Below, piece after piece: positions 1 to 64,000 of a stretch of 64,000 bases of DNA. The notes under the pieces were generated by a model. That model was not told where the DNA came from, did not search any database, and was given only the letters and a program-made list of their open reading frames with translations. Numbering within the stretch: the stretch's first letter is position 1; every line of letters starts with the position of its first letter. Source of the stretch: Sulfurimonas sp. (GTDB taxonomy: Bacteria > Campylobacterota > Campylobacteria > Campylobacterales > Sulfurimonadaceae); contig JAKITC010000004.1 in assembly GCA_021648285.1 (NCBI GenBank), forward strand, positions 1-64,000, given 5' to 3'. Position numbers and translations under genes: made by a program.

Positions 1-1
1 A

Positions 2-529
2 ATGATGGCAGACTCAAGGTTTAGCAGAAGTAAAAAAGCAAAGCAAAAATTTTCTCATCTTCACATAGAAGAAAAGTCACTTTCTTCGAAAATAGAGCAT
101 ATAAAACTTTTTATTCATACGGTTGAAGAGGCAAAAGATATTGCAAAAATTCAGCTTCTGTTTCCAAAAACACTTCAGGCTAAAAAACTAAGAATCAATG
201 ATTCTATTGAGACTTTTTGGATAGAGGGTTATAAAATCCAGCTTGGTAAAAATGAAAAAGGAAATATTGAGCTTCTCCAAAACGCAAGAGCAAGAGATAT
301 CTGGATTCACATGAAAGACAGACCATCTGCACATGTAATCATTACAACAGACAAGCAAAACCTCCCTATAAACATCATAGAAGGAGCTGCAAGACTTTGT
401 GTAGATTTTACAATGTTTAATAAAGACAGGTTTTTGGTCGATTATACTCCCAGAAGAGAAGTTACTATTCAAAGTGGTGCGAATGTGCTGTACAATAAGT
501 ACAAAACTATAGAGATAGATACTAGATAG
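2..529 (+). CDS. NFACT/Rqc2-like (fibronectin-binding family) protein, C-terminal part, 5' end outside the window
   Basis: NFACT-R-like motif 'RDIWIHMKDRPSAHVII'; ORF runs to the window edge. Confidence 0.7.
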   Translation: MMADSRFSRSKKAKQKFSHLHIEEKSLSSKIEHIKLFIHTVEEAKDIAKIQLLFPKTLQAKKLRINDSIETFWIEGYKIQLGKNEKGNIELLQNARARDIWIHMKDRPSAHVIITTDKQNLPINIIEGAARLCVDFTMFNKDRFLVDYTPRREVTIQSGANVLYNKYKTIEIDTR

Positions 530-540
530 GAGGGCTACAC

Positions 541-849
541 ATGGCTATTGGACCAGTTGGAAATGCTATTTATGTAAATCAGCAAACAGCCAGTGTTGCT
601 TCTATACAAAATGCTCACAGCAATCGTGTGGAATTTCAAAATATGGTAGCTCAAGCTGCCGCTCAGGAGAAAGAAAAAGAGGTTCTTGAAGTTCGTCCGA
701 CAGAAGAGAATCATGCCATTGATCCTGATAGAGAACATGAAAAAAATGAAGCGGAGCAAGAGACTGAGAGAAACGAGAAGCGTAAAAAATCCGATGAAGA
801 AACAGAGGAAGATAAAATTCCACTGCATAGATTAGATATTAAAGTCTGA
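541..849 (+). CDS. small charged hypothetical protein
   Basis: 102 aa ORF preceded by aggagggc; tight spacing to flanking genes. Confidence 0.55.
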   Translation: MAIGPVGNAIYVNQQTASVASIQNAHSNRVEFQNMVAQAAAQEKEKEVLEVRPTEENHAIDPDREHEKNEAEQETERNEKRKKSDEETEEDKIPLHRLDIKV

Positions 850-887
850 TTGGTTATAATGAGCTTAATATTTAATCAGGGATAATT

Positions 888-1643
888 ATGAGTATATTTA
901 CAAGTTCTAAAGAGAGAGTTGTCACGGGGCTGACTCTTATTGCTACTGTATTGTTTATTGGCATAATCGATAATCTTTTCCTTATGTGGTTGGTTCTTGG
1001 TGCCATTTATATTTTAGCATTTAAAGAAGCACAAAAACTTTTCGATATAAAAGATGACTCTCTTGTATACTATGCAGGTGGGCTTTGGTTACTTGCAGGT
1101 ATTTATCCATATGGTGATGATCTTTTTGTTTTAGCAGGTGTAGCATATGGGGCTGCTGTTGCGTATGACAGAGAAATCACTTGGAAAAACTTTCTTCCAT
1201 TTATATACCCAACTGCCGGTATGCTTTTTATCTTTACAATGTACCAAGAGTATGGCGTGATGTCTCTTTTATGGCTTCTAGTAGTTGTAGCAATGACTGA
1301 TGTTGGAGCTTACGCAGTTGGTAAAAGCATGGGTAAAACACCTTTTAGTGAGACGAGCCCGAACAAAACTATGGAGGGTGTTGTCGGTGGAATAGCTGTT
1401 GCAACAATCAGTGGTATGTTCGTAGGTCTTGGAATTGTTGATTTAGGAATATCGTTTATTATATCTTTTATGGTTTCAACTAGTTCTATCTTTGGTGATC
1501 TGTTTGAGAGTTCATTAAAAAGAAGTGCTGACGTAAAAGATAGTGGAAATTTGCTTCCCGGTCATGGTGGTGTTCTTGACAGAATAGATGGTTATCTATT
1601 TGGTGCAATCGTAATGCTTATTCTTTTAAGAGGTTTGGTGTAG
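888..1643 (+). CDS. cdsA: phosphatidate cytidylyltransferase
   Basis: C-terminal signature 'SIFGDLFESSLKRSADVKDSGNLLPGHGGVLDRIDG'. Confidence 0.95.
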   Translation: MSIFTSSKERVVTGLTLIATVLFIGIIDNLFLMWLVLGAIYILAFKEAQKLFDIKDDSLVYYAGGLWLLAGIYPYGDDLFVLAGVAYGAAVAYDREITWKNFLPFIYPTAGMLFIFTMYQEYGVMSLLWLLVVVAMTDVGAYAVGKSMGKTPFSETSPNKTMEGVVGGIAVATISGMFVGLGIVDLGISFIISFMVSTSSIFGDLFESSLKRSADVKDSGNLLPGHGGVLDRIDGYLFGAIVMLILLRGLV

Positions 1644-2711
1644 TTGGTACTACTAGGCTGCACAGGCTCTATCGGTGTAAACACACTCCAAATTGCTAAA
1701 AAATTCTCCCTACATGTAGAAGTTTTAGTATGTGGAAAAAATATAGAACTTCTTAATAAACAAATTTTAGAGCACTCTCCTAAAGTTGTAGTTATCTCAG
1801 ATAAGGAAGAGATCTATAAAGTAAATCATAACAATGTTTTTTATGGTCCAGAAAGTATTTTAAAAGTTATAGAAGATTCTAAAAGTGATTTGGTTGTAAA
1901 TGCACTTGTCGGTTTTTTAGGTCTTCGTCCAACATTGACTTCTATCGCTTGCGGCAAAAAAGTAGCGCTTGCAAATAAAGAATCACTTGTAGCTTGTGGA
2001 GATTTTATAGATATAAGTAAAATCCAACCTATAGACTCTGAGCATTTTGGTCTTTGGTATTTGATGCAAGATAGACCTGTAGAGAAGATGATTATCACGG
2101 CAAGCGGTGGAGCATTTCGTGACTGGGATTTGGACAGACTTCAAAACGCTACTCTAGCAGATACCCAAAAACATCCAAACTGGTCTATGGGACAAAAAAT
2201 AACCATAGACTCTGCGACCATGGTAAACAAGATGTTTGAACTACTGGAGGCCAGATGGCTTTTTGGCGAGGGCAAATATGATGCAATTATCGAGACAAAG
2301 TCACTTATTCACGCACTAATAGATTTCAGAGATGGATCTACTACTGCACATTTTGCACATGCAAGTATGCAACTGCCAATTGCTTTTGCCCTAAATCAAA
2401 AAATGCAAGAGAATATTTTAGGGCATGTAGATCTACTTAAAGTTGGTTCACTAGAGTTCCGTGAGATTACTACTGACAGATATCCGATTTGGCATATTAG
2501 AGAAGAGCTTCTAAAAAATCCAGCTCGCGGCGCGGTTGTAAATGCTGCAAATGAAGTGGCAATCGAAAAATTTATAAACAAAGAGATAGGCTTTATGGAT
2601 ATTAGTAAAACTATCATAAATGCTTTTGAGAAGTTTACAGAGTTGCCAAAAAGTGTTGATGATATTTTTATGATTGATGCAGAAGTTAGAAAATATTCGA
2701 GAGTAAAATGA
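1644..2711 (+). CDS. dxr: 1-deoxy-D-xylulose 5-phosphate reductoisomerase (TTG start)
   Basis: 'LLGCTGSIGVNTL' NADPH site, 'ALANKESLV', 'ITASGGAFRDW', 'HPNWSMGQKITIDSATM'. Confidence 0.95.
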   Translation: MVLLGCTGSIGVNTLQIAKKFSLHVEVLVCGKNIELLNKQILEHSPKVVVISDKEEIYKVNHNNVFYGPESILKVIEDSKSDLVVNALVGFLGLRPTLTSIACGKKVALANKESLVACGDFIDISKIQPIDSEHFGLWYLMQDRPVEKMIITASGGAFRDWDLDRLQNATLADTQKHPNWSMGQKITIDSATMVNKMFELLEARWLFGEGKYDAIIETKSLIHALIDFRDGSTTAHFAHASMQLPIAFALNQKMQENILGHVDLLKVGSLEFREITTDRYPIWHIREELLKNPARGAVVNAANEVAIEKFINKEIGFMDISKTIINAFEKFTELPKSVDDIFMIDAEVRKYSRVK

Positions 2712-3703
2712 ACTATATAGGTTCAAAATCCAGATTATCTTCTTGGATAAAAGATGAAGTGATAAAAGTTGTTGGAGAAGATTTGTCTGACAAAGTGTTT
2801 TGTGACATGTTCGCAGGTACCGGTATAGTCGGTCGGTCATTTAAAAAAGATGTAAAAAGAGTTATTAGCAATGATTTGGAACACTACAGCTTTGTTTTAA
2901 ACAAAAATTACATTCAAAATCATGAAGAGATAGAAGATAAAGATAAATATATTGATGAGCTCAATAACCTGCCTTTGATTGAAAATGGTTTTATATATCA
3001 AAATTACTGCATGGGAAGTGGAAGCCAGAGACAGTACTTTAGTGACAATAACGGTAAAAAGATAGATACAATCAGGAAAAAAATAGGTGAGTGGAAAGAG
3101 ACTCAAAAAATAAGCAGTAACTTATACTACTTTTTACTAACCTCACTTCTTGAGAGTGCTGATAAAGTTGCAAATACAGCTTCCGTATATGAGGCATTTT
3201 TAAAAACAATCAAAAAACCTGCATTAAAAGAGTTGGAGTTGCTTCCCGCAAATTTTATTTTAAATAAAAACCATCATGAAGTTTTTAATGAAGATTCTAA
3301 TGAGTTGATTAAAAGAATTAGTGGGGATATACTATATCTTGATCCACCATACAATCATAGACAGTACAGTTCTAAATATCATATTTTGAACACTATAACT
3401 CTTTGTGATGAATTTACTCCTCAAGGCAAAACTGGACTGAGAGAGTATAACCGTTCAAACTACTCTAAAAAACGAAAAGTTCATGATAGTTTTGAAGAGT
3501 TGATTACTAATGCTAAATTCAAGTATATTTTTCTAAGCTATAACAATGAGGGTTTAATGAGTGAAGAGGATGTTAAAGAGATAATGCAAAAGTATGGTGA
3601 TTACTCTTTAGTAAAAAAAAAGTATAAACGATTTAAAGTACAGATGAACAAAAACAAAAAAAAAAAAACATTTGAATATCTGCATATTTTGGAAAAATTA
3701 TAA
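2708..3703 (+). CDS. D12-class N6-adenine DNA methyltransferase
   Basis: 'NYIGSKSRL' N-terminus, 'DMFAGTGIVGRSF' motif I, 'DILYLDPPYNHRQY' motif IV; ATGA overlap with dxr. Confidence 0.85.
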   Translation: MNYIGSKSRLSSWIKDEVIKVVGEDLSDKVFCDMFAGTGIVGRSFKKDVKRVISNDLEHYSFVLNKNYIQNHEEIEDKDKYIDELNNLPLIENGFIYQNYCMGSGSQRQYFSDNNGKKIDTIRKKIGEWKETQKISSNLYYFLLTSLLESADKVANTASVYEAFLKTIKKPALKELELLPANFILNKNHHEVFNEDSNELIKRISGDILYLDPPYNHRQYSSKYHILNTITLCDEFTPQGKTGLREYNRSNYSKKRKVHDSFEELITNAKFKYIFLSYNNEGLMSEEDVKEIMQKYGDYSLVKKKYKRFKVQMNKNKKKKTFEYLHILEKL

Positions 3704-3829
3704 ATGAAAGAAAATATTGAACAAGCAACAAGCGGTGGTGATTTTTTTGTTTGGGGCATTATGTTTGGTCTACTTGTAGTAGTAGCCATAGGTTTAGCTC
3801 TTTGGGATATAAAGAGTCGAAAGGAATAA
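3704..3829 (+). CDS. 41-aa single-pass membrane protein
   Basis: MKENIEQATSGGDFFVWGIMFGLLVVVAIGLALWDIKSRKE; starts immediately after the methylase stop; absent from the supplied ORF track because of size. Confidence 0.4.
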   Translation: MKENIEQATSGGDFFVWGIMFGLLVVVAIGLALWDIKSRKE

Positions 3830-3966
3830 GAAAAAGTTTATGTATTATGGTAAAATTCAATTTACTAATTGTAAATTTACACAAAAATATGACATTTTGT
3901 CATGTTTCTACTATATTAACTATTATATGAACTAAGATAAATAAAAATAAATGGAGCTAAATACAA

Positions 3967-6900
3967 ATGAATTCGTATCAAAATGATTTGATAGCTAAAC
4001 TACAGTTTACTCCAAAAGAAAACAGTAAAGATATTTATCAAAAAAAGTATTCGAATCATGATGATTATATTCTAGAAATAGATTTAAATAAAAATAGTAT
4101 CAAATTTGGTAATAGTATTTTTTTTAATGACTCAAAAAACTCCACTCAAAAAATCACAAAAGCAGAAGATTTAATTGTACTAGAGTGTGTCGATAGACTT
4201 TTAACCAAAGGTTACAATCCAAAAAATATTATACTAGAAAAAGTTTATCCAAGCGGACATGGAACAAGTGGAAGACTTGATATTTTAGTAACTCATGATG
4301 ATAATTCTGCATACATGATGATTGAGTGCAAAACTTGGGGTAAAGAATTTGATACAGCGTTTAAAAAACTAAATAAAGACGGCGGACAACTTTTTACATA
4401 TTTTCAACAAGATAAAGATGCTGAAGTTTTAGTCTTATATGCCTCACAATTAAATAGTGGTGAGATAGAGTATACAAATCAAATCGTAAAAATAGAAGAA
4501 GAATACAGAGCAACAAGTAATGTTAAAGATTTTTTTGATAGATGGAATAAACTACCAAAAAACAATGGTATTTTTGAGTCTTACACAAGCTCTTATGAAT
4601 TTATAAGTAAAGCCCTAACAAAAGAAGATTTAAAGGCTTTAAAGCAAGAAGATAGCAGTCTTATATTTAATAGATTTTTAGAAATTCTAAGACATAATGT
4701 TGTATCCGATAAACCAAATGCTTTTAACAAAATATTTACTCTATTTTTATGTAAAATAATAGATGAAGATAGGCTTGATGATGAAGAGCTTCATTTTCAA
4801 TGGCTTGATGGTGTTGATGATGATATATCTTTTCAAAAAAGATTATCTGACCTCTATAATCGTGGTATGAAAGAATTACTAGAAAAAAATGTTACTGATA
4901 TTAGTGATAGTGAATTTGATAAACGCTTTGCACAAGTTGATGATAAATATAAAGATGAGTTTAAAGAAATACTTACAGAGATAAGACTAAAGAAAAATAA
5001 TGAATTTGCTATAAAAGAGGTGTTTGATGATGACTCTTTTAAAGAGAATGCAATCGTTGTAAAAGAGATAGTAGAGTTACTTCAAACCTATCAAATTAGA
5101 TATAACTATAGACAACAATTCTTAAGTGACTTTTTTGAACAATTATTGACGACGGGACTTAAACAAGAATCTGGACAATTTTTTACACCTGTGCCTATTG
5201 CAAGATTTATACTAAAAAGTATGCCGATTAACAGTATTATTGGGGAAAAAATTCAAAGTGGAGATAAGGATGATTTGTTACCTGCTATTATTGACTATAG
5301 TGCAGGTAGTGGACACTTTATAACTGAATCTATGGAAGAGGTTCAGAAATATATAGATACAATTGATGATAGTAGTCTTAAATCTACAACTAAAAAAACT
5401 ATAGCTTATTGGAAAAATTCTAAATATGATTGGGCGGAAGATTATGTATACGCTATCGAGAAAGATTATAGACTTGTAAAGACTGCAAAAGTTAGTTGCT
5501 ATCTGCATGGAGATGGCTTAGCTAAAGTAATTCACGGAGATGGATTAGCAGACTTTTCAACTGCAAAAGAGTATAAAGACAGACTTACTAAAGTTGACAA
5601 GACTTACCCACAAGACAATAAGCAGTTTGATATTATAGTTTCAAACCCTCCATACTCTGTATCTGCTTTTAAAGGTATGATGGATAGTGAAAAATCAAAA
5701 AAGAACTTTGAGCTTTTTGATAGGTTGACAGATCAAAGTAGTGAGATAGAAACTCTTTTTATTGAGCGGACAAAACAGCTTTTAAAAGATGGTGGAATTG
5801 CTGGTATTATTTTACCAAGCAGTATTTTAAGTAATAGTGGAATCTATACAAAAACAAGAGAAATAATATTTAAATACTTTGATATCGTAAGTATCACAGA
5901 GCTTGGTTCAAATACTTTTATGGCAACTGGAACAAACACCGTAGTCCTATTTTTGAGAAGAAAAAACAATGCCGACCATATAAATATAAAAGCATCGGTA
6001 GATAAACTTTTTGACAGTAAAAAAGATATAACAATAAATGGAATTGAAAATTCATTGAAAAAGTACATAAGTCATGTATGGGAAGATATAGATTTAGATG
6101 ATTATTTAACACTGTTAAATAAAACTCCAAATGACAAAATAAAAGCTAATGAGTTATATCAGGAATACGATAAAAAGCTTGGTGATATTGAAAAGATAAT
6201 AACTCTTGAAAATGAAAAACTTTTTTATTTTATAAGTGCATATCCTCAAAAAGTAACTTTAGTAAAAACTGGTGAGAAAAAAGAAGAAAAGAAATTTTTA
6301 GGTTATGAGTTTAGTGCCAGAAGAGGAAGTGAGGGTATCCATCCGATTCAAAGAGGTAAAACTATAGATGAGTGTACGTCTCTGTATGATGAAACTTCTT
6401 ATACAAATAGCTTAAAAACAAATAGTTATATATATAGTGCTTTTAATGGTGAGTTTAAAGATATAGATGAAAGTTTGAAAAATAATATCTCTTATATTGA
6501 TTTAGTAGATATGATGACTTTTGATAGAGTTGATTTTGAAAAAAATATCTCTTTAAGTGTTAAAAAAAAAGTAAAGATTGAGACTAAGTGGGAAGTGAAA
6601 AGTTTTTCAGATGTAATAAATATTGAATATGGAACAAGAATAATTAAAAAGAATACAGATGGCTCTTTATATCCAGTTTATGGTGGTGGTGGAGAGACAT
6701 TTAAATCAGATGAGTTTAATCGTGAAGATAGAGTTGTAATATCAAGATTTGGTATGTCGCGGTATTGTGTGAGACAAGTAAAGAGCAAGTTTTTTTTAAA
6801 TGACTCTGGTTTTACAATACAACCTAAAGATGGAAATGTTTTATTATTTAAATATTTAGATAGATATTTATTTTCTATAGAAGAATATATTTATTTATGT

Positions 6901-7656
6901 GGAAGAGGTGTTGCTCAAAAAAATATTGATATGGAACAGTTTAATAACATTAAAATTCCACTACCTCCAAAAGATATTCAAGAAAAAATTGTACAAGAAA
7001 TTGAATCATTGGAGATGCAAGAAAAGAAAATTAATGCAAATATTAAAATTTTTAATAATAACATTTCAATCTTAATAAATAATTGTAGTTCAAATAAGAA
7101 AGTAAAATTAGAAAATATATCTTCTATGCTAAAAAGAGGAAAATCAGCAAAATATGGTGATAGTAGTATTCAGATTATAAAATCAGGACAGGCTAGAGGA
7201 TATAAAAAGTTTGATTTTACAGATAAACATTTTGTAGATGAGAGGTTTATTTTAGATGAAAGACAACTTCAAAAAGGTGATGTTCTTATCAACTCCTCTG
7301 GTGTTGGGACTGCTGGGAGAGTAACTCTCTTTGATTTAGATGGTGACTTTGTTGTTGATAGTCATGTGAGTATTTTAAGAGCTAATCCTAGTATAGCGTT
7401 ACCAGATTTTATTTTATATAGTCTTGCAAATATTGGTTTTAAAAACATTGAAGCTATGGCAACAGGACAAAGTGGACAGATAGAACTTTCTTTGATAATT
7501 ATACAAAATATAAAAATTTCATTACCATCAATTGAAGAACAAAAAAAGATAGTAAGTAAAATAGAAGCTATAGAAAAAAAGATAAAAATAAAAGAGGAAG
7601 AGTTAGCTAAAATTCCTCAACAAAAAGAAGAGATACTGGACAAATATTTAAAATGA
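3967..7656 (+). CDS. single-polypeptide restriction-methylation-specificity enzyme (type IIG / fused type I-like RMS)
   Basis: N-terminal nuclease-like '[21 protein letters not shown]'; methylase 'SGQFFTP', 'DYSAGSGHF', 'IIVSNPPY'; C-terminal region with two HsdS-like target recognition segments and '[17 protein letters not shown]' / '[17 protein letters not shown]' spacers. Confidence 0.88.
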
Positions 7657-8630
7657 TTCTAAGTATAGAAAGTTCATGTGATGACAGTGCAATTGCCATA
7701 ACAGATATAAAAACAAAAAAACTTCTTTTTCATAAAAAAATATCTCAAGAATTAGAACACTCTGTTTATGGGGGTGTAGTCCCAGAACTTGCTGCAAGAC
7801 TCCACGCAGAAGCCCTCCCTAAAATACTTGAAGAATGCAGAGCATACTTTAAAGACTTAAAAGCCGTAGCTGTTACATCAACTCCGGGACTCGCTGTAAC
7901 CTTAGTTGAGGGTGTGACTATGGCAAAGGCTATATCTGTTGCACTTGGTATTCCAATGATTGGTGTAAATCATCTTATCGGGCATATCTACTCTTTGTTT
8001 ATAGAAAAAGAAACTCAGTTCCCACTAACGGTTCTTTTAGTCTCTGGCGGACATACCCAAGTAATGGAAGTTAAAAGCCTAGAGCAAATCGAGACAGTTG
8101 CAAAAAGTATGGATGACAGTTTTGGTGAGAGTTTTGACAAGTGTGCAAAAATGATGGGACTTGGCTACCCTGGCGGTCCGCTTATTCAAGAGTTGGCGAA
8201 GGGTGGCGATAGAAAGAGGTACAACTTCACTATTCCTCTATCACAGTCACCACTTATAGCTTTTTCATACTCAGGACTTAAAAATGCAGTCAGGCTTGCG
8301 GTTGAAAAAGCGACTGAAGAAGATTATAAAGATATTGCGGCTTCGTTTGAACATATAGCATCAGCTCATTTAATTCAGAAGTTAAAAAAGTATTTTAAAG
8401 ATGTCCACCCTAAAACATTTGCCATAGTTGGCGGAGCGAGTGCAAACTTATACTTGAGAGCTCAGATAGAAGAACTTCTAAAACCACATAATGCTAAACT
8501 TCTTTTAAGTGAACTCAAATACTGCTCAGACAATGCAGCTATGATTGGAAGAGTAGCTATAGAAATGTATGAAAAAAAAATGTTTAGTTCCTTAGATGAA
8601 TTAGAGATATCTCCTAAAAGTAAGCTATGA
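7653..8630 (+). CDS. tsaD: tRNA N6-adenosine threonylcarbamoyltransferase TsaD
   Basis: '[14 protein letters not shown]', '[11 protein letters not shown]', 'LVSGGHTQV', 'FSYSGLKNA'. Confidence 0.95.
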
Positions 8631-8659
8631 TCTTAAATAAAACTTAATCTAAAATATTT

Positions 8660-8700
8660 TATAATCTAAATAAGAGTAATTTCATCCGATTTAGATTATA
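8660..8700. promoter_or_regulatory. 12-bp perfect inverted repeat TATAATCTAAAT-N17-ATTTAGATTATA between tsaD and tpx
   Basis: direct reading of both arms. Confidence 0.45.
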
Positions 8701-8741
8701 CTTCGCTCAACAAATAAATAATTAAAAAACAAGGAGCCAAA

Positions 8742-9245
8742 ATGGCAACTACAAAATTCAAAGGTACAGACGTAGAGTTATTAGGAAATGAAGTAAATGT
8801 CGGAGACAAAGCACCAGCAATAACTGTTGTAAACTCTGACGGTTTAGGTGATGTTACAGTTGGTGGTGCTCAAGGGCAAAAACAACTTATCATCGTTGTT
8901 CCTTCTTTAGATACTGGTGTATGTGCTACTGAAACTCGTAATTTCAATGCTAAAGTTGCAAATTTAGAGGGTGTTCAAGCTACGATCGTTTCTCTTGACT
9001 TACCATTTGCATCCGGAAGATTTTGTGCAGCTGAAGGTATTGATAAGTTAACTGTTACTTCTGACTTCAGAAACAAAGATTTCGCAAACGCTTATGGTGT
9101 ACTTCTTGGTGGTTCAGTTCTTGCTGGTGTTACTTGTAGAGCAATCTTCGTTGTTGATGCTGATGGTGTTGTAACTTACAAAGAAATCGTTCCAGAAATC
9201 ACTGAAGAGCCTAACTACGACGCTGCAATCGCTGCAGTTAGTTAA
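8742..9245 (+). CDS. tpx: thiol peroxidase
   Basis: 'PSLDTGVCATETRNFN' peroxidatic Cys motif, 'DLPFASGRFCAAEGI' resolving Cys. Confidence 0.93.
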   Translation: MATTKFKGTDVELLGNEVNVGDKAPAITVVNSDGLGDVTVGGAQGQKQLIIVVPSLDTGVCATETRNFNAKVANLEGVQATIVSLDLPFASGRFCAAEGIDKLTVTSDFRNKDFANAYGVLLGGSVLAGVTCRAIFVVDADGVVTYKEIVPEITEEPNYDAAIAAVS

Positions 9246-9331
9246 GCGACTAAATCGCGATACATGCGAGGCACTAAATGCCGAGTCGTATAAGCGATAA
9301 GATATATTTGACATAACTAAAAGATAATTAT

Positions 9332-9385
9332 TAAAGCTATCTCCTCCTAGGTAGCTTTATGGGGTATTTGCCGATGCCCCTTTTT
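9332..9385 (+). terminator. terminator region after tpx: two successive hairpins, the second followed by T5
   Basis: taaagcta...tagcttta; ggggta...tgcccc followed by ttttt. Confidence 0.6.
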
Positions 9386-9425
9386 AAATAAAATAAGGTG
9401 ATGATCTCATTTTATTTCTCCTTCT

Positions 9426-9443
9426 TTAGGGCTTATGCCCTAA
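9426..9443. repeat. perfect hairpin ttagggc-ttat-gccctaa
   Basis: 7-bp arms, 4-nt loop. Confidence 0.4.
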
Positions 9444-9539
9444 GTAGTTTTCAAACTTATATTTTTTACTTAAGATATACTACCCCAATAAGTCAAGACA
9501 ACTTTTTTTAAAATCTAATTCTTTTTTAGACCTGTTACT

Positions 9540-9660
9540 TTATGCCCCAATTTCAACTAATTTATCATAATCCTTATTATTGATTTTTAAACTATCATAA
9601 TAAGAACTCATTGGTTTTTTATAAGCTAAAGTTCTTTGAAATCTTATTGTTATTAGAAAA
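9540..9660 (-). pseudogene. transposase C-terminal remnant (rve/IS3- or IS481-like)
   Basis: minus-strand translation '...ITIRFQRTLAYKKPMSSYYDSLKINNKDYDKLVEIGA*' resembles integrase-core C-termini (YN..R.H..L.YKTP..YY); no full ORF. Confidence 0.35.
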
Positions 9661-9735
9661 AGTATGTCTTTTTTATATTTTAGTCCTTATTTAAGCTATT
9701 CTTTATAGGATGGCTTTTTATTTCTATATTAAAAT

Positions 9736-10998
9736 CTATATCAATCCAAGAAGTGCTACAAGTAAAACAGGTGGTGTTATAACAAGTCCAACTTTCATAT
9801 ATTCACCCCAAGTTATTTTCACACCTTTTTGAGCTAATACATGTAACCAAAGAAGTGTTGCGAGAGAACCAATAGGTGTCATTTTCGGTCCTAAGTTTGA
9901 GCCTAAAATATTAGCATATACTAATGCTTCATTTCCAACATAGCCAACTTGGTCAATAGCTATATCCATAATCATAATAGTTGGCATATTGTTCATAATA
10001 GAACTTATTATCGCAGATAAAAAACCTGTCCCGATAATAGCGATAGCATCTCCATATGTGTTTAGATGTATAATCCAAGAAGCAATCACATCAGTCAGTC
10101 CTGCATTTTTAAGACCATATACTACAACATAAAGCCCAACACTAAACCATACTACTTGCCAAGGGGCAGCTTTAATTGTCATTATTGGTTTTACTGCTTT
10201 GTAGTGGTTTGCAATAGCTAAAAATATAAGTGCTCCACCAAGAGCAAAAACAGAAACTGGTAAATTATAGAAATCTCCTACAAGGTAACCCGTCATCAAT
10301 AAGGCTAAGAAGAACCAAGAAAATTTAAACATTGTCTGATTTTTGATAACAGTAGAAGCTTCTGGAAGGTTGGATACATCAATTGTAAAAGGAATGTCTT
10401 TACGAAAGTAAATCCAAAGAACAACAATAGAAGCCAAGATTGCTAACAAGTTTGGTAAAAACATATTTTTAGCGTACTCAACAAAACCTATATCAAAATA
10501 TCCAGCTGTAACTATATTTGTAAGATTAGAGATTACAAGAGGACTTGAAGCACTATCTCCTATAAAACCTCCCGCTATTAAAAATGCGAAAATTGCTAAA
10601 GGTTTCATTTTAAGGTATTTCATTTTAGCAAGTAAAATAGGTGTTAAAATAAGTGCCGCTCCATCATTTGCAAAAAATGCGGCAACTACAGCTCCTAAAA
10701 GTAAAATGTAAACAAACATCTTGTGTCCATTCCCACCACTAAGTTTTGCCATCTTTATAGCTGCCCACTCAAAGAAACCTATTTCATCAAGAACCATGGA
10801 AAGAATAATGATTCCAATGAACGCAAGTGTAGCGTCCCAAACAATATCAATTACAGTAAATACATCTGTAAAACTAACAACACCAACTAATAAAGCTACT
10901 ATAGCACCTATAATTGCGGTTGTACCAATTTGAAGACCACGAGGTTGCCAAATTACAAATATCAAAGTTATTAAAAACACCATCATCGCTAAGACCAT
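9736..10998 (-). CDS. arsB: arsenite efflux membrane protein (ArsB/NhaD superfamily)
   Basis: 'FFANDGAALILTPILLAKM', 'NMPTIMIMDIAI', 'ANILGSNLGPKMTPIGSLATLLWLHVL'. Confidence 0.85.
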   Translation of the reverse strand: MVLAMMVFLITLIFVIWQPRGLQIGTTAIIGAIVALLVGVVSFTDVFTVIDIVWDATLAFIGIIILSMVLDEIGFFEWAAIKMAKLSGGNGHKMFVYILLLGAVVAAFFANDGAALILTPILLAKMKYLKMKPLAIFAFLIAGGFIGDSASSPLVISNLTNIVTAGYFDIGFVEYAKNMFLPNLLAILASIVVLWIYFRKDIPFTIDVSNLPEASTVIKNQTMFKFSWFFLALLMTGYLVGDFYNLPVSVFALGGALIFLAIANHYKAVKPIMTIKAAPWQVVWFSVGLYVVVYGLKNAGLTDVIASWIIHLNTYGDAIAIIGTGFLSAIISSIMNNMPTIMIMDIAIDQVGYVGNEALVYANILGSNLGPKMTPIGSLATLLWLHVLAQKGVKITWGEYMKVGLVITPPVLLVALLGLI

Positions 10999-11061
10999 AT
11001 ACTACTCCTATTTTTTGTCATAATTGTTCATAGTGAAACTATAGCAGGAATAAATCATTAA

Positions 11062-11077
11062 ATCAACATATATTGAT
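11062..11077. promoter_or_regulatory. candidate ArsR operator ATCAA-N6-TTGAT
   Basis: atcaacatatattgat in the arsB/arsR divergent intergenic region. Confidence 0.5.
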
Positions 11078-11091
11078 ATTATAATTTAATT

Positions 11092-11448
11092 ATGATACAA
11101 TCTTTAAATCAGAAGGAGAATGATGTGGAAGTGTTTTTAAAAAGTGTCGCGGCACTCAATGATGAAACAAGAGTCTTAATACTACGATTTTTGGATGAGT
11201 ATGGCGAATGTTGTGTTTGTGATATGCAAAACTCACTCAATATGATTCAATCTCGACTCTCACGTCATCTTAAGATTTTAAAAGAAGCAGGGTTTATTAG
11301 AGTAGAGAGAAAAGGAACCTGGGCATATTACTCTATAAGAAGTCCATTAGACAAATTTAGAAGCGAATCTATAAAAGAGATTACATATCTTGAGATAGAG
11401 CTTCCTGAGTTAAAAAAAATATCTGAAACCAGAGAATGTAAAATATGA
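11092..11448 (+). CDS. arsR: ArsR/SmtB-family metalloregulator
   Basis: 'ALNDETRVLILRFLDEYGECCVCDMQNSLNMIQSRLSRHLKILKEAGFI' with ECCVC metal motif. Confidence 0.9.
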   Translation: MIQSLNQKENDVEVFLKSVAALNDETRVLILRFLDEYGECCVCDMQNSLNMIQSRLSRHLKILKEAGFIRVERKGTWAYYSIRSPLDKFRSESIKEITYLEIELPELKKISETRECKI

Positions 11449-11918
11449 AAAAGAAAGTATTATTTATTTGTATTCACAATAGTGCAAGAAGTCAGATTGC
11501 TGAAGCTCTTTTAAAAAAATATGCAAATGATTTGTTTGAAGTCCAAAGTGCTGGGTTTGAGCCTTCTAGTATAAATCCTATTGCAATTGAGTTATTACAA
11601 AAAGAAGAAAATATTAATATCTCAAATAATAGTTCTGATGCAATTTTTGAACTATTTAAACAAGGTAGACATTTTAATTTAGTTATTACGGTTTGTGATG
11701 AGGGTAATGCACAAAGATGTCCTATATTTCCAGGTCTTAATTATAGAATACATTGGAGTTTTGAAGACCCAAGCTCAATTGAGGGAACGGATGAGCAAAA
11801 ATATGAAAAAGTTAAAGAGATTTACCTACTAATTAAAAAAGAGGTAATGAATTTTATATATCTTGCAAAAAATGAAAAATTGAAAGAAAACTTTCCATTC
11901 AATTGGAAAATAGAATAA
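11445..11918 (+). CDS. arsC: arsenate reductase, low-molecular-weight phosphatase type (copy 1)
   Basis: 'FICIHNSARSQIAEALL' P-loop; 'VCDEGNAQRCPIFPG'. Confidence 0.85.
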   Translation: MKKKVLFICIHNSARSQIAEALLKKYANDLFEVQSAGFEPSSINPIAIELLQKEENINISNNSSDAIFELFKQGRHFNLVITVCDEGNAQRCPIFPGLNYRIHWSFEDPSSIEGTDEQKYEKVKEIYLLIKKEVMNFIYLAKNEKLKENFPFNWKIE

Positions 11919-12325
11919 ATATGAAAAAAAATGTATTAGTATTATGTACTGGAAATAGCTGTCGTTCGATTATGGGAGAAGCACTTATTAATGCTAAACT
12001 CGGGAGTTGTGTAGAAGCTCAAAGTTCAGGGGTCAAAGCAAGTGGAGCTGTAAATCCACACGCAGAGACTTTATTAAAAAAAAAGGGGTATTGGAGAAAT
12101 GAATATCACTCTAAGGTTATTGAAACTGTTTTAGATACGGCATTTGATTTAATCATCACAGTATGTGACCATGCAAAAGAGACTTGTCCAATGTTCCCAA
12201 AAGCTGTAAAAACAATTCATGTAAGCTTTGATGACCCAAGTGATAAAGCAGAAGAAGAGTATGAAATAACTCTTAATTTAATTGAAAAAGAGTTATTACC
12301 CATTGTAAAAGAGGAGCTTTGTTAA
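11903..12325 (+). CDS. arsC: arsenate reductase, low-molecular-weight phosphatase type (copy 2)
   Basis: 'LCTGNSCRSIMGEALI' P-loop; 'VCDHAKETCPMFP'. Confidence 0.87.
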   Translation: MENRINMKKNVLVLCTGNSCRSIMGEALINAKLGSCVEAQSSGVKASGAVNPHAETLLKKKGYWRNEYHSKVIETVLDTAFDLIITVCDHAKETCPMFPKAVKTIHVSFDDPSDKAEEEYEITLNLIEKELLPIVKEELC

Positions 12326-13270
12326 ATGTGGTATGAACTTTCCAAAGAGTTTATTTATAATGTTATAGGACTACAAGGAAAGTTGGCAGATGCCTCACAC
12401 TTTTTTATCTATGACACTATAAAGATTTGGTTTTTATTAATCACTATCATATTTGCCATTTCATTTTTAAGGACTTGGGTAAATACAGAATATGTTCGTG
12501 CCCACCTACAAGGTAAGTCATCATTTTATGGACATATTGGAGCTTCTCTTTTTGGAATAATTACACCTTTTTGTTCATGCTCTGCAATACCTTTGTTCTT
12601 AGGATTTATTCAAGCACGAATTCCTATTGGAGTGACATTTAGTTATCTTATTTCTGCACCAATGAATAACGAAATTGCAATTGCTATGCTATTTGGTATC
12701 TTTGGTTGGAAAGTGACATCAATTTATATAGCTTTTGGTCTTACAGTTGCCATCTTTGGTGGCTGGTTGATAGGAAAGCTCAATATGGAAAAAGAAATTT
12801 TAATGGATGTCAAAGCGATTGAAGGAGAGCTTGAAGCTACCTTGGTGAAGTTGTCATTTCAAGAGAGAGCTAAAGAAGCTTGGAACTACACATTAGATAT
12901 TTTCAAAAAAATATATATCTATGTAATGATTGGAGTTGGAGTTGGAGCATGGATACATGGATATATCCCAACTGATTTTATAGCTTCTTATACTGGAGCA
13001 GGTAATCCATTTGCAGTTATTATAGCTGTTTTGATGGGAATACCTATGTATTCTAATGCGGCGGGTGTTATGCCACTTGTAGAAGTTTTAACAAGTAAAG
13101 GTATGTTACTTGGAACTGCTCTGAGTTTTATGATGGCAGTTACAGCACTGAGTCTACCAGAAGCACTGATCCTTAAAAAGATTATTTCACTTAAACTTAT
13201 TGGTATATTTTTTGCCATAGTGGGAAGTGGAATTATTGCTATTGGGTATCTATTTAACATTATTTTATAA
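12326..13270 (+). CDS. permease (DUF318/ArsP-like)
   Basis: 'GHIGASLFGIITPFCSCSAIPLFLGFIQARIPIGVTFSYLISAP'. Confidence 0.83.
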   Translation: MWYELSKEFIYNVIGLQGKLADASHFFIYDTIKIWFLLITIIFAISFLRTWVNTEYVRAHLQGKSSFYGHIGASLFGIITPFCSCSAIPLFLGFIQARIPIGVTFSYLISAPMNNEIAIAMLFGIFGWKVTSIYIAFGLTVAIFGGWLIGKLNMEKEILMDVKAIEGELEATLVKLSFQERAKEAWNYTLDIFKKIYIYVMIGVGVGAWIHGYIPTDFIASYTGAGNPFAVIIAVLMGIPMYSNAAGVMPLVEVLTSKGMLLGTALSFMMAVTALSLPEALILKKIISLKLIGIFFAIVGSGIIAIGYLFNIIL

Positions 13271-13280
13271 AGGATGAAAA

Positions 13281-13514
13281 TTGAAAATTGAAGTTTTAGG
13301 AACAGGCTGTTCAAAGTGTATTCAATTAGAAGCAGTTGTAAAGCAAGCCGTTGCAAAAAGTGGCAAGTTCGCTCAAATCCAAAAAGTTGATGATATTATG
13401 AAAATCATGGAATATCAAGTGGTTAGTACACCTGGTCTTGTAATTGACGGTAAAGTTGTAAGTACTGGAAAAGTTCTAAGTGTAGATGAAGTTCTTGCAC
13501 TTATAAATGGGTAA
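13281..13514 (+). CDS. small thioredoxin-fold protein (TM0996/MTH895 family)
   Basis: 'IEVLGTGCSKCIQLEAVV', 'STPGLVIDGKVV'; TTG start. Confidence 0.85.
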   Translation: MKIEVLGTGCSKCIQLEAVVKQAVAKSGKFAQIQKVDDIMKIMEYQVVSTPGLVIDGKVVSTGKVLSVDEVLALING

Positions 13515-13724
13515 TCTTGCAAGAAACTGTTTCACTTTTAGCATTTTTTGGTGCAGCTTCTGTAAGTTGTTTTATGAGAGAGCCTAATGCTCCATCTTTT
13601 CCACCGATACTTTTACCAGCTTTTATATCTTTAGCAAATTGCTCTGCATCTATTTCTATCTTCCTGTGTCATTCCTTGAGTAAATATAATTTTACCCGAT
13701 TGACACAGATTTATGAACGGTCCC
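13515..13724 (-). mobile_element. IS256-family transposon remnant (one end plus transposase N-terminus)
   Basis: minus-strand 'IEIDAEQFAKDIKAGKSIGGKDGALGSLIKQLTEAAPKNAKSETV' resembles IS256 transposase N-termini; upstream 'gggaccgttcataaatctgtgtca' resembles an IS256-type end. Confidence 0.55.
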
Positions 13725-13741
13725 GATTTTTTCTGAAGTTA

Positions 13742-14881
13742 TTAAAATCTTATAATAACTTCAGTCCCCTCTTTCTCTTTGGAGTTTATCTCTATTTTAA
13801 ATTCATACTCTTTGACAATGCCGTCTACTACATTTAGTCCAACTCCAAAACCGCCTGCGTAAGTGTTTGCTCTAGTAAATCTTTTAAAAATAATGCTAAG
13901 TTTATCTTTGGCTATGCCTATGCCCTCATCTTTGATGCAAAAAAAGTTTTGTGTTGTTTGTATATTTATCTTAGAGTTTGGCAGAGAATATTTTATAGCA
14001 TTGCTAAGTAGGTTATTTACAAGCATTTTTGCTTTTGTTGGTGCAATATTTAATATACATGTAGCTCGTTCAAATTCTACATTTATGTTTTTTCTCTCTA
14101 GCAGCTCATTAAAGTACTCAATACTCTCTTTTACGGTTTTGCTAAAGTTCAACTCCTCTGTAGCTTCACATTTGGCATCAAAGCTCAAAAAACTCAAAGA
14201 TGAGTAAATATCATATAGTTGTTTCGTACTGATAGAGATGTTTTGAATTATTTTTTCATCATACACTTTTTTGTTTCTGGCTCTTGAAGTACTCATCATA
14301 AGAGCTGTAATTGGAGTATTTAGCTCATGAGTTGTGTCTTTTACAAAGTCTTCTATCTCTTGCATTTTATCTTTAATAGGACGTAAAAATATATATGATA
14401 ATATGACAGCGATTATCATAATAACAATACCAACAAAAATTGAAGTTACAATAACACCATTTTTTAGTTTCATAACATTTTGTGTACACTCACTACTCTG
14501 TACAACTACATTATCAACACCAAGGTGTCCAATAGTCGCTTGTGAAACAAGAGTGAATGTTTTTTCATTCATATAGTAATCTTTTGAGAAGTTTACTTCT
14601 TCCATAATAGAACCATATTTTATATTGTGTTGTTTGTCATATAGTGCAACTGTGCTATTAGGAAACTTAGCTAGTACAAACTTAGTGCTCATCATATGTG
14701 CTCTTATGACATCAGCACTTACTTTATCTGCAATATGATTCATCTTATAGTAATTGTTTTGCATCTCTATTGCTTTTTGTGATGAGTAAAACCAGTAACT
14801 GGCAAAAAACAGGAATATAAACGAAGAAAGTAGATATAGAGTTAAAAAAGAGTAAAATGATTTTTTGGTTATATTATTCAT
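13742..14881 (-). CDS. sensor histidine kinase
   Basis: 'VKDTTHELNTPITALMMS' H box, 'LLSNAIKYS' N box, 'IKDEGIGIAKD', 'GGFGVGLNVV'. Confidence 0.9.
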   Translation of the reverse strand: MNNITKKSFYSFLTLYLLSSFIFLFFASYWFYSSQKAIEMQNNYYKMNHIADKVSADVIRAHMMSTKFVLAKFPNSTVALYDKQHNIKYGSIMEEVNFSKDYYMNEKTFTLVSQATIGHLGVDNVVVQSSECTQNVMKLKNGVIVTSIFVGIVIMIIAVILSYIFLRPIKDKMQEIEDFVKDTTHELNTPITALMMSTSRARNKKVYDEKIIQNISISTKQLYDIYSSLSFLSFDAKCEATEELNFSKTVKESIEYFNELLERKNINVEFERATCILNIAPTKAKMLVNNLLSNAIKYSLPNSKINIQTTQNFFCIKDEGIGIAKDKLSIIFKRFTRANTYAGGFGVGLNVVDGIVKEYEFKIEINSKEKEGTEVIIRF

Positions 14882-15542
14882 ACCTGTAACCGATCCCTCT
14901 TATGGTTTGAATCTTGTCCTTGCCGATTATATCTCTAAGTGTTCTTATGTGAGAGCGAACAGTGGCATCACTAGGCATATTGTCAAAATCCCAAATGTTT
15001 TGTGTTAGTTCCTCGTTAGTTATAACTCTTTTATTGTTATTAATAAAATAAGTCAGTATATCACTATCTTTTTGGCTTAAAACATACTCTTTTGATTTTT
15101 TTGTTATTGTTTTTGTTTGTATTGAAAATAAAATATCTTTGGTTATGGATATTTTATTTTCATTATCGATGTTAAAAAGTTTTTTAGTATTTTGAATACG
15201 AACATCCAACTCTTCAAGTTCAAATGGCTTTTTTATATAGTCATGAGCACCAAGCTCAAATGCTTTTTTGAGGTATGATGTATCAGTGTAAGCAGTAATT
15301 ATAATAGTTGGTGTAGTGTTATTAAATTCTCGGAGTTCTTCTAGGAGCTCAAGACCATTTTTCCCAGTCACATTAATATCAAAGATAAAGAGATCATACC
15401 TGTCAGAGTCTAATTTTTTATATACTTCTTCAGAGTTAAAGGCATAATCAACACTCCAAGATTCTCGTAGGTAATCCAGTAAAATATCTGATAGAACAGC
15501 ATCATCTTCCATCAAAAGTATTTTCATGACTAATCCATCCAT
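14874..15542 (-). CDS. OmpR-family response regulator
   Basis: 'LLMEDDAVLSDIL', 'DLFIFDINVTGKNG', winged-helix 'DATVRSHIRTLRDIIGKDKIQTIRGIGYRYE'. Confidence 0.92.
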   Translation of the reverse strand: MDGLVMKILLMEDDAVLSDILLDYLRESWSVDYAFNSEEVYKKLDSDRYDLFIFDINVTGKNGLELLEELREFNNTTPTIIITAYTDTSYLKKAFELGAHDYIKKPFELEELDVRIQNTKKLFNIDNENKISITKDILFSIQTKTITKKSKEYVLSQKDSDILTYFINNNKRVITNEELTQNIWDFDNMPSDATVRSHIRTLRDIIGKDKIQTIRGIGYRYE

Positions 15543-16081
15543 CTTCGAGGGTCATAACCATCACTTGGACGCACTACCGCTTCGTTGTTAATAGATTTGA
15601 TCATAGTAATAACCTCAGCACCATCAACCGGACTTCTGCCACTTGAATTCTCAACTTGAGAGAATGCAAATTTTTCAAAATAGTTAATAGTTTTTTTATT
15701 GTTTAAAACACTTATGCTTATCTGCTCATAAAGTGCTCCAGCCTCTAAGAAGAGTTGTTCAAGCATCGCAGAGCCGATTCCCTGCCCTCTAAGCTCAGGC
15801 TTAACTGCTATGTTTAGAATGGGAGTCTTCTCATCTACAAAAGCATTAGCATTATCACTTTGTTTTAACTCTCTTAGCCAGACAGCACCTGCTATTTTAT
15901 TTCCGACCAAGGCATACAAGCCAAGGTCTTTAGTTGTAAGTCCATAAAACTTAGAGTATATATCAAGCTGGGTAAAATCATCAATAGTCTTACCTACTTC
16001 ATCAAGCCTTGCACTGAAGTAAAGCATGTCTTTTATGATGTTTTGTTCTGATGATCTGAGAAAGTAGAGTGCTAGTGTCAT
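15530..16081 (-). CDS. GNAT-family N-acetyltransferase
   Basis: 'LNIAVKPELRGQGIGSAMLEQLFLEA' acetyl-CoA motif. Confidence 0.85.
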   Translation of the reverse strand: MTLALYFLRSSEQNIIKDMLYFSARLDEVGKTIDDFTQLDIYSKFYGLTTKDLGLYALVGNKIAGAVWLRELKQSDNANAFVDEKTPILNIAVKPELRGQGIGSAMLEQLFLEAGALYEQISISVLNNKKTINYFEKFAFSQVENSSGRSPVDGAEVITMIKSINNEAVVRPSDGYDPRRWMD

Positions 16082-16083
16082 AT

Positions 16084-16284
16084 CTACTCACTCAATGTAG
16101 TAATATCTACACCGCGCTCTTTAAGTTTGTTGCCTATTTCCATTATCTTATCTTTATATTTTTCAGTCTGCATAAATCCCTCATATGCATCTATCTGTTT
16201 CTCAGCTGCTTGAACCGCGATATTTTCTATTTTATTTAGAGTTTCTTGTAGTTGTTCTTCTAAATCTTCTACTGTTTCGTCCAA
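16084..16284 (-). CDS. small coiled-coil hypothetical protein
   Basis: 66 aa ORF directly upstream of the GNAT gene. Confidence 0.5.
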   Translation of the reverse strand: MDETVEDLEEQLQETLNKIENIAVQAAEKQIDAYEGFMQTEKYKDKIMEIGNKLKERGVDITTLSE

Positions 16285-16340
16285 AAATTATCCTTTATAG
16301 GTTTGAATCAAATAGGTTTATGAAATTATACTTAAACATT

Positions 16341-16372
16341 TACACAAATACTACACACTAATAATGTATAAT
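16341..16372 (+). promoter_or_regulatory. TACACA-N5-TACACA-N9-TATAAT promoter (site a)
   Basis: TACACAAATACTACACACTAATAATGTATAAT; 29 bp before the ATG at 16402. Confidence 0.7.
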
Positions 16373-16401
16373 TCTGATATTAAAATCAAAAGGAATAATA
16401 A

Positions 16402-16695
16402 ATGAAAGCAATTAAGTTCTCAACACTGCTACTGAGTGTAGCTCTTTTACTAGGCGTAGGAATTACAACTGTAAGTGCAGATGCAAAAACAGTAAAAAGT
16501 GAAAAGCTTACTTTAAACATGGACGGCAAAGTTTATGACAGTCAAAAAAATTGTAAATGTGAAAAGTGTGAATGTGGTATGAAAAAAGGTCCAAAAGCAG
16601 CTATGAAATGTGGTGATGGAAAATGTGGTGATGCTAAAAAAACCTCGCCTAAAAAAATGATGAAATGTGGTGCTGGAAAGTGCGGTAGTAACTAA
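16402..16695 (+). CDS. secreted Cys-rich peptide with two MKCGxGKCG motifs (HvfA-like)
   Basis: signal peptide 'LLLSVALLLGVGITTVSADA' followed by 'KNCKCEKCECGMKKGPKAAMKCGDGKCGDAKKTSPKKMMKCGAGKCGSN'. Confidence 0.7.
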   Translation: MKAIKFSTLLLSVALLLGVGITTVSADAKTVKSEKLTLNMDGKVYDSQKNCKCEKCECGMKKGPKAAMKCGDGKCGDAKKTSPKKMMKCGAGKCGSN

Positions 16696-16760
16696 CTGTC
16701 TTTATCGTTGAAGCTTTTTAGGAGCTTTGACTTTTTACTTCCCGCTTTTAATATCAAAAC

Positions 16761-16792
16761 TACACAAACATTGCACACAACAGAGATATAAT
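16761..16792 (+). promoter_or_regulatory. TACACA-N5-TGCACA-N9-TATAAT promoter (site b)
   Basis: TACACAAACATTGCACACAACAGAGATATAAT upstream of the DoxX gene. Confidence 0.7.
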
Positions 16793-16815
16793 TTTATACA
16801 TATGAGGAGTCTATT

Positions 16816-17256
16816 ATGAAACTCAAAGAATTTTATATGGATTTTACACATGTTACAGATTTTTTTAAGCCACTCTCATTACTGTTTGCAAGACTAATAG
16901 TAGCCTATGGTTTTTATACACCGGCTATGAATAAATGGAGTGATATAGAAGGTATAGCTGAGTGGTTTGGAAGCATAGGTATACCATTTCCTTTGCTAAA
17001 CGCATATATGGCTGCAAGCACAGAAATATTGGGAGTGGTTTTACTTACTTTTGGTCTTTTTACAAGAGCCATATCTCTGCCACTAATAGTTGTTATGATT
17101 GTGGCAATCGTAACCGTACATCTTCCAAATGGATTTTCTGCCGGAGACAATGGATTTGAGATCCCACTTTACTACATGTTGTTCTTATTTATCTTTGTTT
17201 CTAACGGAGCAGGTAAATTTAGTTTAGACAGATTGCTGTTTGGCGATAAGAACTAA
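16816..17256 (+). CDS. DoxX-family membrane protein
   Basis: 'LFARLIVAYGFYTPAMNKW', 'TEILGVVLLTFGLFTRAISLPLIVVMIVAIVTVH'. Confidence 0.8.
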   Translation: MKLKEFYMDFTHVTDFFKPLSLLFARLIVAYGFYTPAMNKWSDIEGIAEWFGSIGIPFPLLNAYMAASTEILGVVLLTFGLFTRAISLPLIVVMIVAIVTVHLPNGFSAGDNGFEIPLYYMLFLFIFVSNGAGKFSLDRLLFGDKN

Positions 17257-17275
17257 TATAAAAAAAGGAGAAATT

Positions 17276-17467
17276 ATGTGTATTCCACATGGAGCGACAA
17301 TGCCTACAAGCAATGGTTATGCGAAAGAAAAAAAACCAAAAAAACATATTGAAAAAGTTTCACAAGATCAATTTGAAAAAGGTGATCCAGATTTTGTAGA
17401 TGAGAGAAAAACTGAAGATGAATCTAAAAATAAAAAACAGTCTTTTTTTGAATCTTTGTTTAGCTAA
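17276..17467 (+). CDS. small hypothetical protein (MCIPHGATMPTS...)
   Basis: ATG at 17276 preceded by aaaaggag; operonic position; the ORF track start at 17240 has no comparable RBS. Confidence 0.5.
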   Translation: MCIPHGATMPTSNGYAKEKKPKKHIEKVSQDQFEKGDPDFVDERKTEDESKNKKQSFFESLFS

Positions 17468-17480
17468 TGTATAATTATTT

Positions 17481-17984
17481 ATGATTTTAAACTCTCGCAG
17501 AACTTTTTTAAAAAATAGTTTTTTAACTTCGGTTGTATTGCTTACATGTGGAGAAAAACTTTTTGCTGCAGTTACTCCTTTGCAAACTATCGCCATGGTG
17601 CATAAAGACCTGTTTCCAGATAGTGATATGATCCCAAATGCAGACAACATAAATGCATCGTACTATCTTAACTCTATCCTCAATCACTCTCGTGTTACTG
17701 ATGAAAATAAAACTTTTATACGAAATGGCGTGAAGTGGCTTAATGAAGAGTCTGTTACAAAATATAAAAAAATATATACAAAACTTTCCTCATCTCAAAG
17801 ACAAAAAATACTACAAGAAATCGCTCAAACAAATTGGGGAGATAGCTGGATAAATACAATTATGTCATATCTGCTTGAAGCAATGTTGGGTGACCCTGTT
17901 TATGGTGGGAATAGAGATGAGACTGGTTGGAAATGGCTTAATCATAAGTCCGGAATGCCAAGACCTGAAGAGGCACTTGTATGA
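17481..17984 (+). CDS. gluconate 2-dehydrogenase subunit 3-like protein, Tat-type signal
   Basis: 'SRRTFLKNSFLTSVVLL' twin-Arg leader; 'MLGDPVYGGNRDETGWKWLNHKSGMPRP'. Confidence 0.7.
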   Translation: MILNSRRTFLKNSFLTSVVLLTCGEKLFAAVTPLQTIAMVHKDLFPDSDMIPNADNINASYYLNSILNHSRVTDENKTFIRNGVKWLNEESVTKYKKIYTKLSSSQRQKILQEIAQTNWGDSWINTIMSYLLEAMLGDPVYGGNRDETGWKWLNHKSGMPRPEEALV

Positions 17985-19639
17985 AGTATGATATTTGCAT
18001 AGTAGGAAGCGGAGCAGGTGGAGCGCCAATAGCTTATGAACTCTCAAATGCCGGGTATAAAGTTGTGGTTTTAGAAAAAGGTCCAAACTATAGGGAAGAA
18101 GATTTTAGCAAAGATGAAGTTGCAGTTAGTCGAAGAGACCTCTATACACCATTGTTAAAAGATGAACGACATGTAATAAACGACCGTGAAGAAGATGGAA
18201 GTGTAACAAGATATGATGGCAAAGAGTACAGTTGGAGTTTTTGGAATGGCTCAATGGTCGGCGGCTCATCGAATCTGATGAGTGGATATTTTCATCGTAT
18301 GAAACCTGATGACTTTCGTCTTAAGAGTAAATATGGAAAAATTGATGGAGCAAATATTGTTGATTGGCCGATAAACTATGATGATTTAGAATCTTATTAT
18401 ACAAAGGTTGAAGAGGTCATCGGAGTCTCGGGCAATACAGTTAAGCATAAGTTTTCAGAGCCTCGAACAACAAAAAATTTCCCATATCAAATGTTAGAAG
18501 TCAGCGGTGTTACAAAATGGTTTGACAGCACATGTGAAAGTTTAGGATATGAAAGCATACCGACTCCTCGCGCAATTTTACCCCATAGTGCTCTTGATAG
18601 AAAAGGCTGTTCATACTCAAATTTTTGTGGAAGTTATGGCTGTTCAACCGGGGCAAAAGGGAGTGCTAGAGCTGCTCTGCTTCAAATGTGTGATGCCAAG
18701 ATAATCAGTGATGCTTTTGTTTTTAAGCTTGATAGCACTAAAAGTAAAATCACAAAAGCACACTACTACGATAAAGAGTTAAAACATAAAACTATCGAAG
18801 CAAAAATCTTTGTAGTTGCGGCTCAAGCCATTGAGAGCTCAAGACTTCTTTTAAACTCTAAAAACGAATATTTTGTAAATGGTTTGGCAAACAACAGCGG
18901 GCAAGTTGGAAAAAATCTTATCTTCTCTGCGGGTGGAATCGGACAAGGGCGTATAAGGTTTGAGAAACTTACAAAAGAGCAACAGCGTGAGTTGATGCAG
19001 CCAGGACTATTTTTTAACCGTTCTTTGCAAGCTTGGTATGAGTTTAAAGCCAAAGATAAAAAGTATAAAGGCGGAACAATAGACTTTTTGTTTGAGCACG
19101 CAAATATTATAAGCCGTGCTACTAGAGAGATGTATGATGAGAATGGAGAGCTTATGTGGGGGAAAAAACTTCAGAAAAAGATGCATAAAAATCTTACAAC
19201 TTCAAGAGTTCTGACATTTGAAGTGTTTAATGACTGGTTGCCAACTGATTACTGTAATGTAACCATAGATGATAAGGCTAAAGACAAGTTTGGTGTAAAT
19301 GTCGGAGCTATAAATCTATATTCACATCCGCATGATATAGAAGTTGGCAATCACTTGGCTAAAAAAGCAAAACGTGTTTTAGAGGAGATGGGAGCGGAAG
19401 AAATCTCAGTAAGTATCTCATCCGCACCACCTCCAAACTTGGTCGCAGGAGGGTGCAGGTTTGGTAATAATCCTAAAACTTCAGTTCTTGATTTAAACTG
19501 CAAAGCACATGAGCTAAGTAATTTGTATGTAACAGATGGCAGTTTTATGCCGACAGGTGGAAGTGTCCCATATACTTGGACGATCTATGCAAACTCATTT
19601 AGAGTCGCTGATGTGATTATGGATGAGTTGAAAGTTTAG
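17981..19639 (+). CDS. GMC-family FAD-dependent oxidoreductase
   Basis: 'DICIVGSGAGGAPIAYELSNAGYKVVVLEKGP' and C-terminal 'LYVTDGSFMPTGGSVPYTWTIYANSFRVAD'. Confidence 0.85.
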   Translation: MKYDICIVGSGAGGAPIAYELSNAGYKVVVLEKGPNYREEDFSKDEVAVSRRDLYTPLLKDERHVINDREEDGSVTRYDGKEYSWSFWNGSMVGGSSNLMSGYFHRMKPDDFRLKSKYGKIDGANIVDWPINYDDLESYYTKVEEVIGVSGNTVKHKFSEPRTTKNFPYQMLEVSGVTKWFDSTCESLGYESIPTPRAILPHSALDRKGCSYSNFCGSYGCSTGAKGSARAALLQMCDAKIISDAFVFKLDSTKSKITKAHYYDKELKHKTIEAKIFVVAAQAIESSRLLLNSKNEYFVNGLANNSGQVGKNLIFSAGGIGQGRIRFEKLTKEQQRELMQPGLFFNRSLQAWYEFKAKDKKYKGGTIDFLFEHANIISRATREMYDENGELMWGKKLQKKMHKNLTTSRVLTFEVFNDWLPTDYCNVTIDDKAKDKFGVNVGAINLYSHPHDIEVGNHLAKKAKRVLEEMGAEEISVSISSAPPPNLVAGGCRFGNNPKTSVLDLNCKAHELSNLYVTDGSFMPTGGSVPYTWTIYANSFRVADVIMDELKV

Positions 19640-19664
19640 TTACTCCTCTATCTGTTTGTTATAT
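19636..19664. repeat. left imperfect direct repeat flanking the RM cassette
   Basis: tttagttactcctctatctgtttgttatat versus cttagttactcttctatctgcttatttata at 21688-21717. Confidence 0.6.
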
Positions 19665-20726
19665 TTGTGCTGTTTGATTTAATGCTACATTCATGTCATT
19701 AATATGATAAATTGAATTAGATGGCAAAGACTCATCGGAGTAAATTTTATTTAAATTTTCATAAATTTTCTTTGCTAAATAGTATCCTAAATTAGGCGGT
19801 ACCGCATTGCCTACCATTTTATATCTGGCAGTTAAGTTTTTATAATAAAATTTATGAGTATCTGGGAAAGTTTGAATTCTAGCACATTCCCTAATACTAA
19901 GTCGTCTATATAAGTGCTCTTTTGAGGGAACAAATATTCTTTTATTTTGTTCTACAAATTGCATTTTAGGTGCATGAGGATGAAGTGGCGCATGTCTGCC
20001 ACCTGCTTGAATTGTAAATGATGGTTCATCCCAACTTCTTACTCTATTTCTTGACATGTACATTGATGAAAAGCCACCAATCATATATTCATGGTTATCA
20101 ATTATGCAATTATCACCATTTGTATAATTTTTTTCTTTTGCAGATATTGCACTATCTTTTAAATCAAATATTACATCTTTTAAAAATCTTTTATTTGAAA
20201 ATTCTTTAGGAAATTCAAATGTAATATTTAAATCTTTTCTAAAGCCAATAAAGAAGATTCGCTTTCTGTCTTGTGGTACATTGTAGTCATGAGCGTTCAA
20301 AAGTTTAAAGGATAGGTTGTAGCCACTATCAATAAAATGGTTTTTTATATTTTCAAGAGCTTCTTCGTGCCTTGGTGCCAACATTCCTGATACATTTTCT
20401 GCTAAAAAGAATAGTGGTTTTTTATCTCTTAAAACACGAACAAATTCAAAAAATAGCTGTCCTCTGTGATCATCTATTCCTCTTGATTTTCCAGCTTCAC
20501 TCCAGCTTTGACATGGTGGACCACCAATTAATCCTAGTGTTTGAGGAATTTCATTTGAAGGAATGTTTACTATGCTTCTTCTGTCTAAAGTTGTCTTTTG
20601 AAAGTTTTTTTCAAATGTTTCCCAAATTTCTTTGTCATATTCATTCGCCCAGATAGTTTTAAAACCTGCTTTCTCAAATCCTAAATCTAAACCACCAGCC
20701 CCTGCAAATAAAGATATGATATTCAT
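19659..20726 (-). CDS. DNA (cytosine-5) methyltransferase, M.NgoPII-like
   Basis: 'SLFAGAGGLDLGFEKAGF', 'GLIGGPPCQSWSEAG', 'FLAENVSGM', 'NVPQDRKRIFFIG', 'SIRECARIQTFPDTHKF'. Confidence 0.92.
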   Translation of the reverse strand: MNIISLFAGAGGLDLGFEKAGFKTIWANEYDKEIWETFEKNFQKTTLDRRSIVNIPSNEIPQTLGLIGGPPCQSWSEAGKSRGIDDHRGQLFFEFVRVLRDKKPLFFLAENVSGMLAPRHEEALENIKNHFIDSGYNLSFKLLNAHDYNVPQDRKRIFFIGFRKDLNITFEFPKEFSNKRFLKDVIFDLKDSAISAKEKNYTNGDNCIIDNHEYMIGGFSSMYMSRNRVRSWDEPSFTIQAGGRHAPLHPHAPKMQFVEQNKRIFVPSKEHLYRRLSIRECARIQTFPDTHKFYYKNLTARYKMVGNAVPPNLGYYLAKKIYENLNKIYSDESLPSNSIYHINDMNVALNQTAQI

Positions 20727-20730
20727 GAGA

Positions 20731-21556
20731 TTAAACCTTGAAAACTAATAGTTTTGCGTCAAGCAAATCAATAGGGTTGTTTGGATTTTTTATTCTAACA
20801 TCTGAAACAGTAATATTATCATTATCTATATTTTCAACTACTTCTTTATCTGTTTGTGGAAGGGAATCATATTTATCTTTTTTTATTAAACAAATCAATT
20901 GAAAATCTTTTGCATCGTCATAAGTATAAATATAGTTAAAAGTTTTATTTGGATTGTCAATATGCCACATTCCTCTAATTCTTAAATCAGTAATACCTAA
21001 TGGATCAACTTTTTTAACTTTTCCTAATTCTTTTGTTTGGGTAAGTTATACCATTTAAAATAGTATCTTTAATTCTTTCGTAAGTTTCTTTATCTGCACA
21101 AAAACAATCTCCATATACTAACCATAAAGATTTTAAATCAGATTGACTGACATATCCCACAGCATAAAGCATATCTTTTATACTCCATTCTTCACAACTT
21201 CTACAAGCAGATGTTATCATTGGACTATCAGCATAAAGTTTTGCTTTTGGATATGAACTATTTAATGCAATTGCACTATTTTTAGATTCTAATTTTTTAA
21301 CTTCTATTGCATCACTATCTTTTAACATTAAATCGGGAGGATTATTTTTATTACCTTGGTAAGAGTATATTTTTGATAATTTTTCTAATCTTTTTTGTTC
21401 GTTGCTTTCGTTTATTGTATTGGTAAAAATATCTTTTATATATGTTTCTAATCCTTCACCCATATTGTTAACTCTATTATTTCCATTAGTTACATTGCTA
21501 ATATTAACCTGATAGTTGTTTACAATATTTATAAATGCTTTGATTAGATTTGACAT
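20731..21556 (-). pseudogene. NgoPII-like type II restriction endonuclease split by a frameshift
   Basis: ORF 21014-21556 ('GEGLETYIKD', 'PPDLMLKDSDAIEVKKLES', 'SYPKAKLYADSPMITSACRSCEEW') ends at 'ITYPNKRIRKS*'; another frame continues 'QTKELGKVKKVDPLGITDLRIRGMWHIDNPNKTFNYIYTYDD' into ORF 20731-20970. Confidence 0.75.
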
Positions 21557-21687
21557 AAAAACCCTTGATGTATAAGATATTGAAAAATTATATAATATTT
21601 TTTATATAGTCTTAAAAAGTATGACAAATTGAAATATTTAATATGTCCGCATTATACTATAATGTAGATTTTAAGTTAGTAATAGTT

Positions 21688-21717
21688 CTTAGTTACTCTT
21701 CTATCTGCTTATTTATA
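21688..21717. repeat. right imperfect direct repeat (includes the rmuC 3' end)
   Basis: see 19636-19664. Confidence 0.6.
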
Positions 21718-22919
21718 TGTTCAGGCAATTTTTTGCTAGTCGCAGCTCCTAGTTTTTCAAGCTTTTTAAACTGGCTGGTTATGCTTCCGGCTCCTGAGTG
21801 CATTTTACCAAAGGCATCATCATAGGTTTTTTGTACAGTCCCTATTTGTTTGCCTAACTTCTCAACACTCTCTATAAAACCTACAAATTTATCATATAAA
21901 AGACCGGCTCTTTGTGCTATCTCTTGTGCATTTCTCTGTTGGTGCTCATACTTCCATGTGTTTTCAACAGCACGAAGAGATACCATAAGAGTTGTAGGTC
22001 CGACTAAGATTACATTCTTTTTAAAAGCATGGTCAAAAAGTGTAGAGTCATACTCTAGAGCCATAAGCAGAGCACTCTCTATTGGAACAAACATAAAGAT
22101 AAAGTCCAGTGTCTCAACACCTTTTAGGTTTGTGTAATCTTTTTCGCTCAACTCTTTGATGTGTTTTTTCATAGATGCCAAGTGCTGAGAGGCAAAAACC
22201 TCTTTTTGTTCTTCGTCTACCGCCGATGAATACTGCTCATACGCTGTCAGAGAAGTTTTTGCATCAATGATAATATCTCTGGTATCTGGAAGGTGAACTA
22301 CAACATCAGGACGGTAACGACTGCCATCACTCTTATGTTCCATGCTGACTTCTCTTTCATACTCTTCACCTTCGCGAAGACCAGAGTTTTCAAGTACTCT
22401 TTCTAAAATCATCTCTCCCCAAACACCCTGCTTCTTGCTTTCGCCTTTTAGTGCGCTTGTAAGATTTTTGGCATCTTTGCTCATCTGATGATTTATCTCT
22501 TTGATGCTTTTTATCTCTGCTTGAAGCATAGAACGGTCTTTAGCCTCTTTTATATAAACATCATCTATCTGCTTTTTAAACTCACTAAACTGCTCTTTTA
22601 TAGGAGTTATCATCTTGCTGAGGTTTTCTTGGTTTTGAGTGGAAAATTTCTCTGAATTGGATTCTAGTATTTTATTGGCTAGTTCTTTAAATTCCAGTGT
22701 CATCTGTTCTTTATTTTTTTGAAGTAGTTCTATTTTTTCTTGATTTTTTTCATTTATACCATTGATTCTTTCTTGTAAAACGGCATTTTGGCTTGCTAGG
22801 TCAGTCGATTTTTCAAGTTCTTGATTTAGGGAGTCTCTTAGAGTTTTAACACTTATAATCCATACAGCCAATGCTCCGAAAATTATTCCTATGACTACAT
22901 AAACCGCTTCAAACATCAA
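21693..22919 (-). CDS. rmuC: DNA recombination protein RmuC
   Basis: 'KKQGVWGEMILERVLENSGLREGEEYERE', 'RPDVVVHLPDTRDIIIDAKTSL'. Confidence 0.93.
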   Translation of the reverse strand: MMFEAVYVVIGIIFGALAVWIISVKTLRDSLNQELEKSTDLASQNAVLQERINGINEKNQEKIELLQKNKEQMTLEFKELANKILESNSEKFSTQNQENLSKMITPIKEQFSEFKKQIDDVYIKEAKDRSMLQAEIKSIKEINHQMSKDAKNLTSALKGESKKQGVWGEMILERVLENSGLREGEEYEREVSMEHKSDGSRYRPDVVVHLPDTRDIIIDAKTSLTAYEQYSSAVDEEQKEVFASQHLASMKKHIKELSEKDYTNLKGVETLDFIFMFVPIESALLMALEYDSTLFDHAFKKNVILVGPTTLMVSLRAVENTWKYEHQQRNAQEIAQRAGLLYDKFVGFIESVEKLGKQIGTVQKTYDDAFGKMHSGAGSITSQFKKLEKLGAATSKKLPEHINKQIEE

Positions 22920-22947
22920 ATATCCTCTTTTAAAACCTTATTATACA

Positions 22948-23313
22948 TCATTTGAATCTTAAAAGTTTTTTGATTTTTAGCAGTCCTAATCTCATACCGC
23001 TGTAGCTCATAATCTTGGCCAATTTTTTCCACTCATTTTTGTCATAACAAGGGTTTGGGCATGTTCTGCAACTTGGTTTTTCAGTATGAGGACAAGTTTG
23101 TAATTTAGCGTATGAGTAAAAGAGGGTGCATCTGCAATCCGGACAGAGTTCAAACTCTATCACTTGTTTTAAATCTTTATTGTTGTAGCAGAGGTTTACA
23201 CTCGCTTTAATCTGTAAATTTTTATTATGTTTGTTGTCACAGTAACATTTTATAAATTTTAAAACAGTTTTGCTATCGTGTATAAATTTTTCTTCTGTCA
23301 TTTTTATCATCAA
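22948..23313 (-). CDS. nitrous oxide-stimulated promoter family protein (PF11756-like)
   Basis: 'CRTCPNPCYDKNEWKKLAKIMSYSGMRLGL'. Confidence 0.55.
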   Translation of the reverse strand: MMIKMTEEKFIHDSKTVLKFIKCYCDNKHNKNLQIKASVNLCYNNKDLKQVIEFELCPDCRCTLFYSYAKLQTCPHTEKPSCRTCPNPCYDKNEWKKLAKIMSYSGMRLGLLKIKKLLRFK

Positions 23314-23405
23314 TTCTTTTTATGTAGGTAAGTTTATCCAAAATAAATATTATATTTCTTGATATATAAAGGTGATTTATTTACTTCAATATGCGTTTAG
23401 TTTAC

Positions 23406-23437
23406 TACATAAACACTGCACGACATGTCAATATAAT
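23406..23437 (+). promoter_or_regulatory. degenerate TACATA-N5-TGCACG-N9-TATAAT site (site h)
   Basis: TACATAAACACTGCACGACATGTCAATATAAT; same spacing as the strong sites. Confidence 0.45.
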
Positions 23438-23503
23438 ACTATGAATTATAATGAAAAAGATGCTCTTTGAGCTAAAAGAAATATGACAAATGTTACAAAT
23501 ATA

Positions 23504-23535
23504 TACACAATCACTACACACTATTACTATATAAT
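23504..23535 (+). promoter_or_regulatory. TACACA-N5-TACACA-N9-TATAAT promoter (site c)
   Basis: TACACAATCACTACACACTATTACTATATAAT upstream of the multicopper oxidase. Confidence 0.7.
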
Positions 23536-23557
23536 TCATGTATACAAGGAGTGAAGA

Positions 23558-25264
23558 ATGATTCAAAATAACTCTAAGATTACAAGACGGCAATTTGTTA
23601 AAGGCATCGCTGTATCATCCATAGTAGCTTCAAATCTCATAAATCTATCAGCTCAAGAAACAAATTTACTTTTTGATAAAAATACAGTATTAACAGGGGA
23701 TGAGTTTTTCTTAAATATTGCGTCTACTCCGGTGAACATTACAGGAACGGCAGCTATGGCAACTACTGTTAACGGTCTTATATCCGGACCTACGCTCAAA
23801 TTTAAAGAAGGTCAAGACGTAACTATACATGTAACTAATCATCTTAATGAAGATACTTCTATTCATTGGCATGGAATAATTTTACCAGAAAAGATGGATG
23901 GTGTTCCAGGGATTAGTTATGATGGTATTGCTCCTGGAGAAACTTTTACATATAAATTTAGAGTTGTTCAAAGTGGAACTTATTGGTATCACTCTCACTC
24001 AGGTTTTCAAGAACAAACCGGTATCTATGGGGCTATAGTTATTGAACCAAAAGAAGAAATACTTGAATATGATAGAGAATATGTTATTACATTATCCGAT
24101 TGGTCAGATGAGAAACCATCAGATATTTATAGAAAACTAAAGCTATCAGCTGACTATTATAATTTTAAACAAAGAACTATTGGTGATTTTTTTGAAGAAG
24201 TCAAAGAAAAAGGTTTTTTCTCTGCATTTAATGAAAGAAAAATGTGGAATGAAATGGCAATGACGGACCGCGATTTATCAGATGTGACAGGTTATACATA
24301 CACTTTTCTTATGAATGGTCAGAATCCAGCTACAAATTTTAAAGCTATCTTTAAAAATGGAGAAAAAATAAGACTTCGTGTTATAAATTCTGCTGCAATG
24401 ACATTTTTTGATGTAAGAATACCAGGATTAAAAATGAAAGTGGTAGCTACAGATGGAAACTATATTCAGCCGGTAGAAGTTGATGAATTTAGAATAGGTG
24501 TTGCTGAAAGTTATGATGTTATTGTTGAGCCACAAGAGAATACCGCATATGCAATTTTCGCTCAAAGTATAGATAGAAGTGGATATGCACTTGGTGCTTT
24601 GACTTATGATGCAGATGTTGTGGCAGATACACCACCAATGGATCCACAACCAATACTCTCTCTCACTGATATGGATATGAATATGAGTAATATGGAGGGA
24701 ATGGATCATTCAAGACACGATATATCGACAATGGAGAAACCAGCAATTCCTATTACTAAATTGAAAGAAGACAGAGGTGTGCAAACAACAATGAAAGCAA
24801 TGGACCCTCAGTATAGACTCAATGATCCTGGAGTTGGATTAAGAAACAATGGTAGAAAAGTTCTTACTTATGCAGACTTAAAATCACTTCGTTCAACAAT
24901 GCATGATAGATACCCAGATAGAGAAATTATTCTACATTTAACTGGAAATATGGAAAGGTATATGTGGTCCATTAACGGTATAGCGTATAAAGATGCTAAA
25001 CCATTAGAATTTAAATATGGCGAAAGACTTAGAGTTACTTACATCAATGACACGATGATGAATCATCCTATGCACCTTCATGGTATGTGGAGTGATTTAG
25101 AAACTGGTGATGATAATTACTTGGTTAGAAAACACACGATTATTGTACAACCTGGTTCTAAAATTAGTTTTCGTGTAAATGTTGATGCAAAAGGTTCTTG
25201 GGCCTATCACTGTCACTTACTTTATCATATGACTGATATGTTTAGAAAAGTCGTAGTGGTTTAA
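23558..25264 (+). CDS. multicopper oxidase (CopA/PcoA type)
   Basis: 'SIHWHGIILP', 'GTYWYHSHSGFQEQ', 'HPMHLHGMW', 'WAYHCHLLYHMTDMF'; Tat-like 'TRRQFVKG'; Met-rich 'MDMNMSNMEGMDHSRHD'. Confidence 0.93.
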   Translation: MIQNNSKITRRQFVKGIAVSSIVASNLINLSAQETNLLFDKNTVLTGDEFFLNIASTPVNITGTAAMATTVNGLISGPTLKFKEGQDVTIHVTNHLNEDTSIHWHGIILPEKMDGVPGISYDGIAPGETFTYKFRVVQSGTYWYHSHSGFQEQTGIYGAIVIEPKEEILEYDREYVITLSDWSDEKPSDIYRKLKLSADYYNFKQRTIGDFFEEVKEKGFFSAFNERKMWNEMAMTDRDLSDVTGYTYTFLMNGQNPATNFKAIFKNGEKIRLRVINSAAMTFFDVRIPGLKMKVVATDGNYIQPVEVDEFRIGVAESYDVIVEPQENTAYAIFAQSIDRSGYALGALTYDADVVADTPPMDPQPILSLTDMDMNMSNMEGMDHSRHDISTMEKPAIPITKLKEDRGVQTTMKAMDPQYRLNDPGVGLRNNGRKVLTYADLKSLRSTMHDRYPDREIILHLTGNMERYMWSINGIAYKDAKPLEFKYGERLRVTYINDTMMNHPMHLHGMWSDLETGDDNYLVRKHTIIVQPGSKISFRVNVDAKGSWAYHCHLLYHMTDMFRKVVVV

Positions 25265-25275
25265 GGAGGGTTGAT

Positions 25276-25962
25276 ATGAAAAAATTATTATTGAGCATAG
25301 TATTAGTATTTGGTTTAGCTACATCTGTGTATGCAGGTGGAGGTGGTGATATACTAAGAGTTACGGTAATGGTAGATAACCTAGAATATCAATTCAATGA
25401 TGAAAAAACTTTATCTTGGGATACTTATGCTTATGTAGGATATGATTTAAACAAAGTTTATATATATTCAGAAGGGGAAAAAGCTAAACAAGCAAGTTCT
25501 GCTGAAAGTGAAAATCAACTTGTATATTCTCGTGCAATCCTACCATATTGGGATATTCAAATTGGTGTTGGATATGATAAAACTGAAGAAGCTGATTATA
25601 CATGGGGTGTTATTGGAATTCAAGGTTTGGCACCTTATTTCTTTGAGACAAGAGCGGTGGTTTTAATAGGTGAAGATAGAAATATTGGTTTAAGGTTTGA
25701 TGCAGAATATGAAGCTTTAATAACTCAGAAATTAATATTAACTCCTAGTGTAGCATTAGCTGCATATACAAAAGATAATTTAAAAATGGGTATAGGGAGC
25801 GGTATTTCAAATCTTACTTTAGGAGCAAGGCTTAGATATGAATTTAAAAGAGAGTTTGCACCTTATATTGGATTAGAATGGAGTAAAAACCTAGGTACTA
25901 CTAATGACTATACAGCACTTGATGAAGTTTATGCAACTGTTGGATTTAGATTTTGGTTTTAA
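25276..25962 (+). CDS. copper resistance outer-membrane protein (CopB/PcoB-like)
   Basis: signal peptide; beta-rich 'PYWDIQIGVGYD', 'FETRAVVLIGEDRNIGLRFDAEYE', C-terminal aromatic 'GFRFWF'. Confidence 0.75.
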   Translation: MKKLLLSIVLVFGLATSVYAGGGGDILRVTVMVDNLEYQFNDEKTLSWDTYAYVGYDLNKVYIYSEGEKAKQASSAESENQLVYSRAILPYWDIQIGVGYDKTEEADYTWGVIGIQGLAPYFFETRAVVLIGEDRNIGLRFDAEYEALITQKLILTPSVALAAYTKDNLKMGIGSGISNLTLGARLRYEFKREFAPYIGLEWSKNLGTTNDYTALDEVYATVGFRFWF

Positions 25963-25973
25963 GGAGTAATATT

Positions 25974-26483
25974 ATGAAAGCCGTTAAAAAAATTATTCAT
26001 ACTACAATTTTCGTACCAATAATATTACTTGCACATGGAACAAATACACATCTAGAAATTGAAAAAAAAGTTTCCAAACAAGATATATTTATTGTGGAAG
26101 AGCAAAACATTTATAAAGAAATAAATACTCAATACATGAAAAACATTAAGCCAATTTTTGAAAAAAAATGTTTTGATTGTCATGGAAGTGTAAGCAATTA
26201 CCCATGGTATTACAATGTGCCTGGTGTAAAGCAGATGATGGACTATGATATTAAAGAGGCTAAAAAGCATATGGATATGAGCAAAGACTTTCCATTTATA
26301 TCACATGAAACACCTTTGAATGACTTAACTAGCCTAAAAGATATTGCAATAAAAGGAAGTATGCCTCCTCTACGTTATGTGCTAGGACATTGGAATTCAT
26401 CTTTAGCAGAAGATGAAAAACAAGTCCTGAAAAAATGGAGTGAAGAGTCTATATCAAAATTAAAAAGAGTTAATGATGAATGA
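25974..26483 (+). CDS. haem-binding domain protein (periplasmic, CxxCH)
   Basis: 'MKPIFEKKCFDCHGSVSNYPWYYNVPGVKQMMDYDIKEAKKHMDMS'-type haem_bd signature (sequence reads NIKPIFEKKCFDCHG...). Confidence 0.7.
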   Translation: MKAVKKIIHTTIFVPIILLAHGTNTHLEIEKKVSKQDIFIVEEQNIYKEINTQYMKNIKPIFEKKCFDCHGSVSNYPWYYNVPGVKQMMDYDIKEAKKHMDMSKDFPFISHETPLNDLTSLKDIAIKGSMPPLRYVLGHWNSSLAEDEKQVLKKWSEESISKLKRVNDE

Positions 26484-26673
26484 TTATGATATGCACTACG
26501 GAATGGGGTTTGGTTGGCTTATACTAATACTGTTTATTGCAACAATATTCTATTTTATAAATGGTAATAAAAATGAAAATGTATCAGCTAAGGATATACT
26601 TGATAAGAAATATGCCAATGGTGAGATTGATGAAAAAGAGTATAAAACAAGAAAAGAAAACTTAAAAAAATAA
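26473..26673 (+). CDS. small SHOCT-domain membrane protein
   Basis: TM segment then 'SAKDILDKKYANGEIDEKEYKTRKENLKK'. Confidence 0.75.
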   Translation: MMNDYDMHYGMGFGWLILILFIATIFYFINGNKNENVSAKDILDKKYANGEIDEKEYKTRKENLKK

Positions 26674-26687
26674 TATAGGGGTCTATC

Positions 26688-28964
26688 ATGAATACAAGTT
26701 GCAAAGATAAAAAATGCGATATAGGACATAATTTTTACACCTGTCCTATGCACCCAGAAGTTACTCAGAATACTCCAGGCAAATGTCCAAAATGTGGTAT
26801 GGCTTTAGAAAAAGAGATAGAAGTAGTTTCAAAAGTAAGTTCACAATATACATGTCCTATGCATCCGGAGATTCTACAAAATCATCCTGGAAATTGTCCT
26901 AAGTGCGGAATGGCATTGGAAGCTATGGCGATTGAATCTGCTGAGAGTAGTGAAGATGATAGTGAGCTTAATTACATGACTAAGCGCTTTTGGATTAGCC
27001 TTATTCTTGCCCTGCCTATTTTTATAGTAGCTATGATAAGCGATTTAGCCCCAGAATATTTACCGGAATCAATGTCTATGCTGAGAGTTCAATGGTTTTT
27101 ATTTATTTTAGCATCACCTGTCGTACTATGGGCTGGATTTCCATTTTTTGTACGAGGATACCAATCAATAAAAACGTGGAACCTCAATATGTTTACATTA
27201 ATTGCTATTGGAGTCGGTGCTGCTTATATATATAGTATATTTGCACTCTTTTTACCTGAGATTTTCCCGCCGCTTATGCAGACGAAAGAGGGCTTGGTTC
27301 ATGTCTATTTTGAAGCAGCAGCTGTTATTACAACCTTGGTACTTTTAGGACAGATGCTAGAGTTAAAAGCAAGAAGTAAAACAAACAGTGCAATTAAAAC
27401 ACTTCTCAATCTTGCACCAAAACAGGCTCACCGTATAATAGATGAAGATGGTAATGAAGAGAATGTAAGTCTTGAACTAATCAATGTTGGTGATAAACTC
27501 AGAATAAAACCTGGTGAAAAGATTCCTGTTGATGGGATTGTATTAGATGGCAAAAGTAATCTTGATGAATCTATGATAACAGGTGAGCCAATACTTGTCT
27601 CTAAAAGCAAAGATGATTCACTAATAGGTGCAACAGTTAATAAAAATGGTACACTTATTATGAAGGCTGAGCGCATAGGAAGTGATACAATGCTTGCACA
27701 AATAGTTCAAATGGTAGCTCTTGCTCAGCGTTCTCGCGCTCCTATCCAAAAAATGGCAGATACAGTGTCTAGCTATTTTGTACCAGCAGTTATACTATCA
27801 GCAATACTATCTTTTTTTGGATGGTGGTTATTGGGTCCTGAGCCTCGTTTGGCTTATGCTGTGGTAGCAGCAGTTGCAGTATTGATTATTGCCTGTCCAT
27901 GTGCATTAGGACTTGCAACACCAATATCTATCATGGTTGGAACTGGTAGGGCTGCATTATCTGGAATATTAATAAAAGATGCTAAAACTTTGGAGAGAAT
28001 GGAAAAAGTAAATACTCTGGTTGTAGATAAAACTGGGACACTTACAGAGGGAAAACCAAAAGTGACCAGTTTAATTGTAGAAGATGGTTTTGATAAAAAA
28101 GATGTTTTAAGATATGCCTCAAGCTTGGAGCGCTCAAGTGAACATCCCTTGGCAGAGGCAGTTGTCGAATATGCAAAAGAAGAAGGTTTGACTTTATCCA
28201 ATGTTGAAAACTTTAATGCTATTACTGGACAAGGTATTGTAGGGAAAATAGACAATAAAAAAATAGTATTAGGAAGTGAAAAATTTTTAGAGAGTTTAAA
28301 CATATCAACGAAAGATATAAGTGAAAAAGCCAATACTTTACGAAAAGAGGGAAAGGGCATTATCTTTATGGCAATTGATTCGAAATTTAGTGCTATTATT
28401 GGGATCGAAGATCCAATTAAACTAACATCTGTGCAAGCCATTAAAGAACTTAGAGCTGAAGGTATTAAAGTAGTTATGTTAAGTGGTGATAATGAGACTA
28501 CAGCCAATGTTGTTGCGAAAAAACTAAATATTGATGAAGTTCATGCAAATATAATGCCAGATGAAAAAGCGAAAATCATTAAGCAACTACAAGAGAACGG
28601 AGCAATCGTAGCTATGGCAGGGGATGGCATAAATGACGCACCTGCACTGGCTCAAGCAGATGTAGGTATTGCTATGGGGACTGGTACCGATGTAGCAATA
28701 GAAAGTGCAGGAGTTACACTGATAAAAGGTGATTTAATAGGTATTGTAAAAGTATTAAAACTAAGTCGTGCCACTATGAAAAATATTAGACAAAACCTAT
28801 TTTTTGCTTTTATATATAACAGCGCTGGGGTTCCAATAGCAGCAGGTGTCCTTTACCCATTTTTTGGTATTTTGCTTTCACCGGTTATTGCAGCTGCAGC
28901 TATGAGTTTTAGTTCTGTGTCAGTTATAGTTAATGCTTTACGTTTAAAAAATATAAAAATATAA
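26688..28964 (+). CDS. copA: P1B-type copper/silver-translocating ATPase with two N-terminal CPMHP metal-binding modules
   Basis: 'YTCPMHPEILQNHPGNCPKCGMALE' (x2), 'IIACPCALGLATPIS', 'VVDKTGTLTEGKP', 'GDGINDAPALAQADVGIAMG'. Confidence 0.93.
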   Translation: MNTSCKDKKCDIGHNFYTCPMHPEVTQNTPGKCPKCGMALEKEIEVVSKVSSQYTCPMHPEILQNHPGNCPKCGMALEAMAIESAESSEDDSELNYMTKRFWISLILALPIFIVAMISDLAPEYLPESMSMLRVQWFLFILASPVVLWAGFPFFVRGYQSIKTWNLNMFTLIAIGVGAAYIYSIFALFLPEIFPPLMQTKEGLVHVYFEAAAVITTLVLLGQMLELKARSKTNSAIKTLLNLAPKQAHRIIDEDGNEENVSLELINVGDKLRIKPGEKIPVDGIVLDGKSNLDESMITGEPILVSKSKDDSLIGATVNKNGTLIMKAERIGSDTMLAQIVQMVALAQRSRAPIQKMADTVSSYFVPAVILSAILSFFGWWLLGPEPRLAYAVVAAVAVLIIACPCALGLATPISIMVGTGRAALSGILIKDAKTLERMEKVNTLVVDKTGTLTEGKPKVTSLIVEDGFDKKDVLRYASSLERSSEHPLAEAVVEYAKEEGLTLSNVENFNAITGQGIVGKIDNKKIVLGSEKFLESLNISTKDISEKANTLRKEGKGIIFMAIDSKFSAIIGIEDPIKLTSVQAIKELRAEGIKVVMLSGDNETTANVVAKKLNIDEVHANIMPDEKAKIIKQLQENGAIVAMAGDGINDAPALAQADVGIAMGTGTDVAIESAGVTLIKGDLIGIVKVLKLSRATMKNIRQNLFFAFIYNSAGVPIAAGVLYPFFGILLSPVIAAAAMSFSSVSVIVNALRLKNIKI

Positions 28965-28983
28965 TTAGATACTAACTATCGAT

Positions 28984-29180
28984 ACCATAAGTAGTGCTCT
29001 ATCATTACTTCTTCGCCTACCGCCGATGAACACTGCTCATACGCTGTCAGGGAAGTTTTTGCATCGATGATAATATCTCCCCAAACACCCTGCCTCTTTT
29101 ATATAAACATTATCTATCTATTTTTTAAATTCGTTAAACTGCTCTTTCATTGGAGGTATCATTTTGCTGAGGTTTTCTTG
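28984..29180. pseudogene. chimeric scar: fragment like the 3' end of the 35136-35516 gene joined to three collinear rmuC fragments
   Basis: 29008-29180 matches rmuC blocks near 22211-22275, 22412-22430 and 22542-22632; 28984-29007 resembles 35148-35172. Confidence 0.65.
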
Positions 29181-29246
29181 ATATATGTTTCGCGAAAAAT
29201 ATTTTATGATATTAAAATAATAAACTTTCTTAAGTGTTATCTATCA

Positions 29247-32200
29247 TTAAACATCTTTACTTTTAGACAGTAACTCTTTTTTTGCATAAATCTCAAAAAG
29301 AATTGGAATTATAACAAGACTTAAAATTGCTGAAGATATAATACCGCCAAGCATTGGAGCAGCAATACGCTGCATAACTTCACTTCCAACTCCGTGTGTG
29401 TACATAATAGGAGCTAAACCGGCAAGAATTGCAAACACAGTCATAAGTTTTGGTCTAACCCTTTGAACAGCTCCTTCATAAATAGCTTCACTTAGATGTT
29501 TTAGATTAAAAGCGGTACCATGTTTTTCTTGTGCCTCATCTACGCTCTCTTGCAAATATACTATCATCACAATTGCTGTCTCGGCCGCAACACCTAAGAG
29601 GGCTAGAAATCCAACAATAACGGCGATACTCATAGCAAAATTTAGCATATCTATATATATTAAACCTCCAAGTAGCGCAAATGGAAGGGTTAAAAATACA
29701 ATTAGTGTTGGAACCATCTGTTTAAGTGCAAAATATATGAGTACTAAAATACTTAATAAAACAGCGGGAATAATCCATGTTATTTTTTGCATTGCTGATT
29801 CTAAATATTCAGATTGTCCAGCCCATTCAATATAGTATCCTGGCTCAAAATTAATCTCATCTATGAGTTTTTTAGCTCCATTTTTATAATCTGTTGCAGT
29901 GATACCCTCGTTGGGTGTAATATATACAAAGGTTACTGGATTAGCCATTTCAGATTTAATAACTGAAGCGCTTTGTCTATATTCAATTGTTGCAAAAGTA
30001 GAGAAAGGTACAAACCCAAGTTTTGTTTTAATTTGTATATTTTTTATACTCTCAATTGAACGCCTCTCATCACCCTCTAAGCGAAGTGTGATTGGATAGC
30101 GTTCTAACCCTTTGTACATTGTTGAGACTTTCATTCCACCAATAGCTAATGACGTATAATGAAGCAGAGTGTTTTTAGCTAAACCATAGCGCTGCAATGA
30201 TTCTTCATCTATATCAATATCTAAGTAATATCCGGCACTTGCTTGATCTGCAAAGACAGATAGGGTTTTATCAAATGAACGAAGTTTATTTTCTATCTCT
30301 TTTCCATATTTTTGAAGACCCTCTGGAGTTTGGCCATAAAGTTTAATCCCCAATGGTGTTCTGATTCCACTTAAAAGCATATCAATACGCCCACGAATTG
30401 GGTATGTCCAAGAGTTTGTAAGCCCTGGGACTTGAAGAGCATCTTCCATTTCTTGACGAAGCTTTTCATATGTCATACCCTCTCGCCATTCACTTTCAGG
30501 TTTAAACGTGATAATAGTCTCTATCATACCTAAAGGCGCTGGGTCTGTTGCTGTATCTGCACGACCACCTTTACCAAAAACAGTTTCAACTTCAGGAAAT
30601 GATTTAAGGATTTTATCTGTTTTTTGTGTCAAGGCTTTAGACTGATCAACAGAGATTCCATAAGGAGTTACCGGCATATACATAAAAGTTTGTTCATTAA
30701 GCATCGGCATAAATTCCCATTTAAGAGAGTTAAAAAGTGGGTACATATAACCTAAAGAGGCAACAACACCAACTATTACAAGATACTTTAATTTTAATCC
30801 ATAAACTATAATGGGATGATAAAGCCATATAAAAAATCTGTTAAGAGGATTTTTATTTTCAGGTAAGATTTTTCCTTTTACAAAAAATACCATAAGCACA
30901 GGGACTAAAGTTATACTAAGCAGTGCTCCGGCTGACATGGCAAAAGTTTTTGTAAAGGCTAGAGGCGTAAAGAGTAAACCTTCTTGTCCAGAGAGTGCAA
31001 AAATAGGTAAAAAAGAAACAACTATAAGAGCAAGAGCAAAAAATATTGGGCGACCAACAAGTTGTGATGATTTTAAAATAATATCTATACGCTCCTTGTC
31101 TGTAGGTACGCGTTTCTCTTTAACTTCGAACTTATGTAACATTTTATGGGCATTTTCAATCATAACAATACTGGCATCTACCATTGCACCAATTGCAATT
31201 GCGATTCCACCTAAACTCATTATATTTGAGCCTATATCAAATAAGTACATGAGCAAGAAAGTAATGCCAACAGTTAATGGAAGTACAATTAAAACGATTA
31301 AAGATGAGCGAAAATGCATCAAAAATAGTCCAATTATAATAACAACGATAATAGACTCTTCAAGGAGTGTTGTTTTTAGTGTATCTACTGCTTTTTCTAT
31401 CAAGGCAGAGCGGTCATAAACTGTAATAACATCAACTCCCTCAACTTTTAGCTCTTTCATCTTTTTATCAATGCGCTTAATGGCAGAGTAAACATCTTCA
31501 CCATATCGTAAAAGTACAATACCTCCGACAACTTCACCTTCCCCATTTAAATCTGCTATACCACGCCTAGAAGCAGGGGTAAGTTCAACTCTGGCAATAT
31601 CTCCAAGAGTTACAGCAATACCATCTTTTCGCGTAACTACAAGTTTTCTAATGTCATCTAAATCTTTAACATAACCTTTGGCTTGAACCATCCACTCAAA
31701 ACCATTTTCAATAATAATTCGTCCACCAGTATCATTATTGTTTTTTTGAAGAACCTTTGCTATGGTGTTAATATTTAAATTGTAACGAATAAGGTTGTCA
31801 TTATTTATAGTGACTTGATAGGTTGGTATAAAACCACCGATAGAAGCAACTTCACTTACACCATCTACGCCCATAAGAGCATATTTGTAATAATAATCTT
31901 GTAAAGTTCTAAGCTCGGCTAAATTTTTTGTCTTTGAAGTAAGTGCATACTCATAAGCCCAACCAACACCACTAGCATCTGGCCCAAGTGAGACTTCCAT
32001 AGAATCAGGAAGTTGGGATTGGATGGAAGAGAGTTGCTCTAAAACACGACTTCTAGCCCAGTAAAGGTCGGTTCCTTCTTTAAATATGATATATATTAAA
32101 CCATTTTCATAAGTAGAATATCCACGAACCGTATCAATATTTGCGATAGCTAAAAATTGTGATACTAAAGGATATGTCCCTTGGTCTTCAATGATTTCAG

Positions 32201-32372
32201 GAGATTGCCCCGGCCATTTTATCTGTACAATTGCCTGAGGAGGAGATAAATCAGGAAGTGCATCAAGTGGTGTGTTTTTTAAAGAGTAGTATGAACCCAT
32301 AGTAAAAAATAGAGCCATCATTAGTATAAGAAATTTATTCCTTATACTAAATTCAATTAATTTTTCAATCAT
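29247..32372 (-). CDS. cusA: CusA-type heavy-metal efflux RND transporter
   Basis: 'LPDLSPPQAIVQIKWPGQSPEIIEDQGTYPL', 'GSNIMSLGGIAIAIGAMVDASIVMIENAHK', 'ITWIIPAVLLSILVLIYFALK'. Confidence 0.93.
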   Translation of the reverse strand: MIEKLIEFSIRNKFLILMMALFFTMGSYYSLKNTPLDALPDLSPPQAIVQIKWPGQSPEIIEDQGTYPLVSQFLAIANIDTVRGYSTYENGLIYIIFKEGTDLYWARSRVLEQLSSIQSQLPDSMEVSLGPDASGVGWAYEYALTSKTKNLAELRTLQDYYYKYALMGVDGVSEVASIGGFIPTYQVTINNDNLIRYNLNINTIAKVLQKNNNDTGGRIIIENGFEWMVQAKGYVKDLDDIRKLVVTRKDGIAVTLGDIARVELTPASRRGIADLNGEGEVVGGIVLLRYGEDVYSAIKRIDKKMKELKVEGVDVITVYDRSALIEKAVDTLKTTLLEESIIVVIIIGLFLMHFRSSLIVLIVLPLTVGITFLLMYLFDIGSNIMSLGGIAIAIGAMVDASIVMIENAHKMLHKFEVKEKRVPTDKERIDIILKSSQLVGRPIFFALALIVVSFLPIFALSGQEGLLFTPLAFTKTFAMSAGALLSITLVPVLMVFFVKGKILPENKNPLNRFFIWLYHPIIVYGLKLKYLVIVGVVASLGYMYPLFNSLKWEFMPMLNEQTFMYMPVTPYGISVDQSKALTQKTDKILKSFPEVETVFGKGGRADTATDPAPLGMIETIITFKPESEWREGMTYEKLRQEMEDALQVPGLTNSWTYPIRGRIDMLLSGIRTPLGIKLYGQTPEGLQKYGKEIENKLRSFDKTLSVFADQASAGYYLDIDIDEESLQRYGLAKNTLLHYTSLAIGGMKVSTMYKGLERYPITLRLEGDERRSIESIKNIQIKTKLGFVPFSTFATIEYRQSASVIKSEMANPVTFVYITPNEGITATDYKNGAKKLIDEINFEPGYYIEWAGQSEYLESAMQKITWIIPAVLLSILVLIYFALKQMVPTLIVFLTLPFALLGGLIYIDMLNFAMSIAVIVGFLALLGVAAETAIVMIVYLQESVDEAQEKHGTAFNLKHLSEAIYEGAVQRVRPKLMTVFAILAGLAPIMYTHGVGSEVMQRIAAPMLGGIISSAILSLVIIPILFEIYAKKELLSKSKDV

Positions 32373-32374
32373 AA

Positions 32375-33376
32375 TTAATACAACTCATTTATTTGAGCAT
32401 CTGAATCCATCATAAATAGAGCGTTATTTACTACTTCATCGCCTTCGTCTAAACCAGCTACAACTTTGTAAGTATTTGCATCAATAATTTTAACACTTAC
32501 TTCAAGAGGCTCATACTCACCCTCATACTCACCAACCATAAAGACATAGTATTTTGAATTTTTACGAATCACTGCTGTTGTTGGTAGAGTTAGTTGAGTC
32601 TCTTTTCCTTTAACAGAGATAACTGTCGCATACATCCCTGGAAAAAGTTTATGATCTTTGTTGTTTACTTGTAAGCGTAGGGTTAGTGTAGCAATTTTAG
32701 GATCAAGTTGCGGATATAAGAGCTTTTTATTTGTAGTATATGTTTTCTCTAAGCCCTTAAAAGTCAGTTCATACTTTTTAATACTTGTTATGTTTGTGCG
32801 TTGCTCTGAAAAAAGTTTTGCTTCCACCCAAACTTCATCAAGATTTACAATCTGAAAAAGCTTTTGTTTTGCATTAAAAGCGGAACCTTTATCAATGTTT
32901 TTAACAAAAATGTAACCATCTATTGGAGAGTAGATTGTAGTATTTGGTGAAACTTTTCTTTTTTTTGTGATTTCTGCTATCTCTTTATTACTTATTCCTA
33001 AAAGTTTTAATTTTAATTTTGCACTCTCTAACATACTTTTATTTGGACGCTTTTTATTGTATTTTATTGTATTTAAATACTCATCTTTTGCCTTAAGCAC
33101 TTCAGGAGAATAAACTGTTAATAGTGGTTCACCTTTTTTTACATATTTATATATTTTATCTGCATATAGTTTTACAACATAACCGCCAAACCTTGGAGAG
33201 ACACTGTTCATACGTGTTTGATCCATAGTGACATAGCCATAGTTTTTTATGCGCTGGGCTTTAGTTTCTTTTTTTACTTTTACAGTTTGTACGCTAAAAA
33301 GTTGTTCAACTGTTGCCTCTTTAGCGAGTAGTACCAAGGGTAAGACCAGTAACAACAGTTTAATTAATATTTTCAT
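32375..33376 (-). CDS. cusB: CusB-type periplasmic adaptor
   Basis: 'YVTMDQTRMNSVSPRFGGYVVKLYAD', 'VKKGEPLLTVYSPEVL', 'TTIYSPIDGYIF', 'LFPGMYATV'. Confidence 0.88.
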   Translation of the reverse strand: MKILIKLLLLVLPLVLLAKEATVEQLFSVQTVKVKKETKAQRIKNYGYVTMDQTRMNSVSPRFGGYVVKLYADKIYKYVKKGEPLLTVYSPEVLKAKDEYLNTIKYNKKRPNKSMLESAKLKLKLLGISNKEIAEITKKRKVSPNTTIYSPIDGYIFVKNIDKGSAFNAKQKLFQIVNLDEVWVEAKLFSEQRTNITSIKKYELTFKGLEKTYTTNKKLLYPQLDPKIATLTLRLQVNNKDHKLFPGMYATVISVKGKETQLTLPTTAVIRKNSKYYVFMVGEYEGEYEPLEVSVKIIDANTYKVVAGLDEGDEVVNNALFMMDSDAQINELY

Positions 33377-34551
33377 TTCATCTCTCCTGAAAGGGCTGAT
33401 ATTTTAGCAAGGGAGCGATTGTAATTTGCTATTGCTCTTATGCTTTTTTGTTCAAGTTTTAGCTTTTGTACTAAAATATCTATATATTTAAACAAATCTC
33501 CACCGGTTGAGATAGAAGAAGAGGTTAAGTCAAACATATGTTCTATTTGAGGAAGAGCTTGTTTATGTACAATATTATAAATATTATATGCTGATTTCAT
33601 CTCTAAGTAAGCAGTTTTAAACTCTGAATCTAGTTTTATTTTTATATCTTCTTTTTTACTTTGTGCAACGAGTGTTAATTTTCTTGCTTTTTGTTCTTTG
33701 TAATCTTCTGACCCATAAATAGGAAGACTTACTCCAATACCAAATGTTGCAAAATTATCAAAATTATTTCTATAAGAATAACCAGCTAAAAGATTTATAT
33801 CTGGATAATGATTTAACTCGGCTGTTTTTACCAAGGCTCTGCTTTTTTGAATCTCTTTGTTCTTTATGGCAAGAGAGTGGTTATTTACCAGATTCTCTTG
33901 CAAGCTATCTTTACTTGGCATATCTGAAATGCTAAGTTTTAACTCTAGTTTTTCAACTTTAAAAGATGCTAAGTAAGATAATTTTGCATAAGCAGTATAA
34001 ATTTTAGCATCTAAATCACTTTTTTGAATACGCAGATCTGAAAGAGTTAACTCCGCAGACATAATTCCCATATGCTGGTTATTAGAAGTAGTTGTATAAG
34101 ATTCAAAAAGTTCTATATTTTGTTTTGTCAACTCCTCATAATCATCAATAATTTTATAAATATTTTTAAGTTCCCATACGGTAAAAGCTTGATTTTTTAT
34201 TTTCTCAACTAAGCTTACTTTAGCCTGTTGTAAATTTTCATTTAATACACTCTCTTGTGCAAGGGCAACCTTTTTTAGACTATCCCTTTTGCCAAAATAG
34301 GGAAGTTTTTGTTGAAAAAGTAATGTTTTTTGACTCATAGCTTGAGCTTCATCTATGGTGTTTTGTGTGTAAGATATTATAGGATTAGAAAATAGATTAG
34401 CAAGTTTTATATCTGAACGATTTGCATGTATACGATGAGTTATAGACTCTAAAGATGGATTTTTTTCTAATGCTTTTGTTATCACTTCATCAAGGCTTAA
34501 GCCATAAAGGCTTGAAGCAAAAAGAGATAGGGCTAAAAACAGATTTTTCAT
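33373..34551 (-). CDS. TolC-family outer-membrane efflux protein (CusC-like)
   Basis: 'LSLDEVITKALEKNPSLESI', 'FQQKLPYFGKRDSLKKVA', 'ATFGIGVSLPIYG'. Confidence 0.88.
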   Translation of the reverse strand: MKNLFLALSLFASSLYGLSLDEVITKALEKNPSLESITHRIHANRSDIKLANLFSNPIISYTQNTIDEAQAMSQKTLLFQQKLPYFGKRDSLKKVALAQESVLNENLQQAKVSLVEKIKNQAFTVWELKNIYKIIDDYEELTKQNIELFESYTTTSNNQHMGIMSAELTLSDLRIQKSDLDAKIYTAYAKLSYLASFKVEKLELKLSISDMPSKDSLQENLVNNHSLAIKNKEIQKSRALVKTAELNHYPDINLLAGYSYRNNFDNFATFGIGVSLPIYGSEDYKEQKARKLTLVAQSKKEDIKIKLDSEFKTAYLEMKSAYNIYNIVHKQALPQIEHMFDLTSSSISTGGDLFKYIDILVQKLKLEQKSIRAIANYNRSLAKISALSGEMK

Positions 34552-34560
34552 TTTGTACCT

Positions 34561-34947
34561 TTAAAAATTAAATGAGGTCTTAACGCGTGATTTTTTTCCT
34601 TTGGCAGGAGCGATAAAAATATGAAACTGCCATGTTCCACTCATTGCAATATTTACAGTAACTTCATATTTTCCATTGCCTAAGTCTTTTGCTTTAGCTT
34701 TAGATGCCATAGCTGGCATACCTGGCATTGCTGGCATAAAAGCTTTTACACTTATCTTCGCATCTTTTAGAACTTTATCTTTTTGAGTTATATCAAGTAT
34801 AAAAGTATTTGAACCTGTTGTGAGAGGTTTGTTTGAGCTAATATGAATTTTTGTGCTCCTACTCTTTGCATCTTTGTCAAATGCTGCCCCTTGTAGTAGA
34901 GCAACGCTCAAAGCTAAAGCGAATAAAACTGTTAAAATCTTCTTCAT
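34561..34947 (-). CDS. FixH/YtkA-like secreted protein
   Basis: signal peptide, 'AFMPAMPGMPAMASKAKAKDLGNGKYEVTVNIAMSGTWQFHIFI'. Confidence 0.75.
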   Translation of the reverse strand: MKKILTVLFALALSVALLQGAAFDKDAKSRSTKIHISSNKPLTTGSNTFILDITQKDKVLKDAKISVKAFMPAMPGMPAMASKAKAKDLGNGKYEVTVNIAMSGTWQFHIFIAPAKGKKSRVKTSFNF

Positions 34948-34977
34948 AATCTGTCCTTTTTTGTTTTAATATTGTGT

Positions 34978-35009
34978 ATTTTATCTAAGTTTTGTGTAGG
35001 GAGTGTGTA
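34978..35009 (-). promoter_or_regulatory. TACACA-N5-TACACA-N9-TAAAAT promoter (site d)
   Basis: minus strand TACACACTCCCTACACAAAACTTAGATAAAAT, upstream of the YtkA-like/CusCBA operon. Confidence 0.7.
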
Positions 35010-35135
35010 GATGTTTTGTAACATTTATTGAATGTGACCTAGTTCAATATAAAGTGTTAAAAATAGAAACCATAATGGTGATAACTACTGAACTAAGAAG
35101 AAGTGTTTTACGATTTTTTGATGAATTTTCATAAC

Positions 35136-35516
35136 TTACCCCTCTACTCCATAATGATGCTCTATCATCACTTTTTCATACTCATCTGGTTGTAATTTAC
35201 CTTGATTTTGCATATAGCCAATCATTCGTCTAAGAGTTGGTTTCCATTCATTAGCAGAGTGTAAATTTTTATCTTTCATGCCATGACACTGAGTACAGTA
35301 TCTGTTTGCAATAATATAAGGTTTTGAATGTTCTCCTTCTTTTGTAGTCTTAAGTTTAGAACTATTGTTTGCAGAACCCATATTCATCATTCCCATCATG
35401 GGCATCATTGACATTATCCCCATACCAGAATGTCCATCCCCACTCTTTTGCATTGCCATACACCCTGTTAATGTAAGACTTATAGTCATTACCAGTGAAT
35501 ATTTTAATATTTTCAT
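35136..35516 (-). CDS. Met-rich lipoprotein with c-type haem motif
   Basis: 'LTLTGCMAM' lipobox, 'MGIMSMMPMMGMMNMG', 'RYCTQCHGMKDK'. Confidence 0.7.
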   Translation of the reverse strand: MKILKYSLVMTISLTLTGCMAMQKSGDGHSGMGIMSMMPMMGMMNMGSANNSSKLKTTKEGEHSKPYIIANRYCTQCHGMKDKNLHSANEWKPTLRRMIGYMQNQGKLQPDEYEKVMIEHHYGVEG

Positions 35517-35519
35517 TTT

Positions 35520-35680
35520 TGTTGTTCCTTCTGATATTTGTTTAATATCCAGTCATCCAAAGTAACTTGAACATCTTTAAACTCCAAATCTTCTGCCTTT
35601 ACTTTTACCTTTGTGTAATTCCAACATACGAATAAGAACCTTGTTCGTACTTGTAGTTGTAATAAGTGCTGTTGTTAATA
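35520..35680 (-). pseudogene. start-less truncated ORF coupled to the downstream lipoprotein gene
   Basis: minus-strand reading '...RFLFVCWNYTKVKVKAEDLEFKDVQVTLDDWILNKYQKEQQK*' overlapping the next ATG; no plausible start codon seen. Confidence 0.3.
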
Positions 35681-35732
35681 AAGATGACAATACCATATAT
35701 ATTCCTCATGTAATCAAGTGATATTAACTAGA

Positions 35733-35764
35733 ATTGTAATAATTTTGTGTGTAGAGTTTGTGTA
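35733..35764 (-). promoter_or_regulatory. TACACA-N5-TACACA-N9-TACAAT promoter (site e)
   Basis: minus strand TACACAAACTCTACACACAAAATTATTACAAT, directed to the 35136-35516 gene. Confidence 0.6.
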
Positions 35765-35774
35765 TAATGAAAAA

Positions 35775-36026
35775 ATGAATTTAATTAAAATAGACGACTC
35801 AAATGGAGAATCATTAAAGATATATCATAAGCTGAGAGATAATGCATTTTCTCCTAGTTGGTGGGAAAAATTATCAAAAGATAATCAAGATGAAATATCA
35901 AAAAGTATCACAAATATGATGCAACTAACAATAGCAATTCGGGAATATTATTTAATGAATAGATTAACTGATATTTCAAATTGGAATTTTAGAACCGTAA
36001 ATGATAATATAAATGTGAGCGAGTAA
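35775..36026 (+). CDS. chimeric small ORF: duplicated N-terminus of the downstream SpoU methyltransferase plus unrelated tail
   Basis: MNLIKIDDSNGESLKIYHKLRDNAF versus MNLIKINNSNRDELEIYHKLRENAF at 36790. Confidence 0.5.
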   Translation: MNLIKIDDSNGESLKIYHKLRDNAFSPSWWEKLSKDNQDEISKSITNMMQLTIAIREYYLMNRLTDISNWNFRTVNDNINVSE

Positions 36027-36152
36027 AAAATGAACATACAAAACTCAAAACAAAAAGCCTTAACGCAATATATTAGTATTACAAAATGACATATTTTTCT
36101 ATAAGCCAAATTCTTTACACTATGATATGCAAAACTATCAAGGATTTATAAG

Positions 36153-36740
36153 ATGAATCAACAAGATGCTATAAAAATATTTGAAGAAAAACAAGTGCGA
36201 ACTCTTTGGGATGAAGACCAAGAGGAGTGGTATGTTTCTATTGTAGATGTAATTGAAATTTTGGCAGAAAGTAAAAATCCTCAAGCATATTGGAGAAAGC
36301 TTAAGCAACGGCTAAAAGAAGAAGGAAATGAAACCGTGACAAATTGTCACGGTTTGAAAATGAAAGCAGCAGATGGCAAAATGAGGCTTACAGATGAGTG
36401 GAAAGACAAGGGTGTGCAAGAGGGATTGGAATTTGCAACTCTTACAGATATTATTACAAAGACTTGGGCTGATAAAACAAGCAAAGAGTATAAAATATTA
36501 AAAGGACTAAAAAAAGAAAACTTACGGGACAATATGACAAATACAGAACTTATTTTAAACATGCTTGCAGAAGCTTCTACCAAAGATATATCACAAGCAA
36601 CAAATCCTAAAAATTTAGATGAAAGTAAAAAAGTAGCTAAACAAGGTGGAGATGTGGCAAAAGAAGCACTTGAAGCAAAAACAGGTAAAAAAGTAGTGAC
36701 TGATTTAAATGCTAAGACAATATTGGAAAATAAAAAATGA
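36153..36740 (+). CDS. BRO-N domain (prophage antirepressor-like) protein
   Basis: 'VRTLWDEDQEEWYVSIVDVIEILAESKNPQAYWRKLKQRLKEEGNETVTNCHGLKMKAADGKMRLTD'. Confidence 0.8.
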   Translation: MNQQDAIKIFEEKQVRTLWDEDQEEWYVSIVDVIEILAESKNPQAYWRKLKQRLKEEGNETVTNCHGLKMKAADGKMRLTDEWKDKGVQEGLEFATLTDIITKTWADKTSKEYKILKGLKKENLRDNMTNTELILNMLAEASTKDISQATNPKNLDESKKVAKQGGDVAKEALEAKTGKKVVTDLNAKTILENKK

Positions 36741-36789
36741 AATTTCAGCACTTTTTGAAAGATTATTACCTCAACATGCAAAGAAAGAG

Positions 36790-37578
36790 ATGAATTTAAT
36801 TAAAATAAATAACTCAAACAGAGATGAATTAGAGATATATCATAAGCTTAGAGAAAATGCTTTTACAGAGGACAACAGCTTTATAGCAGATAGCCCAAAA
36901 GTTGTAAATATCCTTTTGCAGACTGATATACATGTAAAGAGTATATTGGCAACGCAGGAGTATTATAATGAGTTTGAAGAGTTGATATCTAAAAAGAGTA
37001 TCCCTAAACTTTTTGTGATAGATAAAAAAGAGATGCAGGAGATTATCGGGCACAAGATTCATCACAATTGTATGATGCATGGAATTCGTCCAAAAGAAAC
37101 ACCCTTAGAAAAACTAGATGATAATATAATAATGCTCGATGAAATAACTTCAACTGAAAATGTCGGCTCGATAGCAAGAAGTGCAGCAGCTCTTGGAGTT
37201 AATTCATACTTGCTCCCTGCTCAAGCGCCACATCCTTATTCTCGTAGAGCTTTACGAGTTTCTATGGGGCACATCACAAAGTTACATGTACATGTTTATG
37301 ATGATATATTTTCAACACTTACTATGCTAAAAGCCAATGATTATAAGATATTCGGGGCTGAGATTACTGAGGATTCAACTCCACTTATGGATGTAAAAAT
37401 CCCGAAAAAATGGGTAATGTTAATGGGTCACGAAGCTAAAGGACTCTCACAAGAAGTTATTGACATGTGTGATGAGATTGTAGAGATTGAGATGATGGAT
37501 GATATAAGAAGTTTTAATGTTGGAGTTGCTGCTTCAATATTAATGTATCAGTTTAAAAATAGTAAAAAATCAATATAA
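36790..37578 (+). CDS. SpoU/TrmH-family RNA methyltransferase
   Basis: 'DEITSTENVGSIARSAAALGVNSYLL', 'ALRVSMGHITKL', 'MLMGHEAKGLSQEVIDMCDEIVEIEMM', 'FNVGVAASILMYQF'; start taken at 36790 rather than 36709. Confidence 0.88.
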   Translation: MNLIKINNSNRDELEIYHKLRENAFTEDNSFIADSPKVVNILLQTDIHVKSILATQEYYNEFEELISKKSIPKLFVIDKKEMQEIIGHKIHHNCMMHGIRPKETPLEKLDDNIIMLDEITSTENVGSIARSAAALGVNSYLLPAQAPHPYSRRALRVSMGHITKLHVHVYDDIFSTLTMLKANDYKIFGAEITEDSTPLMDVKIPKKWVMLMGHEAKGLSQEVIDMCDEIVEIEMMDDIRSFNVGVAASILMYQFKNSKKSI

Positions 37579-37611
37579 TATGTTGATAGATATTAAAAGA
37601 GAGAATTTGAT

Positions 37612-38871
37612 ATGGAAAATGTATACTTAGGGCGCCAACCGATTCTTGATTTAGACGGTAATCTTAACTCTTATGAAGTTTTATACAGAGAGGGGCATGA
37701 CCCGAAAAAAGGCATTAGTAATCGTTTTGTCAGTGCGGCTGTAATTAACAGTGTTTTAAATAAGTTTGGAACACATGCAGTACTTGGAAATCGTAAAGCA
37801 TTTGTAAAAGTTGATGAAAAATTTTTAATGAATGACTTGATTTTCACGATTCCAAATAATTTTTTTATATTTTCAATAGTATATATTGATGTAACTGATA
37901 AAGTAATAGAGAGATTTGAGCAATTAAAAGCCAAAGGGTATGAATTAGCCATAAATGATATAGCTATAAATGAAGAAGATCTTCAAAAGTATGCAAATGT
38001 ATTGGACTCACTCTCTTATGTTAAGATAGATTTTGACAAATACTTCAAAGAAGATTCTTCCGTTAAAAGTATAATCCACTCTCTAAAAAACAATAATATT
38101 AAAGTTGTTGCTACAAAAATTGAAGATGCATATGAATATGATTTAGCCAAGAAGATGGGATGTGATCTTTTTCAAGGTTATTTCTTTGCAAAACCAAATA
38201 TTATTGAACATGCAAAATATGATTCTACCCATGCAAATATACTTAAATTATATACGATACTGATGGAAGACACAAACATAGATGAAATAGTTGCAGAATT
38301 TGAAAAAAATCATGCTATAACTGTTCAGTTATTACAGTATATAAATTCAGGTGCTTTTCATTTTAAAAACAGAATCTCGTCAATGCATCATATTTTAACA
38401 CTGGTTGGACGAGCTCCTCTTGCTCAATGGTTGATGCTGATGATTTACTCAAAATCTGTAGCTAAGAGCAGTGAACTACCCCCTTTAATGTTGATGGTGA
38501 AACATCGTACAGAGTTGATTGTGGAGATTTTGAAAAAAATAGAACCTGATGTCAGAAGTAACACATTGGGTAAAGCTTATTTTGTTGGGGTTTTATCTCT
38601 TATTGACACAGTGTTTGGTGTGGAGTTGAAAATAATATTAAAAGACATGCATGTTGGTGATGCTATAAAAAAAGCTCTTTTAGAGGATGAAGGTATTCTT
38701 GGAGAAATCTATGCATTAGTAAGAGATATTGAATCATTTCATACACAAGGTATAGAAGATTTTGTTCAAAAACATAATATAGAAAAAAGTATGATAGATG
38801 AGTTGTCACTAAAAAGTATGCAAGAAGCTACAGCTTTTGAAGATGCAGTTTGTTCAACGCCGAACTCTTAA
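37612..38871 (+). CDS. EAL-HDOD (YuxH-type) signalling protein
   Basis: 'VYLGRQPILDLDGNLNSYEVLYREG', 'KKMGCDLFQGYFFAKP', HDOD-like second half. Confidence 0.85.
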   Translation: MENVYLGRQPILDLDGNLNSYEVLYREGHDPKKGISNRFVSAAVINSVLNKFGTHAVLGNRKAFVKVDEKFLMNDLIFTIPNNFFIFSIVYIDVTDKVIERFEQLKAKGYELAINDIAINEEDLQKYANVLDSLSYVKIDFDKYFKEDSSVKSIIHSLKNNNIKVVATKIEDAYEYDLAKKMGCDLFQGYFFAKPNIIEHAKYDSTHANILKLYTILMEDTNIDEIVAEFEKNHAITVQLLQYINSGAFHFKNRISSMHHILTLVGRAPLAQWLMLMIYSKSVAKSSELPPLMLMVKHRTELIVEILKKIEPDVRSNTLGKAYFVGVLSLIDTVFGVELKIILKDMHVGDAIKKALLEDEGILGEIYALVRDIESFHTQGIEDFVQKHNIEKSMIDELSLKSMQEATAFEDAVCSTPNS

Positions 38872-38922
38872 TATACAAGCTAAAAAATAAAAATAATACT
38901 ATAAATTAAAAGGGAATAAACT

Positions 38923-39279
38923 ATGAATTTTCAAAATGAAGAGCTACCAGAAGGTGCTGTTAAAGTTGGTGCAACTCCAAATATGACAGAAGTAACAGTT
39001 GTAAAAGGAATACTTAAAAATCATCTTGCTCCAAAAGGTAAATTTGGACTTGTAGTAGTCGAAGAGGGTTCGTTGCAGTATGTTTGGGAAGATGACAAAG
39101 ATAATGTTTTAGATGCCGATAAAGATCATCCAATAGTTATTGAACCTGAGAGATATCACAATGTAGTTATTACCGGTCCAGTTGTTTTTCGTGTAGAATT
39201 TTATAAAGTTTTACAAAAAGATGAAGAGCATAAAGAGGGTGATAGACCCGGTGAAGTATTTTGTGAGTGTATGGGTTAA
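38923..39279 (+). CDS. DUF1971 / TehB-YeaR-like protein
   Basis: 'LAPKGKFGLVVVEEGSLQYVWE', 'IEPERYHNVVITGPVVFRVEFYK'. Confidence 0.7.
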   Translation: MNFQNEELPEGAVKVGATPNMTEVTVVKGILKNHLAPKGKFGLVVVEEGSLQYVWEDDKDNVLDADKDHPIVIEPERYHNVVITGPVVFRVEFYKVLQKDEEHKEGDRPGEVFCECMG

Positions 39280-39282
39280 CAT

Positions 39283-39477
39283 ATGGCAGATGGTACAAAA
39301 CGAGCTAATATAAAAAGCGGGATGAGTGTAGCGATAGTTCTTAAACAAGACCAAGAGAGTGGACTGCTTACGGACGGCATAGTGCGTGATATTTTAACAA
39401 AATCTGCCACTCATCCTCATGGAATTAAAGTTCGTCTTATGAGTCGTGAAGTTGGACGAGTCAAGGAAATATACTAA
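39283..39477 (+). CDS. YwbE family protein
   Basis: 'GTKRANIKSGMSVAIVLKQDQESGLLTDGIVRDILTKSATHPHGIKVRL'. Confidence 0.85.
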   Translation: MADGTKRANIKSGMSVAIVLKQDQESGLLTDGIVRDILTKSATHPHGIKVRLMSREVGRVKEIY

Positions 39478-39519
39478 AACTCTAGCTAACTAATGTTATA
39501 ATTCTAAAAAAGATTTTTA

Positions 39520-40887
39520 ATGACCACAAAATTTTCAAACCTCCTACTTTCAAAAGAGATGCTTCATAACCTAAATGAAATTGGGTATAAAGAGATGACT
39601 CCCATCCAGGCTGAGAGCCTGCCTTATATTTTAGAAGGTCGTGATGTAATCGCACAAGCAAAAACCGGAAGCGGAAAAACAGCAGCATTTGGTATAGGAC
39701 TGCTGACAAAACTACAAGTGAAAAAGTTTAGAGTTCAAACACTAATCCTCTGTCCAACTCGTGAGTTGGCAGACCAAGTGGCAAAAGAGCTTCGTATGCT
39801 GGCACGTGCTACTCACAATGTTAAAATTTTAACTCTTTGTGGTGGAACAGCTTTTGGACCACAACTAGGTTCTCTTCGTCATGGTGCTCACATAATTGTC
39901 GGAACTCCCGGGCGAATATTAAAACACCTCAAAAAAGAGACACTTTCACTTGAACATATGGATACATTAGTTCTTGATGAAGCTGATAGAATGTTAGATA
40001 TGGGTTTTAGTGAGGAGATAAATGAAGTATTGGAATTTGCTCCAAAAGAGAGACAGACTCTTCTTTTTTCAGCAACTTACACTGATGAAATTTTGGATAT
40101 AAGCACAACTCTGCAAAAAGATGCTGTAAATATTAAAACAACTTCTACTGAGACAACAAATAAAATCACTGAGTATTTTTATGAAGTAGATCATGGAGAA
40201 AAACTAAATACACTTGTAAATATTTTTAGTAATTTTGAACCTGAAAATGTCATAGTTTTTTGTAACACAAAGATAGAAGCAGATGAAATTGCTAACACTT
40301 TGCAGAAAAAAAACATAGATGCACTTGCAATACACGGGGACTTAGAGCAGTATGAAAGAAATGATGTGTTAGTACAGTTTGCTAACAAAAGTGCTACCGT
40401 ATTAGTCGCAACAGATGTAGCAGCAAGGGGATTAGACATAAAAGAGCTTTCGATGGTTGTAAACTATGATATCCCTCATTCAGAAGAGACTTATACTCAC
40501 AGAATCGGACGAACAGGACGCGCGGGGAAAGAAGGCTTGGCTTTTACTCTTTACGAAGCAAATGAAATACGAAATGCAGATGAATATAAGAACGATACTC
40601 GTATTTTTGAAGATGCAAGTTCACTCAAAGTTGTAAATAATTTTGATATGAAACCTGTCAATGTTACTCTCGTAATCGAGGGCGGCAAAAAAGATAAAGT
40701 TCGTGCAGGCGACCTGCTTGGTGCTTTAACAGGTGATGCAGGTCTCTCAGGAAGCAGTATTGGAAAGATAGATATTTATGACAGACAGAGTTATGTAGCT
40801 ATTGAGAATTCCAAGATTGACGAAGCACATGACAAACTCAAAAATGGGAAAATAAAAGGTAAAAAGTTTTCAGTTTGGATTCTCTAA
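39520..40887 (+). CDS. dbpA: ATP-dependent RNA helicase DbpA-like (DEAD box)
   Basis: 'AKTGSGKTAAFG', 'PTRELADQ', 'VLDEADRML', 'SATYT', 'HRIGRTGRAG', C-terminal DbpA-type RNA-binding domain. Confidence 0.9.
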   Translation: MTTKFSNLLLSKEMLHNLNEIGYKEMTPIQAESLPYILEGRDVIAQAKTGSGKTAAFGIGLLTKLQVKKFRVQTLILCPTRELADQVAKELRMLARATHNVKILTLCGGTAFGPQLGSLRHGAHIIVGTPGRILKHLKKETLSLEHMDTLVLDEADRMLDMGFSEEINEVLEFAPKERQTLLFSATYTDEILDISTTLQKDAVNIKTTSTETTNKITEYFYEVDHGEKLNTLVNIFSNFEPENVIVFCNTKIEADEIANTLQKKNIDALAIHGDLEQYERNDVLVQFANKSATVLVATDVAARGLDIKELSMVVNYDIPHSEETYTHRIGRTGRAGKEGLAFTLYEANEIRNADEYKNDTRIFEDASSLKVVNNFDMKPVNVTLVIEGGKKDKVRAGDLLGALTGDAGLSGSSIGKIDIYDRQSYVAIENSKIDEAHDKLKNGKIKGKKFSVWIL

Positions 40888-41387
40888 AATATCTGAATCA
40901 CTATCCAGAAGCTACAAAGAATCAAGTTCTTGAGCTTATAACGAGAGATAAGCTGACAGATTATCTTTTAGACAAATATCCAAATCAACATGTCAAAAAG
41001 AGCGATAAGGAACTTTTTTCTTATGTAAATGAACTTAAAAACACTCATATGAAAAAAGTTGCTCCACTTAATAAAGTTATTTATGATGGTAAAATAAACG
41101 TTATTCATAACGCTTTAGGAACCCACCAATTTATTTCACGAGTACAGGGCGGTAAACTAAAAACAAAAAACGAGATTCGTATAGCTTCCATGTTCAAAAG
41201 TGTTCCCGAGGAATTCTTGAAGATGATTGCAGTACATGAGTTGGCTCATTTTAAAGAGAAAGAACATAACAAAGCATTTTATAAATTATGTGTATATATG
41301 CAACCATTTTATATTCAAGTAGAGTTTGATTTGAGGCTTTATTTAACACATATGGATATTTTGGGTAAGATAGATAAATGGAAATAA
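40875..41387 (+). CDS. YgjP-like M48-type metallopeptidase
   Basis: 'MIAVHELAHFKEKEHNKAFYKL'. Confidence 0.8.
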   Translation: MDSLKYLNHYPEATKNQVLELITRDKLTDYLLDKYPNQHVKKSDKELFSYVNELKNTHMKKVAPLNKVIYDGKINVIHNALGTHQFISRVQGGKLKTKNEIRIASMFKSVPEEFLKMIAVHELAHFKEKEHNKAFYKLCVYMQPFYIQVEFDLRLYLTHMDILGKIDKWK

Positions 41388-41432
41388 ATTGTTTGATATG
41401 ATATTTTCTTACTTTAATAAACTAGGAACTGT

Positions 41433-43643
41433 ATGAAGTACTCTTTAATCTTAAAAATCTTTATTCCTATTCTATTTCTTGTGATTGCAGAAATTATTGT
41501 TATTACAGAATTTTCTTCTAATCTTCATAAATCTAAGCTTTATGAAGAGAGTGTTAGTAGTGCAATTCAGGCGGCTAAGCAGTATAAAGAAATACGTTCA
41601 TACTATAATGATTATGTAGTTAGTAAAATTTCTCAGAACTCCGGCATACTTATAGATTTAAACCATAAAAATATTCCCAACACTATTCCACTGCCAGCTA
41701 CGATGATACACGATCTAAGCGAGATAGTAAATAAAAAACTAAATGGTATGCAGATTAAAATTTATAGTGACTATCCATTTCCAAATCGCATCAATAGAAA
41801 GTTGGATGATTTTGAAAAATCGTCAATGCAGTATTTTAGAAACAATAAATCGAGAGAACCTAGAATCTCTCAAGAGACTCAAAACGGGCTAGAAGTTATA
41901 CGCGTAGCTATAGCTGATGAAATGACAAGTTTGACATGTGTTGATTGTCATAATTCTTACTTAGATACGCCGAAAAATGATTGGAAACTTGATGATATCA
42001 GGGGTGTACTAGAAGTAATAATTCCTCTGCAGACACAGATAAATAACAATAACACAGTTACAAAATATATAAATATTACTGTTATTGCTTCGAGTTTAAT
42101 AGTTTTGATAATGATATATCTAATAATTTTGCATTTTTCTAAAATTGAAAGAGAAGATAAAGATAAATTACTACAAAAGCAGAAAAAACTAAACAAAGCC
42201 ATTTTGTCTTTTGATAAAAATGTAATCTCATTAAGTGCGGATTTAAATGGAGTTATTACTTATGTTAGTCAGGCTCTATGTGATATTAGTGGATATGACA
42301 AAGAAGAATTATTAGGTAAATCACACAATATTTTACGACATCCTGACATGTCTAAAGAAACTTATAAAGAACTATGGACAGAGATAAAAAAAGGAAACAC
42401 TTGGGATGGTGAAATAAGAAATAAAAAGAAAAATGGAGGCTATTATTGGGTTAGAACTACAATAATACCAGAGTATGATAATGATAAATTAATTGGATAC
42501 AGTTCAATTCGTCACGATATAACGGCACAAAAAGTAAAAGAAGAATTTTTCTCTAATATGAGTCATGAACTTCGAACACCGCTAAATGCTATTCTCGGTT
42601 TTGTTGGTATCTTAGGCAAGCAAATAGATGATAAAAAACATAAAGATTATTTAAAATATATAGGTTCTAATTCACAACAGTTATTAAGCTTGATAAACGA
42701 CATATTAGATCTTTCAAAAATCAACAATGGAGATTTTACTATTGATAAATATAAATCTAATGCTTATGATGAAATTACAAATAATATCAATCGTTTTAAT
42801 GGAGTGCTTGCCAGTAGCTATATTTTATTCTCTTTCAATATAGATAAACACCTGCAAGGCGTATTTATAGCAGATTGGCTGAGAGTGAGTCAAATAATAT
42901 TAAACCTTGTTTCTAATGCAATAAAATTTACGCCCAACAATGGAATGATTTCATTAGATGTAGATTATATTGATAAATCTTTAGTTATTGTTGTAACGGA
43001 TACCGGAATAGGTATGAGTCCTGAAGTGCAAGATAAAATATTTAAGCCTTTTGTCCAAGCTGACGGTTCTACTACCAGAAAGTACGGAGGTACAGGTTTA
43101 GGTCTAAGTATTACGCAAAATCTTATTGAAATGATGCAAGGAAAACTGGAAGTTGAAAGTGTAGAGGGAGAAGGTTCATCATTTACAGTTGAAATTCCGG
43201 TTGAAAAGATCTCTTCAGATATTGTTACGCATGAAGAAATTAATTTTGATGAAATACAAAACATTCCTTTAAGCGGGAGAGTATTGGTTGCAGAGGACAA
43301 TAAAACAAACCAGCTGTTAGTTAAACTTCTTTTAGAAGACATGGGTGTAGAGTGTGATATAGCCGAAGATGGAGCGAAAGCTTTAAAAATGTATGATCCT
43401 TCTATTCATGAACTTATACTTATGGATGAAAATATGCCAAATATGAATGGTGTTGTTGCAATGCATAAAATAAGAGAAAAATATAAAGATGATTGCGGAC
43501 CGATAATAGCACTTACTGCCAATGTTATGAAGGGTGACAAGGAGCGCTTTATAAAAGAGGGTATGGATGACTATATTCCAAAACCTATAGATGAAAATCA
43601 CCTCAACAAAGTGCTTACAAAGTTTTTAAAAAAGAAAGATTAG
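41433..43643 (+). CDS. hybrid sensor histidine kinase with CxxCH periplasmic (DUF3365-like) sensor, PAS, HK and receiver domains
   Basis: 'MTSLTCVDCHNSYL', PAS 'LGKSHNILRHPDMSKE', 'FFSNMSHELRTPLNAILGF', 'GGTGLGLSIT', REC 'ILMDENMPNMNGVVAMHKIR'. Confidence 0.9.
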   Translation: MKYSLILKIFIPILFLVIAEIIVITEFSSNLHKSKLYEESVSSAIQAAKQYKEIRSYYNDYVVSKISQNSGILIDLNHKNIPNTIPLPATMIHDLSEIVNKKLNGMQIKIYSDYPFPNRINRKLDDFEKSSMQYFRNNKSREPRISQETQNGLEVIRVAIADEMTSLTCVDCHNSYLDTPKNDWKLDDIRGVLEVIIPLQTQINNNNTVTKYINITVIASSLIVLIMIYLIILHFSKIEREDKDKLLQKQKKLNKAILSFDKNVISLSADLNGVITYVSQALCDISGYDKEELLGKSHNILRHPDMSKETYKELWTEIKKGNTWDGEIRNKKKNGGYYWVRTTIIPEYDNDKLIGYSSIRHDITAQKVKEEFFSNMSHELRTPLNAILGFVGILGKQIDDKKHKDYLKYIGSNSQQLLSLINDILDLSKINNGDFTIDKYKSNAYDEITNNINRFNGVLASSYILFSFNIDKHLQGVFIADWLRVSQIILNLVSNAIKFTPNNGMISLDVDYIDKSLVIVVTDTGIGMSPEVQDKIFKPFVQADGSTTRKYGGTGLGLSITQNLIEMMQGKLEVESVEGEGSSFTVEIPVEKISSDIVTHEEINFDEIQNIPLSGRVLVAEDNKTNQLLVKLLLEDMGVECDIAEDGAKALKMYDPSIHELILMDENMPNMNGVVAMHKIREKYKDDCGPIIALTANVMKGDKERFIKEGMDDYIPKPIDENHLNKVLTKFLKKKD

Positions 43644-45523
43644 CTATTCTCGATTTCTAGTAATTTTTTCTCATAATTTTCTGTGATTTCATCCAGCTCG
43701 GTTTGTGCTATTTCTAAAAGCTCAAACATCTCTTCAACTTCATTCTCTTGCTTGGATACTACTTTTGAAAGCTCCATGAGTCTAGAACTGTCTCTAGAGT
43801 TTGAGACTTCTATCAGCTCTTGATGGTTTAGCTCCAAACTCTCTTCAATCTCCATAATAGAACTCTCAAATTTTTCAACTCTCTTTTTTAGAGGTGCGGT
43901 TACCTTATTTCTCTCGCGGACTAATTCAGCCTTTAGCTTCTTGTTCTCTTTATTGTTAGATTTTGGAGCAGATTTTATCTTATCTTCCTGCTCTTCTCCA
44001 CCCAGGTGGTCCCTCTCTCTAGCTTTGCTAGATTCACCTTGTTCTTCCCAGCCAATTTTTTCTAAGAACAGATCGTACCCGCCGTCAAAATACTCAGCAC
44101 CATCTTTTGCAAAGATGACAAGTCTGTCACATACACGACGTAGCAACTCTTCAGAGTGAGTTACGATGACAACTGCACCGTCAAAGTTTTGTATAGCACA
44201 TGTGAGTGCCTCAATAGAATCCATATCGAGGTGATTGGTAGGCTCATCAAGAAAAAGCAGGTTTACTTCTCTGGCTAATATCTGCCCAAGCATAACACGG
44301 CTTTTTTCTCCTCCTGATAACAGCGAAACTTTTTTATCAGCAGAGTCTCCGCTAAACATCATAGCACCACAGATACTTCTGATGACTTGAGTTGATAGTT
44401 TTGTATTTGCTGAGTGTATTTCATCCGTAACAGTCGCAGTCGGATGAAGACGGGCTATGTTTGTCTGACCAAAGTGAGCAAACTCAATAGATGGATGAGA
44501 ACTTATGTCACCGCTAAGTTCTTTTAACTCTTTTGCAAGAACATTAAGCAGAGTTGACTTACCTTTACCGTTTTTACCGATAATCCCAAGGCATTCACCT
44601 TTTTTGATGTTAAAAAATATATCTTTAAAGAGTACATTCTCAGGTGTGTAACCAAAACTAAGATCATTTACCTCAAGCATTATCTTTGCCGGCGTCTCTT
44701 TGAAGTTAAAATCAAAGGCAAGAGTGGAATCAAAAGACAAATTATCCATCAAGTCCATTTTTTCGAGCTGTTTTACTTTTGATTGAGCAAGTGCGGCAGT
44801 TGAAGCACGAGCCTTGTTTTTAGCTATAAATTCTTTAAGCTCTTTTACTTTTTTGTCTTGTGCGATTTTCTGTTTTCCATATAGCTCATCATTTGCACTT
44901 AGCTGCTCATAAAATTTGTGAGTATCTCCAGGAATAACGTTTAGCTGTTTACGCACAATACCCATAGTGTGTGTACAAACCCCGTCCATAAAATCTCTAT
45001 TGTGAGTAATCAGAATAACTTCGCCCTCAAAGGCTCTTAAAAAACTTTTCAGCCATCTAAGTGAAATAATATCAAGATAGTTGGTAGGTTCATCTAAAAG
45101 CAGTAAGTTTGGTTCAGTAACTAGAAGTTTTGCAAGGTTTATACGGATTTGAAAACCACCTGAAAAAGAGAGCGGGTCTTTGTCTAAATCTTCTACTCCA
45201 AATCCTAGACCAAAAAGAATCTTCTCAACTCTGTAAACATCATATTTCATCTCATCGGTAAGTGCTAAAGCCGCCTCTTCTCTTAGAGTGCTCTCACTAA
45301 ATTCCAAATGCTGTTTTAATGTACCGATTTTATAGTTTTTTGGGATGATTATATCACCGCTATCGGGAGACTCTTCATCTAAAATAATTTTAAAAAGAGT
45401 AGATTTACCGCTTCCGTTTCGACCTACTAAACCAACCCTGTTTCCAGAGTTTAGTTTGAAATTTAAGTTGCTGAACAGCTCTTGTTTACCGAAGTTTTTA
45501 CAGATATTTACTAGTTGAATCAT
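43640..45523 (-). CDS. ABC-F family ATPase
   Basis: duplicated Walker A ('GRNGSGKSTLFK', 'GKNGKGKSTLLN') and 'LLLDEPTNYLD', 'LFLDEPTNHLD'. Confidence 0.93.
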   Translation of the reverse strand: MIQLVNICKNFGKQELFSNLNFKLNSGNRVGLVGRNGSGKSTLFKIILDEESPDSGDIIIPKNYKIGTLKQHLEFSESTLREEAALALTDEMKYDVYRVEKILFGLGFGVEDLDKDPLSFSGGFQIRINLAKLLVTEPNLLLLDEPTNYLDIISLRWLKSFLRAFEGEVILITHNRDFMDGVCTHTMGIVRKQLNVIPGDTHKFYEQLSANDELYGKQKIAQDKKVKELKEFIAKNKARASTAALAQSKVKQLEKMDLMDNLSFDSTLAFDFNFKETPAKIMLEVNDLSFGYTPENVLFKDIFFNIKKGECLGIIGKNGKGKSTLLNVLAKELKELSGDISSHPSIEFAHFGQTNIARLHPTATVTDEIHSANTKLSTQVIRSICGAMMFSGDSADKKVSLLSGGEKSRVMLGQILAREVNLLFLDEPTNHLDMDSIEALTCAIQNFDGAVVIVTHSEELLRRVCDRLVIFAKDGAEYFDGGYDLFLEKIGWEEQGESSKARERDHLGGEEQEDKIKSAPKSNNKENKKLKAELVRERNKVTAPLKKRVEKFESSIMEIEESLELNHQELIEVSNSRDSSRLMELSKVVSKQENEVEEMFELLEIAQTELDEITENYEKKLLEIENS

Positions 45524-45552
45524 AAGGCTCTTTTATTTTTTTAATATGCGCA

Positions 45553-47664
45553 TTATACCAAGCTAAGAGAAACTTTACCTTTTTCATTGTCTATCGAGAT
45601 AACTTCTATTTGAGGAAGATACTGGTTTAAAGATAAAACTTCTAAAGGATGAGAGATTCTTTTTTGGCTCATCTTGGATATGTGAATCATCCCGTCATTT
45701 TTAAGCCCGATATCTACAAATGCGCCAAAGTCTGCAATATTTCTAACTACACCTGAGACAAAGCTACCCTCTTTGAGCATTTTAATGTCCGTTACACCCT
45801 CTTTAAAAGGAATTGGGGGCAAATCCTCTCTCGGGTCAAATCCCGGTTTTTTAAGCTCTTTAATGATGTCTTTTAGAGTCTCTTTTCCTACATGTAGTTC
45901 TGCGGATATAGAGTTTACATCTACTTTGTCTAAGTCTAAAGAGTTTAGTTTTTTTGCAACCTCGTAACTCTCAGGATGTACACCTGTATTGTCAAGAACA
46001 TTTTTAGGGTTTTTTATGCGGATGAAACCTGCGGCTTGCTCGTAGGCTTTTTTGCCCAAGCCTTTTACTTTTAAGAGTTGGCTTTTAGTTGAAAAGTTTC
46101 CATTTTCTTTGCGGTAATCTATAATATTTTGCGCTATTTTTGCACCGATTCCCGCTACATGTGAAAGAAGAGAAGATGAAGCGGAGTTAATATCTACACC
46201 AACACGGTTTACCAAGTCACATGTCACATCATCAAGTTTTTTCTCTAAGAGCTTTTGATCAACATCGTGTTGATACTGTCCTATGCCTAAAGATTTAGGG
46301 TCTATTTTTACCAAAGTCGCCATTGGATCTCGAAGCCTCTGTGCAATAGATATAGCACCTCTTATAGTTACATCAAGGTTTGGATATTCAGTCTGTGCTA
46401 TTTTTGATGCACTATAAACTGAAGCACCGGCTTCTGAGACTACTGTGTAGTTCAGGTTTGCATTTTCATCTCTGTTCAGGCGGGCAAAAAACTCTTGTGT
46501 CTCACGAGACCCAGTACCGTTACCAATAGCAACTCCAGTGATGTTATACTTGTTAGCTAACGTTAGGATTTTGTTTTTTGAATTGTTATAGTCATTTTTT
46601 GGCTCAGTAGGATAGATGACTGCCGACTCCAAATAGTTTCCATTTTCATCAATCACTGCAAGTTTACATCCGCTTACAAATGCGGGATCAACTCCAAGTA
46701 TAACTCTCTTTGTAACCGGAGGAGTCATAAGAAGCTGTTTTAGATTTTTGCCAAAAACACTTATGGCAGAGATGTCAGCTTTTTCTTTTAGTTCTGCTTG
46801 GACTTCACGCTCCAATGATGGAAGCAAAAGACGTTTTAGACCATCTTTGTAGGCGGCAAAAAGTAGCTCACTAGAAGTCGAAGCATGACGAGGGATCTTG
46901 TACTGTTTTATGTTCTCTTGGATTCGTTCTACATCGGTAGTGATTTTTACAGATAGTTCTTTTTCATTCACTCCACGCATGATTGCAAGATAGCGATGAG
47001 ATGGAATGTATGCAACTTTTTCACTCTTACCTGCAAGATTTTTAAAAGTCCCGTTTTCATCAAACTTTTTTGTCTTTTTAGTCTCTAAAGAACCATAGCG
47101 TTGCATTGAGTTTCTGATAGCTTCACGTTCACGAGGCAGGTCGGCATAACGCTCAGCTAAAATATCCTGTGCACCTTTTATGGCTTCATCTACTAAAGTA
47201 ACTTTGCCTTTTACAAACTTTTTAGCCTCTTGTTTAAACTCACTCGTAGTGAGTCTAGCACTTTGCAGAATGTTTGCAAGCGGAGTCAGACCATTCGCCA
47301 TGGCAGTTGTTGCACGAGAACTTTTCTTCTCTTTAAAAGGTCTGTAGATGTCCTCAAGAATTCTCAGAGTCTCAGCCTCATCTATGCTTTTTTTGATTGC
47401 CTCTGTTAAAATTGCACGCTCTGTTATAAGACGAGATACTTCTTCTTTACGCTCTAAAAGCTTTTTTGAACTAAGGTAGATAGTCTCAAAATCACGCAAG
47501 ACTTCATCACTCGCTCCTCCAGTCATCTCTTTACGATAACGGGCGATGAATGGGATGGTCGAGCCTTCATCAAGAAGCTTCAAAATGTTAGTTATATACT
47601 CTTTTTCTAAGCCTGTTTTTTGTACTAAAAGATTTACTAGATTGCTAATATCTTTTTCCCTCAC
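45553..47664 (-). CDS. tex: Tex-family RNA-binding transcription accessory protein
   Basis: 'STIPFIARYRKEMTGG', 'VDINSASSSLLSHVAGIGAKIAQNIIDYRKENG', C-terminal S1 'GSFVSGVVRNIADFGAFVDIGLKNDGMIHIS'. Confidence 0.93.
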   Translation of the reverse strand: MREKDISNLVNLLVQKTGLEKEYITNILKLLDEGSTIPFIARYRKEMTGGASDEVLRDFETIYLSSKKLLERKEEVSRLITERAILTEAIKKSIDEAETLRILEDIYRPFKEKKSSRATTAMANGLTPLANILQSARLTTSEFKQEAKKFVKGKVTLVDEAIKGAQDILAERYADLPREREAIRNSMQRYGSLETKKTKKFDENGTFKNLAGKSEKVAYIPSHRYLAIMRGVNEKELSVKITTDVERIQENIKQYKIPRHASTSSELLFAAYKDGLKRLLLPSLEREVQAELKEKADISAISVFGKNLKQLLMTPPVTKRVILGVDPAFVSGCKLAVIDENGNYLESAVIYPTEPKNDYNNSKNKILTLANKYNITGVAIGNGTGSRETQEFFARLNRDENANLNYTVVSEAGASVYSASKIAQTEYPNLDVTIRGAISIAQRLRDPMATLVKIDPKSLGIGQYQHDVDQKLLEKKLDDVTCDLVNRVGVDINSASSSLLSHVAGIGAKIAQNIIDYRKENGNFSTKSQLLKVKGLGKKAYEQAAGFIRIKNPKNVLDNTGVHPESYEVAKKLNSLDLDKVDVNSISAELHVGKETLKDIIKELKKPGFDPREDLPPIPFKEGVTDIKMLKEGSFVSGVVRNIADFGAFVDIGLKNDGMIHISKMSQKRISHPLEVLSLNQYLPQIEVISIDNEKGKVSLSLV

Positions 47665-48577
47665 ACTCCATGAAGTCTCTCTCGCTCAAATCTTCAACAA
47701 GAGATTTAAAGTTTTTAAGAGCAAGTAGTTTAACTTCTGCACCTTTTAGAGTTTTAAGCTCATTTGTAAAACCACTTTTTGAGATGACCACACAGATGTC
47801 TGGTCTTAACTCAGCCAATACACACTGCTCTTTTAGTTTTGTGAGTTCAGTTTTTTTCGCTTTTGAGTTAGAGTACTTAGTGATTCCAGCAACGACTTTA
47901 CCTGACTTTGTTTTTGCCAAGATGTCTATCTCTGTATTTCTGTCCCAGTAGCTTCCTATTTCTATAATAGGGTCATCTTTGAAACTATTTTTTATAACTT
48001 CTTGTGCAAGTTTCATAAATACAAGCTCAGAAAACTCCTGTTCACGGTTGGCAAATCTATCTTCTGCTTCTTTGTAATCACCATCTCTGATGCTTTTGAA
48101 AAATGGCGAAATAAAAGAGAACCAAAAACGCATGAATGGTTTAGTGAAGTTTAGTTTTTCATCTACTCTATCTTCTTCATTTGGAGGAGTCTCTAACGAG
48201 TACTCAGCTTCTAAGAAACCTCTGTCAAAAAGATTCTCCATCGCATACTCGCCATCATTTCTAGAGATGCGAGCTCTCTTTAATGCAGAGTGAGTACGAC
48301 GGTCTCCCATAGCAATACCAGTCAGAAGTGCGTGGCTGTGTTTATCACTCTCAGTAATCTGCGTGATGTCCGCATGGATATAGCGATAGTTGTTTAAAAC
48401 CTTACTCTCTATAAGCTTTGACAACGGCATCTGCATATCAATATCCCAACTCATCCCGCCAAATACAGCAAAATATTCTATAGCCTGCTCAAGGTCTTTA
48501 GGGTTATTTTGAAAGTAAAAAGAACGAAACTGCTCTAGAAGTGTTGGGTTCTTTTTGAACTTGTTATATTTTGACAT
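47645..48577 (-). CDS. DUF234 / ATPase-associated nuclease-like protein
   Basis: C-terminal 'DDPIIEIGSYWDRNTEIDILAKTKSGKVVAGITKYSNSK' (PD-(D/E)XK-like DUF234). Confidence 0.65.
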   Translation of the reverse strand: MSKYNKFKKNPTLLEQFRSFYFQNNPKDLEQAIEYFAVFGGMSWDIDMQMPLSKLIESKVLNNYRYIHADITQITESDKHSHALLTGIAMGDRRTHSALKRARISRNDGEYAMENLFDRGFLEAEYSLETPPNEEDRVDEKLNFTKPFMRFWFSFISPFFKSIRDGDYKEAEDRFANREQEFSELVFMKLAQEVIKNSFKDDPIIEIGSYWDRNTEIDILAKTKSGKVVAGITKYSNSKAKKTELTKLKEQCVLAELRPDICVVISKSGFTNELKTLKGAEVKLLALKNFKSLVEDLSERDFMECEGKRY

Positions 48578-48667
48578 GTAGGAAGCCTTGGAGTTTGTTT
48601 ATGGAATTATACAATAATAGAATGAAAGTAGGGTTTGTGTAACTTGTATTTTGAGAAGGCTTACAAC

Positions 48668-48692
48668 AGCAACTTTAAGTAGTTGCTTTTTT
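48668..48692 (+). terminator. intrinsic terminator agcaact-ttaagt-agttgct-T6
   Basis: 7-bp perfect stem followed by a T tract; no plus-strand CDS immediately upstream. Confidence 0.6.
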
Positions 48693-48777
48693 GTGTTAAA
48701 CTCCTTCAGTTAATTGAGGATATTGCACATACACTATCCTCATAGGTCATAAAATTTTTAGTAAAGTGAGATTTGCA

Positions 48778-48978
48778 ATGGAAGCTCTTATTGGTGTAAT
48801 CATTATAGTTATAGTTATTGTTATGGCGAGCAGAGCAAGTAGCAACTCTAATAGTCATGCTGAGGAAGATTTGGAACCGATAATTTGTCCACAGTGTGGC
48901 TCAGAAGATACAGAAATGTTAACAGGTAGTGCGAAAGAAAACTGGCGCTGCTATATATGTAATCATACTTGGGTATAA
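48778..48978 (+). CDS. small membrane-anchored zinc-ribbon protein
   Basis: TM 'LIGVIIIVIVIVMA', then 'ICPQCGSEDTEMLTGSAKENWRCYICNHTWV'. Confidence 0.6.
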   Translation: MEALIGVIIIVIVIVMASRASSNSNSHAEEDLEPIICPQCGSEDTEMLTGSAKENWRCYICNHTWV

Positions 48979-48987
48979 ACCACTTTC

Positions 48988-49035
48988 CTCGTTCCCAAGT
49001 TTTACTTGGTTGCTCGTTCCCAAGTTTTACTTGGT
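48988..49035. repeat. tandem pair of 23-bp repeats ctcgttcccaagttttacttggt (period 25)
   Basis: two exact copies separated by tg; each contains ccaagt-ttt-acttgg. Confidence 0.85.
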
Positions 49036-49069
49036 AACGCATATTTAACTTTAGTTCTTTAAACTTTAC

Positions 49070-49101
49070 CTCACAATTATTACACTTTTTTTTCATACCA
49101 T
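49070..49101 (+). promoter_or_regulatory. CTCACA-N5-TACACT-N9-TACCAT site (site g)
   Basis: same spacing as the TACACA sites; upstream of the second two-component operon. Confidence 0.5.
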
Positions 49102-49163
49102 ACATAATCACTAAAAATATTTAGTGTATAATCGTCTAATAAAAACTAATAAAAAGTTGTGTA

Positions 49164-49388
49164 ATGTTAAAATTTTTCGCCATGCTGTTATCATCGCTAT
49201 TGCTAATCTCTCTTTTGTATGCAGAGGAGAACTTTAGTGAGATGAGCACGCAAGAGCTTATATCTATAATGGGTTATATAAAAAAAGAAAATCTTGAAAA
49301 ATTTAAAAAAGAGCTTGAATCAAGAGTTTTAACTATGAGCGAAGCAGAGAAAAAAGCCTATGGGAAAAATCTGGAAAAAGTAAAATAA
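49164..49388 (+). CDS. DUF1104-like small secreted protein
   Basis: signal peptide; 'FSEMSTQELISIMGYIKKENLEKFKKELESRVLTMSEAEKKAY'. Confidence 0.65.
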   Translation: MLKFFAMLLSSLLLISLLYAEENFSEMSTQELISIMGYIKKENLEKFKKELESRVLTMSEAEKKAYGKNLEKVK

Positions 49389-49393
49389 TCAAT

Positions 49394-50065
49394 ATGAAAG
49401 CAAAAATACTTTTACTCGAAGATGACCTGACTCTTAGTGAAACTGTAGTTGAGTTTTTAGAGGAGCAGGGTTTTGAAGTTATAACTGCTTATGATGGGGA
49501 AGAAGCATCAGAGCTTATTTACGAGCAACAGTTTGATTTGTTTTTACTTGATGTAAATGTTCCTCTTCTTAATGGATTTGAGCTTTTAAAACAAAAGCGG
49601 GATGACGGTGTTAAAACTCCTGCCATCTACATAACTTCACTAAACTCCATAGACTCTCTTGAAGATGGATATAAAAGCGGTTGTGATGACTACATCAGAA
49701 AACCTTTTGTTTTAAAAGAGCTTCTCTTTAGAGTGGAGACTATATTAAAAAGGGGCTTCTTTCATGAGAGTAGTCCAAGAGTTAAAATAGATATACATGT
49801 AGAGTACGATACAGAGTCCAATCTACTTTTTATAGACTCTAAGCAGATTCAACTAAATACAAAAACATCTCAGCTTTTAAAACTTTTTTTACAAAATCAA
49901 GAGGAAGTTATCTCACATGAGAGAATTTACGATACTCTTTGGAGTTATGAAGAAACACCTAGTGAAAGTGCTCTCAGAACCTACATAAAAGATCTTAGAA
50001 AAATTATAGGAAAGGATAAAATTGTTAGCATCAAAAAGCTTGGGTACAGATTTTCGTCAAAGTGA
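49394..50065 (+). CDS. OmpR-family response regulator
   Basis: 'ILLLEDDLTLSETVVEFL', 'DLFLLDVNVPLLNGFE', 'ESALRTYIKDLRKIIGKDKIVSIKKLGYRF'. Confidence 0.92.
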   Translation: MKAKILLLEDDLTLSETVVEFLEEQGFEVITAYDGEEASELIYEQQFDLFLLDVNVPLLNGFELLKQKRDDGVKTPAIYITSLNSIDSLEDGYKSGCDDYIRKPFVLKELLFRVETILKRGFFHESSPRVKIDIHVEYDTESNLLFIDSKQIQLNTKTSQLLKLFLQNQEEVISHERIYDTLWSYEETPSESALRTYIKDLRKIIGKDKIVSIKKLGYRFSSK

Positions 50066-51206
50066 AAAACAAACACTTTTTAGATTTTCTGCTCTGTATA
50101 TTTTACTAACAGTTATCATCATATCCGTATTTTCTTTTATCTATTTTGAGCTTCAAGAAGATTTGATGCTTCAACAAAAAAAACCGACCCTGCAAACGTA
50201 TTCTAAAGAACTAATAGAAGATTTAAAACAACTACATGTAAACTTTGATAAAACGCAAATTTATCCGAGAAGTGATAAGTTTGACTCTGCAATTTTTGAT
50301 AATGAGAAAAAGCTGATTTTCTCTAGCGTGGCTACTAAACTAAGACTAGATAAAATCTTATATCTCGAAAACGGAGTAATTCACTTAGTCAATATACCAG
50401 AGTCTTACTATCTTGGTGCCAAATATATTATAGTAAAAGTAAAAGATGATGAAGCGTGGTTAGCCCGTACCAAAAAAGAGATTGTCATTTTTGGAGCTAT
50501 AACGTTTTTGTTTATGTTAGTTATAGGTTATATCCTGCTTAGATTGTTTTTGAAGCCTATGCGTGATGCTATCACTCTGCTTGATGAATTTATAAAAGAC
50601 ACTACTCATGAGTTAAACACACCCGTTAGTACTATAGTCGCAAATATAGAGATGATAGACAAATCCTCTCTCGATGAAAAGTTATTAAAAAAGATAGAGA
50701 GGATAGACATAGGTGCAAAAACAATATCAAATATCTATCAGGATTTAACTTATCTGACACTTGGCAGTGAGATAGTCTCCAATAATGAAGATATAGATAT
50801 AGAGCAGTTGGCTTTAGAGAGAGTGGAGTATTTTACTTCTCTCGCCCTTGCCAAAAAAGTAAAAATCAGCTCAAACATAATAGAGAAAACATCTTTGACA
50901 GCAGATAAGTTTAAAATCTCAAAACTTTTGGATAACTTGCTCTCAAATGCTATCAAGTACAACAAAGTCGGTGGAGAGATTGTTGTCAGCGTAGAGAGTA
51001 AAGGGTTTAGTGTAGAAGATTCCGGTATAGGCATAGCACAAGATGATATCTCCAAAATAAAAGAGAGATATAAAAGATTTAACAAGAGCAGCGGTGGTTT
51101 TGGTATAGGACTAAGCATAGTCTCCTCAATTGCTCAAGAGTATAATCTAAAAATTGATATAACTTCCCAAGAGAGAGTTGGAACGAAAGTGAGTATCTCA
51201 TGGTAA
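50022..51206 (+). CDS. sensor histidine kinase
   Basis: 'FIKDTTHELNTPVSTIVANIEMI', 'LLSNAIKYNKVGGEI', 'VEDSGIGIAQDD', 'GGFGIGLSIV'. Confidence 0.9.
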   Translation: MLASKSLGTDFRQSEKQTLFRFSALYILLTVIIISVFSFIYFELQEDLMLQQKKPTLQTYSKELIEDLKQLHVNFDKTQIYPRSDKFDSAIFDNEKKLIFSSVATKLRLDKILYLENGVIHLVNIPESYYLGAKYIIVKVKDDEAWLARTKKEIVIFGAITFLFMLVIGYILLRLFLKPMRDAITLLDEFIKDTTHELNTPVSTIVANIEMIDKSSLDEKLLKKIERIDIGAKTISNIYQDLTYLTLGSEIVSNNEDIDIEQLALERVEYFTSLALAKKVKISSNIIEKTSLTADKFKISKLLDNLLSNAIKYNKVGGEIVVSVESKGFSVEDSGIGIAQDDISKIKERYKRFNKSSGGFGIGLSIVSSIAQEYNLKIDITSQERVGTKVSISW

Positions 51207-51532
51207 AAAAAGCAGTTTTAATTCTTAGTCTTATGTTTTGTTTTGCAAATGCAGATGTGTATGAGAAAAACTGTGTTACATGTCATAAACAACTACCTGT
51301 AAGCATAGATAAATATTTTTATAAGTACCTGCTTATATATAGCAGTGAGCGTGATATGAAAAATGCGATTATCAGTTATCTAAAATATCCCGCACAAGAG
51401 ACTAGCGTTATGTCAGATGCATTCATAAGCAGGTTTGGTATAAAGAAAAAAAGCAAACTTAGCGAATATGAATTAAAAGAAGCTGTTGATGTTTACTGGC
51501 AAAAGTATAAAGTTTTTGGAAAGCTAAAATAA
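51200..51532 (+). CDS. periplasmic mono-haem c-type protein
   Basis: signal peptide; 'YEKNCVTCHKQLPVSIDKYFYKYLLIYSSERDMKNAI'. Confidence 0.7.
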   Translation: MVKKAVLILSLMFCFANADVYEKNCVTCHKQLPVSIDKYFYKYLLIYSSERDMKNAIISYLKYPAQETSVMSDAFISRFGIKKKSKLSEYELKEAVDVYWQKYKVFGKLK

Positions 51533-51542
51533 AAAAAATCAT

Positions 51543-51574
51543 TACACAATTACCTCACAATTAATTGTTAAACT
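51543..51574 (+). promoter_or_regulatory. TACACA-N5-CTCACA-N9-TAAACT site (site f)
   Basis: TACACAATTACCTCACAATTAATTGTTAAACT upstream of the cytochrome c gene. Confidence 0.5.
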
Positions 51575-51600
51575 TACTCCATCAAAAAAAGGAGTTTCAA

Positions 51601-51927
51601 ATGAAAACTACAACGATAACAAAAACATTAAAGTCTTTAGTTATAGCAGGTGCTATTATTGGTTCATCAACTTTACTTGCTGCTGATGGTGCTGCACTTT
51701 ACGCTAAGTGTGCCGGTTGTCACGGCGCAACAGGTGAAAAAAGTGCTCTTGGTAAATCAAAAATTATTGCAAATATGAGTGCAGAAGAGATAAGCAGTGC
51801 AATTAATGGTTATGTATCCGGCAGTTATGGCGGAGCTATGAAAGGTCTTATGAAAGGTCAAGTTTCAAGTCTTTCAAAAGATGGTATCAAAGCATTGTCT
51901 GCCCATATAGCAACGTTTAAAAAATAG
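51601..51927 (+). CDS. class I cytochrome c (c553-like)
   Basis: 'DGAALYAKCAGCHGATGEKSALGKSKIIANMSAEEISSAINGYVSG'; ATG at 51601 preceded by aaaaaaggag. Confidence 0.9.
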   Translation: MKTTTITKTLKSLVIAGAIIGSSTLLAADGAALYAKCAGCHGATGEKSALGKSKIIANMSAEEISSAINGYVSGSYGGAMKGLMKGQVSSLSKDGIKALSAHIATFKK

Positions 51928-51968
51928 TCTACATACCATATAAAACACCCTCTCTAATCTCTCTTTCT

Positions 51969-51996
51969 CCCAAAGTTTTTGCTTTGGGGTATTTTT
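51969..51996 (+). terminator. intrinsic terminator cccaaag-tttttg-ctttggg
   Basis: 7-bp stem followed by atttttatt. Confidence 0.6.
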
Positions 51997-52097
51997 ATTG
52001 TTTGATTTTTAAACTTTAACACTAATACACAAACCTCTTAAATAATAAAACTCTTTTTACTACAATAATGATTACCAATAAAACAATAAGGCTATTT

Positions 52098-52367
52098 ATG
52101 AAAACTATAAGATTATCAACACTTTTCCTAGGTGCGGTTATGTTCCTAGGTTTTGGATTTACAACGGCAAGTGCTGAGGGCATGAAGTGTGGTGCGGGGA
52201 AATGCGGCAGTTCTATGAAGACTCCAAGAGTTCAGGCTGAAGCCATGAAAGATGATTCAAAAAAACTTGATACTCACAAGAAAAGTTCAAAATTTGAAAG
52301 TTATCAAAAATGGAGCAAAGAGTATTCTAAAGATAAGAATCAAAGAGGTGTAATAAGCACTCATTAA
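52098..52367 (+). CDS. secreted peptide with one MKCGAGKCG motif (HvfA-like)
   Basis: 'MKTIRLSTLFLGAVMFLGFGFTTASAEGMKCGAGKCGSSMKTP'. Confidence 0.65.
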   Translation: MKTIRLSTLFLGAVMFLGFGFTTASAEGMKCGAGKCGSSMKTPRVQAEAMKDDSKKLDTHKKSSKFESYQKWSKEYSKDKNQRGVISTH

Positions 52368-52482
52368 AATATCTTTTAATTATTCAATTGACTTATACTC
52401 TTAAAGAATAATATATCTTAATATATGTTATAGTTATCACAAAATACTACTTAAGTTAACATTTTCATTATGGAGATACAAC

Positions 52483-53772
52483 ATGAGAGAGAGAATAGCG
52501 GTAATTGATGGTCTAAGAACCCCCATGGCCAAAGCATCAGGCAAATTAAAGAATATGCAAGCAGAATCACTTTGTGCACATGTAGTCTCAGAAGTGGCTC
52601 TTAGGGTTGGGTTGGATTTTGATAGTTATGATGAAGTTATAATAGGTAATGTGGCACAACCTGCTCATGCTGCAAACATTGCTAGAGTTATAGCACTCAA
52701 GGCAGGGTTTGGTGAACATGTGCCAGCTTATACTGTGCATAGAAATTGTGCTTCTGGGATGGAGTCTATCACTACTGCCACTGATAAGATCTTATCTGGC
52801 AGGGGTGAGATTTATATGGCTGGTGGAGTAGAGTCCATGAGTAATATACCTATATTTTTTAACAAAAAGATGTCCGCTCTTTTTGAGGGGCTTTTTCGTT
52901 CAAAATCATTTATAGAAAAAATAAAGACTCTTTCACACTTTACCCCATCTCATTTAATACCGGTAGTTGGTCTGATGCAGGGTTTGACTGACCCTCTAAC
53001 AGGCCTAAACATGGGTAATACAGCCGAAATACTGGCTCAAGATTTTGGAATCAGCAGAAGAGAACAGGATGAGTTTGCTCTTGCTTCGCACAGCAAAGCA
53101 GAGCGTGCCCAAAAAGATGGGATATTCGCTCACGAGATAGCACCTATTATCAGGAACGCTCAAAGAGGGGAGATAATGGTAGATGATGATGGCATACGAC
53201 ATGGACAAAATATGGAATCTCTCACAAAGCTTAGACCATTTTTTGATAAAAGAAACGGAACTGTTACAGCCGGTAATTCCTCTCAGATTTCAGATGCCGC
53301 TGCTGCAGTGGTCTTGATGAGTGAATCAAAAGCAAAAGAGATGGGCTTGACTCCGCTCGGATACGTAAAAGAATACGCATATGCAGGACTTGATCCTTCC
53401 AGAATGGGTCTTGGACCGGCATACTCTACAGCTAAAATTTTAGAGATGACAGGAATGAAGATGAGTGACATTGAACTCATCGAACTTAACGAAGCTTTTG
53501 CGGCACAAGTCATAGCAAACTTAGCAGCTTTTGAATCTAAAAAATATGCACAGACTCATCTAAACAGAACAGAAGCTTTGGGTTCTATTGATACTAATAT
53601 ACTCAATGTAAACGGTGGAGGAATCGCACTTGGACATCCGGTAGGAATGACAGGGACACGATTGGTTATTCACACTTTAAAAGAGTTGCGCCGTCGAAAT
53701 AAAAATGTAGGTCTAGCCACACTCTGTATCGGTGGCGGACAAGGTGCATCTTTGATACTGGAGGTAGAGTAA
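52483..53772 (+). CDS. acetyl-CoA acyltransferase (thiolase; FadA/FadI-like)
   Basis: 'VHRNCASGMESITTA', 'NVNGGGIALGHPVGMTGTRL', 'LCIGGGQGASLILE'. Confidence 0.92.
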   Translation: MRERIAVIDGLRTPMAKASGKLKNMQAESLCAHVVSEVALRVGLDFDSYDEVIIGNVAQPAHAANIARVIALKAGFGEHVPAYTVHRNCASGMESITTATDKILSGRGEIYMAGGVESMSNIPIFFNKKMSALFEGLFRSKSFIEKIKTLSHFTPSHLIPVVGLMQGLTDPLTGLNMGNTAEILAQDFGISRREQDEFALASHSKAERAQKDGIFAHEIAPIIRNAQRGEIMVDDDGIRHGQNMESLTKLRPFFDKRNGTVTAGNSSQISDAAAAVVLMSESKAKEMGLTPLGYVKEYAYAGLDPSRMGLGPAYSTAKILEMTGMKMSDIELIELNEAFAAQVIANLAAFESKKYAQTHLNRTEALGSIDTNILNVNGGGIALGHPVGMTGTRLVIHTLKELRRRNKNVGLATLCIGGGQGASLILEVE

Positions 53773-55880
53773 TGAGCGCTTTTAATTTACATGTAGATAA
53801 TGAAATAGCTACTTTAATGTTTGATATGCCTGATTCTAACGTCAATTTACTTTCAATTTCTGTTATGCAAGAGCTTGAGAGCCACCTTGATAAACTCAAA
53901 AGTCAAAAAGATATAGATGTCCTGCTGTTTAGAAGTGCCAAAGAGGGTATATTCATTGCCGGGGCTGATATCTCAGAAATCCAGTCACTAAACAATGAGC
54001 AGGAAGCACACGATATAGTAAAACAAGGGCAGATGATTTTATCTAAAATAAGAGCACTTCCTTTTTATACGATTGCTGTTATTGATGGTGCATGCTTAGG
54101 TGGAGGCTTTGAACTGGCACTTAGTTGTAACTACCGTATTTCGACCCAAAATCCTAAAACAAAAATCGGACTTCCAGAGGTAAACCTTGGAGTTCTCCCA
54201 GGTTTTGGCGGAACACAAAATCTAAAACATCTTATTGGTAAACAAAAAGCACTTGAGCTTATTTTGGGTGCCAAGATGATTAACGGATTAAAGGCTGAGA
54301 AACTTAAAATGGTCGATGCCTGTGTGCCTGTAGGTTATCTTGATTTTAAACTGGATAGTTTTATTCAAGCCGTTCTTGATGACAAAGAGAGAGCTAAAAT
54401 AGACGCTAGACGTTATAAAAAAAACCTGCTGGAACGTTTTGCTCCGGATCTTATTTATCATTTTGCTCTAAAAGAAGTTATGAAAAAAACAAAAGGCAAT
54501 TATCCCGCACCGCTAGAAGTGATTGAACTTTTTAAAAAAACAGATAAATTACCGATGAATGAAGCCCTGTCATTAGAAGTTTATGCTTTCGCAAGACTCT
54601 CTGTTACCGAAGTCTCAAAAAATTTAATCTCTCTGTTTTATGCTTCTGAAAAGCTAAAACACGATAAATTTGTGAAAGATGGTATTGCGCCTCAGTATAT
54701 AGAGAATGTAGGGGTAATCGGCGGAGGAGTGATGGGTGGCGGTATTGTATGGCTCTTTAGTAAAATTGATAAATTTGTAAGATTAAAAGATCTGAATTAT
54801 GATGCAATTGCAGCCTCGTTTAAACCAATTAGTAAAGCATATAGTGAGGTAGTAAAAAGAAAACGACTAACAAAGCGCGAAGTTGAGTTGAAAATGGGTC
54901 ACATAAGTTATACGACAGACTATAAAGGATTTCATAATGCTGATATAGTGGTTGAAGCAGTGATTGAAAACACAGAGATTAAACAGAGTGTCTATAAAGA
55001 TTTAGAGGATGTTGTAAAAGAAGATTGTGTTATTGCATCAAATACTTCATCACTCTCTATCTCCATGTTATCTGAGGGAATGGAAAAACCTGAACGTTTT
55101 ATAGGAATGCACTTTTTTAACCCTGTGGCACGTATGCCTCTTGTAGAAGTAATTGCCGGAGATAAAACTTCCGATGAGACAATAGCAACTGTAATCAAAT
55201 TAGCAAGAGATTCCGGTAAAACAGTTATCTTAGTAGGAGACTGTGCAGGGTTTTTGGTAAATCGTATTTTGCTTACTTACATTAACGAGTGTGTTAGGAT
55301 GTTTAGAGAGGGTGCAAGTATTGTGTACATAGACGAGACTATAGAAGAGTTTGGTATGCCGATGGGTCCATTTACACTGGCAGACGAGGTGGGACTTGAT
55401 GTTGGTTATAAAGTATCACAAGTTCTCGAAGAAGCTTATGGTAAGAGAATGACAGTCTCCCCGATACTCAAAGAGATAATAGAGATGAAACTCCTTGGTA
55501 AAAAAGGTAAAAAAGGTTTTTATGTTTACAATGGCAAAGAGAAGCATATAAATAAAGAAATTGTCTCAATCCAACCTCGTTCAAGACCTTACTCTAAACC
55601 TGAGATTATAGACAGAGCAATGCTTATCATGATAAATGAGGCAGCAAGAGTCTTGGATGAGAAGATTATAAAAGATGCCTCACAACTTGACATGGCAATG
55701 ATTATGGGGACAGGATTTCCTCCATTTAGAGGTGGTTTACTTAAATATGCCGATTCACTTGGGATTGAAAAAGTTCACATGTTATTAGTCCAATTAGAAG
55801 AGAAATATGGAGAGAGATTTGAACCGGCAAGGCTTATTGTAGAGATGGCGGACAATAAAGAAACTTTTTATAAAGGATAA
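53772..55880 (+). CDS. bifunctional enoyl-CoA hydratase / 3-hydroxyacyl-CoA dehydrogenase (FadB/FadJ-like)
   Basis: 'GACLGGGFELALSCNYRI', 'GLPEVNLGVLPGFGGTQ', 'VGVIGGGVMGGGIVW'-type NAD site, 'GMHFFNPVARMPLVEV'. Confidence 0.92.
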   Translation: MSAFNLHVDNEIATLMFDMPDSNVNLLSISVMQELESHLDKLKSQKDIDVLLFRSAKEGIFIAGADISEIQSLNNEQEAHDIVKQGQMILSKIRALPFYTIAVIDGACLGGGFELALSCNYRISTQNPKTKIGLPEVNLGVLPGFGGTQNLKHLIGKQKALELILGAKMINGLKAEKLKMVDACVPVGYLDFKLDSFIQAVLDDKERAKIDARRYKKNLLERFAPDLIYHFALKEVMKKTKGNYPAPLEVIELFKKTDKLPMNEALSLEVYAFARLSVTEVSKNLISLFYASEKLKHDKFVKDGIAPQYIENVGVIGGGVMGGGIVWLFSKIDKFVRLKDLNYDAIAASFKPISKAYSEVVKRKRLTKREVELKMGHISYTTDYKGFHNADIVVEAVIENTEIKQSVYKDLEDVVKEDCVIASNTSSLSISMLSEGMEKPERFIGMHFFNPVARMPLVEVIAGDKTSDETIATVIKLARDSGKTVILVGDCAGFLVNRILLTYINECVRMFREGASIVYIDETIEEFGMPMGPFTLADEVGLDVGYKVSQVLEEAYGKRMTVSPILKEIIEMKLLGKKGKKGFYVYNGKEKHINKEIVSIQPRSRPYSKPEIIDRAMLIMINEAARVLDEKIIKDASQLDMAMIMGTGFPPFRGGLLKYADSLGIEKVHMLLVQLEEKYGERFEPARLIVEMADNKETFYKG

Positions 55881-55883
55881 ATT

Positions 55884-58268
55884 ATGGAGATATATATAAC
55901 ACTTGGGCTTACAATAGCTTTGATTGTGAGTTGGTATAAAGGTTTGTCATTTTGGATTATCTCAGCTCTCTTGGCGGCTGTTATATGTGCAAGTTTTGAT
56001 CCCGGTATTCTTTTTTGGATAATTTATATTCTGATAAATCTTGTTTTACTTCTTCCTCAAATAAGAACAGTGCTGATATCAGCTCCTTTGGTCTCACTTG
56101 TAAAAAAACTTCATCTTATGCCAAGTATCTCAGAGACAGAAAAAATTGCTTTAAGAGCAGGAGATGTATGGGTAGATGGGGATTTTTTTTCGGGTTCACC
56201 GAATTTTGACAAGATTTTAAGTGAGCCATATCCTCATTTGACGGATGAAGAGGAAGCATTTTTAAATAATGAAGTTGAAAAAGTCTGTGAGATGACTAAT
56301 GATTTCAAAGTGTTTGCCGAGAGAGATTTGAGTGAAAATACATGGCAGTATCTAAAAGATAACAAATTCTTTGGGATGATAATTCCAAAAGAGTATGGAG
56401 GACTTGGATTTTCTGCTTTGGGACACTCTGCAGTTATTCAAAAACAAGCAGGTCATTCACAGGTATTGGCCATTACTACAATGGTGCCAAACTCACTTGG
56501 GCCTGCTGAGTTAATTCTTCATTACGGTACTGGGGAACAAAAAGATTATTACCTGCCGCGTCTGGCTGACGGACGGGAACTTCCATGTTTTGCGTTGACA
56601 GAACCTCTAGCCGGAAGTGATGCTACTTCTATCAGTTCACGAGGAGAGGTATTTGAGAAAGACGGCGAAATATATATAAGACTAAACTTTAATAAACGCT
56701 ATATTACCTTGGGCGCTGTAGCAACAGTTATAGGGTTAGCTTTCCAACTTAGTGATCCAAAAGAACTTCTTAAAAAAGGTAAAGACCTTGGAATTACATG
56801 TGCACTTGTTGATGCAAAACTAGATGGTGTTGTTCAAGGAAAACGCCATGATCCGCTTAATGTACCATTTATAAACTCGCCGATTAGCGGTGAAGATGTT
56901 GTCATCAAATTGGAAAACGTAATCGGTGGCTTGGATGGAGTATCAAAAGGGTGGTTGATGTTGATGGAGTCACTCTCTGTAGGACGTGGGATATCACTCC
57001 CTTCTGTAAGTACAGGCGGTGTTAAACTCTCGTGCGCTGTTGCTGGCTCATACTCAACTGTCAGAGAACAATTTGGTCTTTCTATTTCAAAATTTGAGGG
57101 TATTGAAGATGTACTGGCAAGACTTGCTGCAAATGCATACATGTTAGATGCTGCGAGACTCTTTACGCTCGGTGCCATAGATTCCGGTAAAAAACCGGCA
57201 GTAATAAATGCAGTTATGAAATATCACTCAACTGAGATGTTTAGACGCAGCATTAATGATGCGATGGATATAGTCGGAGGTGCCGGAATATCACTTGGAG
57301 AGAAAAATCTACTTGGTCATGCATATGTAGGTGCTCCGATTGCAATTACGGTTGAGGGTGCAAATATTATGACCCGTACACTTATACTGTATGGTCAAGG
57401 TGTCATCCGCTGTCATCCACATGTATATAATGAGATAACAGCTATTGAGGCGAATGATGCAACAGCATTTGACAAAGCTTTCTTTTCACATGTCGGTTTG
57501 ACTTTTCAAAATATGTTGAAAATGACACTGCTAAGTCTGAGTAGAGGATATTTATATTCTCCATCTTCAAAAGGTGCTGGAGCTTATTATGAGAGAAAAC
57601 TTGCATGGAGCAGTGCTACTTTTGCTTTCTTGTCTGACTTTATCATGGCATATTTTGGCGGCTCTTTAAAACAAAAAGAGAAAATAACAGGACGTTTTGG
57701 AGATATACTTTCTGCTATGTATCTGCTGAGTGCAACACTCCGTCGTTATAAAGAAGAGGGCAATAAAGATGATGCTTTTGTTAAATACATTGGTGATCAA
57801 CAGCTAAGAATTATTCAAAATGCTTACAATGAAATAGCGGCTAATCTTTTTGAAAACCGAATTGTTAATTTCTTCTTTAAACCTTTTAAATGGTACATGT
57901 CAGCAAATTCTATGGGACGAGATGTCAGTGATAAACTCTCAAGAGAGTTAGCTCACTCTATTACTGCTCAAGGAGAGATGAGAGATAGACTTGTAGATGG
58001 GATTTACCATTCAAAAACTTACAAAAATATTGAAGAAGCGTTAAGACTTCATGAAGAGTCAGCAGATGTAGCACAAAAAATAAAAGGTGCTATAAGAAGC
58101 TGTAAACTTCCTAAAGCTAGCGTTTATTCTCTTGTGGATGAAGCATTGAAAATCGGTGTGATTACTCAAGAAGATAAAGCTTTAATACAAAAAGCACAAG
58201 AAGCTAAAGAGTCTGTGGTGCAAGTAGATGGTTTTGCGGTAGAAGATTATTTAAAAAGAGGCTTATAG
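55884..58268 (+). CDS. fadE: acyl-CoA dehydrogenase, long FadE type
   Basis: 'FALTEPLAGSDATSI', 'IPKEYGGLGFSALGHSAVIQK', 'DIVGGAGISLGEKNLLGHAYVGAPIAITVEGANIMTRTLI'. Confidence 0.92.
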   Translation: MEIYITLGLTIALIVSWYKGLSFWIISALLAAVICASFDPGILFWIIYILINLVLLLPQIRTVLISAPLVSLVKKLHLMPSISETEKIALRAGDVWVDGDFFSGSPNFDKILSEPYPHLTDEEEAFLNNEVEKVCEMTNDFKVFAERDLSENTWQYLKDNKFFGMIIPKEYGGLGFSALGHSAVIQKQAGHSQVLAITTMVPNSLGPAELILHYGTGEQKDYYLPRLADGRELPCFALTEPLAGSDATSISSRGEVFEKDGEIYIRLNFNKRYITLGAVATVIGLAFQLSDPKELLKKGKDLGITCALVDAKLDGVVQGKRHDPLNVPFINSPISGEDVVIKLENVIGGLDGVSKGWLMLMESLSVGRGISLPSVSTGGVKLSCAVAGSYSTVREQFGLSISKFEGIEDVLARLAANAYMLDAARLFTLGAIDSGKKPAVINAVMKYHSTEMFRRSINDAMDIVGGAGISLGEKNLLGHAYVGAPIAITVEGANIMTRTLILYGQGVIRCHPHVYNEITAIEANDATAFDKAFFSHVGLTFQNMLKMTLLSLSRGYLYSPSSKGAGAYYERKLAWSSATFAFLSDFIMAYFGGSLKQKEKITGRFGDILSAMYLLSATLRRYKEEGNKDDAFVKYIGDQQLRIIQNAYNEIAANLFENRIVNFFFKPFKWYMSANSMGRDVSDKLSRELAHSITAQGEMRDRLVDGIYHSKTYKNIEEALRLHEESADVAQKIKGAIRSCKLPKASVYSLVDEALKIGVITQEDKALIQKAQEAKESVVQVDGFAVEDYLKRGL

Positions 58269-58277
58269 GGGTTTATT

Positions 58278-60425
58278 ATGGGTGATAAAATGTATCAAGC
58301 CTCTCAATTTGTCATAAGTATGATTGAGAGAACTATGGCGAACAACATAACATATAGCGGTGAAAAGAATCTTGATAAAAATTTTCCAATCCTGTTTGTT
58401 GCTAACCATTTTACAAGAATAGAGACCTTTTTAGTTCCATATGTTCTTTACAATAAATTTGGATTTAAAGTGCGTTCGTTGGCAGATCACTATATTTTTG
58501 CAGGCATACTGGGTGATTATTTGTCAGCTGTTGGAACGGTATCTACAAAAGATGAACTGAGAAACGAAAAAATATTAGGAGACTTACTTACTGCCCGTGA
58601 AAACTGGTTAATTTATCCAGAGGGCTCAATGATAAAGAGTAAAAAAATACTTCTTAGTGAAGATACTTTTGAGATAGAGGACAAAAAAGGACTTCGCAAT
58701 ATCTTTACAGGTTCAGCAGTTTTAGCACTACAAAGTGAGCTAGAAAAAAGTAAATATTTTGAAGCTCTTAACCGTTGTGATGTTGAAGCAATCAAAGAGT
58801 TCAAAGAGAAATATTTTATTAAAGAAGATGAAGAACTTTCATACTCCAACACGCACATAATTCCCGTAAATATATCATATACCCCTATAAGAACAGGTGA
58901 GAACTCCATCTCTGATCTTGCAAAAAAATATATAAAGAGTGAATCTGTCTCTCTAAATGAAGAGATTGATATTGAGAGTAATTTACTGCTAAATTCTCAA
59001 ATACATATTCATTTTTCAAAACCTATAGATGTAAAAACTTTTTTATTTAAGACTAAGAGAACTCTGAAGCAAGAAAATTTAGAGCTTGATGATGATACAG
59101 TCATTAAAAGAGCAAGAGTACCATTGACTAATATGATGATGAATGAGGTTTACAAAAATATTTTAATTACTTTCGATCATGTTTTTGCTCTTTGTTTGGA
59201 GTATTCAATGGAGAATGAGTTTGATGCACAGGAGTTAAAAGCACGAATATATCTTGTATGCAGAGAGTTGAAAAAATTGGATATTTACCATTTGGACAAA
59301 ATATTAGATGCTAATTTATATAGACTTTTAAATGGTGAACCTTATGCACTCTTTGATGATGTCCTTTCAGTAGCGGTTAATCAAAGGATTATAAAAGAAA
59401 ATAAAAATAAAATATATGTCATTGATAGAAAAAAATTTAAAGACGAGCATACATTTCATACTATCAGAATTAAAAACACTCTTAGAGTTTTACTAAATGA
59501 AACAATGATACTTCATGAACTTAATGATTGTGTAAAATATCAAGCGCATAAAGATATAAAAAAGGTTTATAGAGAGGTCTTTTATATCATATATAATCGT
59601 GACACTAAGCAGTTTACAAAAGATTATAATAAATATTATTCAGTTTTTGACAGCAAAGCTAAAGAAATTGGAAAGCCGTTTGTGCTATATAATGAAAATA
59701 ACACTGTCGGCTGTGTATTGTCACATGGTTTCAAATCAGCCCCACGTGAGATAGAACTTTTGGCCAATTATCTTTTTGATAATGGTATAAATGTGTACGC
59801 CATTAGACTTAAAGGACATGGGACAATGCCTGAAGATTTAAGAGATGCGACATATAAAGATTGGTACGATTCATTTGACATAGGTTATTCTGCTCTGTCT
59901 TGTGTAAGTGAAAAAATATTTGTATGTGGTTTTTCTACAGGCGGTCTGATAGCGCTGCTAAAAGCATCTAACACCAGCTATAAGATTGATGGTGTTGTCT
60001 GTATAAACAGTGCTGTATCTTTGGGAAGCATTCATATAGAATATGTAGCATCAACGCTTGATTTTATTAACAGTTTTATATCACAATTCAGGAGTGAAGA
60101 TGATACATATGAGAGTGAACCGGAACATCCTGAGATTAGTTACAAAAAACACTATATGGTATCTGTAGCCGAGTGGAAAAAGTTATTTGATATAGTTGAA
60201 GAGAGACTAAAGCATATATCAGTACCTACGCTGATTATTCAAGGAGACAAAGACCCTGTCGTAGATCCAAAAAGTGCTGATATTATTTATGACACCATTA
60301 AATCTACTATTAAAGAGAAGTATATTGTGAAGAGTGACAAACATGTACTTCCGCTAGATGCGAGTGTAAATCAAGATATATTTAAAAAAATTACAAAGTT
60401 TATAAAATCTACTAAAGGTTACTAA
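58278..60425 (+). CDS. fusion of PlsC-like acyltransferase and alpha/beta hydrolase
   Basis: N-terminal 'VANHFTRIETFLVPY', 'LIYPEGSMIKSK'; C-terminal 'LSHGFKSAPREIELLANYL', 'VCGFSTGGLIALL', 'TLIIQGDKDPVVDP'. Confidence 0.8.
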   Translation: MGDKMYQASQFVISMIERTMANNITYSGEKNLDKNFPILFVANHFTRIETFLVPYVLYNKFGFKVRSLADHYIFAGILGDYLSAVGTVSTKDELRNEKILGDLLTARENWLIYPEGSMIKSKKILLSEDTFEIEDKKGLRNIFTGSAVLALQSELEKSKYFEALNRCDVEAIKEFKEKYFIKEDEELSYSNTHIIPVNISYTPIRTGENSISDLAKKYIKSESVSLNEEIDIESNLLLNSQIHIHFSKPIDVKTFLFKTKRTLKQENLELDDDTVIKRARVPLTNMMMNEVYKNILITFDHVFALCLEYSMENEFDAQELKARIYLVCRELKKLDIYHLDKILDANLYRLLNGEPYALFDDVLSVAVNQRIIKENKNKIYVIDRKKFKDEHTFHTIRIKNTLRVLLNETMILHELNDCVKYQAHKDIKKVYREVFYIIYNRDTKQFTKDYNKYYSVFDSKAKEIGKPFVLYNENNTVGCVLSHGFKSAPREIELLANYLFDNGINVYAIRLKGHGTMPEDLRDATYKDWYDSFDIGYSALSCVSEKIFVCGFSTGGLIALLKASNTSYKIDGVVCINSAVSLGSIHIEYVASTLDFINSFISQFRSEDDTYESEPEHPEISYKKHYMVSVAEWKKLFDIVEERLKHISVPTLIIQGDKDPVVDPKSADIIYDTIKSTIKEKYIVKSDKHVLPLDASVNQDIFKKITKFIKSTKGY

Positions 60426-60948
60426 GTTCTTCTAGCATCCATGGCCACTCTCCAAAATCGCTATCTGCATTTATATGTCCTCCGCCATTTAAAACTTTCA
60501 TAGGTACATGTAGAGCTTTTTGAAGAATCCTCGCTTCATCTTGAGTCATATATGGATCATCCGTTGAGGTAATAAGCAGAGTCTCTTTGGCGAATAGGTT
60601 TTCAGGCACCTTACATGGGTAGAAACTTGCTAATTCCGGTATATCACATGTCAGACTTGGCGGAACTACAAGATAGAGCTTTTGAACTTCTGTTGGTTTT
60701 ATATCATTACATATATGAAACCATAAAATATTTGCAAGAGAGTGGCAGACAACCATATCTGGTTTGAACTCTTCGAGCTCTGTTTGAAGCTCCCTCTGCC
60801 AATCATCTTTGTTTGGAAAATCAAAGTTGCTGAATCTTAAAAAACTTACTTTTCCATACTCTTTAGCAATCTCACTAGCTAACCAACTCTGCCAGTGGGG
60901 AAAGTCACTTCCACCCCAGCCATGAAGGATTAAAACTTTTTTACTCAT
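60412..60948 (-). CDS. RBBP9/YdeN-family serine hydrolase
   Basis: 'VLILHGWGGSDFPHWQSWLA', 'VVCHSLANILWFHI', 'GGHINADSDFGEWPWM'. Confidence 0.83.
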   Translation of the reverse strand: MSKKVLILHGWGGSDFPHWQSWLASEIAKEYGKVSFLRFSNFDFPNKDDWQRELQTELEEFKPDMVVCHSLANILWFHICNDIKPTEVQKLYLVVPPSLTCDIPELASFYPCKVPENLFAKETLLITSTDDPYMTQDEARILQKALHVPMKVLNGGGHINADSDFGEWPWMLEELSNL

Positions 60949-61103
60949 AAATTTCCTATATCTTGTTTTATACCATTCTATATAAATATTAATTAAGAGA
61001 TAATTATGGGATGATTAGGAGATGATTTGATTAGAAAAAGTATTTATATGACAAGAAATAAACAAAGAAGAAAAGGTATAATTAGTAAAATAGGTTTAGA
61101 GGT

Positions 61104-62519
61104 GTGGCGTTGCAAAAGCAGAGTATTAAAAAAATTACAGTAACTCGTCTTTTACAAGTATTTGTTATTGCAATGTTAGTTATAGTTGCTGTTATTGCTA
61201 TTAGTTATAGAAATTTTTTCCAGTTTGTTGTTGAAAACAGAGTTCACTCAGTTTCTCAAATCATAAAAGCCGGTCTTACCTCACATATGAAAGCCGGTAT
61301 TATGGATAAGCGAGAGTATTTTTTAAATGAAATATCTTCCGTACACGATATACGCTCTATAGAAATTATTCGTGGGGATGCTGTTGTAAAAGATTATGGT
61401 GAATCTAATTTATCTGAAAAAAAATTAACTGATAATCTTAGAGCTATTTTAGAAAAAAAAAAGACACATATAGTATGGAAAGATACAGAAAACTTAGTCG
61501 AGGCTGTTGTTCCTTACATCGCAAGTTCAAGCGGAAATTTTAACTGCATACAGTGTCATCATGTTGAAGACGGTACAGTGTTAGGTGCTGTAAGTATTAG
61601 CATGGAGATTGGCGCATATCAAAACTTTGTACTTAAAAACGGTTATTTGATTGTTGCTGTATTGCTTTTATTTGCTTTTTTAATAACATTTAATATGTTC
61701 CATGTAATAGAACGCTATATTAGTAAACCGCTCTTAAATCTTATTCATGATGGTGAAACAGCTTATGTTTTACATAAAGATATAAACAGTGAAAAATATG
61801 AAAGTAGAGAGCTTGAAGAGGTTGTAAAGAATGTTAATAAGTTTAATGGAACTGTTATGCAACACGAGAAAGAGCTTGAAGAAAAAAATAAGCAACTTCA
61901 ACTCCTAAACGAAGAGATAGAATCAACACTCAAAGATACCATGATTGTAATTGGACAAATAGAGGAGATTCGCGCAGGTGATACTAATATGCATACACGA
62001 CGTGTAACAGCTATAAGTACGATGATTGCCAAAGATTATGGTTTAGATGATGGACAAATAAAGCTTATAGAGATTGCATCACCGCTCCACGATATAGGAA
62101 AAATCGGGATTACTGATGCTGTTTTAAATAAACCGGCAAAATTGACAGAGGAGGAGTATGTATATATGAAGACACATGCTTTTCTTGGATATAGAATTTT
62201 AAATAATTCAAAACGTCAGATTTTAAATATTGCTGCTACTATTGCTTATGAACATCATGAAAAATATGATGGAACAGGTTATCCACAAGGTCTAAGAGGG
62301 GAGGAGATATCTATCTATGCCCGGATTGTAGCTATTGTTGATGTTTTGGATGCCCTTCTATCTAAACGCGTTTATAAAGAGAAATGGGAAGTAAAAGATG
62401 TAATTGCTTTTTTTAAAGAAGAGAGAGGCAAACATTTTGATCCTGAGTTAGTGGATATACTGCTAAACAATATAGATGCTTATGTGCAACTGATTGAAAA
62501 ATTATCAAAAAAAGATTAA
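61104..62519 (+). CDS. HD-GYP domain protein with CxxCH periplasmic sensor (GTG start)
   Basis: 'FNCIQCHHVEDGTVLGAVSISM'; 'SPLHDIGKIGITDAVLNKPAKLTEEEYVYMKTHAFLGYRIL', 'HHEKYDGTGYPQGLRGEEISIYARIVAIVDVLDALLSKRVYK'. Confidence 0.9.
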   Translation: MALQKQSIKKITVTRLLQVFVIAMLVIVAVIAISYRNFFQFVVENRVHSVSQIIKAGLTSHMKAGIMDKREYFLNEISSVHDIRSIEIIRGDAVVKDYGESNLSEKKLTDNLRAILEKKKTHIVWKDTENLVEAVVPYIASSSGNFNCIQCHHVEDGTVLGAVSISMEIGAYQNFVLKNGYLIVAVLLLFAFLITFNMFHVIERYISKPLLNLIHDGETAYVLHKDINSEKYESRELEEVVKNVNKFNGTVMQHEKELEEKNKQLQLLNEEIESTLKDTMIVIGQIEEIRAGDTNMHTRRVTAISTMIAKDYGLDDGQIKLIEIASPLHDIGKIGITDAVLNKPAKLTEEEYVYMKTHAFLGYRILNNSKRQILNIAATIAYEHHEKYDGTGYPQGLRGEEISIYARIVAIVDVLDALLSKRVYKEKWEVKDVIAFFKEERGKHFDPELVDILLNNIDAYVQLIEKLSKKD

Positions 62520-62522
62520 AGC

Positions 62523-63560
62523 CTAAGCTTCTTTTTTAAAGTAGGACTTTGTTATAAAAAATAGCATCAAGCCCCACAAAACTATGCTACTTGCTATCGC
62601 TATTACACCAACTTCTTCATGCATGTGGATTAAAGACTTTGGATCAATGGAGTTAATATCAAATATAAGATCTAGCCCAAGTCCAAAAATAATACTTCCA
62701 AGAATAATACTTCCAAGGTAGATATACAAAGACTTGGTTCCTAACATCTTTTTCACCACACCTATAGTAACAGTGTTAGTTGCAGGTCCCGCGCTTAAAA
62801 ATACAAAAGCAGCACCGGCACTGACTCCACTTAGCATAAGAGCTGCGGCAATAGGAAGTGAAGCAGTTGCACAAACATACATGGGAACTGCAATTGCGAT
62901 TGCAATTAGGTATGAAAGCCAATCATACTCGACTAAAATATCGCTAAGATTTTGAGGGATGGCTATAGTAATCAGAGCACCCAAAAGAAGACCCCAAAGA
63001 AGAGGTTTTGCTATATCTCCAAGTAGCGTTACAAAAGCATACTTTATCGCTCCAGTTAAAGAAAACTTCTTCTTTTTTTCATCTATTTCACAAGATGATT
63101 TACTTGAACAGCAACTTTTTGGTTCTTCTTGAACTTCTTGGACATACTCTTTATCTAAAATATTTGTTAAAATTCCAGCAAACATAGCAATTAACATAGA
63201 AGTCAAAACTCTGTAAATCGTAAAAACCCAGCCAAACATTCCGTAAGTAGCAAGTATAGAGTCAACACCTGTTATGGGAGTAGAGATTAGAAAAGAGAGA
63301 GTAGCACCTTTGCTCGCACCACTTTTTTTAATACTGGTTGCAAGAGGAATAACACCGCAAGAACAGACAGGGAGAGGGATGCCAAAAAGCGTTGCTTTAA
63401 CAACGGAGCCGATATTTTCATTTCCCAGATGCTTTGTAACTATGGAATCAGGGACTAACTCATGCAAAATCCCTGCAAAGAAAAGACCAAAGAGAATATA
63501 TGGTGCCATTGCATTGCTAAGGTCTATCAGTGCTGTAAAAAAAAGAGTTATCAGTTCCAT
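62523..63560 (-). CDS. permease, SO_0444-type heavy-metal (Cu/Zn) efflux family
   Basis: 'KATLFGIPLPVCSCGVIPLATSIKKSGASKGATLSFLISTPITGVDSIL'; loop 'EPKSCCSSKSSCEID'. Confidence 0.8.
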   Translation of the reverse strand: MELITLFFTALIDLSNAMAPYILFGLFFAGILHELVPDSIVTKHLGNENIGSVVKATLFGIPLPVCSCGVIPLATSIKKSGASKGATLSFLISTPITGVDSILATYGMFGWVFTIYRVLTSMLIAMFAGILTNILDKEYVQEVQEEPKSCCSSKSSCEIDEKKKKFSLTGAIKYAFVTLLGDIAKPLLWGLLLGALITIAIPQNLSDILVEYDWLSYLIAIAIAVPMYVCATASLPIAAALMLSGVSAGAAFVFLSAGPATNTVTIGVVKKMLGTKSLYIYLGSIILGSIIFGLGLDLIFDINSIDPKSLIHMHEEVGVIAIASSIVLWGLMLFFITKSYFKKEA

Positions 63561-63609
63561 TATTTCTCCTTACATATTCTAATTTTGTAAGAAATTAAGC
63601 TTTTACGCA

Positions 63610-64000
63610 CTAATTAGAGTTAAGAGTTATTGCGTTTGCAATTCTAAGCATAGTTTCATCTTTACCGATAATCGACATAACGCTATCTAGTCCAGGACCT
63701 GTCATTTTTCCAAGAAGTGCAACACGAAGAGGCTGACCGATTTTACCAAAACCTATCTCCATCTCATTCACTACTTCTTCCATCAGATGATGGTAGTCAA
63801 CAGGCAGATGAAGTTCTCCGGCAGAAGTAATTTTTGCTCCAAAAGCATTAAGTATTTCTACTGAACCTTCTTTGAAAGCTTTTTTAACAGCTTTTTCATC
63901 ATACGAAGTCGGAGTCTCTATAATCTCTTTTACAAGGGTCGCCATCTCTTTTAGAGTCTTTGCACGATCTTTAAGCTCATCAAGTAAAATCTCTTTTTTA
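63610..64000 (-). CDS. gltX: glutamyl-tRNA synthetase, C-terminal part (continues past window end)
   Basis: anticodon-binding domain 'IGFGKIGQPLRVALLGKMTGPGLDSVMSIIGKDETMLRI'; frame stays open to the window edge. Confidence 0.85.
   Translation of the reverse strand, partial: KKEILLDELKDRAKTLKEMATLVKEIIETPTSYDEKAVKKAFKEGSVEILNAFGAKITSAGELHLPVDYHHLMEEVVNEMEIGFGKIGQPLRVALLGKMTGPGLDSVMSIIGKDETMLRIANAITLNSN

Follow-up and report, generated by a model that had tools for sequence, protein, structure and literature searches.

A KCG-repeat peptide of the HvfA family, HvfX and an altered GMC flavoprotein in a putative MNIO-independent copper regulon of Sulfurimonas

HvfA, HvfB, HvfC and HvfX make up the oxazolin system of nontypeable Haemophilus influenzae (PMC13419390), and the bufferins with their Buf_EGKCG precursors (PMC12452194) are another closely similar known group. 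In the published survey of MNIO enzymes, MNIO was missing from no more than 67 of the 2583 genomes that have Buf_EGKCG precursors, versus 45 of 50 genomes with a KCG domain in the genus Sulfurimonas, which thus reverses the rule. GMC proteins go unmentioned in that survey (PMC12452194), and in the literature searched we found no paper connecting GMC with HvfX or HvfA.

The locus described here lies in a 64,000-nucleotide stretch of DNA (the window) from Sulfurimonas sp., a sulfur-oxidising bacterium. It resembles the Haemophilus system in that a predicted secreted KCG-repeat precursor, probably a copper ligand, adjoins an HvfX DoxX protein. Unlike that system, the genome of the window has no detected MNIO (HvfB) and the locus no HvfC (DUF2063); the repeats read MKCGxGKCG rather than AEGKCGEGKCG, the peptide contains a metallothionein-like CKCEKCEC segment, and the operon includes GMC and Gluconate_2-dh3 genes. 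With the bufferins the peptide shares a signal peptide, repeated GKCG, a copper context and a DoxX partner. Like metallothioneins, the window peptide and four of its relatives are cysteine-rich with CxC clusters; unlike metallothioneins, the window peptide is predicted to be secreted, has low-complexity KCG repeats and is coupled to HvfX and GMC.

The KCG peptide and the HvfX operon

The genes and the terminator-like element of the locus are as follows.

16402-16695, + strand: HvfA-like KCG-repeat peptide, 97 aa (NF050137, 24.0 bits, cut-off 19.5)
16707-16731, + strand: terminator-like hairpin 3' of the peptide gene, between the peptide and HvfX genes (11 pairs, T tail)
16816-17256, + strand: HvfX-family DoxX membrane protein of 146 aa, whose gene opens the operon (NF050144, 126.4 bits, cut-off 80; Pfam DoxX)
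17276-17467, + strand: p63, conserved 63-aa protein with MC[IM]PHGA...GDPxFxDER, 19 bp after HvfX
17481-17984, + strand: Gluconate_2-dh3 protein (PF13618, 51.6 bits) with the twin-arginine signal SRRTFLK, beginning 13 bp after p63
17981-19639, + strand: GMC flavoprotein of 552 aa with the fold of FAD-glucose/fructose dehydrogenases, 4-bp overlap with Gluconate_2-dh3

The peptide reads MKAIKFSTLLLSVALLLGVGITTVSADAKT...CKCEKCECG...MKCGDGKCG...MKCGAGKCGSN. A hydrophobic N-terminus is visible in the sequence, and the signal peptide would span approximately residues 1-26. The peptide scored above the threshold of NF050137 (KCGExKCG_twice), the NCBIfam repeat-domain model of the HvfA family, but with 27.6 bits it stayed below the cut-off of 95 set for NF050188, the equivalog model of full-length HvfA. 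The initial annotation had described a secreted, HvfA-like 97-aa product with two MKCG(D/A)GKCG motifs and a CKCEKCECG segment next to an HvfX-like DoxX protein; this description was confirmed, the neighbour matching NF050144, the NCBIfam HvfX equivalog.

The HvfX gene starts 120 bp downstream of the peptide gene and heads a tight, co-directional operon of four genes (HvfX, p63, Gluconate_2-dh3 and GMC). The protein p63 matched no known family. The twin arginine of the Gluconate_2-dh3 signal is invariant in 17 sequences, and the protein is presumed to be a Tat hitchhiker subunit. Comparison of its predicted fold (a moderate model) with the PDB gave no match, and a sequence search likewise gave nothing useful. 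Behind the operon, positions 19659-21556 hold a gene resembling DNA cytosine methyltransferases with small neighbours, a restriction-modification-like insert that separates the GMC operon from the genes that follow.

Further KCG proteins were seen. In the same genome, contig C34 encodes a further HvfX copy as well as another KCG peptide, of 98 aa with seven KCG, on the minus strand (locus L084, 903-1343 and 3027-3323), next to a Crp-type regulator and without GMC within the stretch read. A second KCG family is lipoprotein-like, with approximately 120 aa and the pattern GMKCGAGKCGANMFDG...QMRxxDPR...KCGxGKCG (L085, 12832-13200; L090, 3651-4025; L104, 13017-13442). Its genes adjoin those of a CopA ATPase or of Cus-type efflux, and the one member examined gave no convincing Pfam match.

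A promoter box shared with metal-efflux genes

The initial annotation had assigned the peptide and DoxX genes a TACACA promoter each. Both were recovered as direct-repeat boxes, and the same box precedes further genes of the window. These boxes, and a two-component system encoded nearby, are located as follows.

16341-16357, + strand: box TACACAAATACTACACA upstream of the peptide gene, half-sites 11 bp apart, -10 TATAAT at 16367-16372
16761-16777, + strand: second box, TACACAAACATTGCACA, upstream of the HvfX operon, -10 TATAAT at 16787-16792
23504-23520, + strand: same box before a multicopper oxidase gene (23558-25264)
34993-35009, - strand: same box before a YtkA-like plus Cus-type efflux operon (29247-34947, minus strand)
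35748-35764, - strand: same box before the gene of a Met-rich, CxxCH-bearing lipoprotein (35136-35516)
14874-15542, - strand: OmpR-type response regulator (Response_reg and Trans_reg_C)
13742-14881, - strand: histidine kinase adjoining the response regulator

The pattern TACACA-N5-TRCACA occurs seven times in the window at no more than one mismatch, versus 0.5 expected, and no shuffle reached seven. Fetched loci contained 119 boxes in all, with 90 observed versus 0.7 predicted by mononucleotide shuffle, and the consensus of 117 boxes from related loci has TATAAT at a fixed spacing after the box. Boxes were found upstream of 29/87 KCG, 29/77 HvfX, 13/23 p63, 12/101 Gluconate_2-dh3 and 5/12 MNIO genes. 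These rates were measured on loci picked around module genes, the other ORFs of the same loci serving as control (7 boxes in front of 1154 ORFs).

The shared box ties the peptide, HvfX and GMC into one regulon with metal-efflux genes, together with MNIO in those genomes that have it. Judging from the efflux genes, copper would be the signal. A repeat period of 11 bp is typical of OmpR-family regulators, and the response regulator at 14874-15542 is a candidate activator of the box. Positions 11092-13514 encode an ArsR-type regulator, two proteins resembling low-molecular-weight phosphatases or arsenate reductases, a permease-like membrane protein and a small thioredoxin-like protein; this looks like an arsenic cluster.

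Distribution of MNIO and of the gene block

No DUF692 gene had been recognised in the window by the initial annotation, which proposed a search of the full genome. This search was carried out with the profile PF05114 (DUF692), for which control genomes gave matches; neither the window nor the rest of its genome, a 1.97-Mb assembly in 55 contigs with 90% completeness, yielded an MNIO. Among 121 Sulfurimonas genomes, MNIO was present in 5 and not found by PF05114 in 116, whereas 50 contained a KCG domain and 59 an HvfX above cut-off. All five MNIO genomes carry the KCG domain, leaving 45 of the 50 KCG genomes without MNIO. Nine of these 45 are assembled in one or two contigs. PF05114 likewise had no match in five KCG-carrying genomes that are Bacteroidota or unassigned. 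Outside the genus, 12 of 20 KCG genomes have MNIO (329 genomes of the phylum), with the peptide gene directly upstream of MNIO in most; layouts seen in these other Campylobacterota run KCG, MNIO, HvfC, HvfX or MNIO, HvfC, HvfX. DUF2063 (HvfC) was not among the Pfam matches of genes neighbouring the peptide and in the fetched loci was found, by similarity, only beside MNIO.

The peptide could still be an ordinary HvfA substrate whose MNIO is encoded elsewhere and was missed through incomplete assembly. The completeness of 90% would allow for this, and five members of the genus do carry MNIO in such a locus. However, an enzyme acting in trans, one of the two options initially put forward, is made unlikely by the lack of MNIO in the genome itself, in 116 genomes of the genus and in nine nearly closed KCG relatives; with the Bacteroidota or unassigned KCG genomes pointing the same way, we regard a missed MNIO as very improbable. 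A divergent MNIO may have escaped PF05114. With the in-trans option disfavoured, the other one, a peptide that is unmodified or differently modified, is what remains.

The cysteine context of the peptides was compared regardless of kinship. In peptides adjacent to MNIO (n = 8), all 57 cysteines lie within CG, and the position two before the cysteine is G, A or S throughout. In genus peptides without a local MNIO (n = 39), 34 of 295 cysteines fall outside CG, and M, K, E or another residue takes the place two before the cysteine in approximately 40% (M 21%, K 11%); CxC clusters occur in five of the 39, including the window peptide. This relaxed context fits thiolate metal binding that would need no MNIO.

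The peptide had also been termed an orphan, which proved incorrect: HvfX, the predicted Tat-exported Gluconate_2-dh3 protein and the GMC flavoprotein form with it a module that recurs and is co-regulated. Throughout the genus a block recurs in the order KCG, HvfX, (glutamate-synthase-like FMN protein), (p63), Gluconate_2-dh3, GMC. Among the carriers of the module is a cultured relative, Sulfurimonas indica NW8N (L308). Gluconate_2-dh3 and GMC are each present in 83 of the 121 genomes, almost always as a single copy. Within 8 kb upstream of Gluconate_2-dh3, 51 of approximately 80 genus genomes have a KCG ORF in the same orientation, and one has it on the opposite strand. Counted by genome, KCG and Gluconate_2-dh3 co-occur (45/5/38/33 for both, KCG only, Gluconate_2-dh3 only and neither; Fisher p 2e-5, in a test that ignores kinship). 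Where HvfX is missing, KCG immediately precedes Gluconate_2-dh3. One sub-clade has a DUF4395 membrane protein, bearing a KCG tail of its own, between the two or instead; such proteins, with tails of the type KCxSGKCESGKCGGAK, are encoded directly upstream of Gluconate_2-dh3/GMC in L227 (3954-4655), L209 (5185-5883), L215, L218 and L220.

KCG, (HvfX), Gluconate_2-dh3 and GMC recur together in seven Campylobacterota families (outside the genus in families f2, f6, f9, f11, f14 and f20) and in Bacteroidota (Lutibacter, Flavobacteriales and Bacteroidales). On the GMC tree the linkage is clustered (14 label changes) and is partly inherited synteny. An independent-pairs test for correlated evolution of HvfX and KCG was not significant (median p 0.125).

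In approximately one third of the GMC-clade loci whose flanks were long enough, no KCG peptide is encoded close by, so the role of GMC may not depend on the peptide. The GMC operon might then encode an independent periplasmic dehydrogenase that only shares the copper regulon and is mechanistically unrelated to the peptide and HvfX; the MNIO genomes of the genus, in which GMC is mostly on another contig, would agree with this. We nevertheless think it unlikely, as the adjacency recurs across families and two phyla, even where HvfX is absent, and of the 34 loci with an upstream KCG ORF, 33 have it in the same orientation.

The GMC flavoprotein and the state of the peptide

Both by sequence and by fold, the nearest solved structures of the GMC protein are the FAD-glucose dehydrogenase of Burkholderia cepacia with its hitchhiker (6a2u) and fructose dehydrogenase; in Foldseek, the model (pLDDT 72) matched fructose dehydrogenase and FAD-glucose dehydrogenase best, at a TM of approximately 0.77. 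With these Tat-exported FAD dehydrogenases, and with gluconate dehydrogenases, it has in common the GMC fold, three Fe-S cysteines (C210, C216 and C221, present in 166/166 members of its clade) and a PF13618 partner with an RR signal. The catalytic pair of the B. cepacia enzyme is His476/Asn519 (PMC6719666). Unlike the known enzymes, the window protein is without this pair and has the motif NLVAGGCRFG, and no multihaem subunit was seen nearby. The pair is absent from the whole clade (n = 166), which reads NL-VAGGCRFG and GGSVPYTW versus the canonical THNTGGTTMG and SGYNPT. Elsewhere in the order, four distant GMC proteins of other families retain STHNTGGTTMG and SGYNPT. N486, R493 and F494 are each found in 166/166 clade members and C492 in 162/166. 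Because the His/Asn pair is lost while these residues are kept, the substrate is probably neither a sugar nor gluconate. A function as gluconate or sugar dehydrogenase is disfavoured, and the clade probably consists of Tat-exported flavoproteins of another specificity.

An altered substrate would also suit a different proposal, namely that GMC and its Gluconate_2-dh3 hitchhiker have functionally replaced MNIO and HvfC and oxidise the cysteines of the KCG peptide, or the nearby backbone, to give a differently modified RiPP. In several families the GMC pair, next to KCG and HvfX, takes the position that MNIO and HvfC hold elsewhere, and the box upstream of MNIO genes is also that of the Gluconate_2-dh3/GMC genes. 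However, all five MNIO genomes of the genus retain GMC and Gluconate_2-dh3, so this is not a simple swap, and a strict replacement was rejected. In addition, GMC is predicted to be periplasmic whereas MNIO works before export, no peptide-recognition protein was seen, and to our knowledge no GMC enzyme modifies ribosomal peptides. With the GMC loci without KCG, the GMC pairs kept in MNIO genomes and the clustered linkage taken into account, we consider modification of the peptide by GMC rather doubtful and hold it no more than moderately probable that the peptide is a copper buffer with free thiols. The wider notion that the altered-site GMC (N-L-x-AGGC-R-F) and its hitchhiker form a non-MNIO enzyme system acting on HvfA-type KCG peptides, by oxidative modification or by redox cycling, is tentative at best; if true, KCG peptides would have a second route, biosynthetic or functional, across Campylobacterota and Bacteroidota.

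With free thiols, the locus would represent an MNIO-independent, copper-regulon branch of the HvfA/HvfX system. Under metal stress, the HvfA-like peptide would be expressed from the OmpR-type direct-repeat promoter that it has in common with the Cus-type efflux operon, the multicopper oxidase and the HvfX-p63-Gluconate_2-dh3-GMC operon, and would be secreted by the Sec pathway. In the periplasm it would hold Cu(I) by the plain cysteine thiolates of its KCG repeats and its CKCEKCEC segment, and not by thiooxazoles made by MNIO. HvfX in the inner membrane and the Tat-exported GMC flavoprotein would be its partners in the copper-stressed envelope, probably with a redox role in which they maintain or set the state of thiols in the peptide or elsewhere in the envelope.

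HvfA-type peptides are usually regarded as MNIO substrates; here they occur without MNIO in a whole genus, in parts of other families and in some Bacteroidota, and gene order and a promoter box tie them to a GMC protein that lacks the active site of sugar dehydrogenases. An MNIO-less KCG peptide beside an exported flavoprotein, under a putative copper-regulon promoter, suggests a second, undescribed use of such peptides. The role of HvfX in the absence of MNIO becomes testable, as does any need of KCG peptides for thiooxazoles in their copper function, and annotation of KCG peptides as oxazolone/thioamide metallophores is unsafe where MNIO is absent.
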